A stretch of 64,000 nucleotides of DNA from Phycisphaerae bacterium (GTDB taxonomy: Bacteria; Planctomycetota; Phycisphaerae; JAJVII01), in NCBI GenBank assembly GCA_022072085.1, contig JAJVII010000015.1, positions 62,001 through 126,000 on the forward strand, read 5' to 3'. The notes beneath the pieces are model-generated. The model was not told the DNA's origin and made no database searches. It was given only the letters and a program-made list of their open reading frames with translations. Positions 1 to 64,000 of this stretch are shown here, piece by piece (positions within the stretch are counted from its first letter, which is position 1; every line of letters starts with the position of its first letter). The position numbers were made by a program, and so were the translations under genes.

Positions 1-997
1 CATAGAGCGTCGTCGTCTTGCCCGACCCGGTCGGGCCGGTCACCAGCAGAATGCCGTGCGGCCGCTCGATCAGCTTCTGGAAGATGCGGTAGTGGTCCTC
101 CTGCATGCCCAGGTCGCGCAGCGTCAGGATCAGCGACGCCCGGTCGAGGATGCGCATCACCACGCCCTCGCCGAAAAGCATCGGGATGATGCTCACGCGG
201 ATGTCGACCTCGCGGCCCTGGAGCCGCACCTTGATCCGCCCGTCCTGCGGCAGGCGCTTCTCGGCGATGTTCAGGCCCGACATGATCTTGATGCGGCTGA
301 TGATCGCCGACTTGAACCGCTGAATCTGCGCCGGCACGTTGGCCCGGTGCAGCACGCCGTCCACGCGGTAGCGCACCAGCAGTTCGCCCTCGTACGGTTC
401 GACGTGCACGTCGGAGGCCCGCTCCTTGATTGCCTCCAGAAGAATCTCGTTCACCAGCTTAACGACCGACGCCTCCTGGGCCTCCTCCAGCAGGTTCTTG
501 TCCTCGACGTCGTAGCGGTCGGCCAGCTCGCTGGTCGAGACCTGCGTCTCGTCCATGAGCGTCTCGATGGTCTCGCCGGCGACGCCGAAGTGGTTCTTGA
601 TGATCGCGTCGATCTCACCCCGCGCCGTCAGAACCGGCTCGACGTGGCAGCCCAGCAGCATCCGCAGTTCGTCCAGGGCGTAAACGTCGAACGGGTCGCT
701 GGTCGCAATCCAGAGTTGGCCGTTCCGCTTGTGCAGGGGGATCAGCCCGTGGCGGTGAACCAGCTTGGCCGGCATCGCCCGCAGCAGGTCGAGGTCCACC
801 TGGTCGGGCGTCAACTCGACGTAGGGAATCGAAAGCTGTTCGCTGAGCGCCCGCAGCAGCGTCCGCTCGTCGACGTAGCCCATGTCCAGCAACACGCGAT
901 CCAGCCGCGTGCCCTGGCGCAGATGGACAGACTGCGCCTCGGCCAGTTGCTCGGGCGTGAGCACCCCCCGTTCGACCAGTAGTTCACCTATACTCAT
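1..997 (-). CDS. Type II secretion / type IV pilus assembly ATPase (GspE/PilB family), C-terminus cut by window edge
   Basis: The first 332 codons of a hexameric secretion ATPase of the GspE/PilB family, which powers pseudopilus or pilus assembly at the inner membrane. The N-terminal ~130 residues look like an MshEN/T2SSE_N domain (MSIGELL start, LLVERGVLTPEQLAEA, IPYVEL). The core ATPase follows, with arginine-rich strands (VDIRVSIIP, VVMRILDR) and the Walker A loop GPTGSGKTT near residue 322-330, just before the window edge. The Walker B, Asp and His boxes and the zinc-binding region lie outside the window. The ATG is the first in frame, and a TATAAT box lies about 215 nt upstream. GspE and PilB cannot be separated on this fragment, so no symbol is given. 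Confidence 0.93.
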   Translation of the reverse strand, partial: MSIGELLVERGVLTPEQLAEAQSVHLRQGTRLDRVLLDMGYVDERTLLRALSEQLSIPYVELTPDQVDLDLLRAMPAKLVHRHGLIPLHKRNGQLWIATSDPFDVYALDELRMLLGCHVEPVLTARGEIDAIIKNHFGVAGETIETLMDETQVSTSELADRYDVEDKNLLEEAQEASVVKLVNEILLEAIKERASDVHVEPYEGELLVRYRVDGVLHRANVPAQIQRFKSAIISRIKIMSGLNIAEKRLPQDGRIKVRLQGREVDIRVSIIPMLFGEGVVMRILDRASLILTLRDLGMQEDHYRIFQKLIERPHGILLVTGPTGSGKTTTLY

Positions 998-1362
998 AGT
1001 ACTCTTAACGCACGTTCCGCGTAGACGTTGCAGTTGTTTGCCCGGATTTATCGACGGGTCTGCGACCTTGGCCAGTCCGGGGCGTCGGCCACCGCCGCCG
1101 GCTCAATCGCTAACCCCCGTTGGTCGCGGCAGTTTCGGGTTTCTTTGGCCCTGCCAAACGGACCCCTTCCGCCCCCATTCCACAGGTTGCAGCCACGATT
1201 CCCATTCTCATTATAAGCCGGGCCCGCCCTGTGACGACAATCGCCCCTGGCTGGGGGCGCCCTCGGCTGCAAGCCCATTGTCAGATGTATATACGACTGG
1301 GATCGGGCGCAGGTTTCCCGGCTTCGGGCCAAGCCGGCGGCCGACACGCGCAGCCGGCCGGA
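998..1362. other. Intergenic region upstream of the secretion ATPase
   Basis: This 365 nt gap holds no convincing ORF. It contains a GC hairpin (CGCCCC at 1242-1247, GGGGCG at 1254-1259) without a T tract, and a perfect -10 box on the minus strand (separate entry). The rest shows no recognisable element. Confidence 0.5.
1210..1240 (-). promoter_or_regulatory. Candidate sigma70-type promoter for the secretion ATPase gene
   Basis: On the minus strand TATAAT occupies 1215-1210, and TTGTCG (1240-1235) lies 19 nt upstream of it. The -10 is a perfect match in an otherwise GC-rich gap; the spacer is longer than optimal. It would give a leader of about 205 nt. Confidence 0.4.
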
Positions 1363-2784
1363 TCAGAACATCTGCATCTGGTGGCGTTCGAGGCTGAACT
1401 TGCTCACTGTGTAGGTGACGGGGATCCGATACGTGCCGCTCCAGCAGGCGTGACAGTAGTGGGCAGGGTCGCCTTTGAAACACGCCAGCATGCCTTCGAG
1501 ACTCAGGTAGGCCAGGCTGTCCACGCCCAGGAATCGGCTGATCTCCTCGACGGTGCGGCCGTGGGCGATCAGTTCCTCCTGCGTCGGGAAGTCGATGCCG
1601 TAGAAGCAGGGGTGCCGCAGCGGCGGACAACTCACGCGCATGTGGATCTCGCGGGCGCCGGCGCTGCGCAGCGCCTGGATCTTGCCACGGGTCGTTGTGC
1701 CGCGTACGATCGAGTCGTCCACCACCACGACGCGCTTGCCATCCACCGACTCGCGGATCACCGTCAGCTTCATCTTCACCGCGTCGGAGCGGCCCTTCTC
1801 GGTCGGCTGAATGAACGTCCGGCCGATGTAGTGGTTGCGCACGAAGCCGCGCTCCAGCGGCACGCCGCTGGCCGCCGAGTAACCCATCGCCGCCGACCGC
1901 CCGCTGTCGGGAATCGCGACGACGACATCAGCGTCGACCGGCGACTCCTCGCCCAGCCGCATCCCCAGCCGCTTGCGCACGTGGTGGACGTTCTCGTCGA
2001 ACACGCTGCTGGAGGGATCGGCGAAGTAGACGTGCTCGAAGCTGCAATGCGCCGGCGTGACCGTCCCGGGCTTGACGAAGAACCGGCTGTGCAGCCCGGA
2101 GGCGTCCAGCGTGACGATCTCGCCGGGGGCGACCTCGCGGATGTACTCGGCCTCGACGATGGTCAGGGCGCAGGTTTCGCTGGCGACGCAATACGACCCG
2201 TCGGCCAGCCTCCCGATCGCCAGCGGGCGGATGCCGTAGGGGTCGCGGGCCGCCTCGATGCGGTCGGGGTAGAGGAACAGCAGGCAGTAGGCGCCCTGGA
2301 TGTGGTTGAGCACGTGCCCCAGCGGATCGCCCTTGGCGATGTGGCTGGGTTTGGCCATCAGGGCCACGATCACTTCCGTGTCGCTGGTGGTCTGGAAGAT
2401 GTGTCCGTAGGCCTCATACTCGTCCCGCAGGAGCTGGGCGTTGATCAGGTTGCCGTTGTGGGCGACCGAGACCGGCCCGCGGCTGTACTCGACGGTGAGC
2501 GGCTGGGCGTTGCGCAGGCCCGACGAGCCGGTCGTCGAGTAGCGCACGTGTCCGATGGCCATGTTGCCGGCAAGTTGGCCGAGGCTGCCCTGGTCGAAGA
2601 CCTCGCCGACCAGCCCCATGCCGGTGTGCGTGCGGATGGTCTGCCCGTCCGCGGCGGCGATGCCCGCGGACTCCTGCCCGCGATGCTGTAGCGAATAGAG
2701 TCCCTGGTAGCAGAGGTGCGCGGCGTCGGGGCGGCCGTAGACGCCGAACAGCCCGCAGTATTCTTTCTTATCGCTATAATTCAA
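1363..2784 (-). CDS. purF: Amidophosphoribosyltransferase
   Basis: Catalyses the first committed step of purine synthesis, moving the glutamine amide to PRPP to form phosphoribosylamine (cytosol). An N-terminal nucleophile glutaminase domain begins after a nine-residue propeptide, with Cys10 in the CGLFGVYG motif. The PRPP-binding loop VVVVDDSIVRGTT lies near residues 350-363. Cysteines near 247, 384/390 and 445/448 (CSFEHVYF, SCPPLRHPC, CHACW) match the [4Fe-4S] ligands of the Bacillus-type enzyme, so this is the Fe-S, propeptide-processed form. Length (473 aa) is normal. The start codon is TTG at 2784; no ATG or GTG occurs upstream in frame before the reading frame loses similarity. It appears monocistronic, divergent from the ribokinase gene. 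Confidence 0.96.
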   Translation of the reverse strand: MNYSDKKEYCGLFGVYGRPDAAHLCYQGLYSLQHRGQESAGIAAADGQTIRTHTGMGLVGEVFDQGSLGQLAGNMAIGHVRYSTTGSSGLRNAQPLTVEYSRGPVSVAHNGNLINAQLLRDEYEAYGHIFQTTSDTEVIVALMAKPSHIAKGDPLGHVLNHIQGAYCLLFLYPDRIEAARDPYGIRPLAIGRLADGSYCVASETCALTIVEAEYIREVAPGEIVTLDASGLHSRFFVKPGTVTPAHCSFEHVYFADPSSSVFDENVHHVRKRLGMRLGEESPVDADVVVAIPDSGRSAAMGYSAASGVPLERGFVRNHYIGRTFIQPTEKGRSDAVKMKLTVIRESVDGKRVVVVDDSIVRGTTTRGKIQALRSAGAREIHMRVSCPPLRHPCFYGIDFPTQEELIAHGRTVEEISRFLGVDSLAYLSLEGMLACFKGDPAHYCHACWSGTYRIPVTYTVSKFSLERHQMQMF

Positions 2785-2961
2785 GGGTTTGATACACTCG
2801 CTGTTCGCCGCGGGGGGCGGCCAATACGCGTTGCCGGGCGCCGTCGAAAAAGCGACTTGGCATGCTAATCGTGGCTCGCGGACAAGTCAAGGCGGATGTG
2901 TCCGGCACGCTTTCGGCCGGGCGTTCGGCCCGCCAATCCTGAGGTGTGCACCGCAAGACAC

Positions 2962-3909
2962 ATGAACAACCACAACGACAAACCGCGGATCGTCGTCGTC
3001 GGCAGCGCGAACGTGGACCTGGTCGTCTCCACCCAGCGGATGCCCGCTCCCGGCGAGACGATCCTCGGCGGCGTCTTCTCCACCAGCCCCGGCGGCAAGG
3101 GCGCCAACCAGGCCGTCGCCGTCGCACGCCTCGGCGGCCGCTGCCACTTCGTCGGACGCGTCGGCGCCGACGACTTCGGCGAACGGCTGACCGTCACCCT
3201 CGAAACTGTCGGCGTCGATACCGAGCACCTGGTCCTCACCGAGGGCGTCGCCAGCGGCGTCGCGGTCATCGTCGTGGACGGCCGCGGCGAGAACGCCATC
3301 GTCGTCGCCAGCGGCGCCAACGCCCGCGTAACCCCCGACGACGTCGACGCCGCCGAGCCCCTGATCGCGTCCGCCGACGCCGTCCTGCTCCAGCTCGAGC
3401 TGCCGATCGAAACGGTTGTTCGGGCGATCCAGGTCGCCCGGGCCCGCGGCGTCCGCGTCGTGCTCGACCCGGCCCCCATGCCCGAGAAACTCCCGCCTGC
3501 GGCGCTGGACGTCGACGTGGTCAACCCCAACCAGGTCGAGGCGGCGCAACTCGTCGGCCAGCCGCTGAGCGACGACCGCCACGTCGCCAAGCTGGTCGCC
3601 GCCGAACTGATCCGCCGCGGCGCCGGATCGGCTGTCATCAAGCTCGGCCGAAAGGGCGCCGTCGCGGCGACCGCCGACGGCGGACGCATCGTCGAGTGCG
3701 ACGCCTTCGACGTGAAGGTGGTGGACACGACCGCCGCCGGCGACGCCTTCGCCGCGGCGCTGACTGTCGCCCAGGCCCGGGGCCTCGACCTCGCCGACGC
3801 GGTGCGGTTCGCCTGCGCCGCCGGCGCGTTGGCCTGCACACGGCTGGGCGCGGTGTCGGCCATGCCGCTGCGCAGCGAGGTCGAGGAGCTGCTCGCGACG
3901 GCGGAATGA
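2962..3909 (+). CDS. rbsK: Ribokinase (PfkB family sugar kinase)
   Basis: Phosphorylates D-ribose, or a related pentose, to the 5-phosphate in the cytosol. The N-terminus has the PfkB strand VVVGSANVDLV and the substrate motif GGKGANQAVAVARLG near residue 43; near 254-262 is the ATP/catalytic motif DTTAAGDAF, whose Asp is the base. Asn and Asp residues for ribose binding (SANVDL) are present. I prefer ATG 2962 (315 aa) to the longer frame from 2896, because the upstream codons have no PfkB similarity. The following gene is a HAD phosphatase about 180 nt away, so co-transcription is possible but unproven. Other sugar kinases of the family cannot be excluded. Confidence 0.88.
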   Translation: MNNHNDKPRIVVVGSANVDLVVSTQRMPAPGETILGGVFSTSPGGKGANQAVAVARLGGRCHFVGRVGADDFGERLTVTLETVGVDTEHLVLTEGVASGVAVIVVDGRGENAIVVASGANARVTPDDVDAAEPLIASADAVLLQLELPIETVVRAIQVARARGVRVVLDPAPMPEKLPPAALDVDVVNPNQVEAAQLVGQPLSDDRHVAKLVAAELIRRGAGSAVIKLGRKGAVAATADGGRIVECDAFDVKVVDTTAAGDAFAAALTVAQARGLDLADAVRFACAAGALACTRLGAVSAMPLRSEVEELLATAE

Positions 3910-4091
3910 CAGCGGCGTATAGTAGAGTCGCCGTTTGGACGTTCAGCGGCGAGCGTCAGCGAGCTCGCGACGGCCGGTTTCCCGTGCAGGACCGACGCCG
4001 GGACAGCCGATGGAAGGTTCATGAGTCCGCCGCTCCGTGCGCGCCGGCGTCACCGGCCGCAGAGTCGGCCTGCGGGAGCACGACGCACACC

Positions 4092-4904
4092 ATGCCGATC
4101 GAACTGGTCGCCATCGATCTGGACGGCACGCTGTTGGACAGCAACAAGCGGCTGACCGTCCGTTCGCACGGCGCCATCGAACGGGCCAACCGCCTCGGGG
4201 TCAAGGTCGTCATCGCCTCGGCCCGCCCGCCGCGCACGGTCCAGCCGCTCTACGACCAGCTCGGACTGCGGACGGTGCAGATCAACTACAATGGGGCGAT
4301 GGTCTGGGACCCGCGGCACAGCATGGTGCTCATGCACCGTCCGCTCACCCCCGAAGCCGCCCGCGCCGTCATCACCGCCGCCCGCGAGTGCCAGCCCGAG
4401 GTGCTCGTCTCCATCGAGATGCTCAACAAGTGGTGCACCGACCGCTACGATGCCGCCCAGGCCGCCGCCCAGGGCTGGACGCTCAAGCCCGACTGCATCG
4501 CGCCGCTGGACGAAATCCTCGGCCAGCCGGTCACCAAGCTGATGTTCCTGGCCCCGCCCGAGGCGGCGATCGCCCTGGAGGAGCGGCTGAACGCCCGCTT
4601 CGGGCAGCAGCTTGCCGTCGCCCGCGTCGATGAGGCCATCGTCCAGGTCATGCACCCCCGCGCCGGCAAATCGGCGGCCCTGTCTCTGGTCGCCGACCTC
4701 TACGACGTTGACCGCGACCAGGTGATGGCCATCGGCGACGCCCTGAACGACCTGGGGATGATCCAGTGGGCCGGGCTGGGCATCGCCGTCCACAACGCCC
4801 ACCCCCGCGTCCGCCAGGCCGCCGACTATATCACCGCCAGCAACGACGAAGACGGCGTCGCCGAGGCCATCGAGATGTTCGTCATCGGCAACTCGCCTAG
4901 ATGA
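4092..4904 (+). CDS. Cof-type HAD-IIB hydrolase (sugar-phosphate or nucleotide phosphatase)
   Basis: A 270 aa cytosolic phosphatase of the HAD superfamily, subclass IIB. Motif I is DLDGTLL at residues 8-14 (two catalytic Asp), motif II is the Ser in VIASARPP, motif III is the Lys of GKSAAL near 195, and motif IV is AIGDALNDLGMI near 213-224. The large C2B cap sits between motifs II and III as in Cof/YbiV proteins. The ATG at 4092 was chosen because the upstream frame has no homologous sequence. These enzymes are promiscuous, so the substrate cannot be given. Downstream is a long palindromic repeat. Confidence 0.9.
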   Translation: MPIELVAIDLDGTLLDSNKRLTVRSHGAIERANRLGVKVVIASARPPRTVQPLYDQLGLRTVQINYNGAMVWDPRHSMVLMHRPLTPEAARAVITAARECQPEVLVSIEMLNKWCTDRYDAAQAAAQGWTLKPDCIAPLDEILGQPVTKLMFLAPPEAAIALEERLNARFGQQLAVARVDEAIVQVMHPRAGKSAALSLVADLYDVDRDQVMAIGDALNDLGMIQWAGLGIAVHNAHPRVRQAADYITASNDEDGVAEAIEMFVIGNSPR

Positions 4905-4910
4905 AGATAA

Positions 4911-5055
4911 TGTCGAATGACGAATGTCGAATGTCGAGTCAATACCTAATGACCGAATGACGAATTAGGGATTGCGTGCCGACGAATCCGCCGCATCGCG
5001 TTCGTCATCGGGGACTTGTCATTCATTCGACATTCGACATTCGTCATTCGACATT
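4911..5055. repeat. Long imperfect palindrome, word family A (TGTCGAA heptads), copy 1
   Basis: The left arm is four degenerate 7 nt words (TGTCGAA, TGACGAA, TGTCGAA, TGTCGAG) from 4911. The right arm ends at 5055 and is the reverse complement (CATTCGACATTCGTCATTCGACATT-like, in pieces). The loop is about 60-80 nt. It lies 7 nt after the stop of the HAD gene and before truD. Related copies are at 53919-54073 (both arms) and 44487-44520 (one arm). Confidence 0.9.
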
Positions 5056-5103
5056 GCCCGGCTCTCTCTTCCGCCCCGCGCGTCTTTCCGCTACACTCCC
5101 GCC

Positions 5104-6435
5104 ATGATCGATCCCGCCCAGATGCACGTGGCTCCGCCGGCCGAGGTTCCTCCTCTGCTCCCCCTGCCCTACCTCACCGCGGGCGTCGAGGGCATCGGCG
5201 GACAGATCAAGCAGAAGCCATCCGACTTTATCGTCACCGAGCTGCCGCTCTATGACCCGGCCGGCGAGGGCACGCACACCTACTTCTGCATCCAGAAGCA
5301 GGGCATCGACACCCGCGCCGCCATCCGCCGCGTCGCCCAGGCGCTGGGCCGCCGGCCGCGCGACATCGGCTACGCCGGGCTCAAGGACAAGAACGCCGTC
5401 ACGCGCCAGGTGCTCTCGGTCGAACACGTGGACCCGGCCGTGGTCGAGGCGATGAGCGTGCAGGATGTCTCGGTGCTCTGGGTTTCGCGGCACCGCAACA
5501 AGCTTCGGCTGGGCCACCTCCGCGGCAACCGGTTCGAGCTGAAGATCCGCGGCGTCGGCGTCGGCCACCTGCCGCGGGCGCGGGAGATCCTCGATACGCT
5601 GAGCCGCCGCGGCGTGCCGAACTTTTTCGGCCCCCAGCGGTTCGGCGTGCGGCACAACGGCCACCAGCTCGGCCTGGCCCTGCTGCGGCGGGACAACAAG
5701 GAGTTCATCGACCTGTTCCTCGGCCGGCCCGACCCGGCGCTGGACTACGGACCGATGCTCAAGGCCCGCGAGCTTTACGAGCAGGGCAAGTTCGACGAGG
5801 CCCGCCGCGCCTGGCCCCCCTACCACCGCGACGAGCGCGCCGCCCTGGCGGCGCTCGCCCGCGACGGCAAACACAAGCACGCCCGCAGCGCGGTCGACAA
5901 GCACCTCCGCCGCTTCCTGGTCGCGGCGCTCCAGAGCTTCCTGTTCAACCGGGTGCTGGCCGATCGGCTGGCGACGATCGACACGCTGGCCCCCGGCGAC
6001 CTGGCCTACCTCCACGGCCGCGGCGCGGTGTTCCACGTCGAGGATCCCGCCGCCGAGCAGCCCCGCGCCGACCGGCTGGAGATTTCGCCCTCCGGCCCGC
6101 TCTACGGGTTCAAGATGACCTGGCCTACCGGCGAGCCGGGGCGCGTCGAGCAGGAGGTGATCTCGCGGTACGGGATCGACCCGGCCTGGTTCGGACAGGG
6201 CGGCCATCACGTCCGCGGCGACCGCCGCCCGTTGCGGATTCCGCTGGGCGACCCGACGATCGCCGCCGGCGCCGACGACGACGGCCCGTACATCGAGATC
6301 GGCTTCGACCTGCCCAGCGGCGCGTATGCGACCGTCGTACTGCGCGAACTAATCAAGAGCGAGCACATCGAGCACCACGACCTCAACGACGACGCGGACG
6401 GCGACGACAACCTTGCCGAGGGCGGTGACGAATGA
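5104..6435 (+). CDS. truD: tRNA pseudouridine(13) synthase
   Basis: Isomerises U13 of certain tRNAs to pseudouridine. The catalytic motif YAGLKDKNAVTRQ (Asp in GLKD) is near residues 90-102, and the second family signature NFFGPQRFG is near 172. The TRUD insertion domain follows, and the C-terminal ~100 residues return to the pseudouridine synthase fold. The ATG at 5104 gives 443 aa, slightly longer than the E. coli protein because of an N-terminal extension of about 30 residues and an acidic Asp-rich tail. The stop overlaps the start of the GNAT gene (ATGA), so translation is probably coupled. Confidence 0.94.
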   Translation: MIDPAQMHVAPPAEVPPLLPLPYLTAGVEGIGGQIKQKPSDFIVTELPLYDPAGEGTHTYFCIQKQGIDTRAAIRRVAQALGRRPRDIGYAGLKDKNAVTRQVLSVEHVDPAVVEAMSVQDVSVLWVSRHRNKLRLGHLRGNRFELKIRGVGVGHLPRAREILDTLSRRGVPNFFGPQRFGVRHNGHQLGLALLRRDNKEFIDLFLGRPDPALDYGPMLKARELYEQGKFDEARRAWPPYHRDERAALAALARDGKHKHARSAVDKHLRRFLVAALQSFLFNRVLADRLATIDTLAPGDLAYLHGRGAVFHVEDPAAEQPRADRLEISPSGPLYGFKMTWPTGEPGRVEQEVISRYGIDPAWFGQGGHHVRGDRRPLRIPLGDPTIAAGADDDGPYIEIGFDLPSGAYATVVLRELIKSEHIEHHDLNDDADGDDNLAEGGDE

Positions 6436-7025
6436 ACGAGCCGGCTGTCGAGAGCATTTCCATCCGCATGCTTCGTCCGCACCTTCGCGATTTGCCCGAC
6501 TTCCCGCTGCCGGAGGGGTTCGCGCTGCGGCTCTATCGCCCGGGCGACGTGCAGAGTTGGCTGGCGATCCACCACCTGGCCGAGTTCCTTATCCCGCGCG
6601 AGCAGATGAACCAGGAACTGTTCGACAAGCAGTTCGGCTACGACCTGGCGGCCATGGAGTCGCGCTGCTTCTTCCTGGTCTGCCCCGACGGGCGCGACGT
6701 CGGCACCGCGACGGCGTGGTACGACGACGACTTCTTCGGCCGATCCATCGGTCGCGTCCACTGGGTCGCCATCGTGCCCGAGTTCCAGGGCCGCGGGCTG
6801 GCCAAGCCGCTGATGGCCGCCGTGCTCCGCCGCCTGGCCGAGTCGCACGGCCGCGCCTACCTGAGCACGAACTCGCCGCGGATCCCGGCCATCCGGCTTT
6901 ACATGGACCTCGGGTTCGCGCCGTGGATCGCGACGCCCGAGCACGCCCGCGGCTGGGCGCAGGTCCGCCAGCGCCTGAGCCACCCGCTGCTGGACGCCCC
7001 GCCCCTGACCCCGAGGGAGTTGTGA
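6432..7025 (+). CDS. GNAT family N-acetyltransferase
   Basis: A 197 aa acyl-CoA-dependent acetyltransferase with unknown acceptor. Motif A, the acetyl-CoA pyrophosphate loop, is VHWVAIVPEFQGRGLAKPLM near residues 107-126 (Q-x-x-G-x-G/A form QGRGLA). Motif B follows (AIRLYMDLGFAPW near 155-167). The first 45 residues are not typical of the domain. The gene overlaps truD by 4 nt and the downstream ATPase-like gene by 1 nt (TGATG), forming a tightly coupled three-gene unit. Substrate could be a small molecule, tRNA-related or protein N-terminus; context with truD and a Dph6-like protein only hints at RNA or translation. Confidence 0.85.
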   Translation: MNEPAVESISIRMLRPHLRDLPDFPLPEGFALRLYRPGDVQSWLAIHHLAEFLIPREQMNQELFDKQFGYDLAAMESRCFFLVCPDGRDVGTATAWYDDDFFGRSIGRVHWVAIVPEFQGRGLAKPLMAAVLRRLAESHGRAYLSTNSPRIPAIRLYMDLGFAPWIATPEHARGWAQVRQRLSHPLLDAPPLTPREL

Positions 7026-7693
7026 TGGATCGGATCAAGACGCTGCTGGCGTGGTCCTGCGGCAAAGACTCGGCCTGGGCGCTGCACGTGCTGAAGGACG
7101 ACCCCGGCGTCGAGGTCGTCGGGCTGCTCTCAACGGTGAACGCCGCCGGCGGACGGGTCGCGATGCATCGCGTCCGCGCCGAACTGCTCGACCGCCAGGC
7201 GGACGCCGCGGGCCTGCCGCTGTGGCGGGCCGAGATTCCCGACCCCTGCCCCAACAGCGAATACGAGCGGGTGATGGCCGGCGTGGTCAGCCGGGCCATG
7301 GCCGCCGGCGTCGAGGCGATGGCCTTCGGCGACCTCTACCTCCAGGACGTGCGCGACTACCGCGAGCGGAACCTCGCGGCGGCGGGCATGCGGGCGGTCT
7401 TTCCGCTCTGGAAGCGCGACACGCGGACGCTGGCCGGCGAGATGCTCGACGGCGGCCTGCGGGCCCGCGTCGTCAGCGTCGACACGCGGCAGGTGGACGC
7501 CTCGCTGGCCGGCCGCGACTGGGACCGCGCCCTGCTGGCCGGCCTGCCGCCGTCGGCCGACCCCTGCGGCGAGAACGGCGAGTTCCATACCTTCGCCTAC
7601 GCCGGTCCGATGTTCCGCGAGCTGATCGAGACGGCCGTCGGCGAACTGACCCACGGCGACGGCTTCGCCTTCGTGGACCTGCGCCCGGTGTGA
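7025..7693 (+). CDS. Dph6-like ATP-pyrophosphatase (diphthine-ammonia ligase family, ATP_bind_4)
   Basis: A 222 aa adenine-nucleotide alpha-hydrolase fold protein. The PP-loop is WSCGKDSAW at residues 10-18, and the family signature DPCGENGEFHTF lies near 179-190. In archaea and eukaryotes the family amidates diphthine on elongation factor 2. Bacteria lack diphthamide, so the bacterial members must use another substrate, presumably by an adenylate-forming amidation (inference). It overlaps the GNAT gene by one nucleotide and ends just before a nested palindromic repeat that separates it from convergent mutY. Confidence 0.86.
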   Translation: MDRIKTLLAWSCGKDSAWALHVLKDDPGVEVVGLLSTVNAAGGRVAMHRVRAELLDRQADAAGLPLWRAEIPDPCPNSEYERVMAGVVSRAMAAGVEAMAFGDLYLQDVRDYRERNLAAAGMRAVFPLWKRDTRTLAGEMLDGGLRARVVSVDTRQVDASLAGRDWDRALLAGLPPSADPCGENGEFHTFAYAGPMFRELIETAVGELTHGDGFAFVDLRPV

Positions 7694-7710
7694 GCGGGGG
7701 GACCCGCTCG

Positions 7711-7910
7711 CAGATTGCGCCGATTGCGCAGGTTTTCAGAAAGAGACGAAGAGACGAAGAGAACCGCGAATGGACACGAATGAACGCGAATAAGAAGTCG
7801 GGAATTCGGATTCCCTCCTTGCCCTATTCGCGTCAGTTCGCGTTCATTCGCGGTTGTCTCCTCCCTTCTTCTCTTCCTTGAAATCTGCGTAATCTGCGGA
7901 TGCCCTCTCT
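7711..7910. repeat. Nested palindromic repeat, word families B1 and B2, copy 1
   Basis: The outer arms are 9 nt words of the CAGATTGCG type (7711-7730) pairing with AATCTGCGT-type words (about 7880-7900). The inner arms are words of the CGAATGAACG type (about 7760-7792) pairing with their reverse complement (about 7827-7853). It fills the gap between convergent genes and runs to within a base of the mutY stop. The second copy is at 25589-25812. Confidence 0.9.
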
Positions 7911-8954
7911 TCACAACAGTGCGGCGATCTTGCGGGTGAGCTTCGAGATCGGGCGGGCCTCGATGTTCGCCGGCGCAACCCACGCGGAGGCGGTCGATGG
8001 ACGCCCCTTGGGCGCAGCCGCGGCGAAGACCTCCACCGTCATGTTGCGATGGGTTAGCTGGTGACGCACCCGGCCGACCTGCGCGAACTGGCTGGGCGAC
8101 AGCGAGAGTTCGTCCTTGAGGAACCGCCGCAGGTCGGCCTCGGCGTTGCCGGTAGCGGCGACCGTCGTGCCGGGAAATTCCCACAGGCCGCCCCAGCGGG
8201 CGCCCTCGGCCCGGCGGGTCATCAGCACGCAGCCGCCCCGCCGAACCAGCGCGACGGCCCATCGCTCAGTCAGCACGCGGGTCTTTCGCCCGGCAGCGGG
8301 GTAGGCCTCGGGTCGATCCTGCCGCTTGGCCTCGCACAGCGCCGCCAGCGGACAGCGGCCGCACAGGGGCGAGCGCGGCGTGCAGACCAGCGCCCCCAGT
8401 TCCATCATCGCCTGGTTGAACTGGCTCGGCCGTCGTGGCGGGACGAGCGTCTCGGCCAGCGACCAGAGCCGCCGCCGGACCGCGGGCGACTTCGGATCGC
8501 CGCCGATCGCGGACAGCCGGCAGAGCACGCGGGCGACGTTGCCGTCGAGGATCGGCGCGGGCTTGTCGAACGCAATCGAGAGGATCGCCCCGGCCGTGTA
8601 GCGCCCGACGCCGGGCAGCGCGAGCAGGCCTTCGAGCGTGTCGGGGAATCGTCCAGCCGACGCGATCAGGCCGGCTGCCCGGTGCAGGTTGCGGGCGCGG
8701 CTGTAGTAGCCCAGCCCGGCCCATACCGCCAGCACGTCCTGGAGGTCCGCGGCGGCCAGCGCTGCCACGTCGGAGAACCGCCGCACGAACCGCTCGAAGT
8801 ACGGGATGACCGTCGCCACCTGCGTCTGCTGGAGCATGATCTCGCTGACCCAGACGCGATAGGGCGTCGGGTCGCTGCGCCACGGCAGCGTCCGCTGGTG
8901 TTGTGCGAACCAGCGGAGCAGCCGTCGTCGGATCGGACGCGGGTCACTCTCCAT
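7911..8954 (-). CDS. mutY: A/G-specific adenine DNA glycosylase
   Basis: Removes adenine mispaired with 8-oxoguanine. The N-terminal glycosylase domain has the catalytic-Glu region VSEIMLQQTQV near residues 35-45, the helix-hairpin-helix LPGVGRYTAGA near 113 and the conserved Asp in ILDGNVARV. Four cysteines (C-x6-C-x2-C-x5-C: CTPRSPLCGRCPLAALC, about 192-210) bind the [4Fe-4S] cluster. The C-terminal third is the NUDIX-like 8-oxoG recognition domain (GGLWEFPG). I chose ATG 8954 (347 aa) over the GTG at 8999: the shorter form begins right before the conserved core and limits the overlap with the upstream esterase gene to 11 nt. Confidence 0.95.
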   Translation of the reverse strand: MESDPRPIRRRLLRWFAQHQRTLPWRSDPTPYRVWVSEIMLQQTQVATVIPYFERFVRRFSDVAALAAADLQDVLAVWAGLGYYSRARNLHRAAGLIASAGRFPDTLEGLLALPGVGRYTAGAILSIAFDKPAPILDGNVARVLCRLSAIGGDPKSPAVRRRLWSLAETLVPPRRPSQFNQAMMELGALVCTPRSPLCGRCPLAALCEAKRQDRPEAYPAAGRKTRVLTERWAVALVRRGGCVLMTRRAEGARWGGLWEFPGTTVAATGNAEADLRRFLKDELSLSPSQFAQVGRVRHQLTHRNMTVEVFAAAAPKGRPSTASAWVAPANIEARPISKLTRKIAALL

Positions 8955-10686
8955 CGCCCAGGGCATCCAGCAATCGTCGGCCCCCGTTGTCTTGTCCACG
9001 CCGCAGGCTGCCGCCTTCGTTCTTCCCGGCCGCCGCCGGATCCTTGCGCCGCTCGGTGGCGATCCTGTCCATCAGGTCGCACGGCTCAGCCAGCGGGTTG
9101 GGCGCCTCGCCGACGCGCGGCGGACCGAAGATCATCAGCCGGTCGGCGGCCCGGCGGTAGGGCGGCCAGCTCACCCCGTCGTCAGCCGACGGATTGCCCG
9201 TCCGGGCGAAGCGCACCCAGGTGCGGGCCATCAGCTCTGAGAGCAGCACGTCGGACGCGTCGAAGCTCAGCAGCTTGCCGGTCTGGAAGACGTAGAAGAT
9301 TTCCTCGCTGTGGAACGCGCCCCAGCCCTTCTTCGCGGCCCCGGGCGAGACCTTCGTGAACTCGTAGAGGTAGCCGGGCGACTTCTTCTGTTCCATGGCC
9401 GCGACCATGAACCGCGCCGGCGCCGCGAACGACGACACCGTCACCATGCGGCTCATCGCATCGGGCACGTCCTTGTCGCTGGCCGCCGGGAACAGCCGCA
9501 GCGCCTCGTCGCCGTGCTCGCCGAATGTGCGGCTGATGATGAAATCGTAACCGCGCTTGCGCTTGATCGGCAGTTGCTGGAGAAAGACGGTCCCCTCGTC
9601 GGCGTTGAACCCGGCCATGAACGGCACGTCGTGCTGCTTGCCCCGGGCCCAGAGCGTCTCGGGCTCGTCGGGGATCAGCCAGCCGTCGACGACGGGCCCG
9701 AACTTGATGCCCTGGCCGAACAGCCCGCGCACCGGCTGGGTCGCCTCAATGAGCTTCTGGGGCGGGACCGCCCGCAGCGCCGCCAGCGGGTCGGCTGTCT
9801 TGTCGGCGCCGAGGCGGCCGGCCACCTCCACGCCGACCGATTCCATCGACTCCATCCCGTACCACGTCCTGGTCAGGTGGCGGTTGCGGCCGCGGGCCCC
9901 GCCACTTTCGGCGATCGCCCGCTGAAAGAGCCCGGCCGCCTGCGGGCAGACCATCAGCCGCGAGATGCTGGCCGATCCTGCCGACTCACCGAAGATCGTC
10001 AGGCACTTCGGATCGCCGCCGAAGCCGGCGATGTTCCGCTGCACCCACTTCAGCGCGGCGATCTGATCGAGCATGCCGTAGTTGCCCGAGACGCCGTCGG
10101 GCGATTCCTTGCTCAGCAACGGGTGGGCGAAGTAGCCCAGCGGGCCTAGCCGGTAGTTGATCGTCACGACGACCACGCCGAGCGGGACGAGGTGGCGGCC
10201 GTCGTAGTAGGGCCGCGACCCGCTGCCGGTCGTGTGCCCGCCGCCGTGAATCCAGAGCATCACCGGCAGTTGGCCGTCGCGTTTGGCCGGCGTCCAGACG
10301 TTCAGGTAGAGGCAGTCCTCGCTCTGGCTGGTCTCGGGCGTGCCCAGCAGCGCGTCCGGCTGCGGGCAGGAGGGGCCGAATTTGACGCACTCGCGCACGC
10401 CCTGCCAGGGGACGACCGGCTGCGGCGGCTTCCAGCGCCGGGCGCCGGTCGGCGGAGCGGCGAACGGCACGCCGCGGTAGACACAGATGCCGCCCTCGAT
10501 CATCGCGCCACGGACCTTTCCACCGTCTACATCCACGACCGGCGCGGTCGGCGTGCCGTCCTCGAGGATCGAGAAATCGCCGGCCACCGACGGGCGGCCG
10601 AGCGGCTCGGCGCAGGACATCTGCGCCAGCGACATCACCGCCAGCGCGACGCACGACCCCAGGAGCATCGGCATGATTCTCGGCAT
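8944..10686 (-). CDS. Exported type-B carboxylesterase
   Basis: A 580 aa serine esterase of the cholinesterase/carboxylesterase B family, exported to the periplasm or outside. A signal peptide is visible (hydrophobic residues 6-25 ending AQMSCAEP). Family signatures are EDCLYLNVWTP near 122-132, the oxyanion-hole HGGG near 147 and the nucleophile elbow GESAGS near 235. The acidic residue is likely in FNADEGTVF and the histidine in GAFHSEEIFYVF. The physiological ester is unknown. The 3' end overlaps the mutY start, and the last ~50 residues are charged and low-complexity. Confidence 0.9.
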   Translation of the reverse strand: MPRIMPMLLGSCVALAVMSLAQMSCAEPLGRPSVAGDFSILEDGTPTAPVVDVDGGKVRGAMIEGGICVYRGVPFAAPPTGARRWKPPQPVVPWQGVRECVKFGPSCPQPDALLGTPETSQSEDCLYLNVWTPAKRDGQLPVMLWIHGGGHTTGSGSRPYYDGRHLVPLGVVVVTINYRLGPLGYFAHPLLSKESPDGVSGNYGMLDQIAALKWVQRNIAGFGGDPKCLTIFGESAGSASISRLMVCPQAAGLFQRAIAESGGARGRNRHLTRTWYGMESMESVGVEVAGRLGADKTADPLAALRAVPPQKLIEATQPVRGLFGQGIKFGPVVDGWLIPDEPETLWARGKQHDVPFMAGFNADEGTVFLQQLPIKRKRGYDFIISRTFGEHGDEALRLFPAASDKDVPDAMSRMVTVSSFAAPARFMVAAMEQKKSPGYLYEFTKVSPGAAKKGWGAFHSEEIFYVFQTGKLLSFDASDVLLSELMARTWVRFARTGNPSADDGVSWPPYRRAADRLMIFGPPRVGEAPNPLAEPCDLMDRIATERRKDPAAAGKNEGGSLRRGQDNGGRRLLDALGDGE

Positions 10687-10768
10687 GGCGCACCTCGCGG
10701 CTGGAACCCGGCGGGCACGAACACCGCTCTACGATACGCACGCCGGCGGCGGGAGGTTACCGCGGCAG

Positions 10769-11653
10769 TCACCGGGCCAGGCGCTCGTCGAAGAATCGCG
10801 TCAGCGTGGCGGCGTAGTCCGGCCATTCCATGATCGGCGTCAGGTGGCGGGCGCCGGGAACCTCGACCCACCGCTTGGGCTCCGGGGCCCGGCCGAAGAG
10901 GTCGCGGGCGCCTTCGATGCTCGTCACCTCGTCGTCGGCCGAGTGAATGAACAGCAGCGGAGCCCGGACGCGGGCGATCTGGGCGCCGGTGTCCAGCTCG
11001 TCAGGGATCTGCTTGACCAGCAGCCAGGCGATCGGGGCGCCCAGCACGCCGAACTTCCGCTTCAGCTCGTCGCCGGGGATCAGCGCCCCCTCCAGCGCGA
11101 CGGCGGCCACGTCGTCGACCTCGCCGGCGAGTTTCACCGACACCAGCGTGCCCAGCGACAGGCCGACCAGCCCCAGCCGCCGCCCGCCGGCGAGATGGCC
11201 ACGCTCGCGGAGCCAGCCGACCACCGCCCGGCCGTCGCCGACCAGGCTGGTCACGTCCGCATCGCCGCCGCTGCGGCCGTAGCCCTGGTAGTCGTAGAGC
11301 GCCGCCGCGTAGCCCGCGTCGCTCAGCAGCTTGGCCCAGGGCAGGAACGACCCGACGTTGCCCGCGTTCCCATGGCTGACCAGAATGACGCCCCTGGGCG
11401 CGACGGCCTCTTCTATTCCCGAGCCGGCCGGGGAACCGGCCGGGTTCTCCCCAGCCCCACGGGTCGGCAGGATCAGCCAGCCGGTGACGCGATGGCCCGA
11501 GGCGTTGGTCGTCTCGATGCTCTCGCAGCGCAGGCCGAACTGCTCCGGCGTCTGCGTCACATCGCGCTCTGGAAACAGGACGTAGTTGTTGATGCTGCAA
11601 CCGACGGTGGAAGCCATAAGCAAGCCCAGTAGCAGGACAGTCGTCTTAGACAT
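10769..11653 (-). CDS. Alpha/beta-hydrolase lipoprotein
   Basis: A 294 aa serine hydrolase. The N-terminus is a lipoprotein signal (MSKTTVLLLGLL then lipobox STVGC, Cys19), so the enzyme should be membrane-tethered. The core has the oxyanion segment VSHGNAGN near 94, the nucleophile elbow GLSLG near 166, an Asp in IHSADDEVTS and a His in PGARHLTPI. The layout is that of the BAAT/Bem46-like hydrolases. The frame extends far upstream antisense to the UroD-like gene, but the ATG at 11653 starts the signal peptide exactly. It lies just upstream of the carboxylesterase on the same strand. Confidence 0.86.
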   Translation of the reverse strand: MSKTTVLLLGLLMASTVGCSINNYVLFPERDVTQTPEQFGLRCESIETTNASGHRVTGWLILPTRGAGENPAGSPAGSGIEEAVAPRGVILVSHGNAGNVGSFLPWAKLLSDAGYAAALYDYQGYGRSGGDADVTSLVGDGRAVVGWLRERGHLAGGRRLGLVGLSLGTLVSVKLAGEVDDVAAVALEGALIPGDELKRKFGVLGAPIAWLLVKQIPDELDTGAQIARVRAPLLFIHSADDEVTSIEGARDLFGRAPEPKRWVEVPGARHLTPIMEWPDYAATLTRFFDERLAR

Positions 11654-11800
11654 CGCGGAATCCCGGCCGGCGCCGGACGGGGCGCGGCGCCTCCAGAGTT
11701 TAGCAGACGGCCGGGCGGTTGTCTGCCGTTCATCCGGGCGCTTGCCGCCCGCGGCCGGGACGATGTAGACTGCCGCGGTCCGACGGAATGCGAGGCAAAC

Positions 11801-13039
11801 ATGACCCGACGCGAACGCGTGATTCGATCGCTCAACTTTCAGCCGACCGACCGGCCGCCGATGGACCTGGGGGCGATGCGGTCCACCGGCGTCAGCGCGT
11901 TCGCCTATCCGCGGCTGCGCGCGGCGCTGGGCCTGCCCGAGCGGCGTCCGCGGGTTTACGACCTCGGCCAGATGCTCGCCCTGGTCGACCTGGACGTGCT
12001 GGACGCGCTGGACTGCGACGTGGTCACCATCGAAGGCGACGGCGTGACCAACGCGTTCGACCAGCCGCTGCTCTGGAAGCCCTACGACTTCGGCGGGCGG
12101 CTGGCGGCCCTGGTGACCGACCCGGGGCGATTCCGGGCCGACCCCGACGGAACCCTCCGCGCCGGCAACAGCCGCATGCCGCCGGCCAGCTACGTGTTCG
12201 ACGACGACCACGGCGGGCAGCCGATGATCCTCGACGCCGAGTTGCCGCGGCCGGACCTGGCCGCCGTCCGCAGGAACCTCGAGCGGTCGGCGATGACCGA
12301 CGAACGGGTCGCCCGCATCCGCGACCTCTGCCGCCGCGTCCGCGAATCGACCGACCGCGCCGTCATGCTCTGGGGCCCGCTGACGATGGGCCTGTGCATC
12401 CACGGCCACGGCGGGCTAGCGGTCTTCCCGGTGATCTGCCTCCAGGAGCCCGACCTGGTCCACGAACTGCACGCGATGATGTGCGACGCGGCCGTCGCCC
12501 GGGCCCGGGCCCTGCTGCCGGAGATCAGGGACTACGTCGATATCGTCGGGATCGACTCGGACGACTGGGGCACGCAGACGTCGCTGATGGCGTCGCCAAA
12601 GACTTTTCGCGATCTGTTCCTGCCTTACCGCCGGCGGCACAACGACGAAATCCACCGCATCGCGCCGAACGTCAAGACGTTCCTGCACTCCTGCGGGGCG
12701 CTGCACGACCTGCTCGACCTGCTGGTTCAGTCCGGCATCGACGTGCTCAACCCGGTGCAGTGGCCGGCCGGCGGGCACAGCGCCGCCGAGTGGAAGGCCA
12801 AGGTCCGCGGGCGGGTCAGCCTGTGGGGCGGCGGAGTGAACGCCCAGGCGACGCTCGCCCTGGGGTCGGTTGCCGAGATCGAGGCGGAGGTCGGGCGGAC
12901 CGTGCCCGTGCTGGCCGACGGCGGCGGGTTCATCTTCTGCAACATCCACAACATTCTGGCCGAGATCGCCCCCGAGAAGGTCATCGCCATGTACCGCGCC
13001 GCGGCCGCGCTGCGCTCGAACGTTCAGCCGCGACCGTAA
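11801..13039 (+). CDS. Uroporphyrinogen decarboxylase-like (URO-D/MtaA superfamily) protein
   Basis: A 412 aa TIM-barrel protein of the superfamily holding haem-pathway HemE and corrinoid methyltransferases such as MtaA/CmuA. Visible features are the start MTRRERVIRSLNFQPTDRPP, typical of the methyltransferase-like branch, and a zinc-type His-x-Cys motif (LHSCGAL near 297). No other haem gene is near, and HemE's substrate-binding arginines at the N-terminus are not seen, so a C1-transfer role is more likely than haem synthesis (inference). It is divergent from the lipoprotein hydrolase; the second homologue at 36034 shares the motif. Confidence 0.82.
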   Translation: MTRRERVIRSLNFQPTDRPPMDLGAMRSTGVSAFAYPRLRAALGLPERRPRVYDLGQMLALVDLDVLDALDCDVVTIEGDGVTNAFDQPLLWKPYDFGGRLAALVTDPGRFRADPDGTLRAGNSRMPPASYVFDDDHGGQPMILDAELPRPDLAAVRRNLERSAMTDERVARIRDLCRRVRESTDRAVMLWGPLTMGLCIHGHGGLAVFPVICLQEPDLVHELHAMMCDAAVARARALLPEIRDYVDIVGIDSDDWGTQTSLMASPKTFRDLFLPYRRRHNDEIHRIAPNVKTFLHSCGALHDLLDLLVQSGIDVLNPVQWPAGGHSAAEWKAKVRGRVSLWGGGVNAQATLALGSVAEIEAEVGRTVPVLADGGGFIFCNIHNILAEIAPEKVIAMYRAAAALRSNVQPRP

Positions 13040-13082
13040 GGGAGCACGCCGGCAGCACGTTCACGCCAGGAGTGGAATCGCC

Positions 13083-13913
13083 CTACACCTTGCGGTGGTC
13101 GGTGTCGGCGGCCTGCGTGCCGTCGGGCAGATCGACGAAGCGGTAGTCGCCAAAAATGTTGGGGGCCTCAGCCTGCATGATCCGCAGCACCTGGGCGGCC
13201 ACGATGCGGATTTCCGTCTCGGCGTGCTCCTCGCAGCGCAGCTCGATGAAGTGCCGCAGCGCCCGGGCGTTGGCCGTCACGAAAATCTTCGTCTCGGTCG
13301 CGTTGGGCAGCACCGAGCGGGCCGCCTGGCGGGCCATCTTGCGGCGGAGCGTCTTGTTCTCCACGGCTGCGAACTTCTCGAACAGGGCGTCGGACAGCCG
13401 GCAGTAGGCGGCGTGGCTCTGGCGGACGGCCTCGATCCAGGCCGCGTGCAGCGCCGGGTCGGCGGCGATGCACTCGGGCTCGACGAAGTCGCTCTCGCTC
13501 TCATCAACATAGCGCTGCGAAAGCTGCGAGTAGCCGAACCCCGCGCGGTGCCGCACCAGCTCATGCGTGAAGCTCCGCGACACGCCGGTGAAGATGAAAT
13601 TCCAGACCCCGTGCTCCAGCACCGAGCCGTGGCCGACCTCGATGATGTTGCCCAGGTAGTCGGCGTTGGTCTTGCGGCCCTTGCCGAAGCTCATGTAGCA
13701 GAGGCGGCCGGCCATCTCGGCCAGACGCTCGGCGCCCACCTCCGTGTCGGTCTGCCAGCTCACGCCTTCGTCGGACAGGAACCGCTCGATCACGGCGTTG
13801 TCGAGGATCTGTCGGCCGACGAGGTAGACCTTCGGCTGCGTGATGATGCGCATCTCGGGAGCGGTGGGGGCGGGCGAATCGGCGGAGGCGGCTTCGGGCT
13901 TTTCAAACGCCAT
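13083..13913 (-). CDS. thyX: Flavin-dependent thymidylate synthase
   Basis: Methylates dUMP to dTMP using methylenetetrahydrofolate, NADPH and FAD; the homotetramer is cytosolic. The ThyX signature is seen as RHRAGFGYSQLSQRY near residues 120-134 (RHR-x7-8-S-x-R pattern). Length 276 aa is typical with an N-terminal extension of about 25 Ala/Pro-rich residues. AAGGAG lies about 8 nt before the ATG (13913). Presence of ThyX implies the organism need not carry ThyA, but that cannot be tested in this window. It is convergent with the UroD-like gene. Confidence 0.95.
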   Translation of the reverse strand: MAFEKPEAASADSPAPTAPEMRIITQPKVYLVGRQILDNAVIERFLSDEGVSWQTDTEVGAERLAEMAGRLCYMSFGKGRKTNADYLGNIIEVGHGSVLEHGVWNFIFTGVSRSFTHELVRHRAGFGYSQLSQRYVDESESDFVEPECIAADPALHAAWIEAVRQSHAAYCRLSDALFEKFAAVENKTLRRKMARQAARSVLPNATETKIFVTANARALRHFIELRCEEHAETEIRIVAAQVLRIMQAEAPNIFGDYRFVDLPDGTQAADTDHRKV

Positions 13914-14078
13914 ATCGGGCTCCTTCCCGGCTGAAACGGCACGGGCTCAACGGCCAAGTTGTAGTCGACCGGCGACCCAAAGGCAAGGTGACGTCCGCAG
14001 ATGCCTTTCGCACGGCCGCGGCGGGAGGTTATAATCCGACGCGTGCCCACACTACGCCGACCATTGCGGGAGGACCGG

Positions 14079-15116
14079 ATGACGCCCGGCCGGCGTCTGG
14101 CCATTACGCTGATCGTACTGCTGGGCGTCGTGACCGTCGGCGCGGCCGGCTACATCGTGCTGGAGCACCTGAGCCTGCTGGACGCCCTGTTCATGACGCT
14201 GGTCACCGTTTCGACAGTGGGGATGGCCAGCGCGGACCTGGCGGCCAAGCTCGACGCAGCCGGCAAGGCCTGGACGATCCTGCTCATCTTCTTCGGCATC
14301 GGCACGGTAACGATCGCATTCACGAACCTGCTGGCCATGGCCGCCGGCGGAGAGATCCGCCGAATCCTGGGGAGGCGCCACTTGAACGCCCGAATCGCCG
14401 CCATGCGCAACCACATCATCATCTGCGGTTTCGGACGCGTCGGACAGACCGTCTGCCGCGACCTCCAGTCGGCTGACCGTCCCTTCGTCATGGGCGACAA
14501 GGATCCCAACGCCACGGCCTTCGCCGAGAAGCTGGGCTACATCTACCAGCTCGGGGACGCGTCGCTGGAGCAGACGCTCAAGGAAGCCGGCATCGAACAC
14601 GCCCGGGCCCTGGTGACCGTCCTGCCCTCGGACGCCGAGAACGTCTACGTCACACTCACCGCCCGCGGCATGAACCCCGGCGTGGTCATCGTCGCCCGCG
14701 CCGAACAGCAGACCACCATCAGCAAGCTCCAGCGCGCCGGGGCGTCGCGGGTCATCAGCCCGCACATGCTGGGCGCCCGGCGGATCACCGAAGTGCTCGT
14801 GCGTCCGGCCGTCGTCGACTTCTTCGAGATGGCGTCGGCCGGCGTGGATTTGGAGATGGACCAGGTGCAGGTGGCCGCGGGCTCAGAACTGATCGGCAAG
14901 GACCTCCGGGCCGCCCGGCTGCGCGACCGCTTCCACGTCATGGTCGTCGCCATCCGCCGAAGCGACGGGCAGACGCTCTACAACCCCGAGCCCGGCGTAA
15001 CGCTTGCCGCCAGCGACATGCTCGTCGTGATCGGACCGGCCGGCGCGTCGGCCAACATGCGCCGCCTCCAGCAGGTCGGCCTGGAAGCCGGCCCCCCGCC
15101 GACAAGCGAGGAGTAG
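14079..15116 (+). CDS. Two-TM potassium-channel-like protein with RCK (TrkA-N and TrkA-C) domains and a non-canonical filter
   Basis: A 345 aa membrane protein. TM1 covers about residues 7-27, then comes a pore loop (LFMTLVTVSTVGMAS, about 37-51) and TM2 (about 62-85). A cytosolic RCK Rossmann domain follows (IIICGFGRVGQTV near 112-124), then a TrkA-C-like ligand domain (about 255-335). The plan is that of MthK/Kch channels, but the selectivity filter reads TVGMA where TVGYG or TVGFG is expected, so ion selectivity is uncertain. CGGGAGG precedes ATG 14079. It is followed by a tail-anchored protein and TrkH, suggesting a potassium-uptake module in which it may act as the TrkA-like regulator. 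Confidence 0.85.
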   Translation: MTPGRRLAITLIVLLGVVTVGAAGYIVLEHLSLLDALFMTLVTVSTVGMASADLAAKLDAAGKAWTILLIFFGIGTVTIAFTNLLAMAAGGEIRRILGRRHLNARIAAMRNHIIICGFGRVGQTVCRDLQSADRPFVMGDKDPNATAFAEKLGYIYQLGDASLEQTLKEAGIEHARALVTVLPSDAENVYVTLTARGMNPGVVIVARAEQQTTISKLQRAGASRVISPHMLGARRITEVLVRPAVVDFFEMASAGVDLEMDQVQVAAGSELIGKDLRAARLRDRFHVMVVAIRRSDGQTLYNPEPGVTLAASDMLVVIGPAGASANMRRLQQVGLEAGPPPTSEE

Positions 15117-15132
15117 GCCCGCCTCTTGCAAA

Positions 15133-15954
15133 ATGCACGCGGGGCGATTACCCGTATACGCCATGGCCGACCCGTCGCCGCCACAGAAGGAAACCGTCAG
15201 CCAGTCGCTGGCCAAGCTGCCGCAGGACGAGCTGATGGCTTTCGCGGGGGACCTCAGACTGGACCTCTCCCGCCACGCCCCGCCGGAGGAGATCGTCCGC
15301 GCGGTCGAAGCCAAGCTCACCCTCATCGAGTCGCTGCCGCGCGAGCGGATGCTGGAGATCGTGATGTGGGCCCGCCGCCCGGTCGAGCAGTCGGCCAGCA
15401 AGCTCCAACTCGCCCGCGAAATCCTCCAGGTCCGCCGCACCAAGTTCGCCGGGCTGAGCACCGAGGCCATGCAGGCGATGGCCCTGCTGCACGGCTGCCC
15501 GGTCGAGCCGGACGACGACCGCCAGTCGCTGCGGCGGAAACTCAAGCACGGCGAAGGCCTGTGGCGGAAGATCCGCCGAAAGCGCCGGGCCCTGGTCGCC
15601 AAGCTGGTCACCCGGATCGTCGGCGACGACTCGGGGGACTACCGGTTCCTGCCCGAGGACAAGCGCCCGCTCTCACTCAAGGAACGGATCGAGGAGGAGG
15701 GCATCGTCAGCGGGCTGGGCGGCAAGCTCCGCGGCGCTGCCGACGATTTCGTCAAGCAGAAGCTGGACGAGATCGAGGCCCGCATCGACCGCAAGCTGGA
15801 GGAGATCGACCAGCGGCTGGCCGAGTGGCGCGACCGCGAGATCGCCAACCGCATGAAGATCATCCGCATCACCCTGATGGCCAGCGTGGTCGTGGCGCTG
15901 CTGTCGCTCGCGTACACCTGGCTGCGCGGCAGCGTGTTCCACTGGCTACCCTAG
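15133..15954 (+). CDS. Unknown tail-anchored, charged protein within the potassium module
   Basis: A 273 aa protein I do not recognise. It has a long, highly charged helical body (Arg/Lys/Glu rich; about 205-240 is likely coiled coil, with DEIEARIDRKLEEIDQRL). A single hydrophobic segment near residues 245-263 is followed by a ten-residue tail, so the bulk should face the cytosol, anchored by the C-terminus. It starts 16 nt after the channel gene and ends 23 nt before trkH, so it is very probably co-transcribed with them. A second Met at residue 11 could be the true start. A role in channel or transporter assembly is only an inference from position. Confidence 0.75.
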   Translation: MHAGRLPVYAMADPSPPQKETVSQSLAKLPQDELMAFAGDLRLDLSRHAPPEEIVRAVEAKLTLIESLPRERMLEIVMWARRPVEQSASKLQLAREILQVRRTKFAGLSTEAMQAMALLHGCPVEPDDDRQSLRRKLKHGEGLWRKIRRKRRALVAKLVTRIVGDDSGDYRFLPEDKRPLSLKERIEEEGIVSGLGGKLRGAADDFVKQKLDEIEARIDRKLEEIDQRLAEWRDREIANRMKIIRITLMASVVVALLSLAYTWLRGSVFHWLP

Positions 15955-15977
15955 ACAGCCCCCTAAGGAAATCGATC

Positions 15978-17321
15978 ATGAAGTTCGTCATCAAGGCGTG
16001 GTCGCGCGCGAAGGAATTCCTGCGGGACGTTCACCCCGCCAAGCTCGCGTTCCTGGGCTACCTCTCCTACATCGTGATCGGGTGGGTGATCCTGTGCGTT
16101 CCCTGGCTACAGAAGGGACCGGGGGTCGGGGCGCTGGACAACCTGTTCATCTCCACCTCGGCGGTCTCGACGACCGGGCTGGCGACGGTGAGCATCGCCG
16201 ACCGCTACAGCTTCGCCGGCCAGGTGGTGGTGCTGACGCTGATCCAGCTCGGCGGCATCGGCTATATGACGCTCGGCTCGTTCGTGATCCTCTCGCGCAG
16301 GACCGACCTGTCGGAGGTGCGGTCGGGCATTGGGCGGACAGTGTTCAGCCTGCCGGCCTCGTTCCGCGTCGACAAGTTCATCCGCAGCGTGATCAAGTTC
16401 ACGCTGGTGATCGAACTGGCCGGCGCCGTCGCCCTCTACTTCATCTTTCGCCGGGCCGGGGCGCCCGACGCGGTCTGGAGCGCGATCTTCCACAGCGTGT
16501 CGGCCTTCTGCACGGCGGGGTTCAGCCTCTACAACGACAGCTTCCTCGCCTATGCCGGAAACTTCTGGCTGGTGGCGGTGATCGCCGTTCTGAGCTACCT
16601 CGGCGCGATCGGCTTCATCGTCTTCGTCGACTACTGGCGGCTGTTCCGCGGCAAGATCTCCGAGGTCACGCTGACCAGCAGGATCATCCTCCGCATGACG
16701 CTGTGGCTGACGGTGGGCGGCACGCTACTGCTGTTCATCTCCGAGCCGTCCATCCAGGGCAAGCCGATCGACGAGCGGCTGATGGCGGCGTTCTTCCAGG
16801 CCATGACGGCCATGACGACGGTGGGCTTCAACACTGTCAGCATTGCGGCGCTGTCGAAGGCCTCACTGCTGCTGATCGTCGTGCTGATGGTGATCGGCGC
16901 CTCGCCGTCGGGGACCGGCGGCGGGCTGAAGACCACGTCATTCTCAGCCATCATCGGCGTGATGCGCAGCGCGATCACCGGCCACGGCGAGGTGCGTTTC
17001 TGGGGCCGTCCGGTCCCCATCGAGCGGATATGGACCGCGGTGGCCGGCCTGGGGTTTTACATCTCGGCCTTGGTCATCGGCACCTACCTGCTGGAGATAA
17101 CCGAGCCGTCGAACTTCCTGGACAATCTCTTCGAGGCCGCCTCGGCCCTGGGCACAGTGGGGCTGAGCATGGGCATCACCCCGACACTGACCAACATGGG
17201 CAAGCTGATACTGATCCTGCTGATGTTCTGCGGCCGGCTCGGGCCGCTCACCTTCGGCATTGCCCTGTTCTTCCGCAAGGGGCTCCAGCCGACGGCCCTG
17301 GACAACGACCTGGCGGTCTGA
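15978..17321 (+). CDS. trkH: Trk/Ktr-type potassium uptake membrane subunit
   Basis: A 447 aa potassium translocating subunit of the TrkH/KtrB family. Four filter-like loops each contain the conserved glycine: STTGLAT near 58-64, CTAGFSL near 180, TTVGFNT near 278 and GTVGLSM near 395. Between them are ten or so hydrophobic helices arranged as four M1-P-M2 repeats. Length suggests the KtrB/short TrkH type. AAGGA lies 9 nt before ATG 15978. It would need an RCK subunit; the RCK-bearing gene two positions upstream is the obvious partner (inference). Confidence 0.92.
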   Translation: MKFVIKAWSRAKEFLRDVHPAKLAFLGYLSYIVIGWVILCVPWLQKGPGVGALDNLFISTSAVSTTGLATVSIADRYSFAGQVVVLTLIQLGGIGYMTLGSFVILSRRTDLSEVRSGIGRTVFSLPASFRVDKFIRSVIKFTLVIELAGAVALYFIFRRAGAPDAVWSAIFHSVSAFCTAGFSLYNDSFLAYAGNFWLVAVIAVLSYLGAIGFIVFVDYWRLFRGKISEVTLTSRIILRMTLWLTVGGTLLLFISEPSIQGKPIDERLMAAFFQAMTAMTTVGFNTVSIAALSKASLLLIVVLMVIGASPSGTGGGLKTTSFSAIIGVMRSAITGHGEVRFWGRPVPIERIWTAVAGLGFYISALVIGTYLLEITEPSNFLDNLFEAASALGTVGLSMGITPTLTNMGKLILILLMFCGRLGPLTFGIALFFRKGLQPTALDNDLAV

Positions 17322-17388
17322 TCACCCGGACCGGCATACTCGTCCGGCGTGGTTCAGCCGGTTACTTGCGCAGCGGATCGCAATCGGT

Positions 17389-19623
17389 TCATTCCCACAT
17401 CGACCGCACCGACTTGCGGATATCGGTCGCGGTGGTCTTGGACTGGCCGGGGGCGGCGGCGTCGTCCGATTCCGCGTCGGCCGGGAACGTCCGCGGCTCG
17501 AACAGGGGATGCACCGCCGGCGGGATGAAACGCGTCAGCTGCGCGTAGCCGTGGGCGTCGCCCAGCCGGTGCATCTTGTAGTAGTACCGCAGCGGGAACG
17601 TCACGTACAGCCAGTCCCGCGCCCGCGTGCAGGCGACGTAGAGCAGCCGCCGCTCCTCCTCGATCTGGGCGGCGTCTCCGGTGGCCAGGTCGCTGGGCAT
17701 GATCCCGTCGGCTGCGTGAATCACGAACACGACGTCCCACTCGCATCCCTTGGCCGAGTGGATCGTGCTCAGCGTCAGCCAGTCCTCGTCCAGGTGCGGC
17801 GGGCCGGCCAGGTCGCCCGTGCTGCTGGGCGGGTCCAGCGTCAGGTCGGTCAGGAACTTCGATCGGCTGGCGTAGCCGGTCGCAATGTGCTCGAGCTGCT
17901 CCAGGTCCCGCCGCCGCGGCTCGGGGTTGTCGTAGACCCGCTGGAAGATCGGATCGTAGAATCGGCGTATCCGCTCGACCTGCCCGGCCGGCGGCAGCTT
18001 GCGCCCAGCCGATACCAACTCGTCCAGCAGCGCCCCCAGCGCCGCGATCTGGTCGCGGGCCGCCGGCGGCGCGGGGAAGTCGGCCACCCGGCGCGGCTCC
18101 CAGCCGTGATCGGCGACGTGCCGGAAACAGCGGGCCGCGGTGGCCGGTCCGACGCCCTCCAGCAGGTGCAGCACGCGGTTCCAGGCAAGCTGGTCGCGCG
18201 GGTTCTCCAGCACGCGCAGGAACGCCAGCAGGTCTTTGACGTGGGCGGCTTCGAGGAATTTCAGCCCGCCGAACTTATGATAGGGCACGTTGCGGCGGCC
18301 CAGTTCCACCTCCAGGTGATCGCTCCAGTGGCCGGTGCGGAAGAGCACCGCCTGGCGCATCAGCGGGATGCCCTGCTCGTAGTGCTCCAGGATGCGGCTG
18401 ACCACGAAGTCGGTCTGGTCCTCCTCGCGGCCGCAGGTGACCAGCAGCGGCTTCTGCTGTCCCGTGCGCGACGACCAGAGGTCCTTGGTGAACCGCTCGC
18501 GGGCCAGGCCGATGACCGCGTTGGTCGCGTCCAGGATCGGCTGGCGGCTGCGGTAGTTCTGCTCCAGCGTGACGACCGCCGCGCCGGGGAACTGCTCGGG
18601 GAAGTCAAGGATGTTGCGGACCTCGGCCGCCCGGAAGCTGTAGATGCTCTGGGCGTCGTCGCCGACGACCATGATGTTGCGGTTGTGCCGCCGCATCCGC
18701 CGGAGGATGCCGGCCTGGAGGCGGTTGGTGTCCTGATACTCGTCCACTAACACGTGGTCGAAGCGGGCCTCGATGCGGTCAGCCAGTTCCTCGTCGCCCA
18801 GCAGGTGAAACCAGAACAGGAGCAGGTCGTCGTAGTCCATCACGTTGCGGGCGGTCTTGGCGTCGACGTAGGCCTTGAACAGGCCCTTGAGTTCGTCGTG
18901 CCAGTCCGCGCACCACGGGAAGAAAGTCTTGAGCGTCTGCTCCAGCGGGTCGGAGCTGTTCACCGTCCGCGAGTAGATCGCCAGGCAGGTGCTCTTACGC
19001 GGAAAGCGGGTCCGCTTCTCGCTCAGCCCCATCTCGTGGCGAACGACGTGGATCAGGTCCTCCGCGTCGGCCTGGTCGATGACGGTGAACCCCGGGTCCA
19101 GGTCGATGGACTTGCCGTAGGTCCGCAGCAGCCGGTTGGCGACCGAGTGGAACGTCCCGCCCCAGACGCGGCTGACCGACGCCGACGCCCGCTGCGAACC
19201 CGGCGACGCCTGCGGGATCAGCCGACCCGGGTGGGCCTCTTCGTCCTCCCCCTCGACGCCGGCGCCCTCCCCCTCCTCTGCCGGGCGCTGTCCGCGCAGG
19301 CTCCGCACGATCGCGTTGGCCCGGCGAAGCATCTCCGCCGCCGCCCGCCGCGTGAACGTCAGCAGCATGATCCGCTGTGGATCGACGCCGTTGGCGACCA
19401 GATACGCCACGCGGCTGGCCAGCGTCTTGGTCTTGCCCGTGCCCGCGCCGGCGACGACGAGCACCGGCCCGTCGCCGGCGGTGACCGCCGACCGCTGCTG
19501 GGGGTTCAACTCGTCCATCCAGTCGGCGTCGATGCGAGCGTCAATATGTCGAGTATCATCCGCGGACACGGGCAATCCTATCCCCGCCGCAGGCGACGGG
19601 GCTTGGCCGACCGGAGCAGCCAT
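17389..19623 (-). CDS. UvrD/PcrA/Rep-family superfamily 1A DNA helicase
   Basis: A 744 aa 3'-5' helicase for repair and replication restart. Motifs in order: Q motif LNPQQRSAV; Walker A GAGTGKTKT near 61; Ia LTFTRRAAAEML; motif II VDEYQDTNR near 294; motif III VVGDDAQSIYSFR; motif IV QNYRSRQPI; motif V STIHSAKGCEWD; motif VI LLYVACTRARDWLY near 660. An acidic Glu/Gly-rich insertion sits in domain 1 near residues 100-130. Start ATG 19623 is preceded by GGGGAAAG. PcrA, UvrD and Rep cannot be separated safely by eye. It is convergent with trkH. Confidence 0.94.
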   Translation of the reverse strand: MAAPVGQAPSPAAGIGLPVSADDTRHIDARIDADWMDELNPQQRSAVTAGDGPVLVVAGAGTGKTKTLASRVAYLVANGVDPQRIMLLTFTRRAAAEMLRRANAIVRSLRGQRPAEEGEGAGVEGEDEEAHPGRLIPQASPGSQRASASVSRVWGGTFHSVANRLLRTYGKSIDLDPGFTVIDQADAEDLIHVVRHEMGLSEKRTRFPRKSTCLAIYSRTVNSSDPLEQTLKTFFPWCADWHDELKGLFKAYVDAKTARNVMDYDDLLLFWFHLLGDEELADRIEARFDHVLVDEYQDTNRLQAGILRRMRRHNRNIMVVGDDAQSIYSFRAAEVRNILDFPEQFPGAAVVTLEQNYRSRQPILDATNAVIGLARERFTKDLWSSRTGQQKPLLVTCGREEDQTDFVVSRILEHYEQGIPLMRQAVLFRTGHWSDHLEVELGRRNVPYHKFGGLKFLEAAHVKDLLAFLRVLENPRDQLAWNRVLHLLEGVGPATAARCFRHVADHGWEPRRVADFPAPPAARDQIAALGALLDELVSAGRKLPPAGQVERIRRFYDPIFQRVYDNPEPRRRDLEQLEHIATGYASRSKFLTDLTLDPPSSTGDLAGPPHLDEDWLTLSTIHSAKGCEWDVVFVIHAADGIMPSDLATGDAAQIEEERRLLYVACTRARDWLYVTFPLRYYYKMHRLGDAHGYAQLTRFIPPAVHPLFEPRTFPADAESDDAAAPGQSKTTATDIRKSVRSMWE

Positions 19624-19751
19624 CCTAACTTTCCCCTGACTTGGAGAGCATACCCGCCCCCGCCCGCGGCGGTCAAGCGTCTGCCGTTGACCCGCTCGCG
19701 CAACCCGCAGTAGACTGGTCCGTGTCGCTGACGCACGCGAAGAGACGTCCC

Positions 19752-20288
19752 ATGACGCCATTGTCTGTCACCAAAGCCATCCTGCTGCTGCCGGGCTCCA
19801 TGCTTGTGGCAGTGCCGGCGTCCATCCTGCTGGCCAGCCGCGACGTGCGGGTCGGCTGGGGCCTGCCGCCCGCGTGGGCCTGGACGCTGTCGGCGATCGG
19901 CGGGCTGGCGATCGTCGGCGGGCTGGCGCTGATCGGCCGAACGGCCAGGCTGTTCTTCACCGTCGGCCAGGGGACGCCGGCGCCGTGGGAGCCGCCGCGC
20001 CGGCTGGTGATGGCCGGCCCGTACCGCCGCTGCCGCAACCCGATGCTCACCGGGGCGTCGATCGTGCTGGCGGGCGAATCGTTGCTGCTGGGATCGGTCT
20101 GGCTGGCCGGTTGGTTCGCGCTGTTCGTCGCGGGCAATCACTTCTACTTCATGCTGCACGAGGAGCGAGTGCTGGCCCGGCGGTTCGGCGACGACTACGC
20201 CCTCTACCGCCGCCACGTCCCCCGCTGGCTGCCGCGCCTGAAGCCCTGGACCCCGCCCTCGGCCCCGCCGCCCGGGTCGCTGAAGTGA
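19752..20288 (+). CDS. Isoprenylcysteine carboxyl methyltransferase-like membrane protein
   Basis: A 178 aa integral membrane protein with about four hydrophobic segments (roughly 5-27, 38-60, 97-118 and 118-133). Near 82-95 it has the ICMT/PEMT-type motif GPYRRCRNPMLTG, and near 138-150 the HEERVLARRFGDDY motif that binds the cofactor end of S-adenosylmethionine. This matches the bacterial methyltransferase family often labelled isoprenylcysteine O-methyltransferase; bacterial substrates are mostly unknown, possibly lipids. It is divergent from the helicase and convergent with murA. Confidence 0.85.
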   Translation: MTPLSVTKAILLLPGSMLVAVPASILLASRDVRVGWGLPPAWAWTLSAIGGLAIVGGLALIGRTARLFFTVGQGTPAPWEPPRRLVMAGPYRRCRNPMLTGASIVLAGESLLLGSVWLAGWFALFVAGNHFYFMLHEERVLARRFGDDYALYRRHVPRWLPRLKPWTPPSAPPPGSLK

Positions 20289-20322
20289 CCGAGCCGACGG
20301 ACGAGGCGTGGCGCCCGGAGCG

Positions 20323-21588
20323 TCAGTCTTCGTTCACGCGCTCGATGTCGGCGCCGAGGGACTGGAGACGCTGTTCGATCCGCTCGTAGCCGCGGTCGAT
20401 GTGATAGACGCGGGAGACGCGCGTCCGGCCCCTGGCGCACAGGCCCGCCAGCACCAGCGCCGCCGACGCACGCAGGTCGCTGGCCATCACCGGGGCGCCG
20501 ATCAACTGCTTGACGCCCTCGACGATCACCGTCGGGCCTTCCTTGCGGAGATGAGCCCCCATGCGGTTCAGCTCGGCCACGTGCATGAAGCGGTCGGGGT
20601 AGATTTTCTCGGTGACGATGCTGTTGCCGTCGGCCAGGCAGAGCAGCGCCATGAGCTGGGCCTGGAGGTCGGTCGGGAAGCCGGGGAACGGCTGGGTCAC
20701 CACGTCCACCGGGGCCAGTCGTCGCGAGCTGCTCACCGTCACGCAGCCGTTCTCGCTTTCGACGTTCACGCCGATGCTGCGAAGCCGATCCACGACGGCC
20801 ATCAGGTGGTCCAGGCGGCAGTTCTCGATGGTCACCTCGCCGTTGGTGATCGCGGCGGCGACCATGAACGTGCCGGCCTCGATGCGGTCGGCGATCAGGG
20901 GGTGCTCGGCGCCGCCCAGCGACGGGACGCCCTCGATGGTAATCCGCGGAGTGCCGTGGCCGGTGATCCGCGCCCCCATCGCGTTGAGCAGGTCGCCCAG
21001 GTCGGCGACCTCCGGCTCGCAGGCAGCCATCTCGATCGTCGTCACGCCGTCGGCCAGCGCCGCGGCGCTCATCACGTTGGCGGTGCCCAGGACCGTGCTG
21101 CCGAAGGGCCCGCCCATGAAGATCTCGGCCCCCTTGAGCCGCTTGGCCTCGGCGACGATGTTGCCGCTGTCCAGGTGGATCGACGCCCCTAGCGCCGCCA
21201 GTCCGCGCAGGTGCAGGTCGACCGGCCGATCGCCGATCGCGCATCCGCCGGGCATCGACACGACCGCCTTGCCCCGCTTGGCCAGCAGCGGGCCCAGCAC
21301 GCAGATGCTCGCCCGCATCTGCCGCACCAGGTCGTAGCGGGCGATGCTGTGCGACGCGTCGGTCACCGTCAGCGTCATCCGCCCGGCCTCGACGGACGAT
21401 TCGACGCCCAGTTCGCCGAGAATCTTGGCCAGCAGCCGCACGTCGGCCAGGTTGGGCATGTTGGTCAGCGCGACCGGTCCGTCGGCCATCAGCGCCGCCG
21501 CCATCTGCGGCAACGCCGCGTTCTTCGCCCCGCCGACGCGAACCGTCCCGCGAAGCCTGTTTCCGCCGGTGATCTGAAGTGCATCCAT
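20323..21588 (-). CDS. murA: UDP-N-acetylglucosamine 1-carboxyvinyltransferase
   Basis: First committed step of peptidoglycan synthesis: transfers enolpyruvate from PEP to UDP-GlcNAc in the cytosol. The catalytic cysteine lies in MPGGCAIGDRPVDLHL near residues 111-126, so fosfomycin sensitivity would be expected. The start GGNRLRGTVRVGGAKNAALP matches the family, and the length (421 aa) is standard. Its presence argues for a peptidoglycan wall. It lies downstream of prmC on the same strand, separated by a tandemly duplicated palindrome. Confidence 0.97.
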   Translation of the reverse strand: MDALQITGGNRLRGTVRVGGAKNAALPQMAAALMADGPVALTNMPNLADVRLLAKILGELGVESSVEAGRMTLTVTDASHSIARYDLVRQMRASICVLGPLLAKRGKAVVSMPGGCAIGDRPVDLHLRGLAALGASIHLDSGNIVAEAKRLKGAEIFMGGPFGSTVLGTANVMSAAALADGVTTIEMAACEPEVADLGDLLNAMGARITGHGTPRITIEGVPSLGGAEHPLIADRIEAGTFMVAAAITNGEVTIENCRLDHLMAVVDRLRSIGVNVESENGCVTVSSSRRLAPVDVVTQPFPGFPTDLQAQLMALLCLADGNSIVTEKIYPDRFMHVAELNRMGAHLRKEGPTVIVEGVKQLIGAPVMASDLRASAALVLAGLCARGRTRVSRVYHIDRGYERIEQRLQSLGADIERVNED

Positions 21589-21599
21589 GTCTGGTTCCA

Positions 21600-21939
21600 G
21601 AGGTCAGGAGCGTTCAACACGAAGGCTCACGAAGGCGTTTGACACACAGAGCCACGAAGGGAGACTCGATTCTTGTTTCTTGATTGAAAACCAAGAACTC
21701 CTTCGTGTCTCTTCGTGTCTTCGCTTCGTGGCCCTTCGTGTTAATCCTTCTTCGTCCCGACGACGTTAGAGGTCGGAATGCGTTCAACACGAAGGCTCAC
21801 GAAGGCATTTGACGCACAGGACCACGAAGGGAATTTCGATTTCTTCTCTTGATCGAAACCCGAAGTTTCCTTCGTGCCCCTTCGTGTCTTCGCTTCGTGG
21901 CCCTTCGTGTTAATCCTTCTTCGTCCCGACGACGACTCG
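21600..21939. repeat. Tandemly duplicated palindrome, word family C (CACGAAGG words), carrying the prmC 3' end
   Basis: Two direct copies of about 170 nt (21600-21769 and 21770-21939) differ by scattered substitutions and indels. Each has a left arm of CACGAAGG-type words, a loop, and a right arm of CTTCGTGTCT-type words. Each ends with the 24 nt that encode the last prmC residues (VVGTKKD and stop), true stop in the copy at 21910 and a relic at 21741. It fills the whole prmC-murA gap of 321 nt; I see no other element in it. Confidence 0.92.
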
Positions 21940-22803
21940 TTCATGACCCAAAGTGTCGCGGACGGTCCGCACGTCGGCCAGGCCGGCCTGCTCCATCAGC
22001 GGCGCGACCCGCGGCGCCTGGTTCCAGGCCACCTCGATGAGCAGCCGCCCGCCGTCCGCCAGCAGTCCGGGGGCCTGCTCGATCAGCGGACGGATCACCT
22101 CCAGCCCGTCGGGCCCGGCCGCCAGGGCCAGCCGCGGCTCGTAGTCGCGAACGTTGGCCGGCAGGTCGGCCAGCTCGGCCTCGCTGATATACGGCGGGTT
22201 GGAGCAGACCAGGTCGAAGCCGGCTTCGCCGCCGACCGGGTCGTAGAGCGACCCGAGCCGGAAGTCGATCGTGCAGCCGTTGGCGGCCGCGTTGGCCTGC
22301 GCGACCGCCAGGGCCCCGGGGCTGACGTCGGTCGCGACGACCGTCGCCCCGCGCAGGTGGCGGGCCAGCGCCACGGCGATCGCCCCGCTGCCGGTCCCCA
22401 CGTCCAGCACGCGGAGCAGCGCCGGCGGCTTGGCGGCCGTGCCGTTGCCCGCGCGGGCCAGCCGGATCGCCTCCTCGACCAGCGTCTCGGTTTCGGGCCG
22501 CGGGATCAGCACGTCGGGCCCGACCGCGAAGGGCAGCGAGAAGAACTCCCGCCGGCCGACAAGATAAGCGATCGGCTCGTGCTCGCCGGCCCGGCGGACC
22601 AGTTCGCGGAACTTGTCCAGCGCCGGCCCGGCCACGGGCTGGTCGAAGCGGACGTAGAGCTGAATGCGCTGGATCTCCAGGGCGTGGGCCAGCAGCAGTT
22701 CGGCCGCCAGCCGCGGCTCCTCGACGTCCTTGCGCGTGAGGAAGTCGCGGGTCCAGGCCATCAGCCGCTCGATCGTCCACGTCTGCGATTCGGCGTGCGA
22801 CAT
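21910..22803 (-). CDS. prmC: Peptide chain release factor N5-glutamine methyltransferase
   Basis: Methylates the Gln of the GGQ loop of release factors RF1/RF2. The N-terminal helical domain (about 1-95) is followed by the SAM-binding Rossmann core (RVLDVGTGSGAIAVAL near 128-143) and the diagnostic NPPYIS near 203-208. Length 297 aa is typical. Usually prmC neighbours prfA; here the next gene downstream is murA. The last seven codons lie inside the duplicated palindrome. The ATG at 22803 begins the conserved N-domain. Confidence 0.95.
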   Translation of the reverse strand: MSHAESQTWTIERLMAWTRDFLTRKDVEEPRLAAELLLAHALEIQRIQLYVRFDQPVAGPALDKFRELVRRAGEHEPIAYLVGRREFFSLPFAVGPDVLIPRPETETLVEEAIRLARAGNGTAAKPPALLRVLDVGTGSGAIAVALARHLRGATVVATDVSPGALAVAQANAAANGCTIDFRLGSLYDPVGGEAGFDLVCSNPPYISEAELADLPANVRDYEPRLALAAGPDGLEVIRPLIEQAPGLLADGGRLLIEVAWNQAPRVAPLMEQAGLADVRTVRDTLGHERVVVGTKKD

Positions 22804-22971
22804 GGCGTCATCATATCAATTGCCCCGGGCCGGTGATAGTCTGACGAATCCGGCCCCGCCCGGACGATAACAAAGGATGCCGCACATGCGTCCGACGGCT
22901 AAGATTTTGACAAAGCTGCGTGCCACGGGTACCATGCGTCGCAGACAGGAGCCCTGACCCCCCGGCGAGAA

Positions 22972-25548
22972 ATGGATTTCATGAACCGTCGCTTCCCGCG
23001 CATCGTCCTGCCACGGATTTGCCGCCCCGGCGGGCGGGCCCGCGCTCTGGCGATGCTGCTGTGGCTGGCGGCGTCGACGGGGCCCCTGCTCGCCCAGCCC
23101 GCAACTACCGCGCCCGACACTCCGCCGGAACTCACCGACGCGCAGAAGCAGGAACTCGCCTTCTTCAGCAAGACGCTCAAAGACAACTCCGTCCCCGACG
23201 CCCGCCGCAAGGAGGCCGCCGCCCTGCTGCTGGGCAAGAACTGGCCCAGGGCCGACGACATCCTGCTGGACATCCTGGCGACGCCCGACCCGGCCGGCCC
23301 GGGCGCCCGGCTGGCTGTGCTTGACTCGCTTGCGTCGACCACGCTCGGCAGCGAGGACCAGCGATCCTACGACCGTTTCGTCGATCCGCTGCTGGGCCTG
23401 CTCGGCGACGGCGACGAATCGGTCCGCAAGGCCGTCGCCCGCTCGCTGGTCATCTTCCGGGTCCGACCGGCCGTCCTGGATCGCCTGCGCGTGCTCATGC
23501 TCAGCCCCGACACCCCGGCCGCCCGGCGGCGCACGGCCGTGCTGGCCTTCGCCCAGATGCCGCCAACCTCGACCTCCATCGACCCGCTGATCCGCCTGCT
23601 GGACGACAAGGACGCCGACTTGCGCAGCAGCGCCCTGGCCGCCCTCAACCAGCTCGTACCCATCGGGCTGGGCAACGACGTCGCCGCCTGGAAGGACTTC
23701 TGGGCCAACAACAGCCACAAGTCGCCGATCCTCTGGGTCAACGCCCGGCTCCAATATCTGACCCAGGAAAGCCACCAACTCCGCCAGCTCAACGCCCAGA
23801 TCGAGAAGCGGCTGGTCGAGTCGCTCAGCCAGCTCTACCAGGCCACGCCCGAGCCCCAGCAGCCCGACCGCGTGCTGGCGTTCCTGGGCGACCCGCTGCC
23901 GGCGGTCCGGGCGCTGGCACTCCAGCTCATTGACCGCATGATCGGCCAGGGCGACAAGGTTCCCGACGCGCTGAAGAAGCCCGCGATGGATCGGCTGGCC
24001 GACGACTCGCCGCGCGTGCGGGCCGCCGCCGCCGACGTCGCCCCCTATCTCGGCGACGCGTCGGCGCTGGGCGAGGTGACCAGGCAGCTCGGCAAGGAGA
24101 GCGACCCGGCCGCCCGGATGATGCTCGTGCGGGCACTCGGCCGGCTGCGGGCGCCCGAGTCGGTCGGCCTGCTGATCTCGCTGCTGACCAAGGACGACGA
24201 CCGCGCCGTCGCCGGCGAGGCTGCGTCGGCCCTGGGGCTGATCGCCGCCAAGGGACGCCTCGACGCCGCCGCGGTCGATCCCATCGCCGCCGCGCTGATC
24301 GCCCGCTGCAAGGCCCTCCAGCCGACCGAGTCCGACCTCCGCGAGGCCGTCATCTCCGCGATGGCCGACGTCGGCGACCCGCGATTCGACCCGTTCCTGA
24401 TGGCCGCGTTGGCCGACGAGTCGGCCTCGATCCGCCTGGCCGCCGCACGCGGGCTGGGCAACACCGCCGCCGACGCCGCCGCCCGGGCCAAGGCCGCCGA
24501 GGCCCTCGTCCAGCGTCTGGCCGCCGAGAACGACCGCGGCGTGCGGCTGGCCATCATCGGCTCGCTCGGACGCATGGGCCCCGACCGCCGCCGCCTCGAC
24601 GCGATCTACCTGCGGACCAACACAACCAACGAGCCCGACGAGTCGGTCCGCAAGCGGGCATGGGACGTGCTGATCGCCCTGGTCAAGGCCTCCGACAAGG
24701 CCACCGAACTGGTCTGGGTGCGGCAACTGGCCGCCAGCAAGGATCCCGCCGCCCCGGCCCGTCTGGTCGACCTGCTGACGGCGATGGAGGCCCGCTCGCG
24801 CGAGGAAGACTGGCCCGCCGCCGATCGGCTGGCCGTGCTGGAGCAACTGGCCGACTTGCTGGTCGCCGCAGGCCGATCCGCCGACGCCGCGACCCGCTAC
24901 GACGAGATCTACCACGACCTGACCGTCGCCAAGGACGCCCGCGCCGACGTCGTCGGTGAGAAGCTTTTCAAGGCCCTGCTCGGCAGCGACCAGGCCGCCA
25001 AGGCCATCGAACTGTGGAAGGCCCGCGGCGGCGACGGACAGGCCCAGGCGCTGGCTGACGACATGACCGCCTACCTCGACGCCCGGCTGGCCGGCGACGA
25101 CGCCGACCCGGCCGCCGTGATGAAGCTGATCGACCAGATCCGCGCCGCCGTTCCGCAGGCCCAGGCCGACCCGCTGGCCGCCAAGTTGAAGGAACTGGCC
25201 GCCAAGGCCGACCGCGTCGCCGCCCAGCGGCTGGCCGTGCAGGTCGGCAAGGATCTCGACCTCGTGGTCGGCCAGGACGCCGCGGTGGCCGCCGCCGCCC
25301 GCAAGCGGCTGGCCGCGATGGGGGCGTCAGCCGTCCCGGCGCTGCTGGACGAACTCGAGAAGGCCATCGCCTCCAAGGACGCCGCCGCCCGGGCGCGGGA
25401 GTTGGCCGTCGTCAGCCTGCTGGGGGCCCCGCCGGTGGCCGCCTCCGCGACCGACTACGACCCGGCCGCCCCGCCCGACCGCAAGAAGCAACTGCTGGCC
25501 GATTACCGCAAGCGCTGGCAGGACTCGCTCAAGTCCACCGGCGGCTGA
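22972..25548 (+). CDS. Large exported HEAT-repeat protein
   Basis: An 858 aa protein with a signal peptide (hydrophobic run about 28-42, cleavage after LLAQ). Multiple HEAT/PBS-lyase-type repeats then run from about residue 60 to 560, e.g. LLGDGDESVRKAVARSL, LLDDKDADLRSSALAAL, LADESASIRLAAARGLG. The last 250 residues look like TPR-type helices. Cysteines are almost absent and there is no visible enzymatic motif, so a scaffold or protein-binding role outside the cytoplasm is likely. The first ATG at 22972 is used; ATG 22981 gives an equally good signal peptide. It is divergent from prmC. Confidence 0.85.
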   Translation: MDFMNRRFPRIVLPRICRPGGRARALAMLLWLAASTGPLLAQPATTAPDTPPELTDAQKQELAFFSKTLKDNSVPDARRKEAAALLLGKNWPRADDILLDILATPDPAGPGARLAVLDSLASTTLGSEDQRSYDRFVDPLLGLLGDGDESVRKAVARSLVIFRVRPAVLDRLRVLMLSPDTPAARRRTAVLAFAQMPPTSTSIDPLIRLLDDKDADLRSSALAALNQLVPIGLGNDVAAWKDFWANNSHKSPILWVNARLQYLTQESHQLRQLNAQIEKRLVESLSQLYQATPEPQQPDRVLAFLGDPLPAVRALALQLIDRMIGQGDKVPDALKKPAMDRLADDSPRVRAAAADVAPYLGDASALGEVTRQLGKESDPAARMMLVRALGRLRAPESVGLLISLLTKDDDRAVAGEAASALGLIAAKGRLDAAAVDPIAAALIARCKALQPTESDLREAVISAMADVGDPRFDPFLMAALADESASIRLAAARGLGNTAADAAARAKAAEALVQRLAAENDRGVRLAIIGSLGRMGPDRRRLDAIYLRTNTTNEPDESVRKRAWDVLIALVKASDKATELVWVRQLAASKDPAAPARLVDLLTAMEARSREEDWPAADRLAVLEQLADLLVAAGRSADAATRYDEIYHDLTVAKDARADVVGEKLFKALLGSDQAAKAIELWKARGGDGQAQALADDMTAYLDARLAGDDADPAAVMKLIDQIRAAVPQAQADPLAAKLKELAAKADRVAAQRLAVQVGKDLDLVVGQDAAVAAAARKRLAAMGASAVPALLDELEKAIASKDAAARARELAVVSLLGAPPVAASATDYDPAAPPDRKKQLLADYRKRWQDSLKSTGG

Positions 25549-25588
25549 ATCGGGCAGGAGCAGGCTTCACAACGGCGACACGGAGAAG

Positions 25589-25812
25589 AGAGCATCCGCA
25601 GATTACGCAGATTGCGCAGATTCCTGGAAGAAGAGAGAACCACGAATGAACACGAATCGACGCGAATGAGAAACCGAGAGAAGAAGATGCTTCCCCCTGA
25701 TTCGTGTGAATTCGCGTTCATTCGCGGTTCTCTTGTCTTGAAATCTGCGTCATCTGCGTAATCTGCGGATGCCCTCTCTTCTCCTCTCTGTGCCCTCTGT
25801 GCCTCAGTGGTG
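25589..25812. repeat. Nested palindromic repeat, word families B1 and B2, copy 2
   Basis: The outer arm at about 25591-25622 (9 nt CAGATTACG-type words) pairs with about 25740-25775. The inner arm (CACGAATGAACACGAAT-type words) at 25639-25668 pairs with 25703-25732. A further unpaired arm of another word type, CTCTGTGCC, follows at about 25785-25812, ending 25 nt before the next start codon. It fills the 289 nt gap between two co-directional genes. Confidence 0.9.
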
Positions 25813-25837
25813 ATTCCGCCTTTTCGGGAGAGCCGCC

Positions 25838-26263
25838 ATGAAATGCGAGATGCCTGACGAGCGGGCCTGCGACGAGATGATGCGCGGCCTGCTGCGGTCA
25901 GCCAGGCGGATCGCGGTGGTCGGCGCGTCGGCCCGGCCGCAGCGCGACAGCTATCACATCGTGGAGTTTCTCAAGGAGCAGGGCTACACGGTTCTGCCGG
26001 TGAACCCGAACTACCGCGAGGTGGCCGGCCTGACCTGCTTTGCCAGCCTCGACGACGTGGGCGGGCCGGTGGACATCGTGGACGTGTTCCGCCGTCCCGA
26101 CGCGGTGGACGAGGTGGTGGACCAGGCGATCCGGAACAAGGCCGGCGCGTTGTGGCTCCAGGAGGGCGTAATCAACAACCCCGCCGCCCGCCGAGCCTGC
26201 CAGGCCGGTTTGAGGGTCGTCCAGAACCGCTGCATCTACAAAGAACACGTCGCGTTGCTGTAG
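25838..26263 (+). CDS. CoA-binding domain protein (YccU-like)
   Basis: A 141 aa stand-alone CoA_binding_2 Rossmann protein. The nucleotide loop is VVGASARPQRDS near residues 27-38, followed by GYTVLPVNPNY and VDIVDVFRRPD, and the late motif LWLQEGVINN near 107-116. Such proteins bind CoA; their function is not settled. GGGAGAG lies about 7 nt before the ATG. It is convergent with the PA2779-like gene, with a strong hairpin between. Confidence 0.9.
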   Translation: MKCEMPDERACDEMMRGLLRSARRIAVVGASARPQRDSYHIVEFLKEQGYTVLPVNPNYREVAGLTCFASLDDVGGPVDIVDVFRRPDAVDEVVDQAIRNKAGALWLQEGVINNPAARRACQAGLRVVQNRCIYKEHVALL

Positions 26264-26374
26264 CACCGAGGATCAGGAGAGCCCCAGGCGGCTATTCCAA
26301 CCTGCCGCGTGCCCTCAGGAAGACAGTTCGCGACCGCTATCTCTCCCTCCCCTTCGCCCCCACACAGATCAAGA

Positions 26375-26421
26375 GAGATGCCGCGTCATGGACCCCACCG
26401 GCCCATGACGCGGCCAATCTC
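26375..26421. terminator. Convergent hairpin between the CoA-binding gene and the PA2779-like gene
   Basis: CCGCGTCATGG (26381-26391) pairs perfectly with CCATGACGCGG (26403-26413) around an 11 nt loop. GAGAT outside pairs with ATCTC across a small bulge. There is no T tract, so it may be a 3'-end stabiliser or a factor-dependent terminator. Confidence 0.55.
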
Positions 26422-26430
26422 ACAGGCGTC

Positions 26431-26736
26431 TCACGGTGCCGCAGCCAAGGCGACGGCAATCCCGATGAGGGTCAGGGCGCCCAGCGTCGCCAGGATGGTC
26501 GTTCCCGTTCCCGCTTCCGCACCGCCGGGCGTGTTGAGTTGCCCGTCGGCATTGGCCTGCGTCTGAAGCTGGGTGTAGTGCGCCACTTCCTGGTCGTCCA
26601 AGGGCGCGGCGATATTCGCGCTGACGGTCTTTGAAACCGTCGGCGTGGAGCCTTGGTCGCCCCAGGCCAGGCCTGCGGGGACAGCCAATACGGACAAGGC
26701 AAACGTCAGATAGACCGTCAAGAGCTTCCGACCCAT
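26431..26736 (-). CDS. Small exported membrane peptide, PA2779-like
   Basis: A 101 aa protein with a signal peptide (about 4-25, ending AGLAWG), a short polar middle containing DDQEVAHYTQLQTQA, and a Gly-rich linker before a C-terminal hydrophobic helix (about 80-99) with no charged tail. This is the layout of PA2779-family small proteins, which sit next to PA2778-family cysteine peptidases. GGGAGG lies 8 nt before the ATG. It begins 25 nt after the peptidase gene on the same strand, so they form an operon. Family membership is by layout and neighbour, not by a diagnostic motif. Confidence 0.65.
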   Translation of the reverse strand: MGRKLLTVYLTFALSVLAVPAGLAWGDQGSTPTVSKTVSANIAAPLDDQEVAHYTQLQTQANADGQLNTPGGAEAGTGTTILATLGALTLIGIAVALAAAP

Positions 26737-26761
26737 AGCACGACCTCCCTATTCTGACCTC

Positions 26762-27499
26762 TCAGGGTTCCCCGGCGTCACGCGACTCCGAGTTTGACGG
26801 GCGATGAGCCCGAACGCCGATGAGGACAGACGTCCATTTGTGTTTCTTGCACGCCCGCTGGAAATCACCGCGCGACATGGCCAAGCGGCCCTGTCGCGGA
26901 TCATGGATGAAGACCTCGGCTGTCTTGTTTGAGAATCCGATGACGGTCACCCAGTGCGCAGGACTTAGTGGCGCCCACGCCGTCTCGTTGGCCCACTGAA
27001 ACGTGGGCCACTTGCCGGTTCGGGGAGGACCCGACAAGAGCACCATGACGGGCCTGCCCCTGTCCAGGTTCTTCTTCAAGTCCTCAAGGTTTCCCGGATA
27101 GGCGAATCCCACCAACCCGACCTCTCCAGCCATCGCAGTCAGGTCATTGGCTGTGAGCATTCGCTTCCCGAATTTCTCGGGAATCTCGCCTTGGGCAAGT
27201 CTGGTCGGATCGACGCCGTAGTACATCGCAACAGATGCGAAACAGGCATATCCACACTGAAATTCCTTGGATTGCCGGATAGGCGGCACTCCAAGAACAA
27301 GGGACGTGCAAGGCAATTCACGCACGTCAACCAGAGGGGAGGGACGGGCGTTCGGACACCCGACAAGCAGGAGAACGCTTCCGCTGAGCGCACCTATCAG
27401 GACGCCGGATGAAACGCGGCAGCGGCAAGTCAACATTCTCAAGCTGTTCATCCCCGCAGGCAGAGAGGCGGCCTGACTCGCCGTGGCAAGAACCCCCAT
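26762..27499 (-). CDS. C39-like cysteine peptidase lipoprotein (PA2778-like)
   Basis: A 245 aa protein with a hydrophobic segment about residues 31-47 ending in the lipobox LLVGC, so probably an outer-face lipoprotein. The catalytic domain has Cys in FQCGYACFASVAMYYG near 81-95, His in LSPAHWVTVIGF near 182 and Asp in VFIHDPRQG near 200, the C39-like papain-fold triad. ATG 27499 is chosen because AGGAGG sits 4 nt upstream and the promoter places transcription start at about 27534. C39 domains cleave double-glycine leaders in bacteriocin systems, but here no ABC exporter is present. Confidence 0.75.
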   Translation of the reverse strand: MGVLATASQAASLPAGMNSLRMLTCRCRVSSGVLIGALSGSVLLLVGCPNARPSPLVDVRELPCTSLVLGVPPIRQSKEFQCGYACFASVAMYYGVDPTRLAQGEIPEKFGKRMLTANDLTAMAGEVGLVGFAYPGNLEDLKKNLDRGRPVMVLLSGPPRTGKWPTFQWANETAWAPLSPAHWVTVIGFSNKTAEVFIHDPRQGRLAMSRGDFQRACKKHKWTSVLIGVRAHRPSNSESRDAGEP

Positions 27500-27540
27500 G
27501 GTCCTCCTGGAATCCGCGGCCCGGCGCCCCATGAGTGTGA

Positions 27541-27570
27541 ACTATAGTTTACAGACAAGCCGCCTGTCAA
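27541..27570 (-). promoter_or_regulatory. Strong sigma70-like promoter and possible XRE operator
   Basis: On the minus strand a perfect TTGACA (27570-27565) and TATAGT (27546-27541) are separated by 18 nt. GACA and TGTC half-sites flank a 7 nt centre within the spacer (27555-27568), a plausible operator for the divergent XRE regulator. It gives a 35 nt leader to the peptidase operon. Confidence 0.65.
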
Positions 27571-27586
27571 CCCCTAATCTCGCTTT

Positions 27587-27805
27587 ATGCTCGGACGCGA
27601 ATTGAGAAAGGCCCGCAGCGCCGCTGGATTGACCCAGGAGAAGCTGTCAGCCAAGGCGGGAATCTCCCGCGAATACATAAGCATGCTTGAAGGCGACCGG
27701 AAGTCCCCGACTGTGGAAATGCTCTTTCGCATTTGCAGAGCCTTGGGGTGTAGACCTTCCCACATCATTCGCCGCGTGGAAAATAAGACGCCCCAAAGCA
27801 AGTGA
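27587..27805 (+). CDS. Small XRE-family helix-turn-helix regulator
   Basis: A 72 aa protein that is almost entirely a Cro/CI-type HTH: GRELRKARSAAGLTQEKLSAKAGIS spans helices 1-3, with the recognition helix REYISMLEGDRKSP and helices 4-5 MLFRICRALGC. There is no effector domain. It is divergent from the peptidase operon and shares an 87 nt intergenic region with it, so it most likely controls that operon and itself. GC is lower than in flanking genes. Confidence 0.9.
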   Translation: MLGRELRKARSAAGLTQEKLSAKAGISREYISMLEGDRKSPTVEMLFRICRALGCRPSHIIRRVENKTPQSK

Positions 27806-28119
27806 AGACAATGCGTGCCCGGTCTTGCTCCCCGATCCTTGCCCGCCGCGCCAGCCACAAGATCTGTTTGAGCGTCAGACACTCCTGGCGTAAGTCGCGG
27901 ATGGCATCAGATGGCCGCCTTGGGTTAGAACGCAGCGACCGGAGAGCAATTGGGTTTGCGCGCTTATTGATAGAGCCGCCGGCGGCACGGCGGGGGCCTC
28001 TTTGTGTAGGGCAACCGCCCCCGGTTGCCCAGGCACTCTCGACAAGAAGAACTCGGCTGCTACGCAACCGACGCACAACCGGAGGCGGTTGTGCCTACAC
28101 GAAGACGCGGGGCGCTCAG
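27806..28119. repeat. Intergenic gap with palindromic word family F (GGCAACCGCC type)
   Basis: This 314 nt gap lies between convergent genes. From about 28001 to 28104 it has GTGTAGGGCAACCGCCC-CGGTTGCCC and then CACAACCGGAGGCGGTTGTGCCTACAC, so GTGTAGG pairs with CCTACAC over about 95 nt with two inner hairpins. The first 190 nt (27806-28000) have somewhat lower GC and contain a short minus-strand frame with no recognisable product. Confidence 0.7.
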
Positions 28120-28875
28120 CTAGAACCGGTGGCGGCGGTCGGGGGCTTTGGGGCCGGTTACGCCGCGGGCCTTGAGCAGGTCGCGGGCCATCGCCAGATC
28201 CTCGGCCGTCGTGATCTTGAAGTTCTCAGCCGTCCCGCGCACCACCGAAACCGGATGGCCGATCGCCTCGACGAGTTGGGCGTCGTCGGTGATCGGAACG
28301 GTGAGCTGGTCGCGCTTGGCCAACGCCTCGGCGTAGATCGTGCGGCGGAAGACCTGCGGCGTCTGGGCCAGCCACAGCCCCTCGCGCCCCGGGGTGCCGG
28401 TGACGGTCCGCTTCTGCCCCCCCCACTCGCCGGGCGGGCCCTCCTCGACGCGCTTGAGCGTGGCCGTCAGCGGAACGGCCGGGATCGCGGCGCCGGAGGC
28501 GACGGCCTCAGCGAAAACCTTCTCGATCAGTTCCTCGCCGATGAGCGGGCGGGCGGCGTCGTGGATGGCGACGTGGTCGCAGTCGTCGGGGATCAGCGCG
28601 AAGCCGGCGGCCACCGAGTCGACCCGCTGGGCGCCGCCGCCGGTGAGCTTGATGCCGTGGAAGCCGAGATGGCTGCCCCAGCGCAGCTTGATCCGCTCCA
28701 GGTCGTCAGGCGCGACGACCACGACGACCGAGCCGGCTTCGGGGTGGTTCATCAGCGGCTCGGCGGCGCGGATGAAGACCGCACGGCCGGCAAGGTCCTC
28801 GAACTGCTTCTTCTCGTCCCCGCCGAAGCGTGAGCTGGCGCCGGCGGCCACGATGATGATGCCGAATTTCGCCAT
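28120..28875 (-). CDS. ispD: 2-C-methyl-D-erythritol 4-phosphate cytidylyltransferase
   Basis: Couples CTP to MEP in the MEP isoprenoid pathway. The nucleotide-binding start IIIVAAGASSRFGG (6-19) carries the signature Gly/Arg, AIHDAARPL is near 105-113, and the later substrate strand VTGTPGREGLWLAQTPQVF is near 163. A Pro/Arg-rich C-terminal tail of about 15 residues is extra. It follows the yacL-like gene by 21 nt, a pairing known from many bacteria. Length 251 aa is normal. Confidence 0.95.
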   Translation of the reverse strand: MAKFGIIIVAAGASSRFGGDEKKQFEDLAGRAVFIRAAEPLMNHPEAGSVVVVVAPDDLERIKLRWGSHLGFHGIKLTGGGAQRVDSVAAGFALIPDDCDHVAIHDAARPLIGEELIEKVFAEAVASGAAIPAVPLTATLKRVEEGPPGEWGGQKRTVTGTPGREGLWLAQTPQVFRRTIYAEALAKRDQLTVPITDDAQLVEAIGHPVSVVRGTAENFKITTAEDLAMARDLLKARGVTGPKAPDRRHRF

Positions 28876-28896
28876 CGTCGATGGGCTCCCAATTCG

Positions 28897-30045
28897 TCAG
28901 CGGCGGCGCGGGTCGCTGTCGCGGCGGCCGAAGATCATGCGGCCGGCGGAGGTCTGGAGCACGCTGGTGACCGTCAGTTGCACTTCCTGGCCGATCATGT
29001 CGCGGCAGTGCTCGCCGACGACCATCGTGCCGTCGTCGAGATAGCCGACGCCCTGGCCGACTTCCTCGCCGGGCTTGATGACCTTGACGTTGATGTTCTC
29101 GCCGGGCAGCACGACCGGCCGCAGCGCCGTGGCCAGGTCGTTGATGTTGATCACGTCCACGCCCTGGAGCTGGGCGATTTTGTTGAGGTTGTAATCGTTC
29201 GTGGCGATCTTGGCGGCCAGGCTCTTGCCCAGCGCGACCAGCTTGTGGTCGACATCCAAGCCCTCGGACTTGACCATCTGCGGATCGGTGATGGCCACGT
29301 CCACCTTGTCGTTGCCCTGGAGCCGGTTGAGCACGTCCAGCCCGCGGCGGCCGCGGTTGCGCTTCAGCTTGTCGGAACTGTCGGCGATGGTCTGCAACTC
29401 GGCCAGCACGAACCGCGGCACGACCATCTGGCTCTCGATCAAGTGCTGCTCGGCGATGTCGGCAATGCGACCGTCGATGATGACCGACGTGTCCAGCAGC
29501 AGCGGCCGGGCGCCCTTGGTCTGCTTGGCGAACTCGACGTAGGGAATCACGAACCGGATGTCGTCCTTGGTCTGGAGGATGAAGCTGATCGTCAGGAAGC
29601 AGCAGACCAGCCCGAGGACGACGTTGATGCCGGTGACGAACGGCGGCGGCTCATCCGGCCACCACGTCGAGATCAGCAGCTTGACGACCATCCCCAGCAC
29701 GAACGCAAACACCAGCCCCACCAGCAGCCCGAGGAACAGGCCGCTGATCGCCGCCAGGCTCTTCCGCGGCAGCACCAGGTCGATCGTCACGATCCCGATG
29801 CTGAACAGCAGCGCCCCGCCGACGCACAGCACGAGCAGCCCGGGGCCGGCCACGTGCGACGCGGGAATTTCCACCGGACGATATTCCGGCGCTCCCTCGG
29901 CCACGACCTTGCCGGTCACGGTGTCGACCTTCAGCTCCTTGACCCACTCCGACTGCACCTGCCTGGTCGTCAGCGCCCCGTACACCAGGAACCCCGCATA
30001 AACCGCCAGCAACACGAACGACGCCCGCAGCACTGTCAGAACCAT
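28897..30045 (-). CDS. Membrane PIN/TRAM-domain protein (YacL family)
   Basis: A 382 aa protein. TM segments are near 5-25, 70-88, 92-118 and 138-158, followed by a PIN ribonuclease-like domain with acidic residues in LLLDTSVIIDGRI near 184-196, LAELQTIADSSD and IATNDYNLNKIA. The C-terminus is a TRAM-like OB fold (about 312-370). A loop of about 40 residues after TM1 should face outside. YacL-type proteins are thought to be membrane-bound nucleases but their substrates are unclear. It is transcribed before ispD as an operon. ATG 30045. Confidence 0.92.
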   Translation of the reverse strand: MVLTVLRASFVLLAVYAGFLVYGALTTRQVQSEWVKELKVDTVTGKVVAEGAPEYRPVEIPASHVAGPGLLVLCVGGALLFSIGIVTIDLVLPRKSLAAISGLFLGLLVGLVFAFVLGMVVKLLISTWWPDEPPPFVTGINVVLGLVCCFLTISFILQTKDDIRFVIPYVEFAKQTKGARPLLLDTSVIIDGRIADIAEQHLIESQMVVPRFVLAELQTIADSSDKLKRNRGRRGLDVLNRLQGNDKVDVAITDPQMVKSEGLDVDHKLVALGKSLAAKIATNDYNLNKIAQLQGVDVININDLATALRPVVLPGENINVKVIKPGEEVGQGVGYLDDGTMVVGEHCRDMIGQEVQLTVTSVLQTSAGRMIFGRRDSDPRRR

Positions 30046-30209
30046 GGCTGCCCCTTTCCTCTACAGGCGGCCGGGAGATGAGATATCCGGCCTGGTAAGA
30101 TTGAATGACCCCGCCACCGAGCAAATCGGATAGACTGGATGACATATACGTAAAATCACTATCCCGCATACTCTAGCATCTGCCGTCGCCCGATGAAAGG
30201 TGATTGAAC

Positions 30210-31961
30210 ATGCCCAGGCCCCCAATCCGCACCCTGGCCGCCCTGGCCGCCTTCGCCCTTCTGTTGCCCGCCGCCGCACTCGCACAGACCACCCGACCCG
30301 ACGATGTCCGCCTGAACCCCGACGACCCGGCCGTCCGCCAGGTCCATTCGCTGCTGGCCGCCGGGAAGATCGCCGACGCCCTCAAGCTCACCGACGAACG
30401 CCGCACCGCCGCCCCCGCCGACGCCGCCGCCCGCGCCCTCTACGTCCAACTCCGCATGTCGATCGTCCGCCAGGCGCTGGCCGACCAGCAGTTCAACGAG
30501 GCCGAAGTTCTGCTCCGCCAGGTGCTGTCCGTCACGCCCGACGACGCCAACGTCGCCCGCATGGTCGCAACCATCGAGGCCGCCCGCGGCCGGCTCAACG
30601 CCTCCCTCGCCGACGCCAGGCAACTCCTCCGCGTCGAGCGGTTCGAGCAGGCTGCCGCCCTGCTCCGCCAGGCCGCCGGGCTCGTCCCCGACCAGCCGCA
30701 ACTTTGGCGCGACGACTGGTTCGCCGCCCTCATGGGCGCCGCCGACGACCACTACATCATGCAAAACTACGGCTCGGCCCTGAGTTTCTACACCCAGGCC
30801 ATCGACCTGCGCGCCGCCCCCGGGCAGCCCGGCCAGCCCCGGGCCGACGCCGCCGCGCTCGGCGAGCAGGTCCTGTGGCGCTGGTGCCACTGCTACGCGA
30901 TGAACCTCGCTTACACCGCCGCCATCCAGCGATCGCCGCAGCAGTGGCAGGGAATCCTCGACCAGATCAAGCCCAACTTTGAAGCCGCCCGCGCCGTCAT
31001 CCTCGGCAAGTTCGTCACCGCGCTGGGCCGCGAGAATCTCGGCCAGCTTCCCGAGTCCATCGCCCTCTACCGCGAACTGCTCGGCGGCCGGGCTCCGGCT
31101 GACGACGCCTCGCGCACGCCCGCGCAGACCGCCGCCGTCCTCCGCGCCGCCGCCACCGACTACGTCGACACGCTCAGCCGCGCGGACACCATCGAGCGTC
31201 GCGGCGGGGCGTGGGCCACCGTCCTGCCCGGGGCCGCCGTCCAGCGCAACGGGCGCTGGGTCAACGTCGAGGCCCACAACGACCTGGCCGCCCGGCGGAT
31301 CGTTGAGACTGTCGACTACCACGCCCCGAGGTTGGTCGCCTACCTCGGCGGCGCGCAGGCCGACCTGGACTGGAAAATGCCCTACACGATCGCCCTGGAG
31401 CCCAAGATGGGCGGCGGCTCGCTGACCGATCTGGGCATTCCGAGCTACACGATCATCGACACCCGCGGCAACAAGCTCGTCGCCCACAAATCGGTCTGCT
31501 ACCAGACCGACCCGCTGCTGCTGGGCGCGACGATCCCCCACGAACTCAGCCACGCCCTGATCCATCGGCTGGCCGCCTACGCCGACGTGCCGCTGGCGAT
31601 CGACGAGGGGTTGGCCATCCACGCCGAGACGACCGCCCGCTACGTCATGTTCCGCCGCGAGCTGGTCCGCCGCGGCGGCCCGCAGTTGACGGTGGCCCAA
31701 CTTCTGTCCGCCGACAAGATGCCCCCCGCCGGCCGGGCGGCCTTCTACGCCGAGTGCTACAACCTGGTGGCCTGGCTGATTTCCCGAGGCGGCGGCCCGC
31801 CGCGTGTCGTCGCGATGTGCCGCCTGACCGCGCAGATGCCCCCGGTGGCCGCCTTGCTGAAGGCCTACAACTTCCCCGACCTGGCATCGGCCGAGGCGTC
31901 GTACCACGCCTTCCTGGTGGCCCAGGGCCTCCTCGCCCCGCCGCAGACGCCAAGTCCGTGA
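30210..31961 (+). CDS. Exported TPR protein with HExxH metallopeptidase-like domain
   Basis: A 583 aa protein. A signal peptide (about 6-24, AALAQ) is followed by a Thr-Arg-Pro linker and tetratricopeptide-type helices (about 35-220, e.g. QQFNEAEVLLRQVL). The C-terminal domain has IPHELSHALIHRL near 440-452 (HExxH form HELSH) and a downstream Glu in IDEGLAIHAE, the gluzincin layout of the peptidase MA-like group. It probably acts in the periplasm; substrate unknown. AAAGGTG precedes ATG 30210, which is preferred to the TTG two codons before. Confidence 0.83.
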   Translation: MPRPPIRTLAALAAFALLLPAAALAQTTRPDDVRLNPDDPAVRQVHSLLAAGKIADALKLTDERRTAAPADAAARALYVQLRMSIVRQALADQQFNEAEVLLRQVLSVTPDDANVARMVATIEAARGRLNASLADARQLLRVERFEQAAALLRQAAGLVPDQPQLWRDDWFAALMGAADDHYIMQNYGSALSFYTQAIDLRAAPGQPGQPRADAAALGEQVLWRWCHCYAMNLAYTAAIQRSPQQWQGILDQIKPNFEAARAVILGKFVTALGRENLGQLPESIALYRELLGGRAPADDASRTPAQTAAVLRAAATDYVDTLSRADTIERRGGAWATVLPGAAVQRNGRWVNVEAHNDLAARRIVETVDYHAPRLVAYLGGAQADLDWKMPYTIALEPKMGGGSLTDLGIPSYTIIDTRGNKLVAHKSVCYQTDPLLLGATIPHELSHALIHRLAAYADVPLAIDEGLAIHAETTARYVMFRRELVRRGGPQLTVAQLLSADKMPPAGRAAFYAECYNLVAWLISRGGGPPRVVAMCRLTAQMPPVAALLKAYNFPDLASAEASYHAFLVAQGLLAPPQTPSP

Positions 31962-32104
31962 GGACGAGGGGGGAATGACATGACATGAAATGGTGTGGCA
32001 CACAGAGGCCGATGCTTGCTCATGCACATATCCTGATTGACTTGCTGTGCAGTTCAGCTCGCTCTCCGGAGGGTTCAACCTCCTTTGCAGCAATTCACTA
32101 ACCC

Positions 32105-32135
32105 TTGACAAGGCTCAGACAATCCGCCATAAGAT
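32105..32135 (+). promoter_or_regulatory. Candidate promoter of the low-GC orphan gene
   Basis: TTGACA (32105-32110) is followed 19 nt later by TAAGAT (32130-32135); CATAAG gives a 17 nt spacer instead. A 5 bp inverted repeat (GGAGG-CCTCC around 32066-32081) lies upstream. The gap 31962-32160 holds nothing else recognisable. Confidence 0.5.
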
Positions 32136-32160
32136 ATCTGGCCCCAGTTGAGAGGTATTC

Positions 32161-33063
32161 ATGAGAGAGGTCACGCGGCTCCACGGACTCTTGCTTAGTT
32201 GGCGCACGGTAGTCGCCGCACTAGCGCTCATGATTGTCGCCTTCCTCCTGCTTTGGACCTCCGAGAAACTGGCCGACTGGAATCCTCTTTGGTTCGGAAA
32301 AGTTCTGCCCGCCTTTGCTGCCGTTGTTGGAACGTCAGGAGTATTCGCCATCGTCTACGAGCTTCTTGTTCGTCGGCAACAGACTCGCTATGTACTTGAG
32401 TCACTAGACTTGCGAGAGGCGCTAATCCGTTCCGGCCTCGATGATGTAAGTACGAATTACATGGACTACGACTATGCTAGCCGGATCAAGAAGGCCCATG
32501 AAATCGTTCTCTTTGTCCTCTACGCACAGACTTGGATTGCAAGGTACACGGTCGAGATCACCAAACACCTCGAATCTCCTGGGAAGTCACTTGTTCTATG
32601 CGTACCAGCATTTGGCAACCCCTTCTTACCTGCCCTTGCCAAGCAATTTCGGTATAGCGAAGAAGACCTTCGAAAGCGAATTGCAGATTCCATCGCCAAT
32701 GTCGTTCAGCCAGCCCTGAGCGGACGTTTGGGCAAAGGTAGCAGCGTCCGCGTCATTTGGCACCAGTCTCGACCAGCATATTCCATGTACAAGTTTGACG
32801 ATTGCCTTCTTGTGGGAACTTACTATGCAAGTAGCGCAAGAAGGCGATCACCGATGTTTGAGTTCATTGACGTCCCTGGAAGTATGTTCGAAGAATTCAA
32901 TGCCGACCTAAACCAAGTCATGGCTGATGAAGGAACCACAATCTTCGATTCGGCCAATAGCATTAATCGCTTGGAAGAGGTTCTTACAGATAAGGTTCCG
33001 GCCAGTCTTGCCAAGATACTCGATAAGGATCGGAAGGAGAAGACGAAGACGGCACAGGGCTAG
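32161..33063 (+). CDS. Orphan two-TM membrane protein of atypical composition, possible PLD-like domain
   Basis: A 300 aa protein I do not recognise with certainty. Two hydrophobic helices (about 16-34 and 46-66) precede a cytosolic domain of about 230 residues. That domain contains alternating strands and helices (EIVLFVLYAQTWI, SLVLCVPAFG, VRVIWHQSRPAYSMYKFDD, SPMFEFID), recalling phospholipase-D-like domains, but it has no clear HKD motif. GC is near 50 percent against about two thirds around it, and the codon choice is AT-tolerant, so it was probably acquired. GAGAGGT precedes the ATG. The anchor-plus-domain design resembles effectors in defence islands, but no sensor or nuclease partner is adjacent; the defence link is speculation. 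Confidence 0.7.
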   Translation: MREVTRLHGLLLSWRTVVAALALMIVAFLLLWTSEKLADWNPLWFGKVLPAFAAVVGTSGVFAIVYELLVRRQQTRYVLESLDLREALIRSGLDDVSTNYMDYDYASRIKKAHEIVLFVLYAQTWIARYTVEITKHLESPGKSLVLCVPAFGNPFLPALAKQFRYSEEDLRKRIADSIANVVQPALSGRLGKGSSVRVIWHQSRPAYSMYKFDDCLLVGTYYASSARRRSPMFEFIDVPGSMFEEFNADLNQVMADEGTTIFDSANSINRLEEVLTDKVPASLAKILDKDRKEKTKTAQG

Positions 33064-33509
33064 TAAGAAAGAGAAACAGGGTCACGAAGAGAAGCGGATC
33101 ACGAGCTATACTCTCGACTCCCCAGCAGTGCTGCCACCCTCACCCGTCTTCGCGAAGGCTTCGCCGGGCCGAGCCCGGGGGCGGTTGCCCTACACTCAGA
33201 AGGGGAGATCGCTGGCGGGGGCACGTCTGTATTGGCCTGTGATTGCCTGTACTTGCCTGTATCTGCACCGGCCGAGGTCGGCCAACGCGATTGGCCGCAC
33301 GCGGCCGGTTCAGGGGGTATCCGGGTAGGGGCAACCCGGCCGATCGCCTGCCAGACCCCTTGGCCCCCGGCCAAACGCATTCTGGGGCCGGGGTCAGGGG
33401 TCGGGGGCCGAGGGTCGGGGGTCGGTCAGACTGATTCCCAAGACCCGCCCCCCCGTCCCTTCTCATCGCCGCGTCACCGTGTCCCCGCGTCTCCGTCACT
33501 CCGAATCAT
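33064..33509. repeat. Intergenic mosaic of word-repeat arms (families D, F, G and E)
   Basis: This 446 nt gap holds no gene. It contains, in order, a CACCCTCACCC/GCGAAGGC arm (33128-33180), a GGCGGTTGCCCTACA arm (about 33181-33196), a run of CCTGTATTGG-type 10 nt words (33226-33266) and a GGGGTCAGGGGTC-type element (33383-33458). Most are single arms without partner, as if the gap collected broken elements. Confidence 0.75.
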
Positions 33510-34013
33510 TCACAGCCCCGGCTGGCTGGCCGGCGCCGCGGGCGGCGGGGTCGGGATGAACGTCGTCAGGTAGATGCCCGCTTCGCGGGCGCCGCGGGCC
33601 AGGCCGGTCAACTCGGCCTGCACCCGGCCGTAGCCGACCGAGTCGTTCGCATCCATCGTCCGGTTCAGCAGCGCCGCCGGCCGCAGCGCACGCGGGGCGG
33701 TCAGCAACGTCAGGGCCTGCGGGTTGGGCGTCGCGTCTGCGACCTCCGGGGCGTGCCGCGTCGTCCGCGGCCAGGCCCACCAGATCGCCAGCGCCAGCAC
33801 CAGCAGCAGGCCGGCCGCCACCGCCCACGCCGTCGGCCCGATCCGCCAGCCGGGCGATGGGGCGCTGTCGGCGGACGCTTCGCGGACGGCACGCTTGATC
33901 CGATCCGCCAGTTCGCCGCCGGCGGCGTCGCGCAGTTGCTCGCCCTCAGCGTGGAGCCGGCGCTCCAGCGACAGCCCGGGGTCCCGCACGTTGCGGTTCT
34001 CACGCTCAGCCAT
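33510..34013 (-). CDS. Single-TM protein encoded with the ECF sigma factor, putative anti-sigma factor
   Basis: A 167 aa protein with a charged N-terminal cytosolic part of about 60 residues, one hydrophobic helix (about 63-82) and a Pro/Ala-rich outer part of about 80 residues. It overlaps the ECF sigma gene by 8 nt, the usual arrangement for sigma/anti-sigma pairs. The zinc-binding HxxxCxxC motif of many anti-sigma factors is absent, and it has no cysteine at all in the cytosolic part. The assignment therefore rests on layout and position only. Confidence 0.65.
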   Translation of the reverse strand: MAERENRNVRDPGLSLERRLHAEGEQLRDAAGGELADRIKRAVREASADSAPSPGWRIGPTAWAVAAGLLLVLALAIWWAWPRTTRHAPEVADATPNPQALTLLTAPRALRPAALLNRTMDANDSVGYGRVQAELTGLARGAREAGIYLTTFIPTPPPAAPASQPGL

Positions 34014-34641
34014 GTGCCACCTCGCTGTCCATTCCCTCGTCGGGGGCCGACGCGCCCGCAGAGCCCGCGTCGGGCAGCAACGCCCGCACGCCCGGCGACG
34101 CCAGCAGCCGCCGCCTGGCCCGGTGCAGCATCACCTTCACGCTCACGCCGGTCCGCCGCGTCACTTTCGCGATCTCGCGGACCGACATCCGCTCGACGTA
34201 CATCAGCCACAGCGCCTGCCGCTGGCCGGGCGAGAGCAGTTGGTCGGCCAGCGACCAGAGCCGACCGGCCTGCTCGCGGGCCGCCAGGGCGTCGCCGGGC
34301 GCCGCCGCCGACCGGTCGGTCGGCTCGACGCCGTCCAGGTCATTGGTCGGCCGATGCGAGCGGAAGAAGTCGGCCGCCTGCCGCGTGGCGATGGTGAACA
34401 GCCACGGCGCGAACCGCTGCGACGAATCGTAGCGGTGCAGGAAGCGGTAGGCCCGCAGGAACGTCTCCTGCGTCAGGTCGTCGGCGTCGTGCTCGCCGAG
34501 CCCGCGGCGGCGGAGGTAGGCCCACAGCCGCCGGGCGTAGCGATCGACCAGGGCGTCGAAACAGGCCGGGGAGCCGTCCCGCGCCCGGCGGGCCAACTCC
34601 TCGGCGGTCAGGTCGCTCAGGATGTCCGCGCACTGCGGCAC
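34006..34641 (-). CDS. ECF-type RNA polymerase sigma factor
   Basis: A 211 aa sigma70-family regulator. Region 2 covers about 15-80 (FDALVDRYARRLWAYL, DDLTQETFLRAYRF, FAPWLFTIATR), and the region 4 HTH is near 150-180 (MSVREIAKVTRRTGVSVK). No ATG occurs before the conserved region except one inside an upstream palindrome. A GTG at 34641 preceded by GAGGGG at about 7 nt is the best start. It precedes the putative anti-sigma gene with an 8 nt overlap. Target promoters cannot be told from this window. Confidence 0.9.
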   Translation of the reverse strand: MPQCADILSDLTAEELARRARDGSPACFDALVDRYARRLWAYLRRRGLGEHDADDLTQETFLRAYRFLHRYDSSQRFAPWLFTIATRQAADFFRSHRPTNDLDGVEPTDRSAAAPGDALAAREQAGRLWSLADQLLSPGQRQALWLMYVERMSVREIAKVTRRTGVSVKVMLHRARRRLLASPGVRALLPDAGSAGASAPDEGMDSEVAHG

Positions 34642-34669
34642 GCAAGCCCCTCGCGAGCGGCGACGACTT

Positions 34670-34826
34670 CTCGCCCCTCGCCCTTCCAGGGAGAGGGGCA
34701 GGGGTGAGGGTTCCCGGACGGAGTGAGTGTTGCGGCGCACCGGCGCGCGCCAAGCCGGCCGCCACCCTCACCCGGTCCCGACTTCGTCGTGACCACCCTC
34801 TCCCTCGCAGAGGCGAGGGAGAGGGA
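34670..34826. repeat. Palindromic repeat, word family D (CCCTCTCCC / ACCCTCACCC), upstream of the ECF gene
   Basis: The left arm (CCCTCGCCC, GGGAGAGGGG, GGGGTGAGGGT) runs from about 34670 to 34712. The right arm (CCACCCTCACCCGG, CACCCTCTCCCT, GAGGGAGAGGG) runs from about 34762 to 34826. Each arm carries its own small CCCTCTCCC/GGGAGAGGG hairpin, so alternative folds exist. It separates the exported protein gene from the ECF gene. Confidence 0.85.
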
Positions 34827-34852
34827 TACTCAAGGCGGCAAACGGCGCAGAG

Positions 34853-35926
34853 CTACGGATTCAGGTCCAGCGGCAGGTGCAACTCCAGTCGCGCGCCGGT
34901 TCCGCCGGACGAGCCGCCCTTGCCCTGACCGTCCCTGGCGTCGGGCTGGGTCGCGGGGCCGCCGCGCCTCTCGACGCCGATCTCGAACAGCAGCCTGGAG
35001 ACCGCGTCGACCGGGAAGGCGCCCTTGATCGTCACGGTCGGCCCGTCCTGGGCAACCTTCACCTTGCCGAGCATGTCGGCGACAAGCTGCTCGCCGGGCC
35101 TGACGGGCTGGCCGTCGGCCTGCTTCTGCTCGATGCCGATCTCGACCATCGCGATCAGGCCCTGGAGAACCTTGGCGAAGCGCTGGGCGTGCTCGAGGTC
35201 GGCCGCGGTCAGGGCGATGTCGCACGCGAGGTCGGCGTCGACTTCGCTGACCCGCAGGCTGACGTGGCGGACGTTGGTCAGGACGCCCGCCCGCGGCCGG
35301 TCCTTCGCAGCGGCAGCGACGTCGGAGGCGTCCATGTAAAGGATAGCGCCATCGGCAGCGGTCAGCGACTTGACGCGGGCGTCGTCAGCGGCGACGGAGG
35401 GGGCCTTGGCGTCGAGCGTCAGCAGCGCCGCCTTGAGGCTGTCGGGGTCGGCGGCGATGACGGCCTGGCTGTCGCCGTGAAAGCAGCCGAAGCGGACAGC
35501 CGGCTTGCCCTGGGCCTTGGCTTTGGCGTCGATCCAGCGGTGGACGGTGTAGTCGCCGACGGCGAGGGTCTCGGGGCCCTCGCTGGCTTCGATGATCCGG
35601 GTGACCTTCCGCTGGTCCATCTTCGCGTCCAGCAGCAGCACCCAGGCCTTCTCGTCGTAGCTGTCGCCGAAGAGCGTCAGGCCTTTGACGTCGGTGAGCA
35701 GGTCGCAGCCGAGGGCGTTGCGGACCTCGGCCAGTTTCTCCTCCAGCCCGACGGCCTTGCCTTTGTCGATGACGAACTGGCCGAGCCTGGATGCGACCAG
35801 CCGCGTCACGTCCACATGGGCGACCCACTTTGCGGTCGCAGGGACCTGCCTGGCGTCCAGCCCGGCGGCCGAAGCGCTCGATACGAACGTCGCGGCGATC
35901 AGCATGGATGCGATGGCCAGTCTCAT
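34853..35926 (-). CDS. Exported protein of unknown function
   Basis: A 357 aa protein with a signal peptide (MRLAIASMLIAATF, cleavage near SASA at residue 20). The mature part starts with LDARQVPATAKWVAHVDVTRL, a pattern also seen in exported planctomycete proteins of unknown role that assess per-protein values such as DYTVHRWIDA. The tail is Gly/Asp-rich, then LHLPLDLNP. There is no catalytic motif that I can name. AGGAG lies 7 nt before ATG 35926. It is on the same strand as the ECF gene, separated from it by the palindrome. Confidence 0.75.
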   Translation of the reverse strand: MRLAIASMLIAATFVSSASAAGLDARQVPATAKWVAHVDVTRLVASRLGQFVIDKGKAVGLEEKLAEVRNALGCDLLTDVKGLTLFGDSYDEKAWVLLLDAKMDQRKVTRIIEASEGPETLAVGDYTVHRWIDAKAKAQGKPAVRFGCFHGDSQAVIAADPDSLKAALLTLDAKAPSVAADDARVKSLTAADGAILYMDASDVAAAAKDRPRAGVLTNVRHVSLRVSEVDADLACDIALTAADLEHAQRFAKVLQGLIAMVEIGIEQKQADGQPVRPGEQLVADMLGKVKVAQDGPTVTIKGAFPVDAVSRLLFEIGVERRGGPATQPDARDGQGKGGSSGGTGARLELHLPLDLNP

Positions 35927-36033
35927 AACCGGTCTCCTGTGTGTGATGGCGCCCCCTCTCCGAACCCGCACAGGACTACGCCCCCCGCGGCCGGGAGGTT
36001 ACAGGCAAGTCATGCGGACCCCTGCGGGCGTAC

Positions 36034-37140
36034 TCACACCCGCGCCGGGTAGGCGTGGACCCAGTCGCAGACGGCCTTGATCGTTTCCGGCCCGCAGGCC
36101 GGCGGCATGACCCCCGCGCTGCTCACCACGACCCCGCGATGGTGCGGCAGCTCGTCCAGCCGGGCGGCGATGAAGTCGATGATCCCCTCGGCCGCCTCCA
36201 TCCACAGGGACGCGTGCGTGCCGCCGACCAGGCATTTGTCGGGGCAGGCCCGCCGCCCGTCGCCCAGCGTGGTGTTGCCGACCGGCGGTGCGGTGAAAGC
36301 CTCGAAGCCCGCCACCGGCAGCGTCGCCAGGTCGCCCAGAATGGCCTTGAGGTGCCCGCACATGTGCAGGATCATCGGCCGGCCGGCGGCGCGGGCCAGC
36401 TCGGCGCACTGCCGCACGTGCGGCAGGTTCAGCTCGCGATACTGCCGCGCCGAAACCGTCGTCGTCGAGGTGTCCTCGATCAGCCAGAGGCTGTCGGCCG
36501 GCTGGTGGTCGGCCGTCAGCGCCAGGTATTCCATCTGCGCCCGTTGCATCCGCGCCATCAGTTCAGCCATCTCGGCCGGGTGGTCGGCCAGAAGGTAGTG
36601 CGTCTGCTCCGGCCCGCAGGTGTATTCGAGCATTTCCATCAGCGGCGACTTGCCGGCCGACGAGTGGGTAGCGGCGGTCTGGCCGGCGGCGCGGTCGGCG
36701 GCGCGGGCCTCTTGCAGCGCCCCGGCGTCCAGCTCCCAGCGGCAGTCGTCGTACCACTCGGCCATGATCGCAATGCCCTCGCGGTCGCGCACCGGGTGCT
36801 CGATCGGATGCCACGATTGCGAGCCGGCGTCGAAGCGACGGACCATCCGCAGTCGGCCTCCGGGCGTGACATAATGGGTGATCTCCGTCCCGCCCTCCTC
36901 CCGCTTTTCAACACCGCAGCGGCGCAGCGTCCGCCGCGCGACGGACGGCAGGCCGACCTGGCGGTCGCTGCCGATGAAGTCGTGCAACTGCGAGTTGTTC
37001 AGACCGGCGAAGCGGCCGCCGCGGGAGTGCGGATAGGCGCCGTCGAGCTTGGGCCAGAACGGCAGGCGGTCGACCGGCTCGCAGGCCACCGCCGCCTGCC
37101 ACCGTTGCCGCGGGGTCATCGTCGTCAAGGTCGTCGGCAT
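36034..37140 (-). CDS. Uroporphyrinogen decarboxylase-like protein, second copy
   Basis: A 368 aa URO-D superfamily TIM barrel. It starts TPRQRWQAAVACEPVDRLPF, typical of the corrinoid-methyltransferase-like branch, and carries the metal-type motif LHMCGHL near residue 255 and the final strand GVVVSSAGVMPPACGPE. It begins the operon run of hydrolase, sulfatase and PhyH genes only in the sense of position: it is the last of the four on the minus strand, 16 nt after the alpha/beta-hydrolase gene. C1 or methyl-group removal from a sugar or aromatic is a possible role (inference). Confidence 0.83.
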   Translation of the reverse strand: MPTTLTTMTPRQRWQAAVACEPVDRLPFWPKLDGAYPHSRGGRFAGLNNSQLHDFIGSDRQVGLPSVARRTLRRCGVEKREEGGTEITHYVTPGGRLRMVRRFDAGSQSWHPIEHPVRDREGIAIMAEWYDDCRWELDAGALQEARAADRAAGQTAATHSSAGKSPLMEMLEYTCGPEQTHYLLADHPAEMAELMARMQRAQMEYLALTADHQPADSLWLIEDTSTTTVSARQYRELNLPHVRQCAELARAAGRPMILHMCGHLKAILGDLATLPVAGFEAFTAPPVGNTTLGDGRRACPDKCLVGGTHASLWMEAAEGIIDFIAARLDELPHHRGVVVSSAGVMPPACGPETIKAVCDWVHAYPARV

Positions 37141-37156
37141 GGTTTCGCCTCCGTCA

Positions 37157-38005
37157 TCAAAGGTTGGCCCGGAGGAACTCGATCATCCGCTCCAGCGTGC
37201 GCTCGAAATGCGGCGACCGGTTGAACCACCCGTGGCCGACGTCGGGGTAGGCCTCCAGTTCGCAGCGGGCGCCGACCCGCCGCATCGCCTGCTCGAACTG
37301 CTGCGGGTCCTCGATCGAGACGATCTCGTCGCGCTGGCCGTGCAGCAGCAGCATCGGCGGACACGCAGGCGAGACGTGCGCCAGCGGCGACGCCTCGCGA
37401 TAGCGGTCGGGCATCTCGTCGGGCCCCCCGCCCAGCAGCTTGACCTCCGACTCCCGGGCCAGCTTGCCATTCTCCCCGCGCGGCACGCGAAGAACCGGGT
37501 TGAAGCAGACCGCGGCCGCGACAGCCGACGCCCCCGCGCCGCGCACCGCCAGCAGGGCCGCCAGATGGCCTCCTGCCGACCCGCCGCAGGATGCGATCCG
37601 CCGGCCGTCCACGCCGAGTTCGTCTGCGTGCTCGCGCAGCCATGCGACGGCGGCCCGGGCGTCGTCGAAGCAGGCGGGCCAGCAGGCCTCGCCGCTGAGC
37701 CGATAGGTCACGCAGAGCCCGGCGATTCCCAGCGTGGTCAGGAACGCGGCGTGGCGAGCGAACTGGCCGCGGTCGCCGCCTTGCCATCCGCCGCCGTGCA
37801 GGTAGACCACCGCCGGCCAGAGCGTCACCGACGGGCGGCGCGGCCGATAGAGCATCGCCGGCAGGTCGCGCCCGCCGGCGTGCGCGTAGGTCACCTGCTC
37901 CCGCAGGAACGGCGCATCGGGCGGGGCGGCCGGCTGGTCGTACGCCTGCCGCTCGGCCTGGAAGATCGCATCCAGCGGGGTGTAACTCCCGGGCGTGCGC
38001 ATCAT
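37157..38005 (-). CDS. Alpha/beta-hydrolase, BD-FAE / hormone-sensitive-lipase-like esterase
   Basis: A 282 aa esterase without signal peptide. The oxyanion motif is YLHGGGWQGG near residues 69-78, the nucleophile is the Ser of SCGGSAGGHL near 141-150, the Asp is in LLHGQRDEIVS near 225, and the His is in DVGHGWFN near 256. The order and spacing are those of sugar-acetyl or small ester hydrolases. It lies 15 nt after the sulfatase gene and 16 nt before the UroD-like gene, so the three are surely co-transcribed. A deacetylase role on a sulfated glycan would suit the neighbours (inference). Confidence 0.87.
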   Translation of the reverse strand: MMRTPGSYTPLDAIFQAERQAYDQPAAPPDAPFLREQVTYAHAGGRDLPAMLYRPRRPSVTLWPAVVYLHGGGWQGGDRGQFARHAAFLTTLGIAGLCVTYRLSGEACWPACFDDARAAVAWLREHADELGVDGRRIASCGGSAGGHLAALLAVRGAGASAVAAAVCFNPVLRVPRGENGKLARESEVKLLGGGPDEMPDRYREASPLAHVSPACPPMLLLHGQRDEIVSIEDPQQFEQAMRRVGARCELEAYPDVGHGWFNRSPHFERTLERMIEFLRANL

Positions 38006-38020
38006 CGGTTCAGCTCCATG

Positions 38021-39334
38021 CTATCGGTTCACGCCGACACTCAGAAGAACGCCCTCCAACCTGGCGGCCTCCTCGCCGGCGCCGGCGAGGTTGGTTGTCT
38101 CGGACGGGTCGGCTGACAGGTCAAACAACTCGCGGCGGCCGTCCTCATAGAGGCTCAGCTTCCAGCGCCCGTCGCAAGCCATCTGCCACTTGCCCAGCGT
38201 GGAGATCTGCACGTCGCGATGCGCGGCGGTCCGGCCTTGCAGCAGCGGGGCCAGCGAACGGGCGTCCCAGTCGGCCGGCGGGCCCAGCCCGGCCAGTTCC
38301 AGGAACGTCGGGGCCAGGTCGAACAGCTCGACCAGCGCCTCGCTCCGCCGCCCGGCGGCAATGCCCGGGCCGGCCGCCACCAGCGGCACGCGGACCGACG
38401 GGTCGTGCGGCACCGACTTGAACCATCGCCCGAGGTCGCCGAGCATTTCGCCGTGGTCGGAGCTGTAGACGACTATCGTGTTGTCCAGTTCACCGCGGCG
38501 GTCCACCGCGTCGATCAGCCAGCCGACCCAATCGTCGATGCCCTCGATCATCGCGGCGTAGTTGCGGCGGATCTGCTGGTGATCGACGGGGGCGTCGGAC
38601 GGCGCGACCGGCGGTGGAAACTCGACGCCGTCGTAGCGGGCCATGAGGTCGGCCGGCGGGTCGAACGGCTCGTGCGGGCCGGGAAAGTTCACCTGGAGGT
38701 GCCACGGCTGGCCGACGGGCAGGCGGTCGAGCAGTTCCAGCGCCGCCCGGCCGGTAAAGTCGTCGGTGTACTGGCGGCGGGTCAGCGGCGTGGGCCAGGC
38801 CGACTCGCCGCGCCCGTCGCGAAGGGCCATGCGGCGGTCATAGTCGGCGGCGTGATCGGTGGCGACGCCCTCGGCGTGCAGGAAGGCCATGTAGGAATCC
38901 TGCGGGCGAACTCGGCCGCTCTTGACGGCCTGCCGCTTGCCGTTCTGGTCGATGGTCTCGGTGTAGCCGAGGCGGCCCATGCGCGGGGTCCAGCCGGACA
39001 GGCCGCAGAAGTCGGTGTGCTTGTGCAGGTCGGTCTTGCCGCAGGCGGCGACGCGATAGCCGGCGGCCCGCAGCCGCTGCATGAAGGTGTCGGACGACTC
39101 GTCGAGATCGTAGTGGTTGCTCAGCACACCGTGCCGCGCAACGCGCAGGCCCGTGGCCACGCTTGCCCGGGCCGGGGCGCACAGCGGCGAGTTGACCCGG
39201 CACTGCGTGAGCATCGTGCCGCGGGCGGCCAGCCGGTCGATGTTGGGCGTGCGGACGGGGGCGAGGCCCATGCAGTTCAGCCAGTCCCAGCGGTGCTGAT
39301 CGGGGAAGAGGAAGAGAAAATTCGGCGGTCCCAT
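38021..39334 (-). CDS. Cys-type arylsulfatase-family sulfatase
   Basis: A 437 aa formylglycine-dependent sulfatase. The maturation motif is SPLCAPARAS near residues 50-59 (C-x-P-x-R; Cys becomes formylglycine and needs a maturase). Metal ligands are FPDQHRWD near 10-17 and YSSDHGEMLGD near 291-301, and CGKTDLHKH is near 100. No signal peptide is visible, so it may be cytosolic, unlike most planctomycete sulfatases. Substrate probably a sulfated sugar. It is the second gene of a PhyH-sulfatase-esterase-UroD run. Confidence 0.92.
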   Translation of the reverse strand: MGPPNFLFLFPDQHRWDWLNCMGLAPVRTPNIDRLAARGTMLTQCRVNSPLCAPARASVATGLRVARHGVLSNHYDLDESSDTFMQRLRAAGYRVAACGKTDLHKHTDFCGLSGWTPRMGRLGYTETIDQNGKRQAVKSGRVRPQDSYMAFLHAEGVATDHAADYDRRMALRDGRGESAWPTPLTRRQYTDDFTGRAALELLDRLPVGQPWHLQVNFPGPHEPFDPPADLMARYDGVEFPPPVAPSDAPVDHQQIRRNYAAMIEGIDDWVGWLIDAVDRRGELDNTIVVYSSDHGEMLGDLGRWFKSVPHDPSVRVPLVAAGPGIAAGRRSEALVELFDLAPTFLELAGLGPPADWDARSLAPLLQGRTAAHRDVQISTLGKWQMACDGRWKLSLYEDGRRELFDLSADPSETTNLAGAGEEAARLEGVLLSVGVNR

Positions 39335-39388
39335 CGCACACCTCCAGCCGCTGTTTTACCCGAGGCGGCAGGGCGATGGAAGCGCCCG

Positions 39389-40219
39389 TCAGCCGGTCGA
39401 GACGCGCGACGTCCTGTCCCTTGCCGGGTCGAGCCAGGAGTCGTTGCCGGAGGCGGTCCTGGCGCCGCCGGTGAGGATCGCCCCGTCGGGCAGAACCTCC
39501 AGCGGCGTGTAGCGCGGGTGATGCGACTCCTTGTAGGGGTCGTTGTGGCGGGAGTTGTAGCAGCAGATCAGCGTCCAGCGGGCCTGATCGCTGGTGTTGG
39601 CGTCGGAACGGTGCAGCGTGTTGCAGTGGAAGAAGACCGCGTCGCCGGGCGCCAGCTCGGCGTAGACCAGTTCCATCCGCTCGAGCGCCTGCTCGACGCG
39701 CTCGGGGTCGGCGCAGGTCTGGCCGGCGAACCGGCCATGCTCGATGCGGCCCATCAGGTGCGAACCGCGCAGCACCTGGAGGCAGCCGTTGGCTCGCGTG
39801 GCCGGATCGACGGCGATCATCACGCTGGCGAGTTCCGGGAACAGGCAGCCGTTGCTGTACCAGTAGCCGTAGTCCTGGTGCCACTCCCATGCGCCGGCGA
39901 CGCGCGGCTGCTTGAGGATCATCTTGCTGTGGTAGTGATAGACCTCGCCGCCGAGCAGGCGTTCCATCGTGCGGACCACCCGCTCGCTGCGGGCGATCGT
40001 TCCGTAGATGTCGTCGCCGGGATGGTTCCACAGCGAGATATCCACCGGCTTGCCGCTGCGGTCGGCTCGGCCGCTGGCGTGAGCGAGCAGCTCGCGATCG
40101 GCCCGGGCGGCGTCGGCCAACAGGCGCGTCTCGGCGGCGTCCAGCAGGCCGGGGACGATGAGATAACCGTCGGCGTTGTATTGCGTGACCTGCGCTCCGG
40201 AAATGCGGAAGTGCGACAT
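39389..40219 (-). CDS. Phytanoyl-CoA dioxygenase (PhyH) family Fe(II)/2-oxoglutarate oxygenase
   Basis: A 276 aa non-haem iron oxygenase. The iron-binding HxD is in EWHQDYGYW near residues 102-110, the distal His in FFHCNTLHRSDAN near 188-200, and the 2-oxoglutarate-binding Arg follows. The fold begins YNADGYLIVPGLLD. GGGAGGA sits 6 nt before ATG 40219. It lies first on the minus strand of a run with a sulfatase, an esterase and a UroD-like protein; hydroxylation of a small molecule is likely but the substrate is unknown. Confidence 0.88.
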   Translation of the reverse strand: MSHFRISGAQVTQYNADGYLIVPGLLDAAETRLLADAARADRELLAHASGRADRSGKPVDISLWNHPGDDIYGTIARSERVVRTMERLLGGEVYHYHSKMILKQPRVAGAWEWHQDYGYWYSNGCLFPELASVMIAVDPATRANGCLQVLRGSHLMGRIEHGRFAGQTCADPERVEQALERMELVYAELAPGDAVFFHCNTLHRSDANTSDQARWTLICCYNSRHNDPYKESHHPRYTPLEVLPDGAILTGGARTASGNDSWLDPARDRTSRVSTG

Positions 40220-40343
40220 GATTGGTCCTCCCACAAATTATTGGAGGGACCCGTCGCGAAGGCAAGCCACACGGAATTGGCGCACGGCGGATGCGGGCCG
40301 GCCCGCATCCGCCGTGCGATTGCGTTTCGGCGTCGATCGCCGG

Positions 40344-42170
40344 TCAGTCGCGCAGGTCGATGCCCAGTTCGCGGAGCTGCCGCTCGTCCACCTGAGACGG
40401 GGCGTCGGTCAGCGGGCAGACGGCCGACTGCGTCTTGGGGAACGCGATCACGTCGCGGATCGACTCGCTGCCGGTCAGGATCATGATCAGCCGGTCGATG
40501 CCCATCGCAATGCCGCCGTGCGGCGGGGCCCCGGCTCGCAAGGCGCCCAGCAGGAATCCGAACCGCCGCTCGGCGTCCTCAGCCGTGAAGCCCAGCAGTT
40601 CGAACACGCGGTTCTGCACGTCCTGGCGATGGATACGGATGGACCCGCCGGCCAGCTCCTGGCCGTTGCAGACCAGGTCGTAGGCCTTGGCCTTGACCAG
40701 GCCGGGGTCGCCGGCCAACTTCTCGATGTCCTGGTCGCGCGGCGAAGTGAAGGGGTGGTGGCAGGCGACCCAGCGTTTCTCCTCGGCGTCGTACTCGAAG
40801 CTGGGGAAATCGACGACCCAGCAGAACTTGAAGACCCCTTCGGGGATCAGCCCGCGGGTCCGGGCCAGGTGCCGGCGCAGGAAGTCGAGGCACTTGTTGA
40901 CGACCGACTTGCTCGCGTCGCCGACGGCGAAGATCAGGTCGCCTTCGTTGGCGGCCAGCCGCTCGATGAGCTGGGTCTGGAGGGTCTCGCCGAAGAACTT
41001 GGCGATCGGGCTGTCGAGCTTGCCGCCCCTGACGCGGAACCAGCCCAGCCCCTTGCCGCCGGCGCCCTGGACGGACGCGGTCAGCTCGTCGAGCTGCTTG
41101 CGGGTCAGGTCCGACCCGCCGGGCAGGCAGAGCGACTTGACGACGCCCCCGGCGGCGACGACGGACTTGAAGGCGTTGAACTCGCTGGCCGAGGCGATGT
41201 CGCTGACATTGCGCAACTCCAGGCCGAAGCGGATGTCCGGGGCGTCGCTGCCGTAGCGGTCCATGACCTCGTCATAGGTCAACCGCTCGATGGGCGTGGG
41301 CACGTCGATGTCCAGGACGCTCTTCCAGATGGCCTTGACGGCCCCTTCGGTGGTCGAGAGCACGCGGTCGATGCTGGGGAAGGCGATCTCGACGTCGAGC
41401 TGGGTGAACTCCGGCTGGCGGTTGGCCCGAAGGTCCTCGTCGCGGAAGCACTTGACGATCTGGAAGTAGGCGTCGCAGCCGGCGATCATCAGGATCTGCT
41501 TGAACAACTGCGGCGACTGCGGCAGGGCATAGAAGCTGCCGTGCTGGAGTCGGCTGGGGACGATGAAGTCGCGGGCGCCCTCGGGGGTGCTCTTGGTCAG
41601 GAAGGGGGTCTCGACTTCGAGGAAGCCCTCGGAGGCGTAGAAGTCGCGGATCGCGCGGACCGCCGCGGCCCGCACGCGCAGGTTGCGCTGCATCTTCGGG
41701 CGGCGCAGGTCGAGGTAGCGGTACTTCATGCGCAGTTCCTCGCCGACGGCGTCAGCAGACGCGTCGGGCAGGAACGGCAGCGAGACCTGGCACTTGTTCA
41801 GGAGGGTGAGCTTCTGCGCCCGCACCTCGATCTGCCCGGTGGGCAGCTTGGGGTTCTCCAGGCCCGGCCCGCGGGCGGCGACGCGACCGCTGACCGCGAA
41901 GACGTCCTCGCTGCGCAGCGTGTCGGCCAGGTCGTGCATGGCCTTGTCGTCGGAGGCGTCGAAGACCACCTGCGTGATGCCGGTGTGGTCGCGCAGGTCG
42001 ATGAAGACCAGGTTGCCGTGGTCGCGATAGCTCTGGACCCAGCCGGCCAGCGTGACCTGGGCGCCGACGTCGCCGATGCGCAGCACGCCGCAGCGGTGGG
42101 TCCGCTGCCAGGCCGACTCGTCGTAACTCTGAACCGAAAGCGTCGAAGGCGGTTGGGCTTGCTCAGCCAT
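40344..42170 (-). CDS. aspS: Aspartyl-tRNA synthetase
   Basis: Charges tRNA(Asp), or tRNA(Asp) and tRNA(Asn) if non-discriminating. An N-terminal OB-fold anticodon-binding domain (GWVQSYRDHGNLVFIDLRD near 43) leads into the class II core with motif 2 in KCFRDEDLRANRQPEFTQLD near 225-244. The bacterial-type GAD insertion covers about 300-420, and motif 3 GGIAMGIDRLIM is near 560. Length 608 aa matches bacterial AspRS. It is the last gene on its strand before the palindrome-free gap to the PhyH gene. Confidence 0.97.
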   Translation of the reverse strand: MAEQAQPPSTLSVQSYDESAWQRTHRCGVLRIGDVGAQVTLAGWVQSYRDHGNLVFIDLRDHTGITQVVFDASDDKAMHDLADTLRSEDVFAVSGRVAARGPGLENPKLPTGQIEVRAQKLTLLNKCQVSLPFLPDASADAVGEELRMKYRYLDLRRPKMQRNLRVRAAAVRAIRDFYASEGFLEVETPFLTKSTPEGARDFIVPSRLQHGSFYALPQSPQLFKQILMIAGCDAYFQIVKCFRDEDLRANRQPEFTQLDVEIAFPSIDRVLSTTEGAVKAIWKSVLDIDVPTPIERLTYDEVMDRYGSDAPDIRFGLELRNVSDIASASEFNAFKSVVAAGGVVKSLCLPGGSDLTRKQLDELTASVQGAGGKGLGWFRVRGGKLDSPIAKFFGETLQTQLIERLAANEGDLIFAVGDASKSVVNKCLDFLRRHLARTRGLIPEGVFKFCWVVDFPSFEYDAEEKRWVACHHPFTSPRDQDIEKLAGDPGLVKAKAYDLVCNGQELAGGSIRIHRQDVQNRVFELLGFTAEDAERRFGFLLGALRAGAPPHGGIAMGIDRLIMILTGSESIRDVIAFPKTQSAVCPLTDAPSQVDERQLRELGIDLRD

Positions 42171-42269
42171 GATCGTTTCTCGTTGAGTGAGGAAAGAATC
42201 CGTCCGGCGGAAACGCCCGCGGGTCGTGCCAGGCCGGGCGTTCCCGGTGAATCACCGGGACCCCGGCCG

Positions 42270-43490
42270 TCAATTCGGATCGGGCGCTTCCGAGGAAGCG
42301 GTCGTCGGGGCCTGCGGCGGCGAGTCGGGCTGCGTGGTCGGGCGGGCGGCCCGGGCGAACCAGTCGCTCATGACCCTCTCGGCCGGTTTGCCCCGGGGGG
42401 TGTAGTATTCGTCGTCGGGCCCGCCGGTATCCTCGCTCCAGTCCCAGAAGAAGATGCCGCCGACGGCGGGGTTGTCGCCCCAGACGCGGATGAACGCGTC
42501 ATAGAGGTTCCGCTGCTCGACCATCGACACCTTGCCCTTGTTGTAGTAGTAGTCCCAGGGCTTGAAGGCGGCGCCCTTTCGGCTGTACCAGCCGACCTCG
42601 GTGAAGATCACCGGAATGCCCACGCCCTCGTGCCACTGCTCGATTTCCTGCTTGTAGTGGCGCGGCACGCCCTTCTTGACGTAGTCGTCCCATGCCTTCA
42701 CCAGCGAATCGACGCTCGGCTCCCACTCCCCGTCGTGGGCCAGTTCAAAGTACGTCGTGATGCCCGCGCAGTCCAGTCCGTCGTCGGCGCCCGGCTGGCT
42801 CGGCCACCAGAACTGGACCTTCTTGTAGCGGTCCCAGTTGGCCGAGTAGCCCAGCTTCAGCCCGGGGTAGTTCTTGCGCACGAAGCGGATCAGGTCCCGC
42901 CAGCGCGACGGGTAGTCCTCCATCTTGTTCAGTTCCGACCCGATCATGAACACCGACGCTCCGCCACGATGAGCCGGTGCGGCGTAGAACCGGATCACGT
43001 CGCGGTAGTCGGCCCACCATCGCTCGGGGTCGTTGGGCTGGATGCGGCCGCGCCATTCCGTCTCGCGCGGGTGGTCCAGCAGGACGATCGGCATGACGAT
43101 CACGCGCAGGCCCAGCGAGCGGGCGTAGCGGATCAGTTCCTCGGTCTGGTCGGGGTCCGGCGACTGCCGCGTGTCGGGGTGGATCGTCGAGCTGGACCCA
43201 TCCTCCTGGAACGCCTTGACCGCCAGCAGCACCGAGTCGGCCCCGGTCTGGCGGACCTCGCGGATCATCCGCTCGTAGGTCGCCTTCTTGTCGGCGTTGT
43301 GAATCTGGATGGCGACGCCATGAAACCGCTCGGCCTGCGGCACGGGCGTGTACGGCACCTTCGGCCGCGAATCGTCCTGCGCCGTCGACGGGCCGCTGGT
43401 CGCCTGGCGACCCCATTTGTGCAGCGCCAAGCCGAACAGCAGCCCCGTCAGCAGGGCCGCCGCCAGACCGATGACCAGGTTCTGCTTCAT
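42270..43490 (-). CDS. Membrane-anchored glycoside hydrolase, GH113-like
   Basis: A 406 aa protein with one N-terminal TM helix (about 7-24) and a TIM-barrel catalytic domain. The likely acid/base is the Glu in MIGSELNKMED near residue 150 and the nucleophile the Glu in FTEVGWYS near 265. The neighbouring PWDYYYN segment is typical of GH113 beta-mannanases. The C-terminal 45 residues are Pro/Thr/Ala-rich. ATG 43490 preceded by GGAAGA is preferred to one six codons upstream. Function on a beta-linked mannan or other beta-glycan is an inference. Confidence 0.8.
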   Translation of the reverse strand: MKQNLVIGLAAALLTGLLFGLALHKWGRQATSGPSTAQDDSRPKVPYTPVPQAERFHGVAIQIHNADKKATYERMIREVRQTGADSVLLAVKAFQEDGSSSTIHPDTRQSPDPDQTEELIRYARSLGLRVIVMPIVLLDHPRETEWRGRIQPNDPERWWADYRDVIRFYAAPAHRGGASVFMIGSELNKMEDYPSRWRDLIRFVRKNYPGLKLGYSANWDRYKKVQFWWPSQPGADDGLDCAGITTYFELAHDGEWEPSVDSLVKAWDDYVKKGVPRHYKQEIEQWHEGVGIPVIFTEVGWYSRKGAAFKPWDYYYNKGKVSMVEQRNLYDAFIRVWGDNPAVGGIFFWDWSEDTGGPDDEYYTPRGKPAERVMSDWFARAARPTTQPDSPPQAPTTASSEAPDPN

Positions 43491-43584
43491 CGCATCGTCT
43501 TCCGCCAAACTCGCCGGAACCCCGCCCGACAGACTCGTTAGCCTAATCGGACGGCCTCATCCGGTCAACCGCGCCCTTGCTCCC

Positions 43585-44403
43585 CTACATCAGCGGCTCG
43601 AGCACCTTCCGGTAGGCCGGCAGCGCCTCGACGGCGTCGGCGATCTCCGGGTGCCACCGCTTCTCCCACTCGAACGTCAGCCAGCCGTCGTAGCCGATCG
43701 ACTTGAGCGCCGCCATCGCCGCCGGCAGGTCCACCTCGCCCTGGCCGACCATCGAGATGCCGAACGCGTCGTCCTTGATGTAGCCGTCCTTCACGTGCGT
43801 GTAGACGACGAGGGGACCGATGTGCTTGGCCGACTCGTCCGGGGTCTCCTTGCCCATCAACTGCGTGATCAGCAGGTCCCACAGCACGCGGGCCCGCGGA
43901 TGGTTCACCCGCCGCATCAGTTCGCCCACGTCGGCGGCCCGGCACCAGGCGTCGTGCGTCTCGATCGCGATCGGCGTGCGGCACCCCTCGGTCGCCTTGA
44001 CCATGTTGCGCAGCGTCACGACGGCCTCGGCCTTCCAGTCGAACTCGCCCTGTCCCTTGCGCGGCGCGCCGCCGAAGACGCGCACGGCCTCGACCGTGCC
44101 GATGCGGTCGGCCAGCTTGCAGTAGCGGACGATCTCGTCCAGGTGCTTGGCCCGGTCGGCGTCGTCCTTGGCGATCAGCCGGCAGGACGTGCACAGCCCG
44201 CTGACGACCAGGCCCGCGGCGCGGATTCGGCCGAGCGTCTCATCCAGCCGCTCGTTGAACTCGGGCAGCCTGGTGATGTCCAGTTCGTCGCCCAGCCCGC
44301 GGAAGTCGATCCCCGCGAAGCCGCCGACGCTTTTCATGTCGGCGAGAATCCTGTCCAGCGTGCAGCTCGGCCAGCCCAGCGTGGTCACGGAAAGTTTCAT
44401 CAT
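43585..44403 (-). CDS. Sugar phosphate isomerase/epimerase-like TIM-barrel protein
   Basis: A 272 aa xylose-isomerase-like (AP endonuclease 2 family) TIM barrel. Metal-type residues appear in IETHDAWCR near 150, THVKDGY near 206 and FEWEKRWHP near 244 (Glu/His/Asp/Glu pattern). The start MKLSVTTLGWPS is typical. No substrate can be named; members interconvert ketose/aldose or inosose. GGAGTGAA precedes the ATG pair. A 403 nt mosaic of repeat arms lies upstream. Confidence 0.87.
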   Translation of the reverse strand: MMKLSVTTLGWPSCTLDRILADMKSVGGFAGIDFRGLGDELDITRLPEFNERLDETLGRIRAAGLVVSGLCTSCRLIAKDDADRAKHLDEIVRYCKLADRIGTVEAVRVFGGAPRKGQGEFDWKAEAVVTLRNMVKATEGCRTPIAIETHDAWCRAADVGELMRRVNHPRARVLWDLLITQLMGKETPDESAKHIGPLVVYTHVKDGYIKDDAFGISMVGQGEVDLPAAMAALKSIGYDGWLTFEWEKRWHPEIADAVEALPAYRKVLEPLM

Positions 44404-44806
44404 TTCACTCCATCAAGGTTGCGGTTGGCTGACGACAGGCGAACAAGGCTAACAAATCCGCCCCGGCCCGACAACGGGGGAAAGACAATGACGAATGTCG
44501 AGTGTCGAATGTCGAATGAAGACACCCTCACTCCGGCCCTCTCCCTCTAAGACGAGGGAGAGGGAGAAGAGGAGCATCCGCCCCCTCGCCCTCGCTTCTG
44601 CGAGGGAGAGGGTGGACCCGCCGAAGCTTCAGCGAAGGCGGGGCCGGGTGAGGGTGGCACGCGCGAGAAAGTCTACAGCCCGAGCAACGTTCCCCGCGAC
44701 TCCCACCCTCTCCCCTGCCCCTCTCCCGTCAAGGGAGAGGGGTAAGAGGACCGCCTTCGGGCCACTTACCTCTAGCCTCTGGCCCCTGACCTCTAGCCCC
44801 TGCCCC
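44404..44806. repeat. Composite of repeat arms: half element of family A, full family D, and a family-E-like run
   Basis: A 403 nt gap without gene. It contains a left arm of family A (44487-44520) directly joined to a family D element (44523-44752: CCCTCTCCC/GGGAGAGGG, a CGAAGCTTCAGCGAAGGCGGGG hairpin also found at 47175-47200, and ACCCTCACCC-type words). A run of CCTCTAGCCCCTGAC-like words follows (44772-44805). No partner arm of A is present. Confidence 0.85.
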
Positions 44807-45958
44807 CTACACCTTCAGCGCCCGCAGGCGGGCGACGACGGCCGGGATCGTTTCGAGGGCCCGGGCGATGTCTGCGTCGGTGGTGAAACGCGACAGGCTC
44901 AAACGCAGGGCCCCCTGGGCGGCGGCCGCGGGGACAGCCATCGCCCGCAGCACGTGCGACGCCTCCAGCGAGCCGCTGGAGCAGGCCGCCCCGCTCGAAG
45001 CCGCGACGCCCCGTTCGCTCAGGCCGATCAGCAGGGCCTCGCTCTGGCAGCCGGGGAAACTGATGTTGGTCGTGTTGGGCAGCCGCGGGCAGCCCTCGCC
45101 GCCGCCGTTGACGCGGGCCGACGGATCGGCAGCCAGCAGGCCCGCCTCCAGCCGGTCGCGCAGCTCGCGCACGCGGCCGGTCTCGACGGCGATGCTCTCG
45201 ATGGCCAGCCGGGCGGCCTCGCCCATGCCGACGATGCCGGGCACGTTCTCGGTGCCGCCGCGGCGGCGGCGCTCCTGGTGGCCGAGCAGCCAGGGCCGGA
45301 ACCGCGTCCCGCGGCGGACGTAGAGCGCCCCGACACCCTTGGGTCCGTGAAATTTGTGGGCCGAGATCGACACCAGGTCGGCCCCCAGCTCGCGGACGTT
45401 CAGCGGCAGCTTGCCGAAGCTCTGCACCGCGTCGCAGTGAAAGGGCACGCCGCGTTCGCGGCAGAGTTCGGCAATGCGGGCCGCGGGGAAGATCACGCCC
45501 GTCTCGTTGTTGGCGTGCATGATCGAAACCAGCGCCGTCTCGTCCGGGGCGACCGCCGCCTCAAGCGCCGCCAGGTTCAGTCGGCCGGCGGCGTCGACCG
45601 GGACTCGGATAACCTCGCGGCCGGACTTCTCCAGCCAGTCGGCCAGGTCGCGGACGGCCGAGTGCTCGACCGCGCTGATGACGATCTGCGTGCCGCGGTC
45701 GCGGGCAGCCAGCAGGCCCCGGACGGCCATGTTGTCGCTCTCGGTGCCGCCGCTGGTGAAGACGATCTCGGACGGGTCGCAGCCCAGGGCCGCAGCCACC
45801 GACGCCCGTGCCCCTTCGACGGCGGCCCGCACCTGCCCGCCGAAATCGTGAACGCTGGAGGGGTTGCCGTACCGCTCGGTGAGGTAGGGCATCATCGCCT
45901 CGACGGCCTGCGGGTCGATCGACGTGGTCGCGTTGTTGTCGAGGTAGGTCCAGTCCAA
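44807..45958 (-). CDS. Cysteine desulfurase (NifS/IscS family)
   Basis: PLP enzyme that mobilises sulfur from cysteine for Fe-S clusters or tRNA thiolation. The N-terminus is YLDNNATTSIDP, the PLP lysine lies in SAHKFHGPKG near residue 198, and the active Cys is in AACSSGSLE near 325 on the short NifS/IscS group I loop. Length 383 aa is standard. The start is TTG at 45958; no ATG or GTG lies nearby in frame. A palindromic element of family E immediately precedes it, and no scaffold gene (iscU/nifU) is adjacent. Confidence 0.93.
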   Translation of the reverse strand: MDWTYLDNNATTSIDPQAVEAMMPYLTERYGNPSSVHDFGGQVRAAVEGARASVAAALGCDPSEIVFTSGGTESDNMAVRGLLAARDRGTQIVISAVEHSAVRDLADWLEKSGREVIRVPVDAAGRLNLAALEAAVAPDETALVSIMHANNETGVIFPAARIAELCRERGVPFHCDAVQSFGKLPLNVRELGADLVSISAHKFHGPKGVGALYVRRGTRFRPWLLGHQERRRRGGTENVPGIVGMGEAARLAIESIAVETGRVRELRDRLEAGLLAADPSARVNGGGEGCPRLPNTTNISFPGCQSEALLIGLSERGVAASSGAACSSGSLEASHVLRAMAVPAAAAQGALRLSLSRFTTDADIARALETIPAVVARLRALKV

Positions 45959-45968
45959 GAAACACCGT

Positions 45969-46038
45969 GGGTCGGGGGCCGGGGAACAGGGGTCAGGGGT
46001 CGGTCTGACTGATCCCCGACCCCTGACCCCCGACCCCG
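45969..46038. repeat. Palindrome, word family E (GGGGTCAGGGGTC), upstream of the desulfurase gene
   Basis: The left arm (GGGTCGGGGGCCGG, GGGGTCAGGGGTCGG) runs from 45969, and the right arm is its complement (CCCCGACCCCTGACCCC) to 46038. The arms meet over a short CTGACTGA loop. Related elements lie at 33383-33458 and 51293-51372. It fills the short gap between the two neighbouring minus-strand genes. Confidence 0.88.
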
Positions 46039-46051
46039 CAACGCGTCTGCT

Positions 46052-47077
46052 TCAGTATAGACTCGTGCCGGTCTGGGAATTGTAGTCGGCTTCGGTGAGG
46101 TCCTTCGCCCAGCGGGCAGCCGACTGGACCCACTCGTCCGGGTCGTTGCTGAAGTCGTTGATGCAGCGGTCGACCGCCTGCCCGTATTCCTCGACCGTCG
46201 GATTGAAGCGAACCATGCCCAGCGCCAGCAGGGCCTCGATCTTCCAGGCCCGGTCGGGATGCTTGCGGGCCACCAGGATCAGGTCGCCCGGCTTCCACTT
46301 GTTCTGAGCGGCGAACATCGAACTGGCGGTGCGGTTGATCCGCGTCCGCGTATCCTCAGCCAGGTCGCGGAAGCTGCGGGCTTTGGCCGCCTCGTCCGCC
46401 CTGCCCATCTGTCCGTAGAGCCAGGCCAGGTGCTCGGCGGCGACCGACTCGATCCGCACGCCCAGTTCCTGCGTCCAGACGCGGACGTCCGGGCGAGTCG
46501 CCAGGTTGTGCCCGAGGATCAGCACCGCGCGGAGAATGGAGCGGGCCCGCTCGCGGCCCTGCTCGCCGCGGCCGGCCCATCGAGCGGCCTCGATGATTGC
46601 GGCGCTGGCGACGCGGTCCAGGGCCATGTTGAACTTCTGCGAGCGGCGCCATTCGAGTTGGTTGACCGGGAAATACCTGGGATAGAGGTTGAAGCCCTGT
46701 TTGTCCGCGGCGCTCTCGAGCAGGTCGGCGATCTCCAGCGGCGGGATCATGGTGGGCGGCAGCGCGCCGGGGTTGATCGGCTTGAGCTTGCGGTCCAGGT
46801 CGGAGTCGGCCCGCTTCTTGGTCTCGTAGGCAGCCATCGCCTTGTGGATGTCCTCGGCGCCGTCGCCGGCCTGCCCCTTGGGGGCTTCGACGATGCCGGT
46901 AATGTCCAGGTCGATCTTGATCGGATTCTTCACCAGCTCGCGGGCCGCCTCGCTGGGCTCGGGGTCCTTGGGACCCTTGGGCCAGAGAATCCAGGCGACC
47001 CCGCCGCCGATGATCGCGAGCATGACAACGGCGACGACCAGGCCGAGCTTGTAGGAGCCGGAACGGAATTGCGTCAT
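46052..47077 (-). CDS. Single-TM protein of unknown function
   Basis: A 341 aa protein. One TM helix near residues 9-31 is flanked by a short basic N-terminus, followed by a Lys/Pro-rich linker (PKGPKDPEPSEA) and a largely helical outer domain of about 280 residues with TPR-like spacing (EHLAWLYGQMGRADEAAKA, WKIEALLALGMV). I see no named motif. It is the gene upstream of the desulfurase on the same strand. ATG 47077 lies inside a longer frame; GAAGGTG precedes it. Confidence 0.75.
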   Translation of the reverse strand: MTQFRSGSYKLGLVVAVVMLAIIGGGVAWILWPKGPKDPEPSEAARELVKNPIKIDLDITGIVEAPKGQAGDGAEDIHKAMAAYETKKRADSDLDRKLKPINPGALPPTMIPPLEIADLLESAADKQGFNLYPRYFPVNQLEWRRSQKFNMALDRVASAAIIEAARWAGRGEQGRERARSILRAVLILGHNLATRPDVRVWTQELGVRIESVAAEHLAWLYGQMGRADEAAKARSFRDLAEDTRTRINRTASSMFAAQNKWKPGDLILVARKHPDRAWKIEALLALGMVRFNPTVEEYGQAVDRCINDFSNDPDEWVQSAARWAKDLTEADYNSQTGTSLY

Positions 47078-47142
47078 CGAGACACCTTCAGGAGGTAAGA
47101 GTGAAGCATCACTCAGCATCACGCCCCATGAGCACGATGCAA

Positions 47143-47286
47143 GACCCCTCTCCCTTTCAGGGAGAGGGTGGCCCCGCCGAAGCTTCAGCGAAGGCGGGGC
47201 CGGGTGAGGGTTCCGGGCGGAGCAGACACCCTCGGCTGAACCAAAGAACCCTCACCCCTGCCCCTCTCCCTGAAAGGGAGAGGGGA
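47143..47286. repeat. Palindrome, word family D, between the single-TM gene and uspA-like gene
   Basis: It has outer CCCCTCTCCCT/AGGGAGAGG arms (47143-47170 and 47262-47286), an inner hairpin CGAAGCTTCAGCGAAGGCGGGG, and the words GGGTGAGGGT/ACCCTCACCC. The hairpin sequence is nearly identical to that at 44620-44645. Confidence 0.88.
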
Positions 47287-47317
47287 GTAAGAGCGGCCCG
47301 GGACGGGTTGCGAACCG

Positions 47318-47788
47318 TCAGGGCAGGATGAACTCCCGTTCGGGGTGATGGACCGTCAGCACCGGGCAGGGCGCCTTGCGGACGACCTTCTCGGCGACCG
47401 AGCCCAGCAGCATGTGCGTCAGCCCGCCTCGGCCGTGCGTGCCGATAACCACCAGGTCGACGCCCTGGCTGTCGGCGTAGCGGACGATCTCGATCCAGGG
47501 CCGGCCGGCCAACACCTGGACGACGGTGGGAACCTGGCCGCCGACGCGCTGGTCGACGAACTTGCGGAGCGTCTCGTCGGCGCCCTTCATGACGTCCTGC
47601 GAGGGCGGCACGCCGACGGGCATGGTGTTGGGGACCATGTTCATCCAGTATTGGTAGGCCTCGTCGACGACATGGATGACGTGGAGCGTCGCCTCGTAAT
47701 CGCGGGCGAAATGCAGGGCGTAATTCAGCGCCGCTTCGGACAGCTCGGAAAAGTCCGTCGGGTAGAGAACCTTGCAGATGTTGATCAT
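47318..47788 (-). CDS. Universal stress protein A family protein
   Basis: A 156 aa UspA-fold protein. It shows the ATP-binding G-x2-G-x9-G-S/T motif (GTHGRGGLTHMLLGSVAEKV near residues 116-135) and the N-terminal VLYPTDFSELSEAAL. A 20-residue loop after beta 2 (DEAYQYWMNMVPNTMPVGVP) is longer than usual. ATP binding is expected (MJ0577-type). Not clearly linked to neighbours. Confidence 0.92.
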   Translation of the reverse strand: MINICKVLYPTDFSELSEAALNYALHFARDYEATLHVIHVVDEAYQYWMNMVPNTMPVGVPPSQDVMKGADETLRKFVDQRVGGQVPTVVQVLAGRPWIEIVRYADSQGVDLVVIGTHGRGGLTHMLLGSVAEKVVRKAPCPVLTVHHPEREFILP

Positions 47789-47906
47789 GCCAGTGCCTCC
47801 GGGCGTCGCCGCCGTTCATTCCTATTATGCGGAGATCGCCGCCAGGCTTCAAGCGGGTGGGACGGGCGACAAGGGCGGCAGCGACGACGCGGACCGGGAG
47901 GCCCGT

Positions 47907-48248
47907 TCACCCCGCCGCCGCCATCCGGTCGAAGTGGACGGCCACGAGCTGGCGCGCGGGCTTGCCGCCGCCAACCTGCTGTTGCGGCTGGACGCGGATG
48001 ACCCGAGCGGTCTTGATGCGGCTGAAGCAGCCGGCGACCTTGGCCAGCGTCGCGGTGCGCGGGAAGTTCAGCTCGACGACCTGCCCCGGGCGGATGGGGG
48101 CCAGGTAGGGAAGGTTGATCATCGCCCCGCTGCGCGAAACGTCCACGCTGCGAGCGTTGATGAACATGCTCAGGTGCGGGCAGTAGACGCTCACCGGCCA
48201 ATCGATCTTGTTTCGGGCGCTGCTGCGTCGATCAGCAAGCATGACCAT
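47907..48248 (-). CDS. PilZ-domain protein
   Basis: A 113 aa single-domain PilZ protein. The c-di-GMP-type RxxxR region is visible as DRRSSARN near residues 6-13 and the (D/N)xSxxG motif as VDVSRSGAM near 36-44. AAGGAG stands 8 nt before the ATG. Such proteins relay c-di-GMP to motility or exopolysaccharide systems. A second, related PilZ gene is at 61181-61501. Confidence 0.88.
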   Translation of the reverse strand: MVMLADRRSSARNKIDWPVSVYCPHLSMFINARSVDVSRSGAMINLPYLAPIRPGQVVELNFPRTATLAKVAGCFSRIKTARVIRVQPQQQVGGGKPARQLVAVHFDRMAAAG

Positions 48249-48428
48249 CGCAAACGCTCCTTGCGGCCGATGCCGCGTGCGGCGTTCTCGGTTCCATGAG
48301 TGCCATCGAACAGGCAGGGGTGTCAGTTTAGGTAATTTTTTCCGAATATACGTTCTGCGGCGGCGGCAGGCCCCGGCGACTGCTCAACCCCGGCCCGGCA
48401 CCGCCGGGCACCGCGAAGCCAAGCTGGG

Positions 48429-48456
48429 CCACAGATGCCCGCAGATGAACACAGAT
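48429..48456. repeat. Single arm of word family I (CACAGATGAA type)
   Basis: Three degenerate 10 nt words (CACAGATGCC, CGCAGATGAA, CACAGATCAT) stand alone in the 296 nt gap 48249-48544, without a clear complementary arm. The gap also has an AT-rich stretch near 48328-48352 that may hold the promoter of the PilZ gene. Confidence 0.6.
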
Positions 48457-48544
48457 CATTTATTTGACTGTGGTTATGGATGCGGCGTCTGCCGGGCGGC
48501 GGAGTGTTTGAGCGGTTTCGGCCAGGCCGGCATTCCTGGGGGCG

Positions 48545-50044
48545 TCAATCGGCGGCCGGCTGGCGGCCGAAGATGTCCACCCGCTCCCAGGCGGAGCTTC
48601 GCCAGCGCAGCCAGAAGCCGACGCCGAGCAGGACGATGTAGATCGTCCCGGCGATCCACGGGCCGATGCTCAGCAGGCTCGGGGCGACACGCGGCATGAC
48701 CCACCAGGTGATCGCGAAGCTCAGCGGCACGAACAGGCCGCCGATCAGCACCAGGCTGGTCCAGAGAATGACGTGCGTGTCGCCGGCGCCGCGCAGGGCG
48801 CTGGCGTAGATGATGCCCATCGCGTCGAAGAACTGGAACGCGCCGGCCCAGATCAGCGCCTGGCTGCCGATCCGCACCACCTCGGGGTCGTCGTTGAAGA
48901 ACTGGATCAGCTCGCGTCGAAAGACGACCAGCAGCACGCCGATCAGCAACTGGTAGCCGCCGCCGAGGATGAACCCGGCCGCCGTGAATCGCCGGGCGTG
49001 CGCGAACTGCCGCGCCCCCATCGCCCTGCCCACCAGCGCCGAGACGCCCAGCCCCACGCCGACCACCGGCATGAAGCCGAGCTGGAGATAGGTCATCGCC
49101 GCGTTGGAGGCCGCGGGGTGGGCGTTGCCCAGTTCCGCGCCGACGCGCTGGGTGATGTACATGATCATCACCGACCAGCCGATCAGGTCCAGCAGCCAGC
49201 TCGCCCCCATCGGCGCGCCGATCCAGATCAGCCGCCAGAAACGGTAGAGGCTCGGCCGCCAGTTCCGCCGCGTCCGATACGGACCGGCGAAGGCGGGCAT
49301 GAAGAAGCAGGCCAGCAGCGCGGCGGCCGCGAGGAAATTGGCGATGACGCTGGCCAGTGCAGCGCCGGCCATGCCCATCCGCGGCAGGCCCGCGCGGCCG
49401 TAGATCATCGCCCAGTTCAGCAGCACGTTGACGACGTTGGAGGCGACGCCGATGACCGCCGGCAGGCTGGGCCGGTGGACGCCCTGGAAGAAACCCTGAA
49501 GGCCCGACATGATCACGACCGCCGGCAGTGACCAGACCATCACGCGGAAGTAGGCAAGCGCGCTGGCGTAAACCTCGGGGCTGGCGGCGTAGCGCGTGGG
49601 CAGTCGGCCGGCGACGGCGTAGACGCCCGCCGAGGCGAGCAGCGACAGCCCCGCCAGGTAGATGGCCTGCCAGGCGTAGCGGCCGGCCTCGGCGTGCGTG
49701 CCCTTGCCCAGCGACTGACTGGCGAAGCTGTTGACGCCGAACGCCGTGCCGCGAAAGAGCGTGGCCACCGCGATGAACGCGAAGACGGCCGGCGTGATGG
49801 CCGACAGCGTGATCGTCCCCAGGTCCGGGTTGCTCACGGTGTCCAGGGGGATGCGCAGCCCGCCGAGGCGGAACTCTGTGCATCCGATCCTGCTGACCAT
49901 CCAGGTGTCGAAGAAGCCGATGAGCATCTGCGAGAGCATGGCCGGGATGATCGGCGCGGACAGCCGCAGGACCTGCGTAAACCCGGACGACCAGGGAAGT
50001 TGGCCTTGGGGGTTCGGGATGTCGTGCGGCGCTGCATCGGGCAT
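48545..50044 (-). CDS. MATE-family multidrug/Na+ efflux transporter
   Basis: A 499 aa membrane protein with twelve hydrophobic segments in two halves of six. The half starts LRLSAPIIPAMLSQMLIGFFDTWMVSRIG near residues 25-53 and its counterpart near 255 fit NorM/DinF-type transporters. Na+ or H+ coupling cannot be read from sequence. The ATG 50044 is used; the frame also allows one eight codons upstream. The strand is opposite to the HU gene, with a shared 377 nt intergenic region. Confidence 0.88.
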   Translation of the reverse strand: MPDAAPHDIPNPQGQLPWSSGFTQVLRLSAPIIPAMLSQMLIGFFDTWMVSRIGCTEFRLGGLRIPLDTVSNPDLGTITLSAITPAVFAFIAVATLFRGTAFGVNSFASQSLGKGTHAEAGRYAWQAIYLAGLSLLASAGVYAVAGRLPTRYAASPEVYASALAYFRVMVWSLPAVVIMSGLQGFFQGVHRPSLPAVIGVASNVVNVLLNWAMIYGRAGLPRMGMAGAALASVIANFLAAAALLACFFMPAFAGPYRTRRNWRPSLYRFWRLIWIGAPMGASWLLDLIGWSVMIMYITQRVGAELGNAHPAASNAAMTYLQLGFMPVVGVGLGVSALVGRAMGARQFAHARRFTAAGFILGGGYQLLIGVLLVVFRRELIQFFNDDPEVVRIGSQALIWAGAFQFFDAMGIIYASALRGAGDTHVILWTSLVLIGGLFVPLSFAITWWVMPRVAPSLLSIGPWIAGTIYIVLLGVGFWLRWRSSAWERVDIFGRQPAAD

Positions 50045-50156
50045 GTGGCCCAGTGTATCAGCGTCCAACGGGCCCGCAACTGTGCGGCGGCTGACCGAAA
50101 GCTACCTATCTTCCTGTCCGATGCAGGGATAGTGCAAAATCGCGGACGGATTTCAC

Positions 50157-50186
50157 TTGACGGTTATTTTCGTAACTCGCTAATAT
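50157..50186 (+). promoter_or_regulatory. Candidate promoter of the HU gene with long leader
   Basis: TTGACG (50157-50162) and TAATAT (50181-50186) with 18 nt spacing lie in an AT-rich patch of a GC-rich gap. The start would be near 50193, giving a leader of about 230 nt before the HU gene with two strong hairpins (see next). Confidence 0.55.
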
Positions 50187-50299
50187 TGAGCATGTTAAAG
50201 CGGTTGCACAGCAGGAGCATTTCGGATTCCCCTCTCGGCCGGGCCGATGACGCGATTGACGAACCCTTGGTCCGGCGGCAGTGGGCCGCGAGTTTGGCT

Positions 50300-50350
50300 T
50301 CGCTTGTCGAAGCCTCTTGCCGACAAGCGCTTCGGTGAGCGAAGCGATTT
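50300..50350 (+). promoter_or_regulatory. Hairpin region in the HU leader
   Basis: GGCTTCGCTTGTCGAAGCC (50300-50318) folds on itself (GGCTTCG/CGAAGCC), and GCTTCGCTTGTC pairs with GACAAGCGCTTCGGTGAGCGAAGC (about 50325-50348), giving two alternative folds. It lies about 75 nt upstream of the HU start. Confidence 0.55.
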
Positions 50351-50421
50351 GCAGGCCGCCGGATGGTCAGGATAGCCGGCTTCGTGTGCGACTGAGGTTG
50401 ACTCCCTAAGGAGGTGGTCTG

Positions 50422-50769
50422 ATGGCCACGGTGACCAAGAAGGAACTGATCGATCGAATCGCCGACTCGACGGGCACCAAGCGGGTCACGACCAAGAAGA
50501 TCATCCAGGGCTTCCTGGACGCGGTGATCGACGAACTGAGCCGCGGCAACCGGCTCGAGTTCCGCGACTTCGGGGTCTTCGAGCACAAGGACCGCGCCGA
50601 GCGCATCGCCCAGAACCCCAAGACGCTCGAGCAGGTCAGCGTCCCGCCCAAGCGGACCGTCAAGTTCAAGATGGGACGCATGATGAAGAAGCGTCTCCAG
50701 GACGCCCTCGACCGCGGCGAAGGCGGCCCGCCCGCGCCGGCCGGTCCCGCGCCCCAGGGCGAAATGTAG
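50422..50769 (+). CDS. HU/IHF-family DNA-bending protein with Pro/Ala-rich tail
   Basis: A 115 aa nucleoid protein. The DNABII fold is seen in TKKELIDRIADSTGTKRVTTKKI, LEFRDFGVFEHKDRAERIAQNPKT, and the beta-arm region with PPKRTVKFKMG. After residue 98 there is an unusual GGPPAPAGPAPQGEM tail. AAGGAGGTG stands at optimal distance before the ATG, one of the best ribosome sites in the window. A second, shorter HU is at 60721. Homo- or heterodimers are possible. Confidence 0.93.
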   Translation: MATVTKKELIDRIADSTGTKRVTTKKIIQGFLDAVIDELSRGNRLEFRDFGVFEHKDRAERIAQNPKTLEQVSVPPKRTVKFKMGRMMKKRLQDALDRGEGGPPAPAGPAPQGEM

Positions 50770-50868
50770 TTCGATCGCAACTCCCGCAGCTGGTGCAGGC
50801 GTTCGCGCCTGCACTTTCGTGCTTGCTTATTGACTCGCGCCGTCATTTGCACTAAGAACTAAAAAGAG

Positions 50869-50943
50869 CCCACCGGCCGGTGGGTCGAACCGGTTACAAG
50901 TTCGAGCCCGTCCGACTTCCACCCTGGTGCTTTTCGGACGGGC
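50869..50943 (+). promoter_or_regulatory. Structured 5' leader of the cold-shock gene
   Basis: A perfect 16 nt palindrome, CCCACCGGCCGGTGGG (50869-50884), is followed by the arms GCCCGTCCG (50906-50914) and CGGACGGGC (50935-50943), nine perfect pairs ending 5 nt before AGGAGG (50949). A weak promoter (TTGACT 50830-50835, TAAGAA 50853-50858) precedes it. Such leaders often make cold-shock mRNAs temperature-responsive. On the minus strand the first palindrome is followed by CTTTTT and could also terminate antisense transcription. Confidence 0.6.
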
Positions 50944-50960
50944 CCGGCAGGAGGCCAACC

Positions 50961-51194
50961 ATGGCGCGGGGCGTCGTCAAGTGGTTCGATCAGCGGAAGG
51001 GCTTCGGGTTCATCACCGACGCCGATGGCCATGATCTCTTCGTTCACTACACCAACGTGAACCCGGCGACCCGTCAGCAGCTCGTGGACGGCCAGCCGGT
51101 CACTTTTGAAGTCGCCGCCGGCGAGAAGGGCCCCATGGCCGTCAAGGTCGACGTCATCGCCGACGCCGGCGACCCGCCCGCCGCCACGCAGTAG
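50961..51194 (+). CDS. Cold-shock domain protein (CspA family)
   Basis: A 77 aa single-stranded nucleic acid chaperone. The RNP1-type motif is KGFGFITD near residues 12-19 and the RNP2-type motif is DLFVHYTNV near 24-32, with start GVVKWFD. The tail (AGDPPAATQ) is longer than CspA. AGGAGG is 7 nt upstream of the ATG, with a 95 nt structured leader. Downstream, a palindrome of family E separates it from the convergent methyltransferase gene. Confidence 0.95.
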   Translation: MARGVVKWFDQRKGFGFITDADGHDLFVHYTNVNPATRQQLVDGQPVTFEVAAGEKGPMAVKVDVIADAGDPPAATQ

Positions 51195-51292
51195 CTTTCT
51201 CTCCCCATCCCCGCGCGCCCGCCAGGCCCCTGATCGAAGATTGGGGGGGTCTTCTCGACTACACGTGTCTTCGTTGAGTCTCGTGGTTCCAG

Positions 51293-51372
51293 GGAACAGG
51301 GGTCCGGGATCGGGGGTCAGGGGTCAGTCAGACCGACCCCCGATCCCCGGCCCCTGACCCCCGATCCCCGCC
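51293..51372. repeat. Palindrome, word family E, encoding the C-terminus and stop of the methyltransferase
   Basis: The left arm (CGGGGATCGGGGGTCAGGGGTCAG) and right arm (GACCCCCGATCCCCGGCCCCTGACCCCCGATCCCCG, in pieces) are complementary. It spans the gap between the cold-shock gene and the convergent methyltransferase gene and enters the latter by about 45 nt (to 51372), supplying its Gly-rich tail and stop codon. Confidence 0.88.
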
Positions 51373-52235
51373 TCCCGCGACGCGATCACCATCAGCCCTT
51401 CCGGCAGCGGCGGCCAGGACATCCGCCGCAGCGGACCGGGGGTCGCCTTCAGCGCCAGCCTGGCCATCGAACGCGCCAGCGGAAAGTTGTCGCTGCGGGC
51501 CAGGATGCCGCAGACGTAGTCGAGGTTGTAGACCCGCGGCGCGGTGCCGGCCAGCCGCACGCGCAGGCCCGCCCGCCGCACGGCCTCACCCAGCGTCGCC
51601 CGGTTGAAGTACCACAGGTGGGCCCGGTGGAAGTGAACCCAGCGCGGACCGAGCCGCCGCGCCGGTCGGCTGGCCAGGTCGGGCGTCGTCAACAGCAGCA
51701 CGCCGCCGTCAGCCAGCAGGCTCGCCGCCTGGGCAATTGTCGTCAGCGGGTCGCGCACATGCTCGATCACGTCGATCAGGCTGACCAGGTCGAACCGCTG
51801 CGGCGGGGCGAAGCCTTCGAGCGTGCCGCGGAGGACGCGGCCGTCAGCCGAGTCCCCTGCCCCGGCCTTGGCGTGCGGCTCAAGGCCCGTCGCCTGCCAG
51901 CCGCGGCCGTCGGCCGCCGACAGCGAGTAGCCCAGCCCGCAGCCGACGTCGATCAGCCGGCCCGGCAGCACGAACCGCTCGACGCGGCGGAGCAGGCGGT
52001 CGTAGGTCGCCCGCTTGGTGGCGGCCAGCCCGCGGTCGCCGCCCTCGCGGTAGCCGAACTGGTCGTAGTATTCGGCGTCGTAGATCGCCGCCAACTCCGC
52101 GTCGGTCGGCTGCGGCGTTGCCAGCCCCAACCCGCAGCCGTCGCAACGGGCCAGCCAGGGGTGGGCGTCGGGGAACATCGCCTGCACGGCGCCGCGGCCG
52201 CACAGCGGACAGCTTGTGCCTGGTTCTGCGTTCAT
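51324..52235 (-). CDS. Zinc-ribbon class I SAM-dependent methyltransferase
   Basis: A 303 aa protein. The N-terminal zinc ribbon has CPLCG (9-13) and CDGCG (30-34). The SAM motif is LIDVGCGLGYSL near residues 88-99, the post-motif LIDVIEHVRDP is near 150, and the HFHRAHLWYFNR segment near 205 is typical of methyltransferase type 12 in surface-polysaccharide clusters. The last 15 residues (GIGGQGPGIGGRSD region) come from a palindromic repeat, so the ancestral stop was probably near residue 288. The start overlaps the glycosyltransferase stop by 4 nt, so translation is coupled. Confidence 0.87.
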   Translation of the reverse strand: MNAEPGTSCPLCGRGAVQAMFPDAHPWLARCDGCGLGLATPQPTDAELAAIYDAEYYDQFGYREGGDRGLAATKRATYDRLLRRVERFVLPGRLIDVGCGLGYSLSAADGRGWQATGLEPHAKAGAGDSADGRVLRGTLEGFAPPQRFDLVSLIDVIEHVRDPLTTIAQAASLLADGGVLLLTTPDLASRPARRLGPRWVHFHRAHLWYFNRATLGEAVRRAGLRVRLAGTAPRVYNLDYVCGILARSDNFPLARSMARLALKATPGPLRRMSWPPLPEGLMVIASREAGIGGQGPGIGGRSD

Positions 52236-53389
52236 GGTTCGGGCAATTGGCGCTTGGGCAGTCCGCGGATGTCGTGCCCGGCCAGCTTGCGCAGCAGGAA
52301 CCGCAGCACGAACGCCATCGCGAAGGGGATCCACGCCAGTAGCAGCCAGCGCGGCCAGCCGGGAACGGGCTGGCCGTCCAGCCAGCGTTGGGCCGTCGCC
52401 GTGTAGCCGATCCATTCCAGGCCCGAAAGGATGAGGAACTCCTGGAGCGGGCGGCGGATCGGCGTGCGGCCCCTCATCTGCTGCACGTAACGCCAGTAGG
52501 CCAGCGCGTTGAACGCGATTGCCGGCCAGAACGCCGACAGGTAGGCCGCCAGGATCAGCTTCTCGCCTCCGATGGCGTAGCCCAGGGCGATCCAGCCGTA
52601 GCCGCCCAGCAGGCCCAGCGTGACGACGATGAGGAACTTGATGACCGGGACCAGCCGCGGGTACTTGAAGTCGTAAAGGCGGCTGAGGTGTTCGAGGTAG
52701 CGGAACTGCTCGGCCGTTCCGAACTTGCTCTGCCCGCGCTGGCGGTCGGTGAAGTGGATGGGCACCTCGCGAACGCGTCGGCAGCGGCACTTGACCAGCA
52801 GCTCCAGCCCGATCTTATAGCCGATCGGGTTGAGGAACGCCGCCTGGTCCACCGTCGCCCGCTCCAGCGCGAAGAAGCCGCTCATCGGGTCGCTTACCGG
52901 CGCGAACGGCCGGGCCAGGCGCGTGGCCATGCGGCTGTTGGCCCGCCGCCACCACGACCACTGCGAGTCGAGGCTGCCGCCCTCGGCGTAGCGGGAGCCG
53001 ACGACCATGTCGGCCTGTCCGTCACGCAGCGGGCCGACCAGTTCGGGGACCATCTCCGGCGGATGCGAAAGGTCGGCGTCCATGACGACCAGCCAGCGCC
53101 CGCGGGCCTCGGCCAGCCCGCGCAGCACGGCCGACGACAACCCGCGTTCGCCGCGGCGGACGATCAGCCGGATCAGTTCGCTGTGCGGCGACGCCTCGAC
53201 GACCCGCTCGATACCGTCGCCGCTGTCGTCATCGACGAGGATCAACTCCGCCGACAGCCCGGCGCCGGCCAGGGCGGCGAACAGCCGCTCGCTCAGTTCG
53301 GCGACGTTGTCCGCCTCGCGGAAGGTCGGCACGACGACCGAGACCTCAACGCAGCCGGTCCGGGATGCGGGCGTGGCGGTCAGAACCAT
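52232..53389 (-). CDS. GT2-family dolichyl-phosphate-mannose-synthase-like glycosyltransferase with GtrA-like membrane domain
   Basis: A 385 aa protein. The GT2 domain has VSVVVPTFREADNV near 16-29, DDDSGDG near 54-60 and the metal-binding MDADLSHPP near 104-112. The second half holds at least three or four hydrophobic helices (about 255-285, 290-305, 350-370) like a GtrA-type membrane domain. It likely transfers a sugar to polyprenyl phosphate for envelope glycan synthesis. It is the first gene of a two-gene operon with the methyltransferase. Confidence 0.88.
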   Translation of the reverse strand: MVLTATPASRTGCVEVSVVVPTFREADNVAELSERLFAALAGAGLSAELILVDDDSGDGIERVVEASPHSELIRLIVRRGERGLSSAVLRGLAEARGRWLVVMDADLSHPPEMVPELVGPLRDGQADMVVGSRYAEGGSLDSQWSWWRRANSRMATRLARPFAPVSDPMSGFFALERATVDQAAFLNPIGYKIGLELLVKCRCRRVREVPIHFTDRQRGQSKFGTAEQFRYLEHLSRLYDFKYPRLVPVIKFLIVVTLGLLGGYGWIALGYAIGGEKLILAAYLSAFWPAIAFNALAYWRYVQQMRGRTPIRRPLQEFLILSGLEWIGYTATAQRWLDGQPVPGWPRWLLLAWIPFAMAFVLRFLLRKLAGHDIRGLPKRQLPEP

Positions 53390-53424
53390 AGTCCGGCATT
53401 TTACCCAATTGCGGGCCCGCGGGC

Positions 53425-53447
53425 AGCCCGTCGGGGCTCTTTTTTTC
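53425..53447 (+). terminator. Intrinsic-type terminator
   Basis: AGCCC-GTCG-GGGCT (53425-53438) is followed by CTTTTTTTC (53439-53447) on the plus strand. No plus-strand gene lies immediately upstream, so it may block read-through or antisense transcription into the small lipoprotein gene, or mark the end of an unseen transcript. Confidence 0.6.
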
Positions 53448-53450
53448 GCG

Positions 53451-53480
53451 TTGACAATTCCTCGCCGGCGGACTTAAGAT
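53451..53480 (+). promoter_or_regulatory. Promoter of the small lipoprotein gene
   Basis: TTGACA (53451-53456) and TAAGAT (53475-53480) with 18 nt spacing. The leader would be about 80 nt. It directly follows a terminator, as in an insulated transcription unit. Confidence 0.65.
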
Positions 53481-53567
53481 GACCCTGCGTTGTCATACCA
53501 TACGATTTGGCCGGACGGTAAGGCCGGCGCGACCGGCCGGGAACTGCTTATCAGCCGAGGGTTTGCC

Positions 53568-53798
53568 ATGAAGAAACTTCTTGCGACGCTGCTGCTTGCG
53601 GCCTTCCTGTCGCCGGCGGTCATCAGCCTGACCGGGTGCGACGCCCCGACGATGGTGCTCACGCCGCAGGACCGCAATCAGAAAATCAGGCGGAATATCA
53701 ATTTCGAAGCCCGCGAACTGGTGGAGGACTGGGACTCCCTGTGGATGGTCGATAAGCCCAGCCAGCTGACTCGCTGGTATCTGCCGAATCCGGACTAG
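53568..53798 (+). CDS. Small lipoprotein
   Basis: A 76 aa protein. A lipoprotein signal (MKKLLATLLLAAFLSPAVISL then LTGC, Cys24) is followed by a conserved-looking charged segment (DRNQKIRRNINFEARELVEDWD) and an aromatic tail WYLPNPD. GAGGG lies about 7 nt upstream of ATG 53568. It is flanked by its own promoter and terminator, so it is a stand-alone gene. Function unknown; the strict lipobox and length suggest a small envelope protein. Confidence 0.85.
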   Translation: MKKLLATLLLAAFLSPAVISLTGCDAPTMVLTPQDRNQKIRRNINFEARELVEDWDSLWMVDKPSQLTRWYLPNPD

Positions 53799-53853
53799 CC
53801 GCCGGCCGCCATGTGTTGCGGGCAACGGTCGCCTGATTTCGCCGAAACGTCAG

Positions 53854-53886
53854 GTCCTCCGCCCTCCGCGGCGGGAGGACCTTTTT
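53854..53886 (+). terminator. Rho-independent terminator of the lipoprotein gene
   Basis: GTCCTCCGCC and GGCGGGAGGAC arms (53854-53880) around a small loop, followed by CTTTTT (53881-53886). Confidence 0.85.
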
Positions 53887-53918
53887 CATAGCGGTCGTGC
53901 ATTGCCGACAGAGGCGTA

Positions 53919-54073
53919 GTGTCGAATGCCGAATTTCGAATGTCGAATCAATGACGGATGCCCAATGACAGACAGACCGGACACGGGCTTGCCCGAGTCC
54001 CCTGCCCGTTCGGCCCTGGGGCATTCGTGATTCGACACGCTTTCGTCATTGGCCATTCGACACTCGTCATTGG
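53919..54073. repeat. Long imperfect palindrome, word family A, copy 2
   Basis: The left arm (GTGTCGAATGCCGAATTTCGAATGTCGAAT in pieces, from 53919) and the right arm (ATTCGTGATTCGACACG, CATTGGCCATTCGACACTCGTCATT, to 54073) are complementary. The loop (about 53955-54020) carries a GGACACGGGCTTGCCCGAGTCCC-like small hairpin. It follows the terminator and precedes the MFS gene; the 356 nt gap holds no gene. Confidence 0.9.
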
Positions 54074-54154
54074 GGCCTGCCCCGATTGCCACTGCACGAC
54101 GCGTTAGTCCGGTTGTGGCGCCTGTGACGGCGTCCGACTCAAACCATTTGCGCC

Positions 54155-55552
54155 GTGACACGCCCCTCGCCCGCCGACAGTCCGGTCCTTCGCAACCTGC
54201 TCCATCCCTGGCGGATGATCTCCTGGCTGTTGGGCTACCGCGACGTGCCGATGGGCCGACGCCACCTGTTCCGCATCGACTTCCAGAGCTTCCTGATGTG
54301 GAACGCCATGATGGCCCTGGCGGGCAAGAACATCACCCAGGCCATCGTGACCAAGGGACCGGCCGCCCACCAGTTGACCGACGGCCAGTTGACGCTGATC
54401 CTCGGACTGCTGGGCGCCGCCGGCGCCGCCGGCAACATCGTCTCCAGCTTCTGGACCTGGCTGGGCAGCGGACGCGACTCGGTGAAGTTCATCCTCATCC
54501 CCTCCACACTGGCCGGCGCCTGCGGCATCGCCGTCGGGCTGGTCCCGCCGACCCACCCCTTCGTGTTCACCGCTCTGGTCTTCGGCATGTTCGTCTCGAT
54601 GAGCGGCGTGGTAACCATGCGGTCGGCCGTCTGGCATCTGAACTACTTCCGCGCCGGCGTGGGCAACATCGTCTCGCGGTTCCAGGCATCGGCGATGGTC
54701 GTCAGCGGCCTGATCGGCTGGGCCGCCAGCTACCTCATGGACGTTCACCTGGGCGTCTACCGGATCATCTTCCCGGTGACCGGGGCCCTGGGCGTCTGGG
54801 GCGGGCTGCTCTGCCAGCGTCACCAGAAGCGCCGCCAGGATTTCGGCCTCACCCTCGAAAGCACGGGACCGGCGCGGCAGCGGCCGTCGCTGCTGATCGG
54901 CCTGCGGATCCTCCGCCTCGACCGGCCCTACCGCCAGTTCCTCGGGCTGATGATGATCTTCGGCGCGGGCAACATGATGGCCGACGTCGTGATGGTGCTG
55001 TTCCTCAACGACGCCTTCCACGCCAGCTTCAACGAGAACGCCCTGATGCTGATCGTGCTGCCGCAACTGGTGACGCTGGTCGCCACGCCGTTCGCCGGGA
55101 GGCTGCTGGACCGGACCAACCCCATGCGGCTGCGCGTCTGGGGGGCGTCGTTCTGGGGCGTCAGCCGACTGGTCGTGATGTTCGCCGCGTTCGCCGGGTC
55201 GCTGCCGCTGGTGATCCTGGCCCAGATGCTCAGCGGCATCGGCGGGGCCCTGGGGACGATGGCCTGGCAGCTCGGGCACATGCACTTCGCCCGCAAGGAT
55301 CTCGTGCACCACTACATGGGCCTGCACGTGACGGCCACGGGCATCCGCGGCATCATCGCCCCGTTCCTGGGCATGGCGCTGTGGACCGGGGCCCAGGCGC
55401 CCGGCTGGCTGGGCGGGTGGCGCATCCCGCAGATCGGCCCGTGGCTGTTCGCGATCACCTTCGGCATGGCCCTGGTCGGTGTGATCGGATTCGCCTGGAT
55501 GGACCGCCACTACCGCAACCTTACCCCCCTGGGCCCGGAAGTCACGCTGTGA
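54155..55552 (+). CDS. MFS transporter
   Basis: A 465 aa protein with about twelve TM helices in two halves joined near residue 230 by a basic loop (CQRHQKRRQDFG). The first 45 residues are cytosolic. The motif-A-type loop between TM2 and TM3 is weak. It is the first gene of a sugar-type operon with a Gfo/Idh/MocA dehydrogenase, a Rieske protein and a TIM-barrel isomerase, so a sugar or sugar acid is the likely cargo. Confidence 0.82.
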   Translation: MTRPSPADSPVLRNLLHPWRMISWLLGYRDVPMGRRHLFRIDFQSFLMWNAMMALAGKNITQAIVTKGPAAHQLTDGQLTLILGLLGAAGAAGNIVSSFWTWLGSGRDSVKFILIPSTLAGACGIAVGLVPPTHPFVFTALVFGMFVSMSGVVTMRSAVWHLNYFRAGVGNIVSRFQASAMVVSGLIGWAASYLMDVHLGVYRIIFPVTGALGVWGGLLCQRHQKRRQDFGLTLESTGPARQRPSLLIGLRILRLDRPYRQFLGLMMIFGAGNMMADVVMVLFLNDAFHASFNENALMLIVLPQLVTLVATPFAGRLLDRTNPMRLRVWGASFWGVSRLVVMFAAFAGSLPLVILAQMLSGIGGALGTMAWQLGHMHFARKDLVHHYMGLHVTATGIRGIIAPFLGMALWTGAQAPGWLGGWRIPQIGPWLFAITFGMALVGVIGFAWMDRHYRNLTPLGPEVTL

Positions 55553-55656
55553 ACAACCGGCCCATGGCCCGTCCGCACTATTGAACCCCCGCCCGCGTGG
55601 GGTGTAAGATCGGAACCCATCGTCACCTCAACGCCGAATCGAGGAGGAGCACAGCG

Positions 55657-56838
55657 ATGGCCAAGCGCAAGCAACTGAACGTGGCGCTGATCGGCGCCGG
55701 CTTCATGGGCCGGGCCCACTCCAACGCCCACCTGAAGGTCAACCGGTTCTTCAATCTGCCGGCCGATGTCGTCATGCACACGATCGTCGACGTGGCCGAG
55801 CCGGCCGCCCGCGCCGCCGCCGACACCTGGGGCTGGCGCCGCGTCGTCACCGACATCCGCGAGGCGCTGGCCGACCCCGCGATCGACCTGGTCGACATCT
55901 GCCTGCCCAACTACCTGCACGCCCAGGCCGCCGTCGCCGCCGCCAAGGCCGGCAAGGCCGTCCTGTGCGAGAAGCCCCTGGCCCACACGCTCGCCGACGC
56001 CCGGCGGATGCTGGCGGCCGTGAAGCAGGCAGCCGTCCCCAACTTCGTCAGCTTCAACTACCGCCGCGTGCCCGCGCTGGCGCTGGCCCGGCAGTTCATC
56101 GCCGAAGGCCGCCTGGGCACGATCTACCACATCCGGGCCAGCTACCTCCAGGACTGGATCATCGACCCGGACTTCCCGCTGGTCTGGCGGCTGAAGAAGG
56201 AGCTGACCGGCAGCGGCGCCCACGGCGACCTGAACGCCCACATCATCGACCTGGCCCGCTTCCTCGTCGGCGACTTCGACTCGGTCAGCGGGTTGATGGA
56301 GACGTTCATCAAGGAACGCCCCCTGGAGGTCGGCCGACAGGTCCGAGGCCTCGAGGGCAAGGGTGGCCGCAAGAAAGGCAAAGTCACCGTCGACGACGCG
56401 ACGCTGTTCCTGGCCCGGTTCAAGAACGGCGCAGTCGGCTCGTTCGAGGCGACGCGCTTCGCCCAGGGCCGCAAGAACCGCAACCAGCTCGAAATCAACG
56501 GCAGCAAGGGCTCGCTGGCGTTCTGCTTCGAGCGGATGAACGAACTGGAGTTCATGGACGCGACCCAGCCGCTGGCCGAGCAGGGCTTCCGCACGATCCT
56601 GGCGACCGAGGGCGTGCACCCCTACATGCAGGCGTGGTGGCCCCCGGGGCACATCGTCGGCTACGAGCACACGTTCGTGAATCAGTTGGCCGACGTGGTG
56701 CGGGCGCTGTGCAGCCGGTCGAAGAAGGATCGCTTCCGCCCGGACTTCGCCGACGCGTTCGAGGTGCAGAAGGTGCTCGAAGCGGTCGGCCGATCGGCCC
56801 GCAGCGGGCGCTGGGTGAAGGTGGACAGCGTGAAGTGA
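55657..56838 (+). CDS. Gfo/Idh/MocA-family oxidoreductase
   Basis: A 393 aa NAD(P)-dependent dehydrogenase of sugars or cyclitols. The dinucleotide loop is IGAGFMGRAHSNAH near residues 12-25, and the family Lys-Pro signature CEKPLAHT is near 100-107 (Lys near the nicotinamide). The C-terminal alpha/beta domain begins near 130 with LARQFIAEGRLG. GAGGAGG stands 10 nt before ATG 55657. It is followed 45 nt later by a Rieske protein, so the electron acceptor may be unusual. Confidence 0.9.
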   Translation: MAKRKQLNVALIGAGFMGRAHSNAHLKVNRFFNLPADVVMHTIVDVAEPAARAAADTWGWRRVVTDIREALADPAIDLVDICLPNYLHAQAAVAAAKAGKAVLCEKPLAHTLADARRMLAAVKQAAVPNFVSFNYRRVPALALARQFIAEGRLGTIYHIRASYLQDWIIDPDFPLVWRLKKELTGSGAHGDLNAHIIDLARFLVGDFDSVSGLMETFIKERPLEVGRQVRGLEGKGGRKKGKVTVDDATLFLARFKNGAVGSFEATRFAQGRKNRNQLEINGSKGSLAFCFERMNELEFMDATQPLAEQGFRTILATEGVHPYMQAWWPPGHIVGYEHTFVNQLADVVRALCSRSKKDRFRPDFADAFEVQKVLEAVGRSARSGRWVKVDSVK

Positions 56839-56883
56839 CCCCGGCCCCCGGGCGTCCGCCCGGCGACGGAGCGAGGACGGACA

Positions 56884-57207
56884 GTGGAGCGAATCTGTCA
56901 GGTGGCCGACCTGTTTCCCGGGCGCGGGCGGTTCGTCGTCGTCGGCGACCATGAGCTGGCCGTCTTCCTGATCGACGGCGAGGTCCACGTGATCGAGAAC
57001 GCCTGCCCGCACATGGGCGGCAACCTGTCGGCCGGCCAGGTGCACCGCGGCGCGGTCACCTGCCCGCAGCACAACTGGCCTTTCGACCTGGCGACGGGGC
57101 GCTGCCCGGACTCGCCGGACGTGACCGTGCGGCGGTTCGACGCGGAAATCCGCAGCGGGGTCGTCTTTGCATGCCTCGATGAACAACCACAAGGAGAAAC
57201 CCAATGA
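56884..57207 (+). CDS. Rieske [2Fe-2S] ferredoxin-like protein
   Basis: A 107 aa single-domain Rieske protein. The cluster ligands are CPHMGG near residues 41-46 (C-x-H) and CPQHNWPFD near 60-68 (C-x2-H), in a fold like NirD or the BphF-type ferredoxins. There is no signal peptide, so it is cytosolic. GTG 56884 starts the frame. Its stop overlaps the next gene's start (ATGA), so it is made together with the isomerase and follows the oxidoreductase. Confidence 0.9.
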   Translation: MERICQVADLFPGRGRFVVVGDHELAVFLIDGEVHVIENACPHMGGNLSAGQVHRGAVTCPQHNWPFDLATGRCPDSPDVTVRRFDAEIRSGVVFACLDEQPQGETQ

Positions 57208-58166
57208 AACTCGGCGTATTCACCGTGCTGTTTTCCGACAAGCCGCTGGCCCAGGCGCTGGACTACATCGCCGGGCTGGGGCTGGACTCGGTCGAGATCG
57301 GCGCCGGCAACTACCCCGGCAACGCCCACTGCCCGCTGGACGAACTGATCGCCAGCCAGAAGAAGGCCGACACCTGGAAGAAGCAGATCACCGACCGCGG
57401 GCTCGTGCTCGAGGCCCTGAGCTGCCACGGCAACGCCCTGCACCCGGACAAGACGTTCGCCCGGACCAGCCACGACGTTCACCGCAAGACGATCAAGCTG
57501 GCCCGTATGCTGAAGGTCCCGACGGTCGTCGAGTTCAGCGGCTGCCCCGGCGGGTCGGCTGCCGACAAGACGCCCAACTGGGCCACCTGCGCCTGGCCGC
57601 CGGACTACCAGGCGGTGCTGAACTACCAGTGGAACGACGTGGCCATCCCCTACTGGAAGCGTGAAGCCAAATTCGCCGCGGACAACGGCGTGCGGATCGC
57701 CTTCGAGGCCCACCCCGGGTTCATCGTCTACAACCCCGAGACGCTGCTGCGGCTGCGCGAGGCCTGCGGGCCGGCGCTGGGCTGCAACTTCGACCCGTCA
57801 CACTTCTTCTGGCAGGGCATCGACCCGATCGCGGCGGTCAAGGCGTTGCAGGGCTGCATCTATCACGTCCACGCCAAGGACACGCTGGTCGACCGGCAGA
57901 ACGCCGCGGTCAACGGCGTGCTGGACACCAAGGGCTACGACGACCTGCCCAAGCGGAGTTGGACGTTCCGGGCGGTCGGCTTCGGCCACGACGCCGACTT
58001 CTGGACCGACTTCGTCAGCACGCTGCGGATCGGCGGATACGACGGCGTCCTGAGCATCGAGCACGAGGACCCGCTGATGACCAGCAAGGAAGGCTTCGAG
58101 AAGGCGGTCGCCTTCCTCAAGCCGCTGATCATGCGCGAGGGGCTGGCCAAGATGTTCTGGGCGTGA
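57204..58166 (+). CDS. Xylose-isomerase-like TIM-barrel sugar isomerase/epimerase
   Basis: A 320 aa protein of the AP-endonuclease 2/xylose-isomerase-like family. Metal-type residues are seen in VEIGAGN near 32, VEFSGCPGG near 112, IAFEAHPG near 168, YHVHAKDT near 224 and LSIEHEDP near 287. It overlaps the Rieske gene by 4 nt. In such operons the partner dehydrogenase oxidises a sugar that the isomerase has formed (inference). Confidence 0.9.
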   Translation: MKLGVFTVLFSDKPLAQALDYIAGLGLDSVEIGAGNYPGNAHCPLDELIASQKKADTWKKQITDRGLVLEALSCHGNALHPDKTFARTSHDVHRKTIKLARMLKVPTVVEFSGCPGGSAADKTPNWATCAWPPDYQAVLNYQWNDVAIPYWKREAKFAADNGVRIAFEAHPGFIVYNPETLLRLREACGPALGCNFDPSHFFWQGIDPIAAVKALQGCIYHVHAKDTLVDRQNAAVNGVLDTKGYDDLPKRSWTFRAVGFGHDADFWTDFVSTLRIGGYDGVLSIEHEDPLMTSKEGFEKAVAFLKPLIMREGLAKMFWA

Positions 58167-58178
58167 GGCCGACCGGCC

Positions 58179-58313
58179 AACCGCCAAGGCGCCAAGAGCG
58201 CCAAGAAGAAGATTGTGTTGGAAAAGAGAAGACCGCGGGCAGCAACCCGCGGTCTCATTTCATTCTTGTTCAGCTTGACGCTCTTGGCGTCGTCGCTTGG
58301 CGTCCGGGCGGTT
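58179..58313. repeat. Palindrome, word family H (CGCCAAGG words), overlapping a stop codon
   Basis: The outer left arm AACCGCCAAGGCGCCAAGAG-type words (58179-58206) pairs with CTCTTGGCGTCGTCGCTTGGCGT-type words and GGCGGTT (58280-58313). The last bases of the right arm form part of the stop codon (58312-58314) of the convergent transglutaminase-like gene. Confidence 0.88.
58230..58262. terminator. Bidirectional terminator inside the family H palindrome
   Basis: AGACCGCGGG and CCCGCGGTCT (58230-58255) form ten perfect pairs around CAGCAA, with an A-rich stretch before (GAAAAGAGAA) and T-rich after (CATTTCATTCTT). It lies between convergent genes and would act in both directions. Confidence 0.75.
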
Positions 58314-60009
58314 ACTCTTTTCTCCCGACCGGTTCAAGCGACACGACCAGCTTGACCATCTTCGGCAGCTTGCCGGTGGAGTCGTCCACCTTCACGGCGT
58401 AGTCCGCGGGCAGCCTGGCCAGCCGCTGCGTGTCGCTCTTGCTGGTCTTCCAGTCCTTGCCCTCAGCCCAGTCGTAGGTGACCGCGAGAACCCAGCCGGC
58501 CGCCAGCGTGTCGGCGGCGGCGGCTGAGACGTGTACCTTGTTCGCCCCCGGCAGCAGGCCCGGCAGGGCCATCGGGTTGCACTGGAACAGCGTGTGCACC
58601 CGCTTGACCCGCAGCGTCGCCGACGCGTCGCCGGTCGTCCGGATTTCCCAGGCGAACTCGTAGACCGAGGGGTTGGCCAACGCGAAGGACTTGACGGCCG
58701 TTTCGACGCGTTCGGCCTGCCCGGTCACCTCGGCCACCTTCTCGGCGGCCCGGTAGCGCAGCTTGCCGTCGGAGCCGCGGACGCCGGCCATGACCATCAC
58801 GGTCGTCGTCGCTCCCTCGCCCTGCCTGATCGCCAGTTCCAGCGTGGCCTCGACGACGCCGTAGGGGCTCTTGACGGGCAGGAGCAGGGCGCCGTTCTTC
58901 GAGCCCTCAGCCAACTTCACGCCGCCGTCGTCGGCGATATCCAGCCCGCGGGTCATGCCCGCGTCAACGCCCTGCCGCAACTGGGCGCCGTCGGCCGGCT
59001 GCCACTGGAGCCAGCCGTTGCCGTAGGCCCGGTAGATCGCGTCGTTGAATGGGTTGGGCTTCTCGCGGCGGTAGGGCTCGAAGTATTTGAAGTTGACCAC
59101 GTCGAAGTGTTCGTTGCCGCCGGCGCTCATGTTGGCGGGCGGATACTTGTCGAAGCTGGGCGCGATCAGCCACTTGCCCGTGCCCTCCCACAGCCGTACG
59201 TAGGTCTCGTTGGCCTTGAGGGGGATGTCCAGCACGCCGGCCTCGTCGTGCCCACCGTTAAGGTTGTTTTCCGCACCGACGCTGATCTTCTTGCGCGTGG
59301 CGATGGCCGTCCAGAAATCCAGCAGCGAGCCGGGCTTTGTCACCAGCAGGCTCCAGGGGACGTCCTGGCCCTTGGTCTCGGATTGGAACTGCTCGCGCTC
59401 CTCCAGGGTGATCTCGTGGTTGCGCATCGAGTAGAGGAACTCCGGCCCGCAGCGGCCCTCCTCCTGGGCCTTGGTGACCAGCGTCGGGTCGGCCTCGATC
59501 TCCTCGGCGCTGGCGATGTGGCCAGGCTTGCCGTCGGCGGTGCGGACGCGGACGTAGAAGGCGGTCATCGCGTCGAACAGGTGCCAGCCGCCGTCGTACT
59601 TCACTTCCCAGAAGGTGTGGCCCCACTCCTTGCCGCCGTTGCCGTTGGCGACGCGGACCTCGTAGCCCCCCTCGTGCAGGATCGCCAGCACCAGCCCTGC
59701 CTGGCTGCCACACAGGCTGCAACCGGCGGTGTTGATGGCCTTGGTCACGCAGCGCCGGTCGCCGCCCATGTTGCGGAAGGGGTAAACCACGCGGCGGAAC
59801 CAGTGGTAGAACTCCAGCACCTTCTGTTCGTCGCTGACGCCGGGCCGGTCCTTGAAGAAGTGATCGGCGATCGCCTTGGCGCTGCTGGTGTCGACGGTGC
59901 CGTCGGTCAGCACCTTGGGCGATTGCACCAGCGGCGGCGGGTCGGCTGCCCGCAGCAGCGTCGAGACGGACAGCACACAGACGACGGCAACCGCCATAAC
60001 AAGTCGCAT
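58312..60009 (-). CDS. Exported transglutaminase-like protein
   Basis: A 565 aa protein. It has a signal peptide (about 3-20, LLRAADP). The transglutaminase-like core has Cys in LCGSQAGLV near residue 97, His in EWGHTFWEV near 128 and Asp in HLFDAMTAF near 143, the Cys-His-Asp triad of the papain-like fold. The remaining 400 residues are beta-rich with no named domain. GGGAGG is 6 nt before ATG 60009. It follows hslV by 31 nt on the same strand. Isopeptidase, cross-linking or cysteine-protease activity are all possible. Confidence 0.8.
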   Translation of the reverse strand: MRLVMAVAVVCVLSVSTLLRAADPPPLVQSPKVLTDGTVDTSSAKAIADHFFKDRPGVSDEQKVLEFYHWFRRVVYPFRNMGGDRRCVTKAINTAGCSLCGSQAGLVLAILHEGGYEVRVANGNGGKEWGHTFWEVKYDGGWHLFDAMTAFYVRVRTADGKPGHIASAEEIEADPTLVTKAQEEGRCGPEFLYSMRNHEITLEEREQFQSETKGQDVPWSLLVTKPGSLLDFWTAIATRKKISVGAENNLNGGHDEAGVLDIPLKANETYVRLWEGTGKWLIAPSFDKYPPANMSAGGNEHFDVVNFKYFEPYRREKPNPFNDAIYRAYGNGWLQWQPADGAQLRQGVDAGMTRGLDIADDGGVKLAEGSKNGALLLPVKSPYGVVEATLELAIRQGEGATTTVMVMAGVRGSDGKLRYRAAEKVAEVTGQAERVETAVKSFALANPSVYEFAWEIRTTGDASATLRVKRVHTLFQCNPMALPGLLPGANKVHVSAAAADTLAAGWVLAVTYDWAEGKDWKTSKSDTQRLARLPADYAVKVDDSTGKLPKMVKLVVSLEPVGRKE

Positions 60010-60040
60010 CACGTGCCTCCCGAAAGAATGTCGCGTCAAC

Positions 60041-60586
60041 CTACGCTTCCAACACTTCAACGGTGATGTGGGTGTTGGTGTAGATGCACAATTCGCCGGC
60101 AATGGCCAGCGCCTCGCGGACGATCTGCTCAGCGCCCAGTTGCGTGTGGTTCAGCAGCGCCCGGGCCGCCGCGGTCGCGTAGGCCCCGCCCGACCCGATG
60201 GCGACGATGCCGTCGGTCGGCTCGATCACGTCGCCGCTGCCGCTGATGATCAGGCTGGTGTCGCGGTCGGCGACGGCCAGCAGGCTCTCCAGCCGCCGCA
60301 GCGCCCGGTCGGTCCGCCACTCCTTGGCCAACTCGATGGCCGCCCGCTTGATCGACCCGCTCGAGTTCTTCAGCCTGGCCTCGAAGCGTTCCATCAGGGC
60401 AAACGCGTCCCCCGCGGAGCCCGCGAAACCGAGCAGCACCCTGCCCTCAGCCAGTCGGCGGATTTTCACCGCATCGTGCTTGAGCGAGGTGTCGCCGAGG
60501 GTCACCTGCCCGTCGCCGCCCAGGGCGACGGACCGGCCGCGGCGGACCGAAAGGATGGTCGTCGAACGGATGCGGGGCTGGGGCAT
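60041..60586 (-). CDS. hslV: ATP-dependent protease subunit HslV
   Basis: A 181 aa threonine peptidase of the proteasome-like HslUV complex. The mature N-terminal Thr is likely the first or second Thr of STTILSVRR near residues 8-10, after a seven- or eight-residue propeptide. Further family signs are [11 protein letters not shown] near 24-34, [22 protein letters not shown] near 45-65, and [10 protein letters not shown]-like [11 protein letters not shown] near 135. GGAG precedes ATG 60586. The unfoldase HslU is normally the next gene; here the next gene is a transglutaminase-like protein instead. Confidence 0.95.
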
Positions 60587-60649
60587 GGCATACTCCGGCA
60601 AACGGGTCTGTCAGAAGGATGATGATACCGCGCCGCGTGCGCGCAAGAA

Positions 60650-60689
60650 AGCCTCCGTCATTCCCGTGACCGGGACAACGGAGGCTGGT
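60650..60689 (-). terminator. Terminator of the short HU gene
   Basis: AGCCTCCGT (60650-60658) and ACGGAGGCT (60678-60686) with an inner TCCCG/CGGGA pairing. On the minus strand the stem is followed by TTTCTTGCG, a short T run. Confidence 0.65.
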
Positions 60690-60720
60690 TTGCGAACGGA
60701 ATCAAGGTTCGCGGGGTCGC

Positions 60721-61020
60721 TTACTTGGCGCCCAGGATGGCGTCCTTGGCGGCCTTGGCGACGCGGAACTTGACGACCTTCTTGGCCGGAATCTGGATCT
60801 CTTCGCCGGTCTGCGGATTGCGGCCGACGCGGGCCTTGCGGTTCACCAGGACCAGCTTGCCCAGGCCGGGCAGCGTGAAGCCCTTCTTGGCTTCCTTGTA
60901 GGCCAGGCAGGCCAGGTTCTCGAGGAACTCCTTCGACTGCTTCTTGCTGCACCCGCACTTCTCCGCCAACGCGGCAGCGACCTGGGACTTCGTCAACGGC
61001 TTGACCGTGGCCTTGGCCAT
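60721..61020 (-). CDS. HU-family DNA-binding protein, short form
   Basis: A 99 aa DNABII protein. TKSQVAAALAEKCGCSKKQSKEFL (two Cys in the first loop) leads to the beta-arm region GFTLPGLGKLVL, RVGRNPQTGEEIQIPAKKVVKF. The classical RNPxTG is intact, unlike in the longer HU at 50422. AAGGAG precedes the ATG. It has its own promoter and terminator. The two HU genes may have different DNA targets. Confidence 0.95.
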   Translation of the reverse strand: MAKATVKPLTKSQVAAALAEKCGCSKKQSKEFLENLACLAYKEAKKGFTLPGLGKLVLVNRKARVGRNPQTGEEIQIPAKKVVKFRVAKAAKDAILGAK

Positions 61021-61076
61021 GGATGCGCTCCTTCCAGCTCTTGAATGGATATGTGGTAGTCCCTGAATCGGCGGTC

Positions 61077-61105
61077 AGAATAATGACTCCCCGCGTGAGT
61101 TTCAA
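61077..61105 (-). promoter_or_regulatory. Promoter of the short HU gene
   Basis: On the minus strand TTGAAA (61105-61100) and TATTCT (61082-61077) with 17 nt spacing. The start would be about 50 nt before the ATG. Confidence 0.65.
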
Positions 61106-61180
61106 TACAAAAACAGTCAGGAAATGCGAATTCCGGGCCGAAGGATTCCAGACGTGTCCACCCCGGCGAGGCAGCTTTGC

Positions 61181-61501
61181 TCAGCAGACCTTGTCCACCA
61201 GGTCCAGTCCCAGGCCGCGCCAGTCCCCCATCGGCTCGATGCGCACCACCAGCGCCTGATAGGTGACCCGCCGGGTCATGCGCGGATGGTCGGGCGAACG
61301 CGGCAGTTCGATCTCGACGCGCACCAGGCTGTTCAGACTGACCCCCCGCCCGCCGGGGACCAGCACGAACATGCCGCTCTCGGACAGGTTGCCGGTCCGT
61401 CCGCGCCCGACCAGTCGGCCGCGGTGGTCCCACAACTGCACGGGGTAGCTGCCGGCTATCCGGACAGAGTTGCGGCGTTCGCTGGTTCGCGTCGTGGTCA
61501 T
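61181..61501 (-). CDS. PilZ-domain protein, second copy
   Basis: A 106 aa PilZ protein. The RxxxR-type region is RTSERRNSVR near residues 5-14 and the second motif is GNLSESGMFV near 37-46 (D/NxSxxG form NLSESG). ATG 61501 begins the charged N-terminal segment right before the RxxxR motif. It lies between the short HU gene and the CapD-like gene and may couple c-di-GMP to polysaccharide synthesis (inference from the neighbour). Confidence 0.87.
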   Translation of the reverse strand: MTTTRTSERRNSVRIAGSYPVQLWDHRGRLVGRGRTGNLSESGMFVLVPGGRGVSLNSLVRVEIELPRSPDHPRMTRRVTYQALVVRIEPMGDWRGLGLDLVDKVC

Positions 61502-61643
61502 GCGGATTGACTGCAACGGCGAAGACGTAAGTCGGTTCGTCCCTGGAATGTATCGACCCGGCGGCCAGGGCGTCTTAGTACATTCTCCCGGCGCCCGACT
61601 CTTGGAATCTATCCATTACAGGCGGCGATCCGTCAAGCGACGG

Positions 61644-63860
61644 TCAGGAGACGGCCGGGCTGGTCCCGGCGTCAGGGGCGGCCAGGGGCGGCGGGGACTG
61701 GGCCGGGGCCGGGGCGCCGGAACGGTCGCCGCTCGCCAGCGCCGGGCTGCCGGCCTCGGTCGTGTCGCCAGGCCGGTGCGGATGGTACTCCGGCACGATC
61801 CCGCGCAGGGCGTCGATCACCTCCCCGGCGCTCTCCGGGTCGGTCACGCCCTTGAGCAGGCCCAGGGCGTCCTCCACCTGGCGGTCCGAATAGGGCACGT
61901 TCTTCCAGGCCAGGATCTTCGGGTGAACCGTTGGGCTCATCCCCTCGCCCTTGATCGACAGTTCCTCGAACAGCTTCTCGCCGGGGCGTCGGCCGACCTC
62001 GCGGATTTCGATGTCCTCGTCCGGGCGGAACCCCGACAGCGTGATCATCGTCCGCGCCAGGTCCACGATGCGCACCGGCTCGCCCATGTCCAGCACGAAG
62101 ATTTCGCCGCCCGAGCCCATCGTCCCGGCCTGGAGCACGAGTTGGCTGGCCTCGGGGATGGTCATGAAGTATCGCACCATCCGGGCGTCGGTGATCGTCA
62201 CCGGGCCTCCGGCGGCGATCTGGGCCTTGAAGATCGGCACGACCGAGCCGGCCGACCCGAGCACGTTGCCGAACCTCACGGTCACGTATTGCGTCGGGTA
62301 GTGGCGGCCGAGGTTCTGGATGTAGATCTCGGCCACCCGCTTGGAGCAGCCCATGACGCTGGTGGGGTTCACGGCCTTGTCGGTGCTGATCATCACGAAC
62401 TTCTCGACGCCGACCTCGCCGGCGGCGTCGGCGACCGACTTGGTCCCGAACACGTTGTTCTTGATCGCCTCGCCCGGGTTGACCTCCATCAGCGGTACGT
62501 GCTTGTGGGCCGCCGCGTGGAACACCACCGCCGGACGCTCATCGAGGAATATCTGCTGCGTCCTCCGCCGGTCCGCGATGTCGCAGATGTAGGCGCTGAT
62601 CGCCAGCGACTCGTATTTCGCCCGCAGCTCGCGTTCGATGTGGAACAGGTTGTTCTCGGCCTGCTCGATCAGCACCAGCCGCCCGGGGCCGAACTCGGCC
62701 ACCTGCCGGCACATCTCCGAGCCGATCGACCCGCCGGCGCCGGTGATCACGACGGTCCGGCCGTGCAGGAACGCCCCGATCCCCTCGCGGTCTAGGTTCA
62801 CCGGCTCGCGGCCGAGCAGGTCGTTGATGTCCACTTCCTTGATCTGGCTGACCGACACGCGGCCGTCGATCAGGTCGCTGATTGCCGGCACGGTGCGGAA
62901 CCGCAGGCTCGTCCCCTGGCAGTGGTCCACGATCCGCTGCAACTCGCGGCGCGTCGCCGAGGGGATCGCGATCAGGATTTCCTCGATCTTCTCCGACCGG
63001 CAGATGTCGCCGATCTCGTCGACCGCCCCCAGCACCGGGATGCCCATGATCCGGGCGTTCTGTTTGGCCGGGTCGTCGTCCACGAAACCGACCACGCGGT
63101 AACGCTCGATCGGCATGCGCTGAATCTCGTGCAGCATGCCCGTCCCGGCCCCGCCGGCCCCGACGATCAGCAGCCGCGTCAGGCCCCCGCTGGCTATCGG
63201 GCGCATCTCCTCGTGCCACAACCGCACGATCAGGCGGGCCCCGCCCACCAGTCCGATCGTGAGCCCCAAATCCAGCAGGTAGATCGAGCGCGGGAACCCG
63301 TTGCTGATCAGCGGCGGCAGGTTCAGCCAACCGAACGCCATCCACTGCACGTAGACGAGCATGAAGAAGATCAGCGTCGCGACGTAGCTGGCTTTGAAGA
63401 CCGCCAGCAGGTCCTTGAATCCCGCGTAGCGCCACCAGCCGTCATACAGCCGGAACGCTCCGAACACGCTGAGTTTGATCGCCAGCAGGATCGGCAGCGC
63501 GGAGAGGAAGAAGTATCGCAGCCACGACCGCCGATCGGCCCGGTTGGCCCGGTCCAGCGTGCTGACTTCCTGGCGCAACTGGCGGCTGGCCGCCTGCACT
63601 TCCTTGGGGTTGTTCAACGATCTGTCGATCTGGTCGGCCGCCTCTTTGATGCGGCCGATCGAATCGTCGAACTCCCAGATTCCCGGCCCGCCGCCGTAGG
63701 TGAGTCGGAAATCGAACCGCAGCAGAAAGGCCCCGGCGAACGCCGTCACGAACAGCAGCCCGTGCACCAGGAAGACGACCAGCCGACGATGCCGCGACAG
63801 GAGCCTCCTGGGCCCCGACGCGCTCCTGGTCTTTTCCGGCCTGGTTTCTTCCTGCGCCAT
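61644..63860 (-). CDS. Membrane-bound nucleoside-diphosphate-sugar dehydratase/epimerase (CapD/FlaA1/WbpM family)
   Basis: A 738 aa protein of polysaccharide synthesis. TM helices are near 26-47, 114-130, 145-165 and 190-212; a Rossmann domain follows (LLIVGAGGAGTGMLHE near 230-245), then the catalytic short-chain-dehydrogenase domain with VITGAGGSIGSE near 370-381 and the STDKAVNPTS pair near 495 (Asp/Lys variant of the SYK motif). Between TM1 and TM2 there is an insertion of about 60 residues predicted to be coiled coil (GRIKEAADQIDRSL), absent from the usual CapD plan. The C-terminal 40 residues are Pro/Ala-rich. AGGAAGA precedes ATG 63860. Confidence 0.9.
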   Translation of the reverse strand: MAQEETRPEKTRSASGPRRLLSRHRRLVVFLVHGLLFVTAFAGAFLLRFDFRLTYGGGPGIWEFDDSIGRIKEAADQIDRSLNNPKEVQAASRQLRQEVSTLDRANRADRRSWLRYFFLSALPILLAIKLSVFGAFRLYDGWWRYAGFKDLLAVFKASYVATLIFFMLVYVQWMAFGWLNLPPLISNGFPRSIYLLDLGLTIGLVGGARLIVRLWHEEMRPIASGGLTRLLIVGAGGAGTGMLHEIQRMPIERYRVVGFVDDDPAKQNARIMGIPVLGAVDEIGDICRSEKIEEILIAIPSATRRELQRIVDHCQGTSLRFRTVPAISDLIDGRVSVSQIKEVDINDLLGREPVNLDREGIGAFLHGRTVVITGAGGSIGSEMCRQVAEFGPGRLVLIEQAENNLFHIERELRAKYESLAISAYICDIADRRRTQQIFLDERPAVVFHAAAHKHVPLMEVNPGEAIKNNVFGTKSVADAAGEVGVEKFVMISTDKAVNPTSVMGCSKRVAEIYIQNLGRHYPTQYVTVRFGNVLGSAGSVVPIFKAQIAAGGPVTITDARMVRYFMTIPEASQLVLQAGTMGSGGEIFVLDMGEPVRIVDLARTMITLSGFRPDEDIEIREVGRRPGEKLFEELSIKGEGMSPTVHPKILAWKNVPYSDRQVEDALGLLKGVTDPESAGEVIDALRGIVPEYHPHRPGDTTEAGSPALASGDRSGAPAPAQSPPPLAAPDAGTSPAVS

Positions 63861-64000
63861 TCGTCTTCCTGACAATCGGCCGACCTGCGGCGGGCCCGGA
63901 TCGAGGTTCCCCTTGCCGATCCATTCTATGGCCCGTCACCGCTCCCCCACAAGGCACAAAGTCCCCCTCCGCAGCGGCGAACTTCGCCAGTTCATAGTTC

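Follow-up and report, generated by a model that had tools for sequence, protein, structure and literature searches.

The window analysed here is a 64,000-nucleotide stretch of a Phycisphaerae draft genome (5.49 Mb in 72 contigs). It contains, on the forward strand, the gene of a 345-residue channel protein, P0001, which begins with ATG downstream of a GGAGG-type ribosome site. Between this gene and that of a TrkH-family K+ transporter lies a gene for a 273-residue protein. The features are as follows.

14079..15116, + strand: channel protein P0001 (345 aa), two TM helices and a single RCK domain (open reading frame and translation, Pfam, likeness to MthK, AlphaFold)
14085..14165, + strand: TM1, residues 3-29 (helix in the AlphaFold model)
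14175..14213, + strand: pore helix, residues 33-45, LLDALFMTLVTVS (AlphaFold helix; conserved among homologues)
14214..14231, + strand: filter TVGMAS, residues 46-51 (direct reading; alignments)
14232..14258, + strand: extended post-filter loop ADLAAKLDA, residues 52-60 (alignment with the TLGM-type sequences L063, L068, L074, L076, L086 and L100)
14256..14402, + strand: TM2 plus linker helix, residues 60-108, including the near-invariant hinge Gly73 (AlphaFold helix; alignment)
14412..15068, + strand: RCK domain, residues 112-330, N-lobe (GFGRVG, Asp140) followed by C-lobe (Pfam TrkA_N and TrkA_C)
15133..15954, + strand: 273-aa protein with a hydrophobic C-terminal segment, between channel and TrkH (homologues in the class)
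15978..17321, + strand: TrkH-family K+ transporter (Pfam TrkH, E 1.3e-48)

P0001 combines two elements that characterize MthK-type 2TM-RCK channels, namely two transmembrane helices with a P-loop and a covalently attached cytosolic RCK domain. The third, a tetrameric pore above a gating ring of eight RCK domains, would be expected of it by analogy. Pfam places Ion_trans_2 at residues 12-87 (E 1.3e-8, past the cut-off), TrkA_N at residues 113-228 (E 2.6e-31) and TrkA_C at residues 263-330 (E 2.4e-12). A phmmer alignment with MthK, the archaeal Ca2+-gated 2TM-RCK K+ channel, covers residues 11-320 (E 2.3e-29) and sets TVGMA opposite TVGYG. The AlphaFold monomer model, built on a 59-sequence alignment, reaches a mean pLDDT of 93.6 and shows TM1, the pore helix and TM2. 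MthK chains are its top fold matches in the PDB; the TM-scores are low, probably due to a different placement of the domains in the monomer model. An earlier note on this DNA had described a K+-channel-like protein with two transmembrane segments, with which the Ion_trans_2 match and the model helices agree. It had also spoken of RCK domains in the plural; an RCK is indeed present, but it is a single one made of an N- and a C-lobe. In this domain the nucleotide motif is intact, with GFGRVG and an acid, D140, ending strand 2, and H112, G117, G119, G122, D185 and N188 are invariant in the 59-sequence subset. The top PDB profile match of P0001, and the nearest one of its RCK domain, is GsuK from Geobacter, whose RCK is of the ADP/NAD type. 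Both the motif and this kinship make a nucleotide ligand likely for P0001, by sequence and by analogy.

The selectivity filter is where P0001 departs from this group. Residues 40-51 read TLVTVSTVGMAS and are encoded at exactly 14196-14231. The first half of the K+ signature TxGYG/TxGFG is there, as T46, V47 and G48; Met and Ala then stand in place of Tyr/Phe78 and Gly79 (KcsA numbering), so that both the aromatic residue and the second glycine are missing. Ser follows at a site where Glu prevails among relatives, and the post-filter loop is about three residues longer than in most homologues. Because P0001 has no Gly between G48 and G62, a second filter glycine is absent under any alignment of the loop. 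Direct translation and the MthK alignment thus bear out the earlier observation that TVGMA replaces TVGYG/TVGFG at this place. The same note had allowed for a base-call error, and a sequencing, assembly or frame artefact might seem conceivable in a draft genome of 72 contigs. However, at least three substitutions and a nine-base length difference would have to be explained, the frame is stop-free with full-length homology at up to 48% identity, and Met filters with long loops occur in independent genomes of the same class. Sequencing error was rejected as the source of TVGMA on the strength of the homologues and the number of changes required, and we consider the chance of any such artefact negligible.

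The homologue search covered 397 genomes of the class, 92 of which gave a match, and 392 genomes of the phylum, of which 122 did; scanning other phyla yielded 24 loci. Filters were counted in 122 aligned homologues, with MthK and six sequences of a remoter, mostly TVGYGD group set aside. Gly79 is absent from 89 of the 122 (73%) and present in 33; across the roughly 120 alignable channels it is replaced by 14 different residues, among them Arg (28), Gln (11), Ser (10), Glu (9), Lys (7), Thr (6) and His (5). The filter nevertheless starts with TVG in 104 homologues and carries Glu or Asp at its sixth position in 101, the commonest motifs being TVGYG (24), TVGFR (13), TVGYQ (7), TVGYR (7) and TVGFS (6). 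As judged from these alignments, loss of Gly79 is a trait of most relatives in several bacterial phyla and not of one odd gene, and the idea of P0001 as a lone damaged channel was dropped in view of the 89 homologues that share the loss.

Methionine in the filter also recurs. Besides TVGMASADL in the window it is found in L060 (TLGMRDV) and in six genomes of family f9, whose filters TLGMKADYM, TLGMKATHI, TLGMMADSG, TLGMRVGPA, TLGMTAQDT and TLGMKAGQT all lead into longer loops; more generally, TLGMK, TLGMR, TLGMM and TLGMT filters, mostly with longer loops, occur in other families of this Phycisphaerae-type class. Elsewhere in the family, TVGFRE, with Arg at the Gly79 site followed by Glu, is found in Actinobacteria (L006, L011, L012, L015, L018, L023) and Deltaproteobacteria (L010, L017), where a ring of Arg-Glu salt bridges at the outer mouth is possible. 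A supported clade (L113, L118, L120, L122, L123) has the outer filter cut to TVGA, TVGS or TVGMEG with a shorter loop, and a gene of the NfeD family lies near four of its members (L118, L120, L122, L123) as well as near L110. A class homologue, L109 from genome G093, reads TLNNEIV and is the sole case among the 122 in which the first glycine has become Asn.

The remainder of the pore is strongly conserved. In the 89 homologues that lack Gly79, Thr75 is kept in 100%, Gly77 in 98%, the TM2 hinge glycine in 97%, the pore-helix Tyr in 89% and Thr72 in 84%, and T46 and G48 are invariant in the 59-sequence subset. Ranked by conservation among 330 columns, G48 (G77) comes 7th, T46 (T75) 9th and the hinge G73 17th; position 78 comes 135th and position 79, residue 50 of P0001, 280th. 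Mean entropy over the pore helix and inner filter is 1.23 with Gly79 and 1.25 without it (subsampled), and over TM2 it is 2.11 and 2.12, respectively. Since the entropy equals that of the Gly79-bearing channels, the pore is not decaying in the Gly79-less homologues; by this measure it remains under selection.

On a tree computed with the filter columns left out, position 79 has changed between Gly and non-Gly at least 16 times, which indicates that the Gly79-less state has been tolerated repeatedly. This also bears on the canonical TVGYG homologues that the earlier note would have counted against its reading: TVGYG or TVGFG does occur in 29 of the 122, but these are a minority within a family of such frequent changes. 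P0001 itself was unplaced in a first quick tree. In a more careful tree, made for the Phycisphaerae clade, it falls beside L060 with weak support (82/44), the two lying inside a group of 26 rows of which 24 lack Gly79, and a grouping of P0001 with the six TLGM sequences of f9 is not rejected (p-AU 0.74).

The neighbouring TrkH gene invites another reading, that the pore of P0001 is dead and the protein serves as a membrane-anchored RCK regulator of this transporter. The channel gene is separated by 16 bases from the gene of the 273-aa protein, and the latter by 23 bases from TrkH; given these short gaps on one strand the three genes are possibly co-transcribed and may form one transcription unit. 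Moreover, the window TrkH has no adjoining soluble RCK gene, in contrast to the genome's second TrkH on contig 35, which has its own. Yet this lack is normal, because 27 of 29 TrkH relatives likewise have no RCK gene within about 1.5 kb (a KtrA-type RCK is that close in only 2), and another KtrA-type RCK in the genome could serve in trans. No TrkH was found near the channel in about 100 other homologue loci, read with flanks that reached 6 kb at most and were often shorter, and no channel beside TrkH in the 29 TrkH relatives. A conserved channel-TrkH partnership, checked from the loci of both genes, was thus discarded, and the adjacency is probably a local arrangement as it is not conserved elsewhere. 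A pore kept as a mere anchor would also be expected to drift at the inner filter and hinge, and the strong constraint at these residues argues against it. We regard a dead pore of this kind as decidedly improbable, and the earlier suggestion of an anchor for an RCK regulator of the adjacent TrkH is not sustained.

The 273-aa protein matched no family in a Pfam search. Its homologues occur in 87 of the 397 class genomes, among them G001, the sole further genome of the family, in which the channel is absent. The protein was rejected as a dedicated partner, being common in the class yet linked to neither channel nor TrkH in the 14 flanks read. Clustering of flanking open reading frames gave no universal neighbour of the channel homologues, only clade-level ones: a kinase (14 loci), a glycosyltransferase (7) and NfeD (5). 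The kinase is of the Ser/Thr protein-kinase type, its gene lying at most about 6 kb from the channel in 14 loci of the class, and an unassigned 295-aa protein is found in 12; the loci noted for such neighbours include L057, L061, L065, L066, L071, L072, L079, L084, L085, L086, L092, L097 and others. On contig 56 of the P0001 genome (24000-29689, L144), a gene for an SLC13-like transporter adjoins a KefB-like RCK fragment ended by the contig edge.

Taken together, the MthK architecture, the filter sequence, the family-wide loss of Gly79 with the inner half kept and the conserved pore lead us to think it rather probable, from sequence and by analogy, that P0001 works as a homotetrameric cation channel, gated by its RCK domain, with a half filter and low or moderate K+ selectivity. 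The tetrameric state, ion conduction, the degree of selectivity and the ligand are what we infer from these observations. Without Gly79 the usual shape of the outer filter is unlikely. In the proposed mechanism, the cytoplasmic half (Thr75, Val76, Gly77) would preserve the inner sites, namely S4 and S3 with a part of S2, and the outer sites, with Tyr78-Gly79 turned into Met-Ala and a longer loop, would probably be missing or widened into a vestibule. Monovalent cations would then pass with low or moderate K+ selectivity, as in the single-glycine TrkH/KtrB or the two-site NaK, and opening and closing would depend on a cytosolic ligand, probably NAD or an adenine nucleotide, bound at the RCK ring.

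Several characterized proteins support conduction with low selectivity. TrkH and KtrB are conductive with each P-loop retaining a single filter glycine, the first; all monovalent cations tested pass TrkAH, and in KtrB K+ is seen at S3 with no S1 (PMC12059179). The earlier claim that the second filter glycine is needed was therefore too strong. NaK, with TVGDGN, has S3-S4 only and is non-selective (PMC9822992). GsuK, in which Phe replaces Tyr in an otherwise standard filter, has a PNa/PK of about 0.2 and is activated by ADP and NAD+ (PMC3510474). Weak K+ selectivity of P0001 is not certain, however, because TbIRK is K+ selective (PK/PNa >7) without the standard signature (PMC5429665). P0001 could similarly be clearly K+ selective if its outer filter were rebuilt by the Met side chain, the longer loop and the loop Asp, or if the inner sites sufficed. 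KtrAB, which has a single Gly in every P-loop and accumulates K+ selectively (PMC12059179), would be a second precedent, and on the tree the family members that have Gly79 are scattered among those that lack it, as though the role were unchanged. Against this, lesser changes at positions 78-79 reduce selectivity in NaK and GsuK, and the post-filter acid typical of the relatives is also lost in P0001; we hold clear K+ selectivity to be unlikely. A pore that is permanently closed or ligand-occluded, leaving P0001 as only a sensor or as a damper of other channels by co-assembly, would fit the non-canonical filter, and relatives with TVGAINL, TVGMEG or TLNNE show that total loss of the outer filter is possible. 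Conservation of the inner filter and hinge would be needless in such a protein, though, and as the sole Ion_trans_2 protein found in the genome it has no obvious partner for co-assembly, which leaves this reading only a very slim chance. Among the options that the earlier note had named for the pore, a non-selective one thus fits best, and a closed pore or mere membrane anchor fits poorly.

P0001 can be compared with several known systems. MthK shares its architecture and fold but has the full K+ signature TVGYG, is 25% identical, and its RCK ligand is likely different. GsuK, for which weak K+ selectivity was reported (PMC3510474), differs in having two RCK domains and a filter, TLGFG, that keeps the second Gly. 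MchK/Rv3200c is a 2TM-RCK channel with a reported TxGYG filter (PMC9025972). Members of the SKT superfamily such as TrkH and KtrB resemble P0001 in a P-loop with the first filter Gly alone, as seen in the window TrkH, whose loops STTGLATVS, CTAGFSLYN, TTVGFNTVS and GTVGLSMGI (filters TTGLA, TAGFS, TVGFN and TVGLS) have one filter Gly each. However, each of their chains fuses four unequal M1-P-M2 repeats, and they form dimers with a separate RCK subunit, whereas P0001 is a single 2TM unit with one Ion_trans_2 match. Residues 29-88 of P0001 also hit the NCBIfam TrkH model with 18.5 bits (cut-off 331; E 8.5e-4); this TrkH-like pore match lies far under the cut-off, is absent from the 25 families that most members match, and was given no weight. 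NaK likewise keeps an inner TVG with an altered outer half and has S3-S4 only (PMC9822992), but it differs in lacking an RCK and in retaining the second Gly. The NirBac channels are bacterial 2TM proteins in which the K+ filter is replaced and which conduct non-selectively (PMC4607889); in contrast to P0001, which has an RCK domain instead, they carry a Kir-type cytoplasmic domain, as KirBac does, and unrelated filters, and three genes were studied (PMC4607889). NaKTs of Tsukamurella (LPMGNGPLSP) is a further non-selective 2TM channel with an aberrant filter (PMC5052707), a different one that was reported as specific to that channel (PMC5052707). These known odd-filter bacterial 2TM channels, NirBac, NaKTs and NaK, are single cases or have unrelated filters.

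The TxGYG signature is taken to define K+ channels and to be almost invariant among them, and its second glycine is considered essential. In the open-access literature we found no channel paper on the motifs TVGFRE, TVGYRE, TVGYQE, TVGFKE or TVGFSE no account of a 2TM-RCK family without Gly79 and no functional measurement on any member with this filter, although earlier notice elsewhere is possible. Our tentative proposal, which we rate a little short of evenly balanced, is a widespread, undescribed bacterial class of homotetrameric 2TM-RCK channels with a half filter (TxG, a variable position 79, usually followed by Glu) and non-classical selectivity. If true, this class would parallel, in homotetrameric form, the single-glycine filter of TrkH/KtrB; Gly79 would have been lost and regained many times, and the class would bear on the origin of the one-glycine loops of TrkH and KtrB. 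With about 120 alignable channels in which inner filter and gate are fixed, the filter needs of K+ selectivity become testable in natural sequences instead of point mutants. For the Gly79-less proteins of this family, the label 'potassium channel' given from domain matches alone may name the wrong ion.
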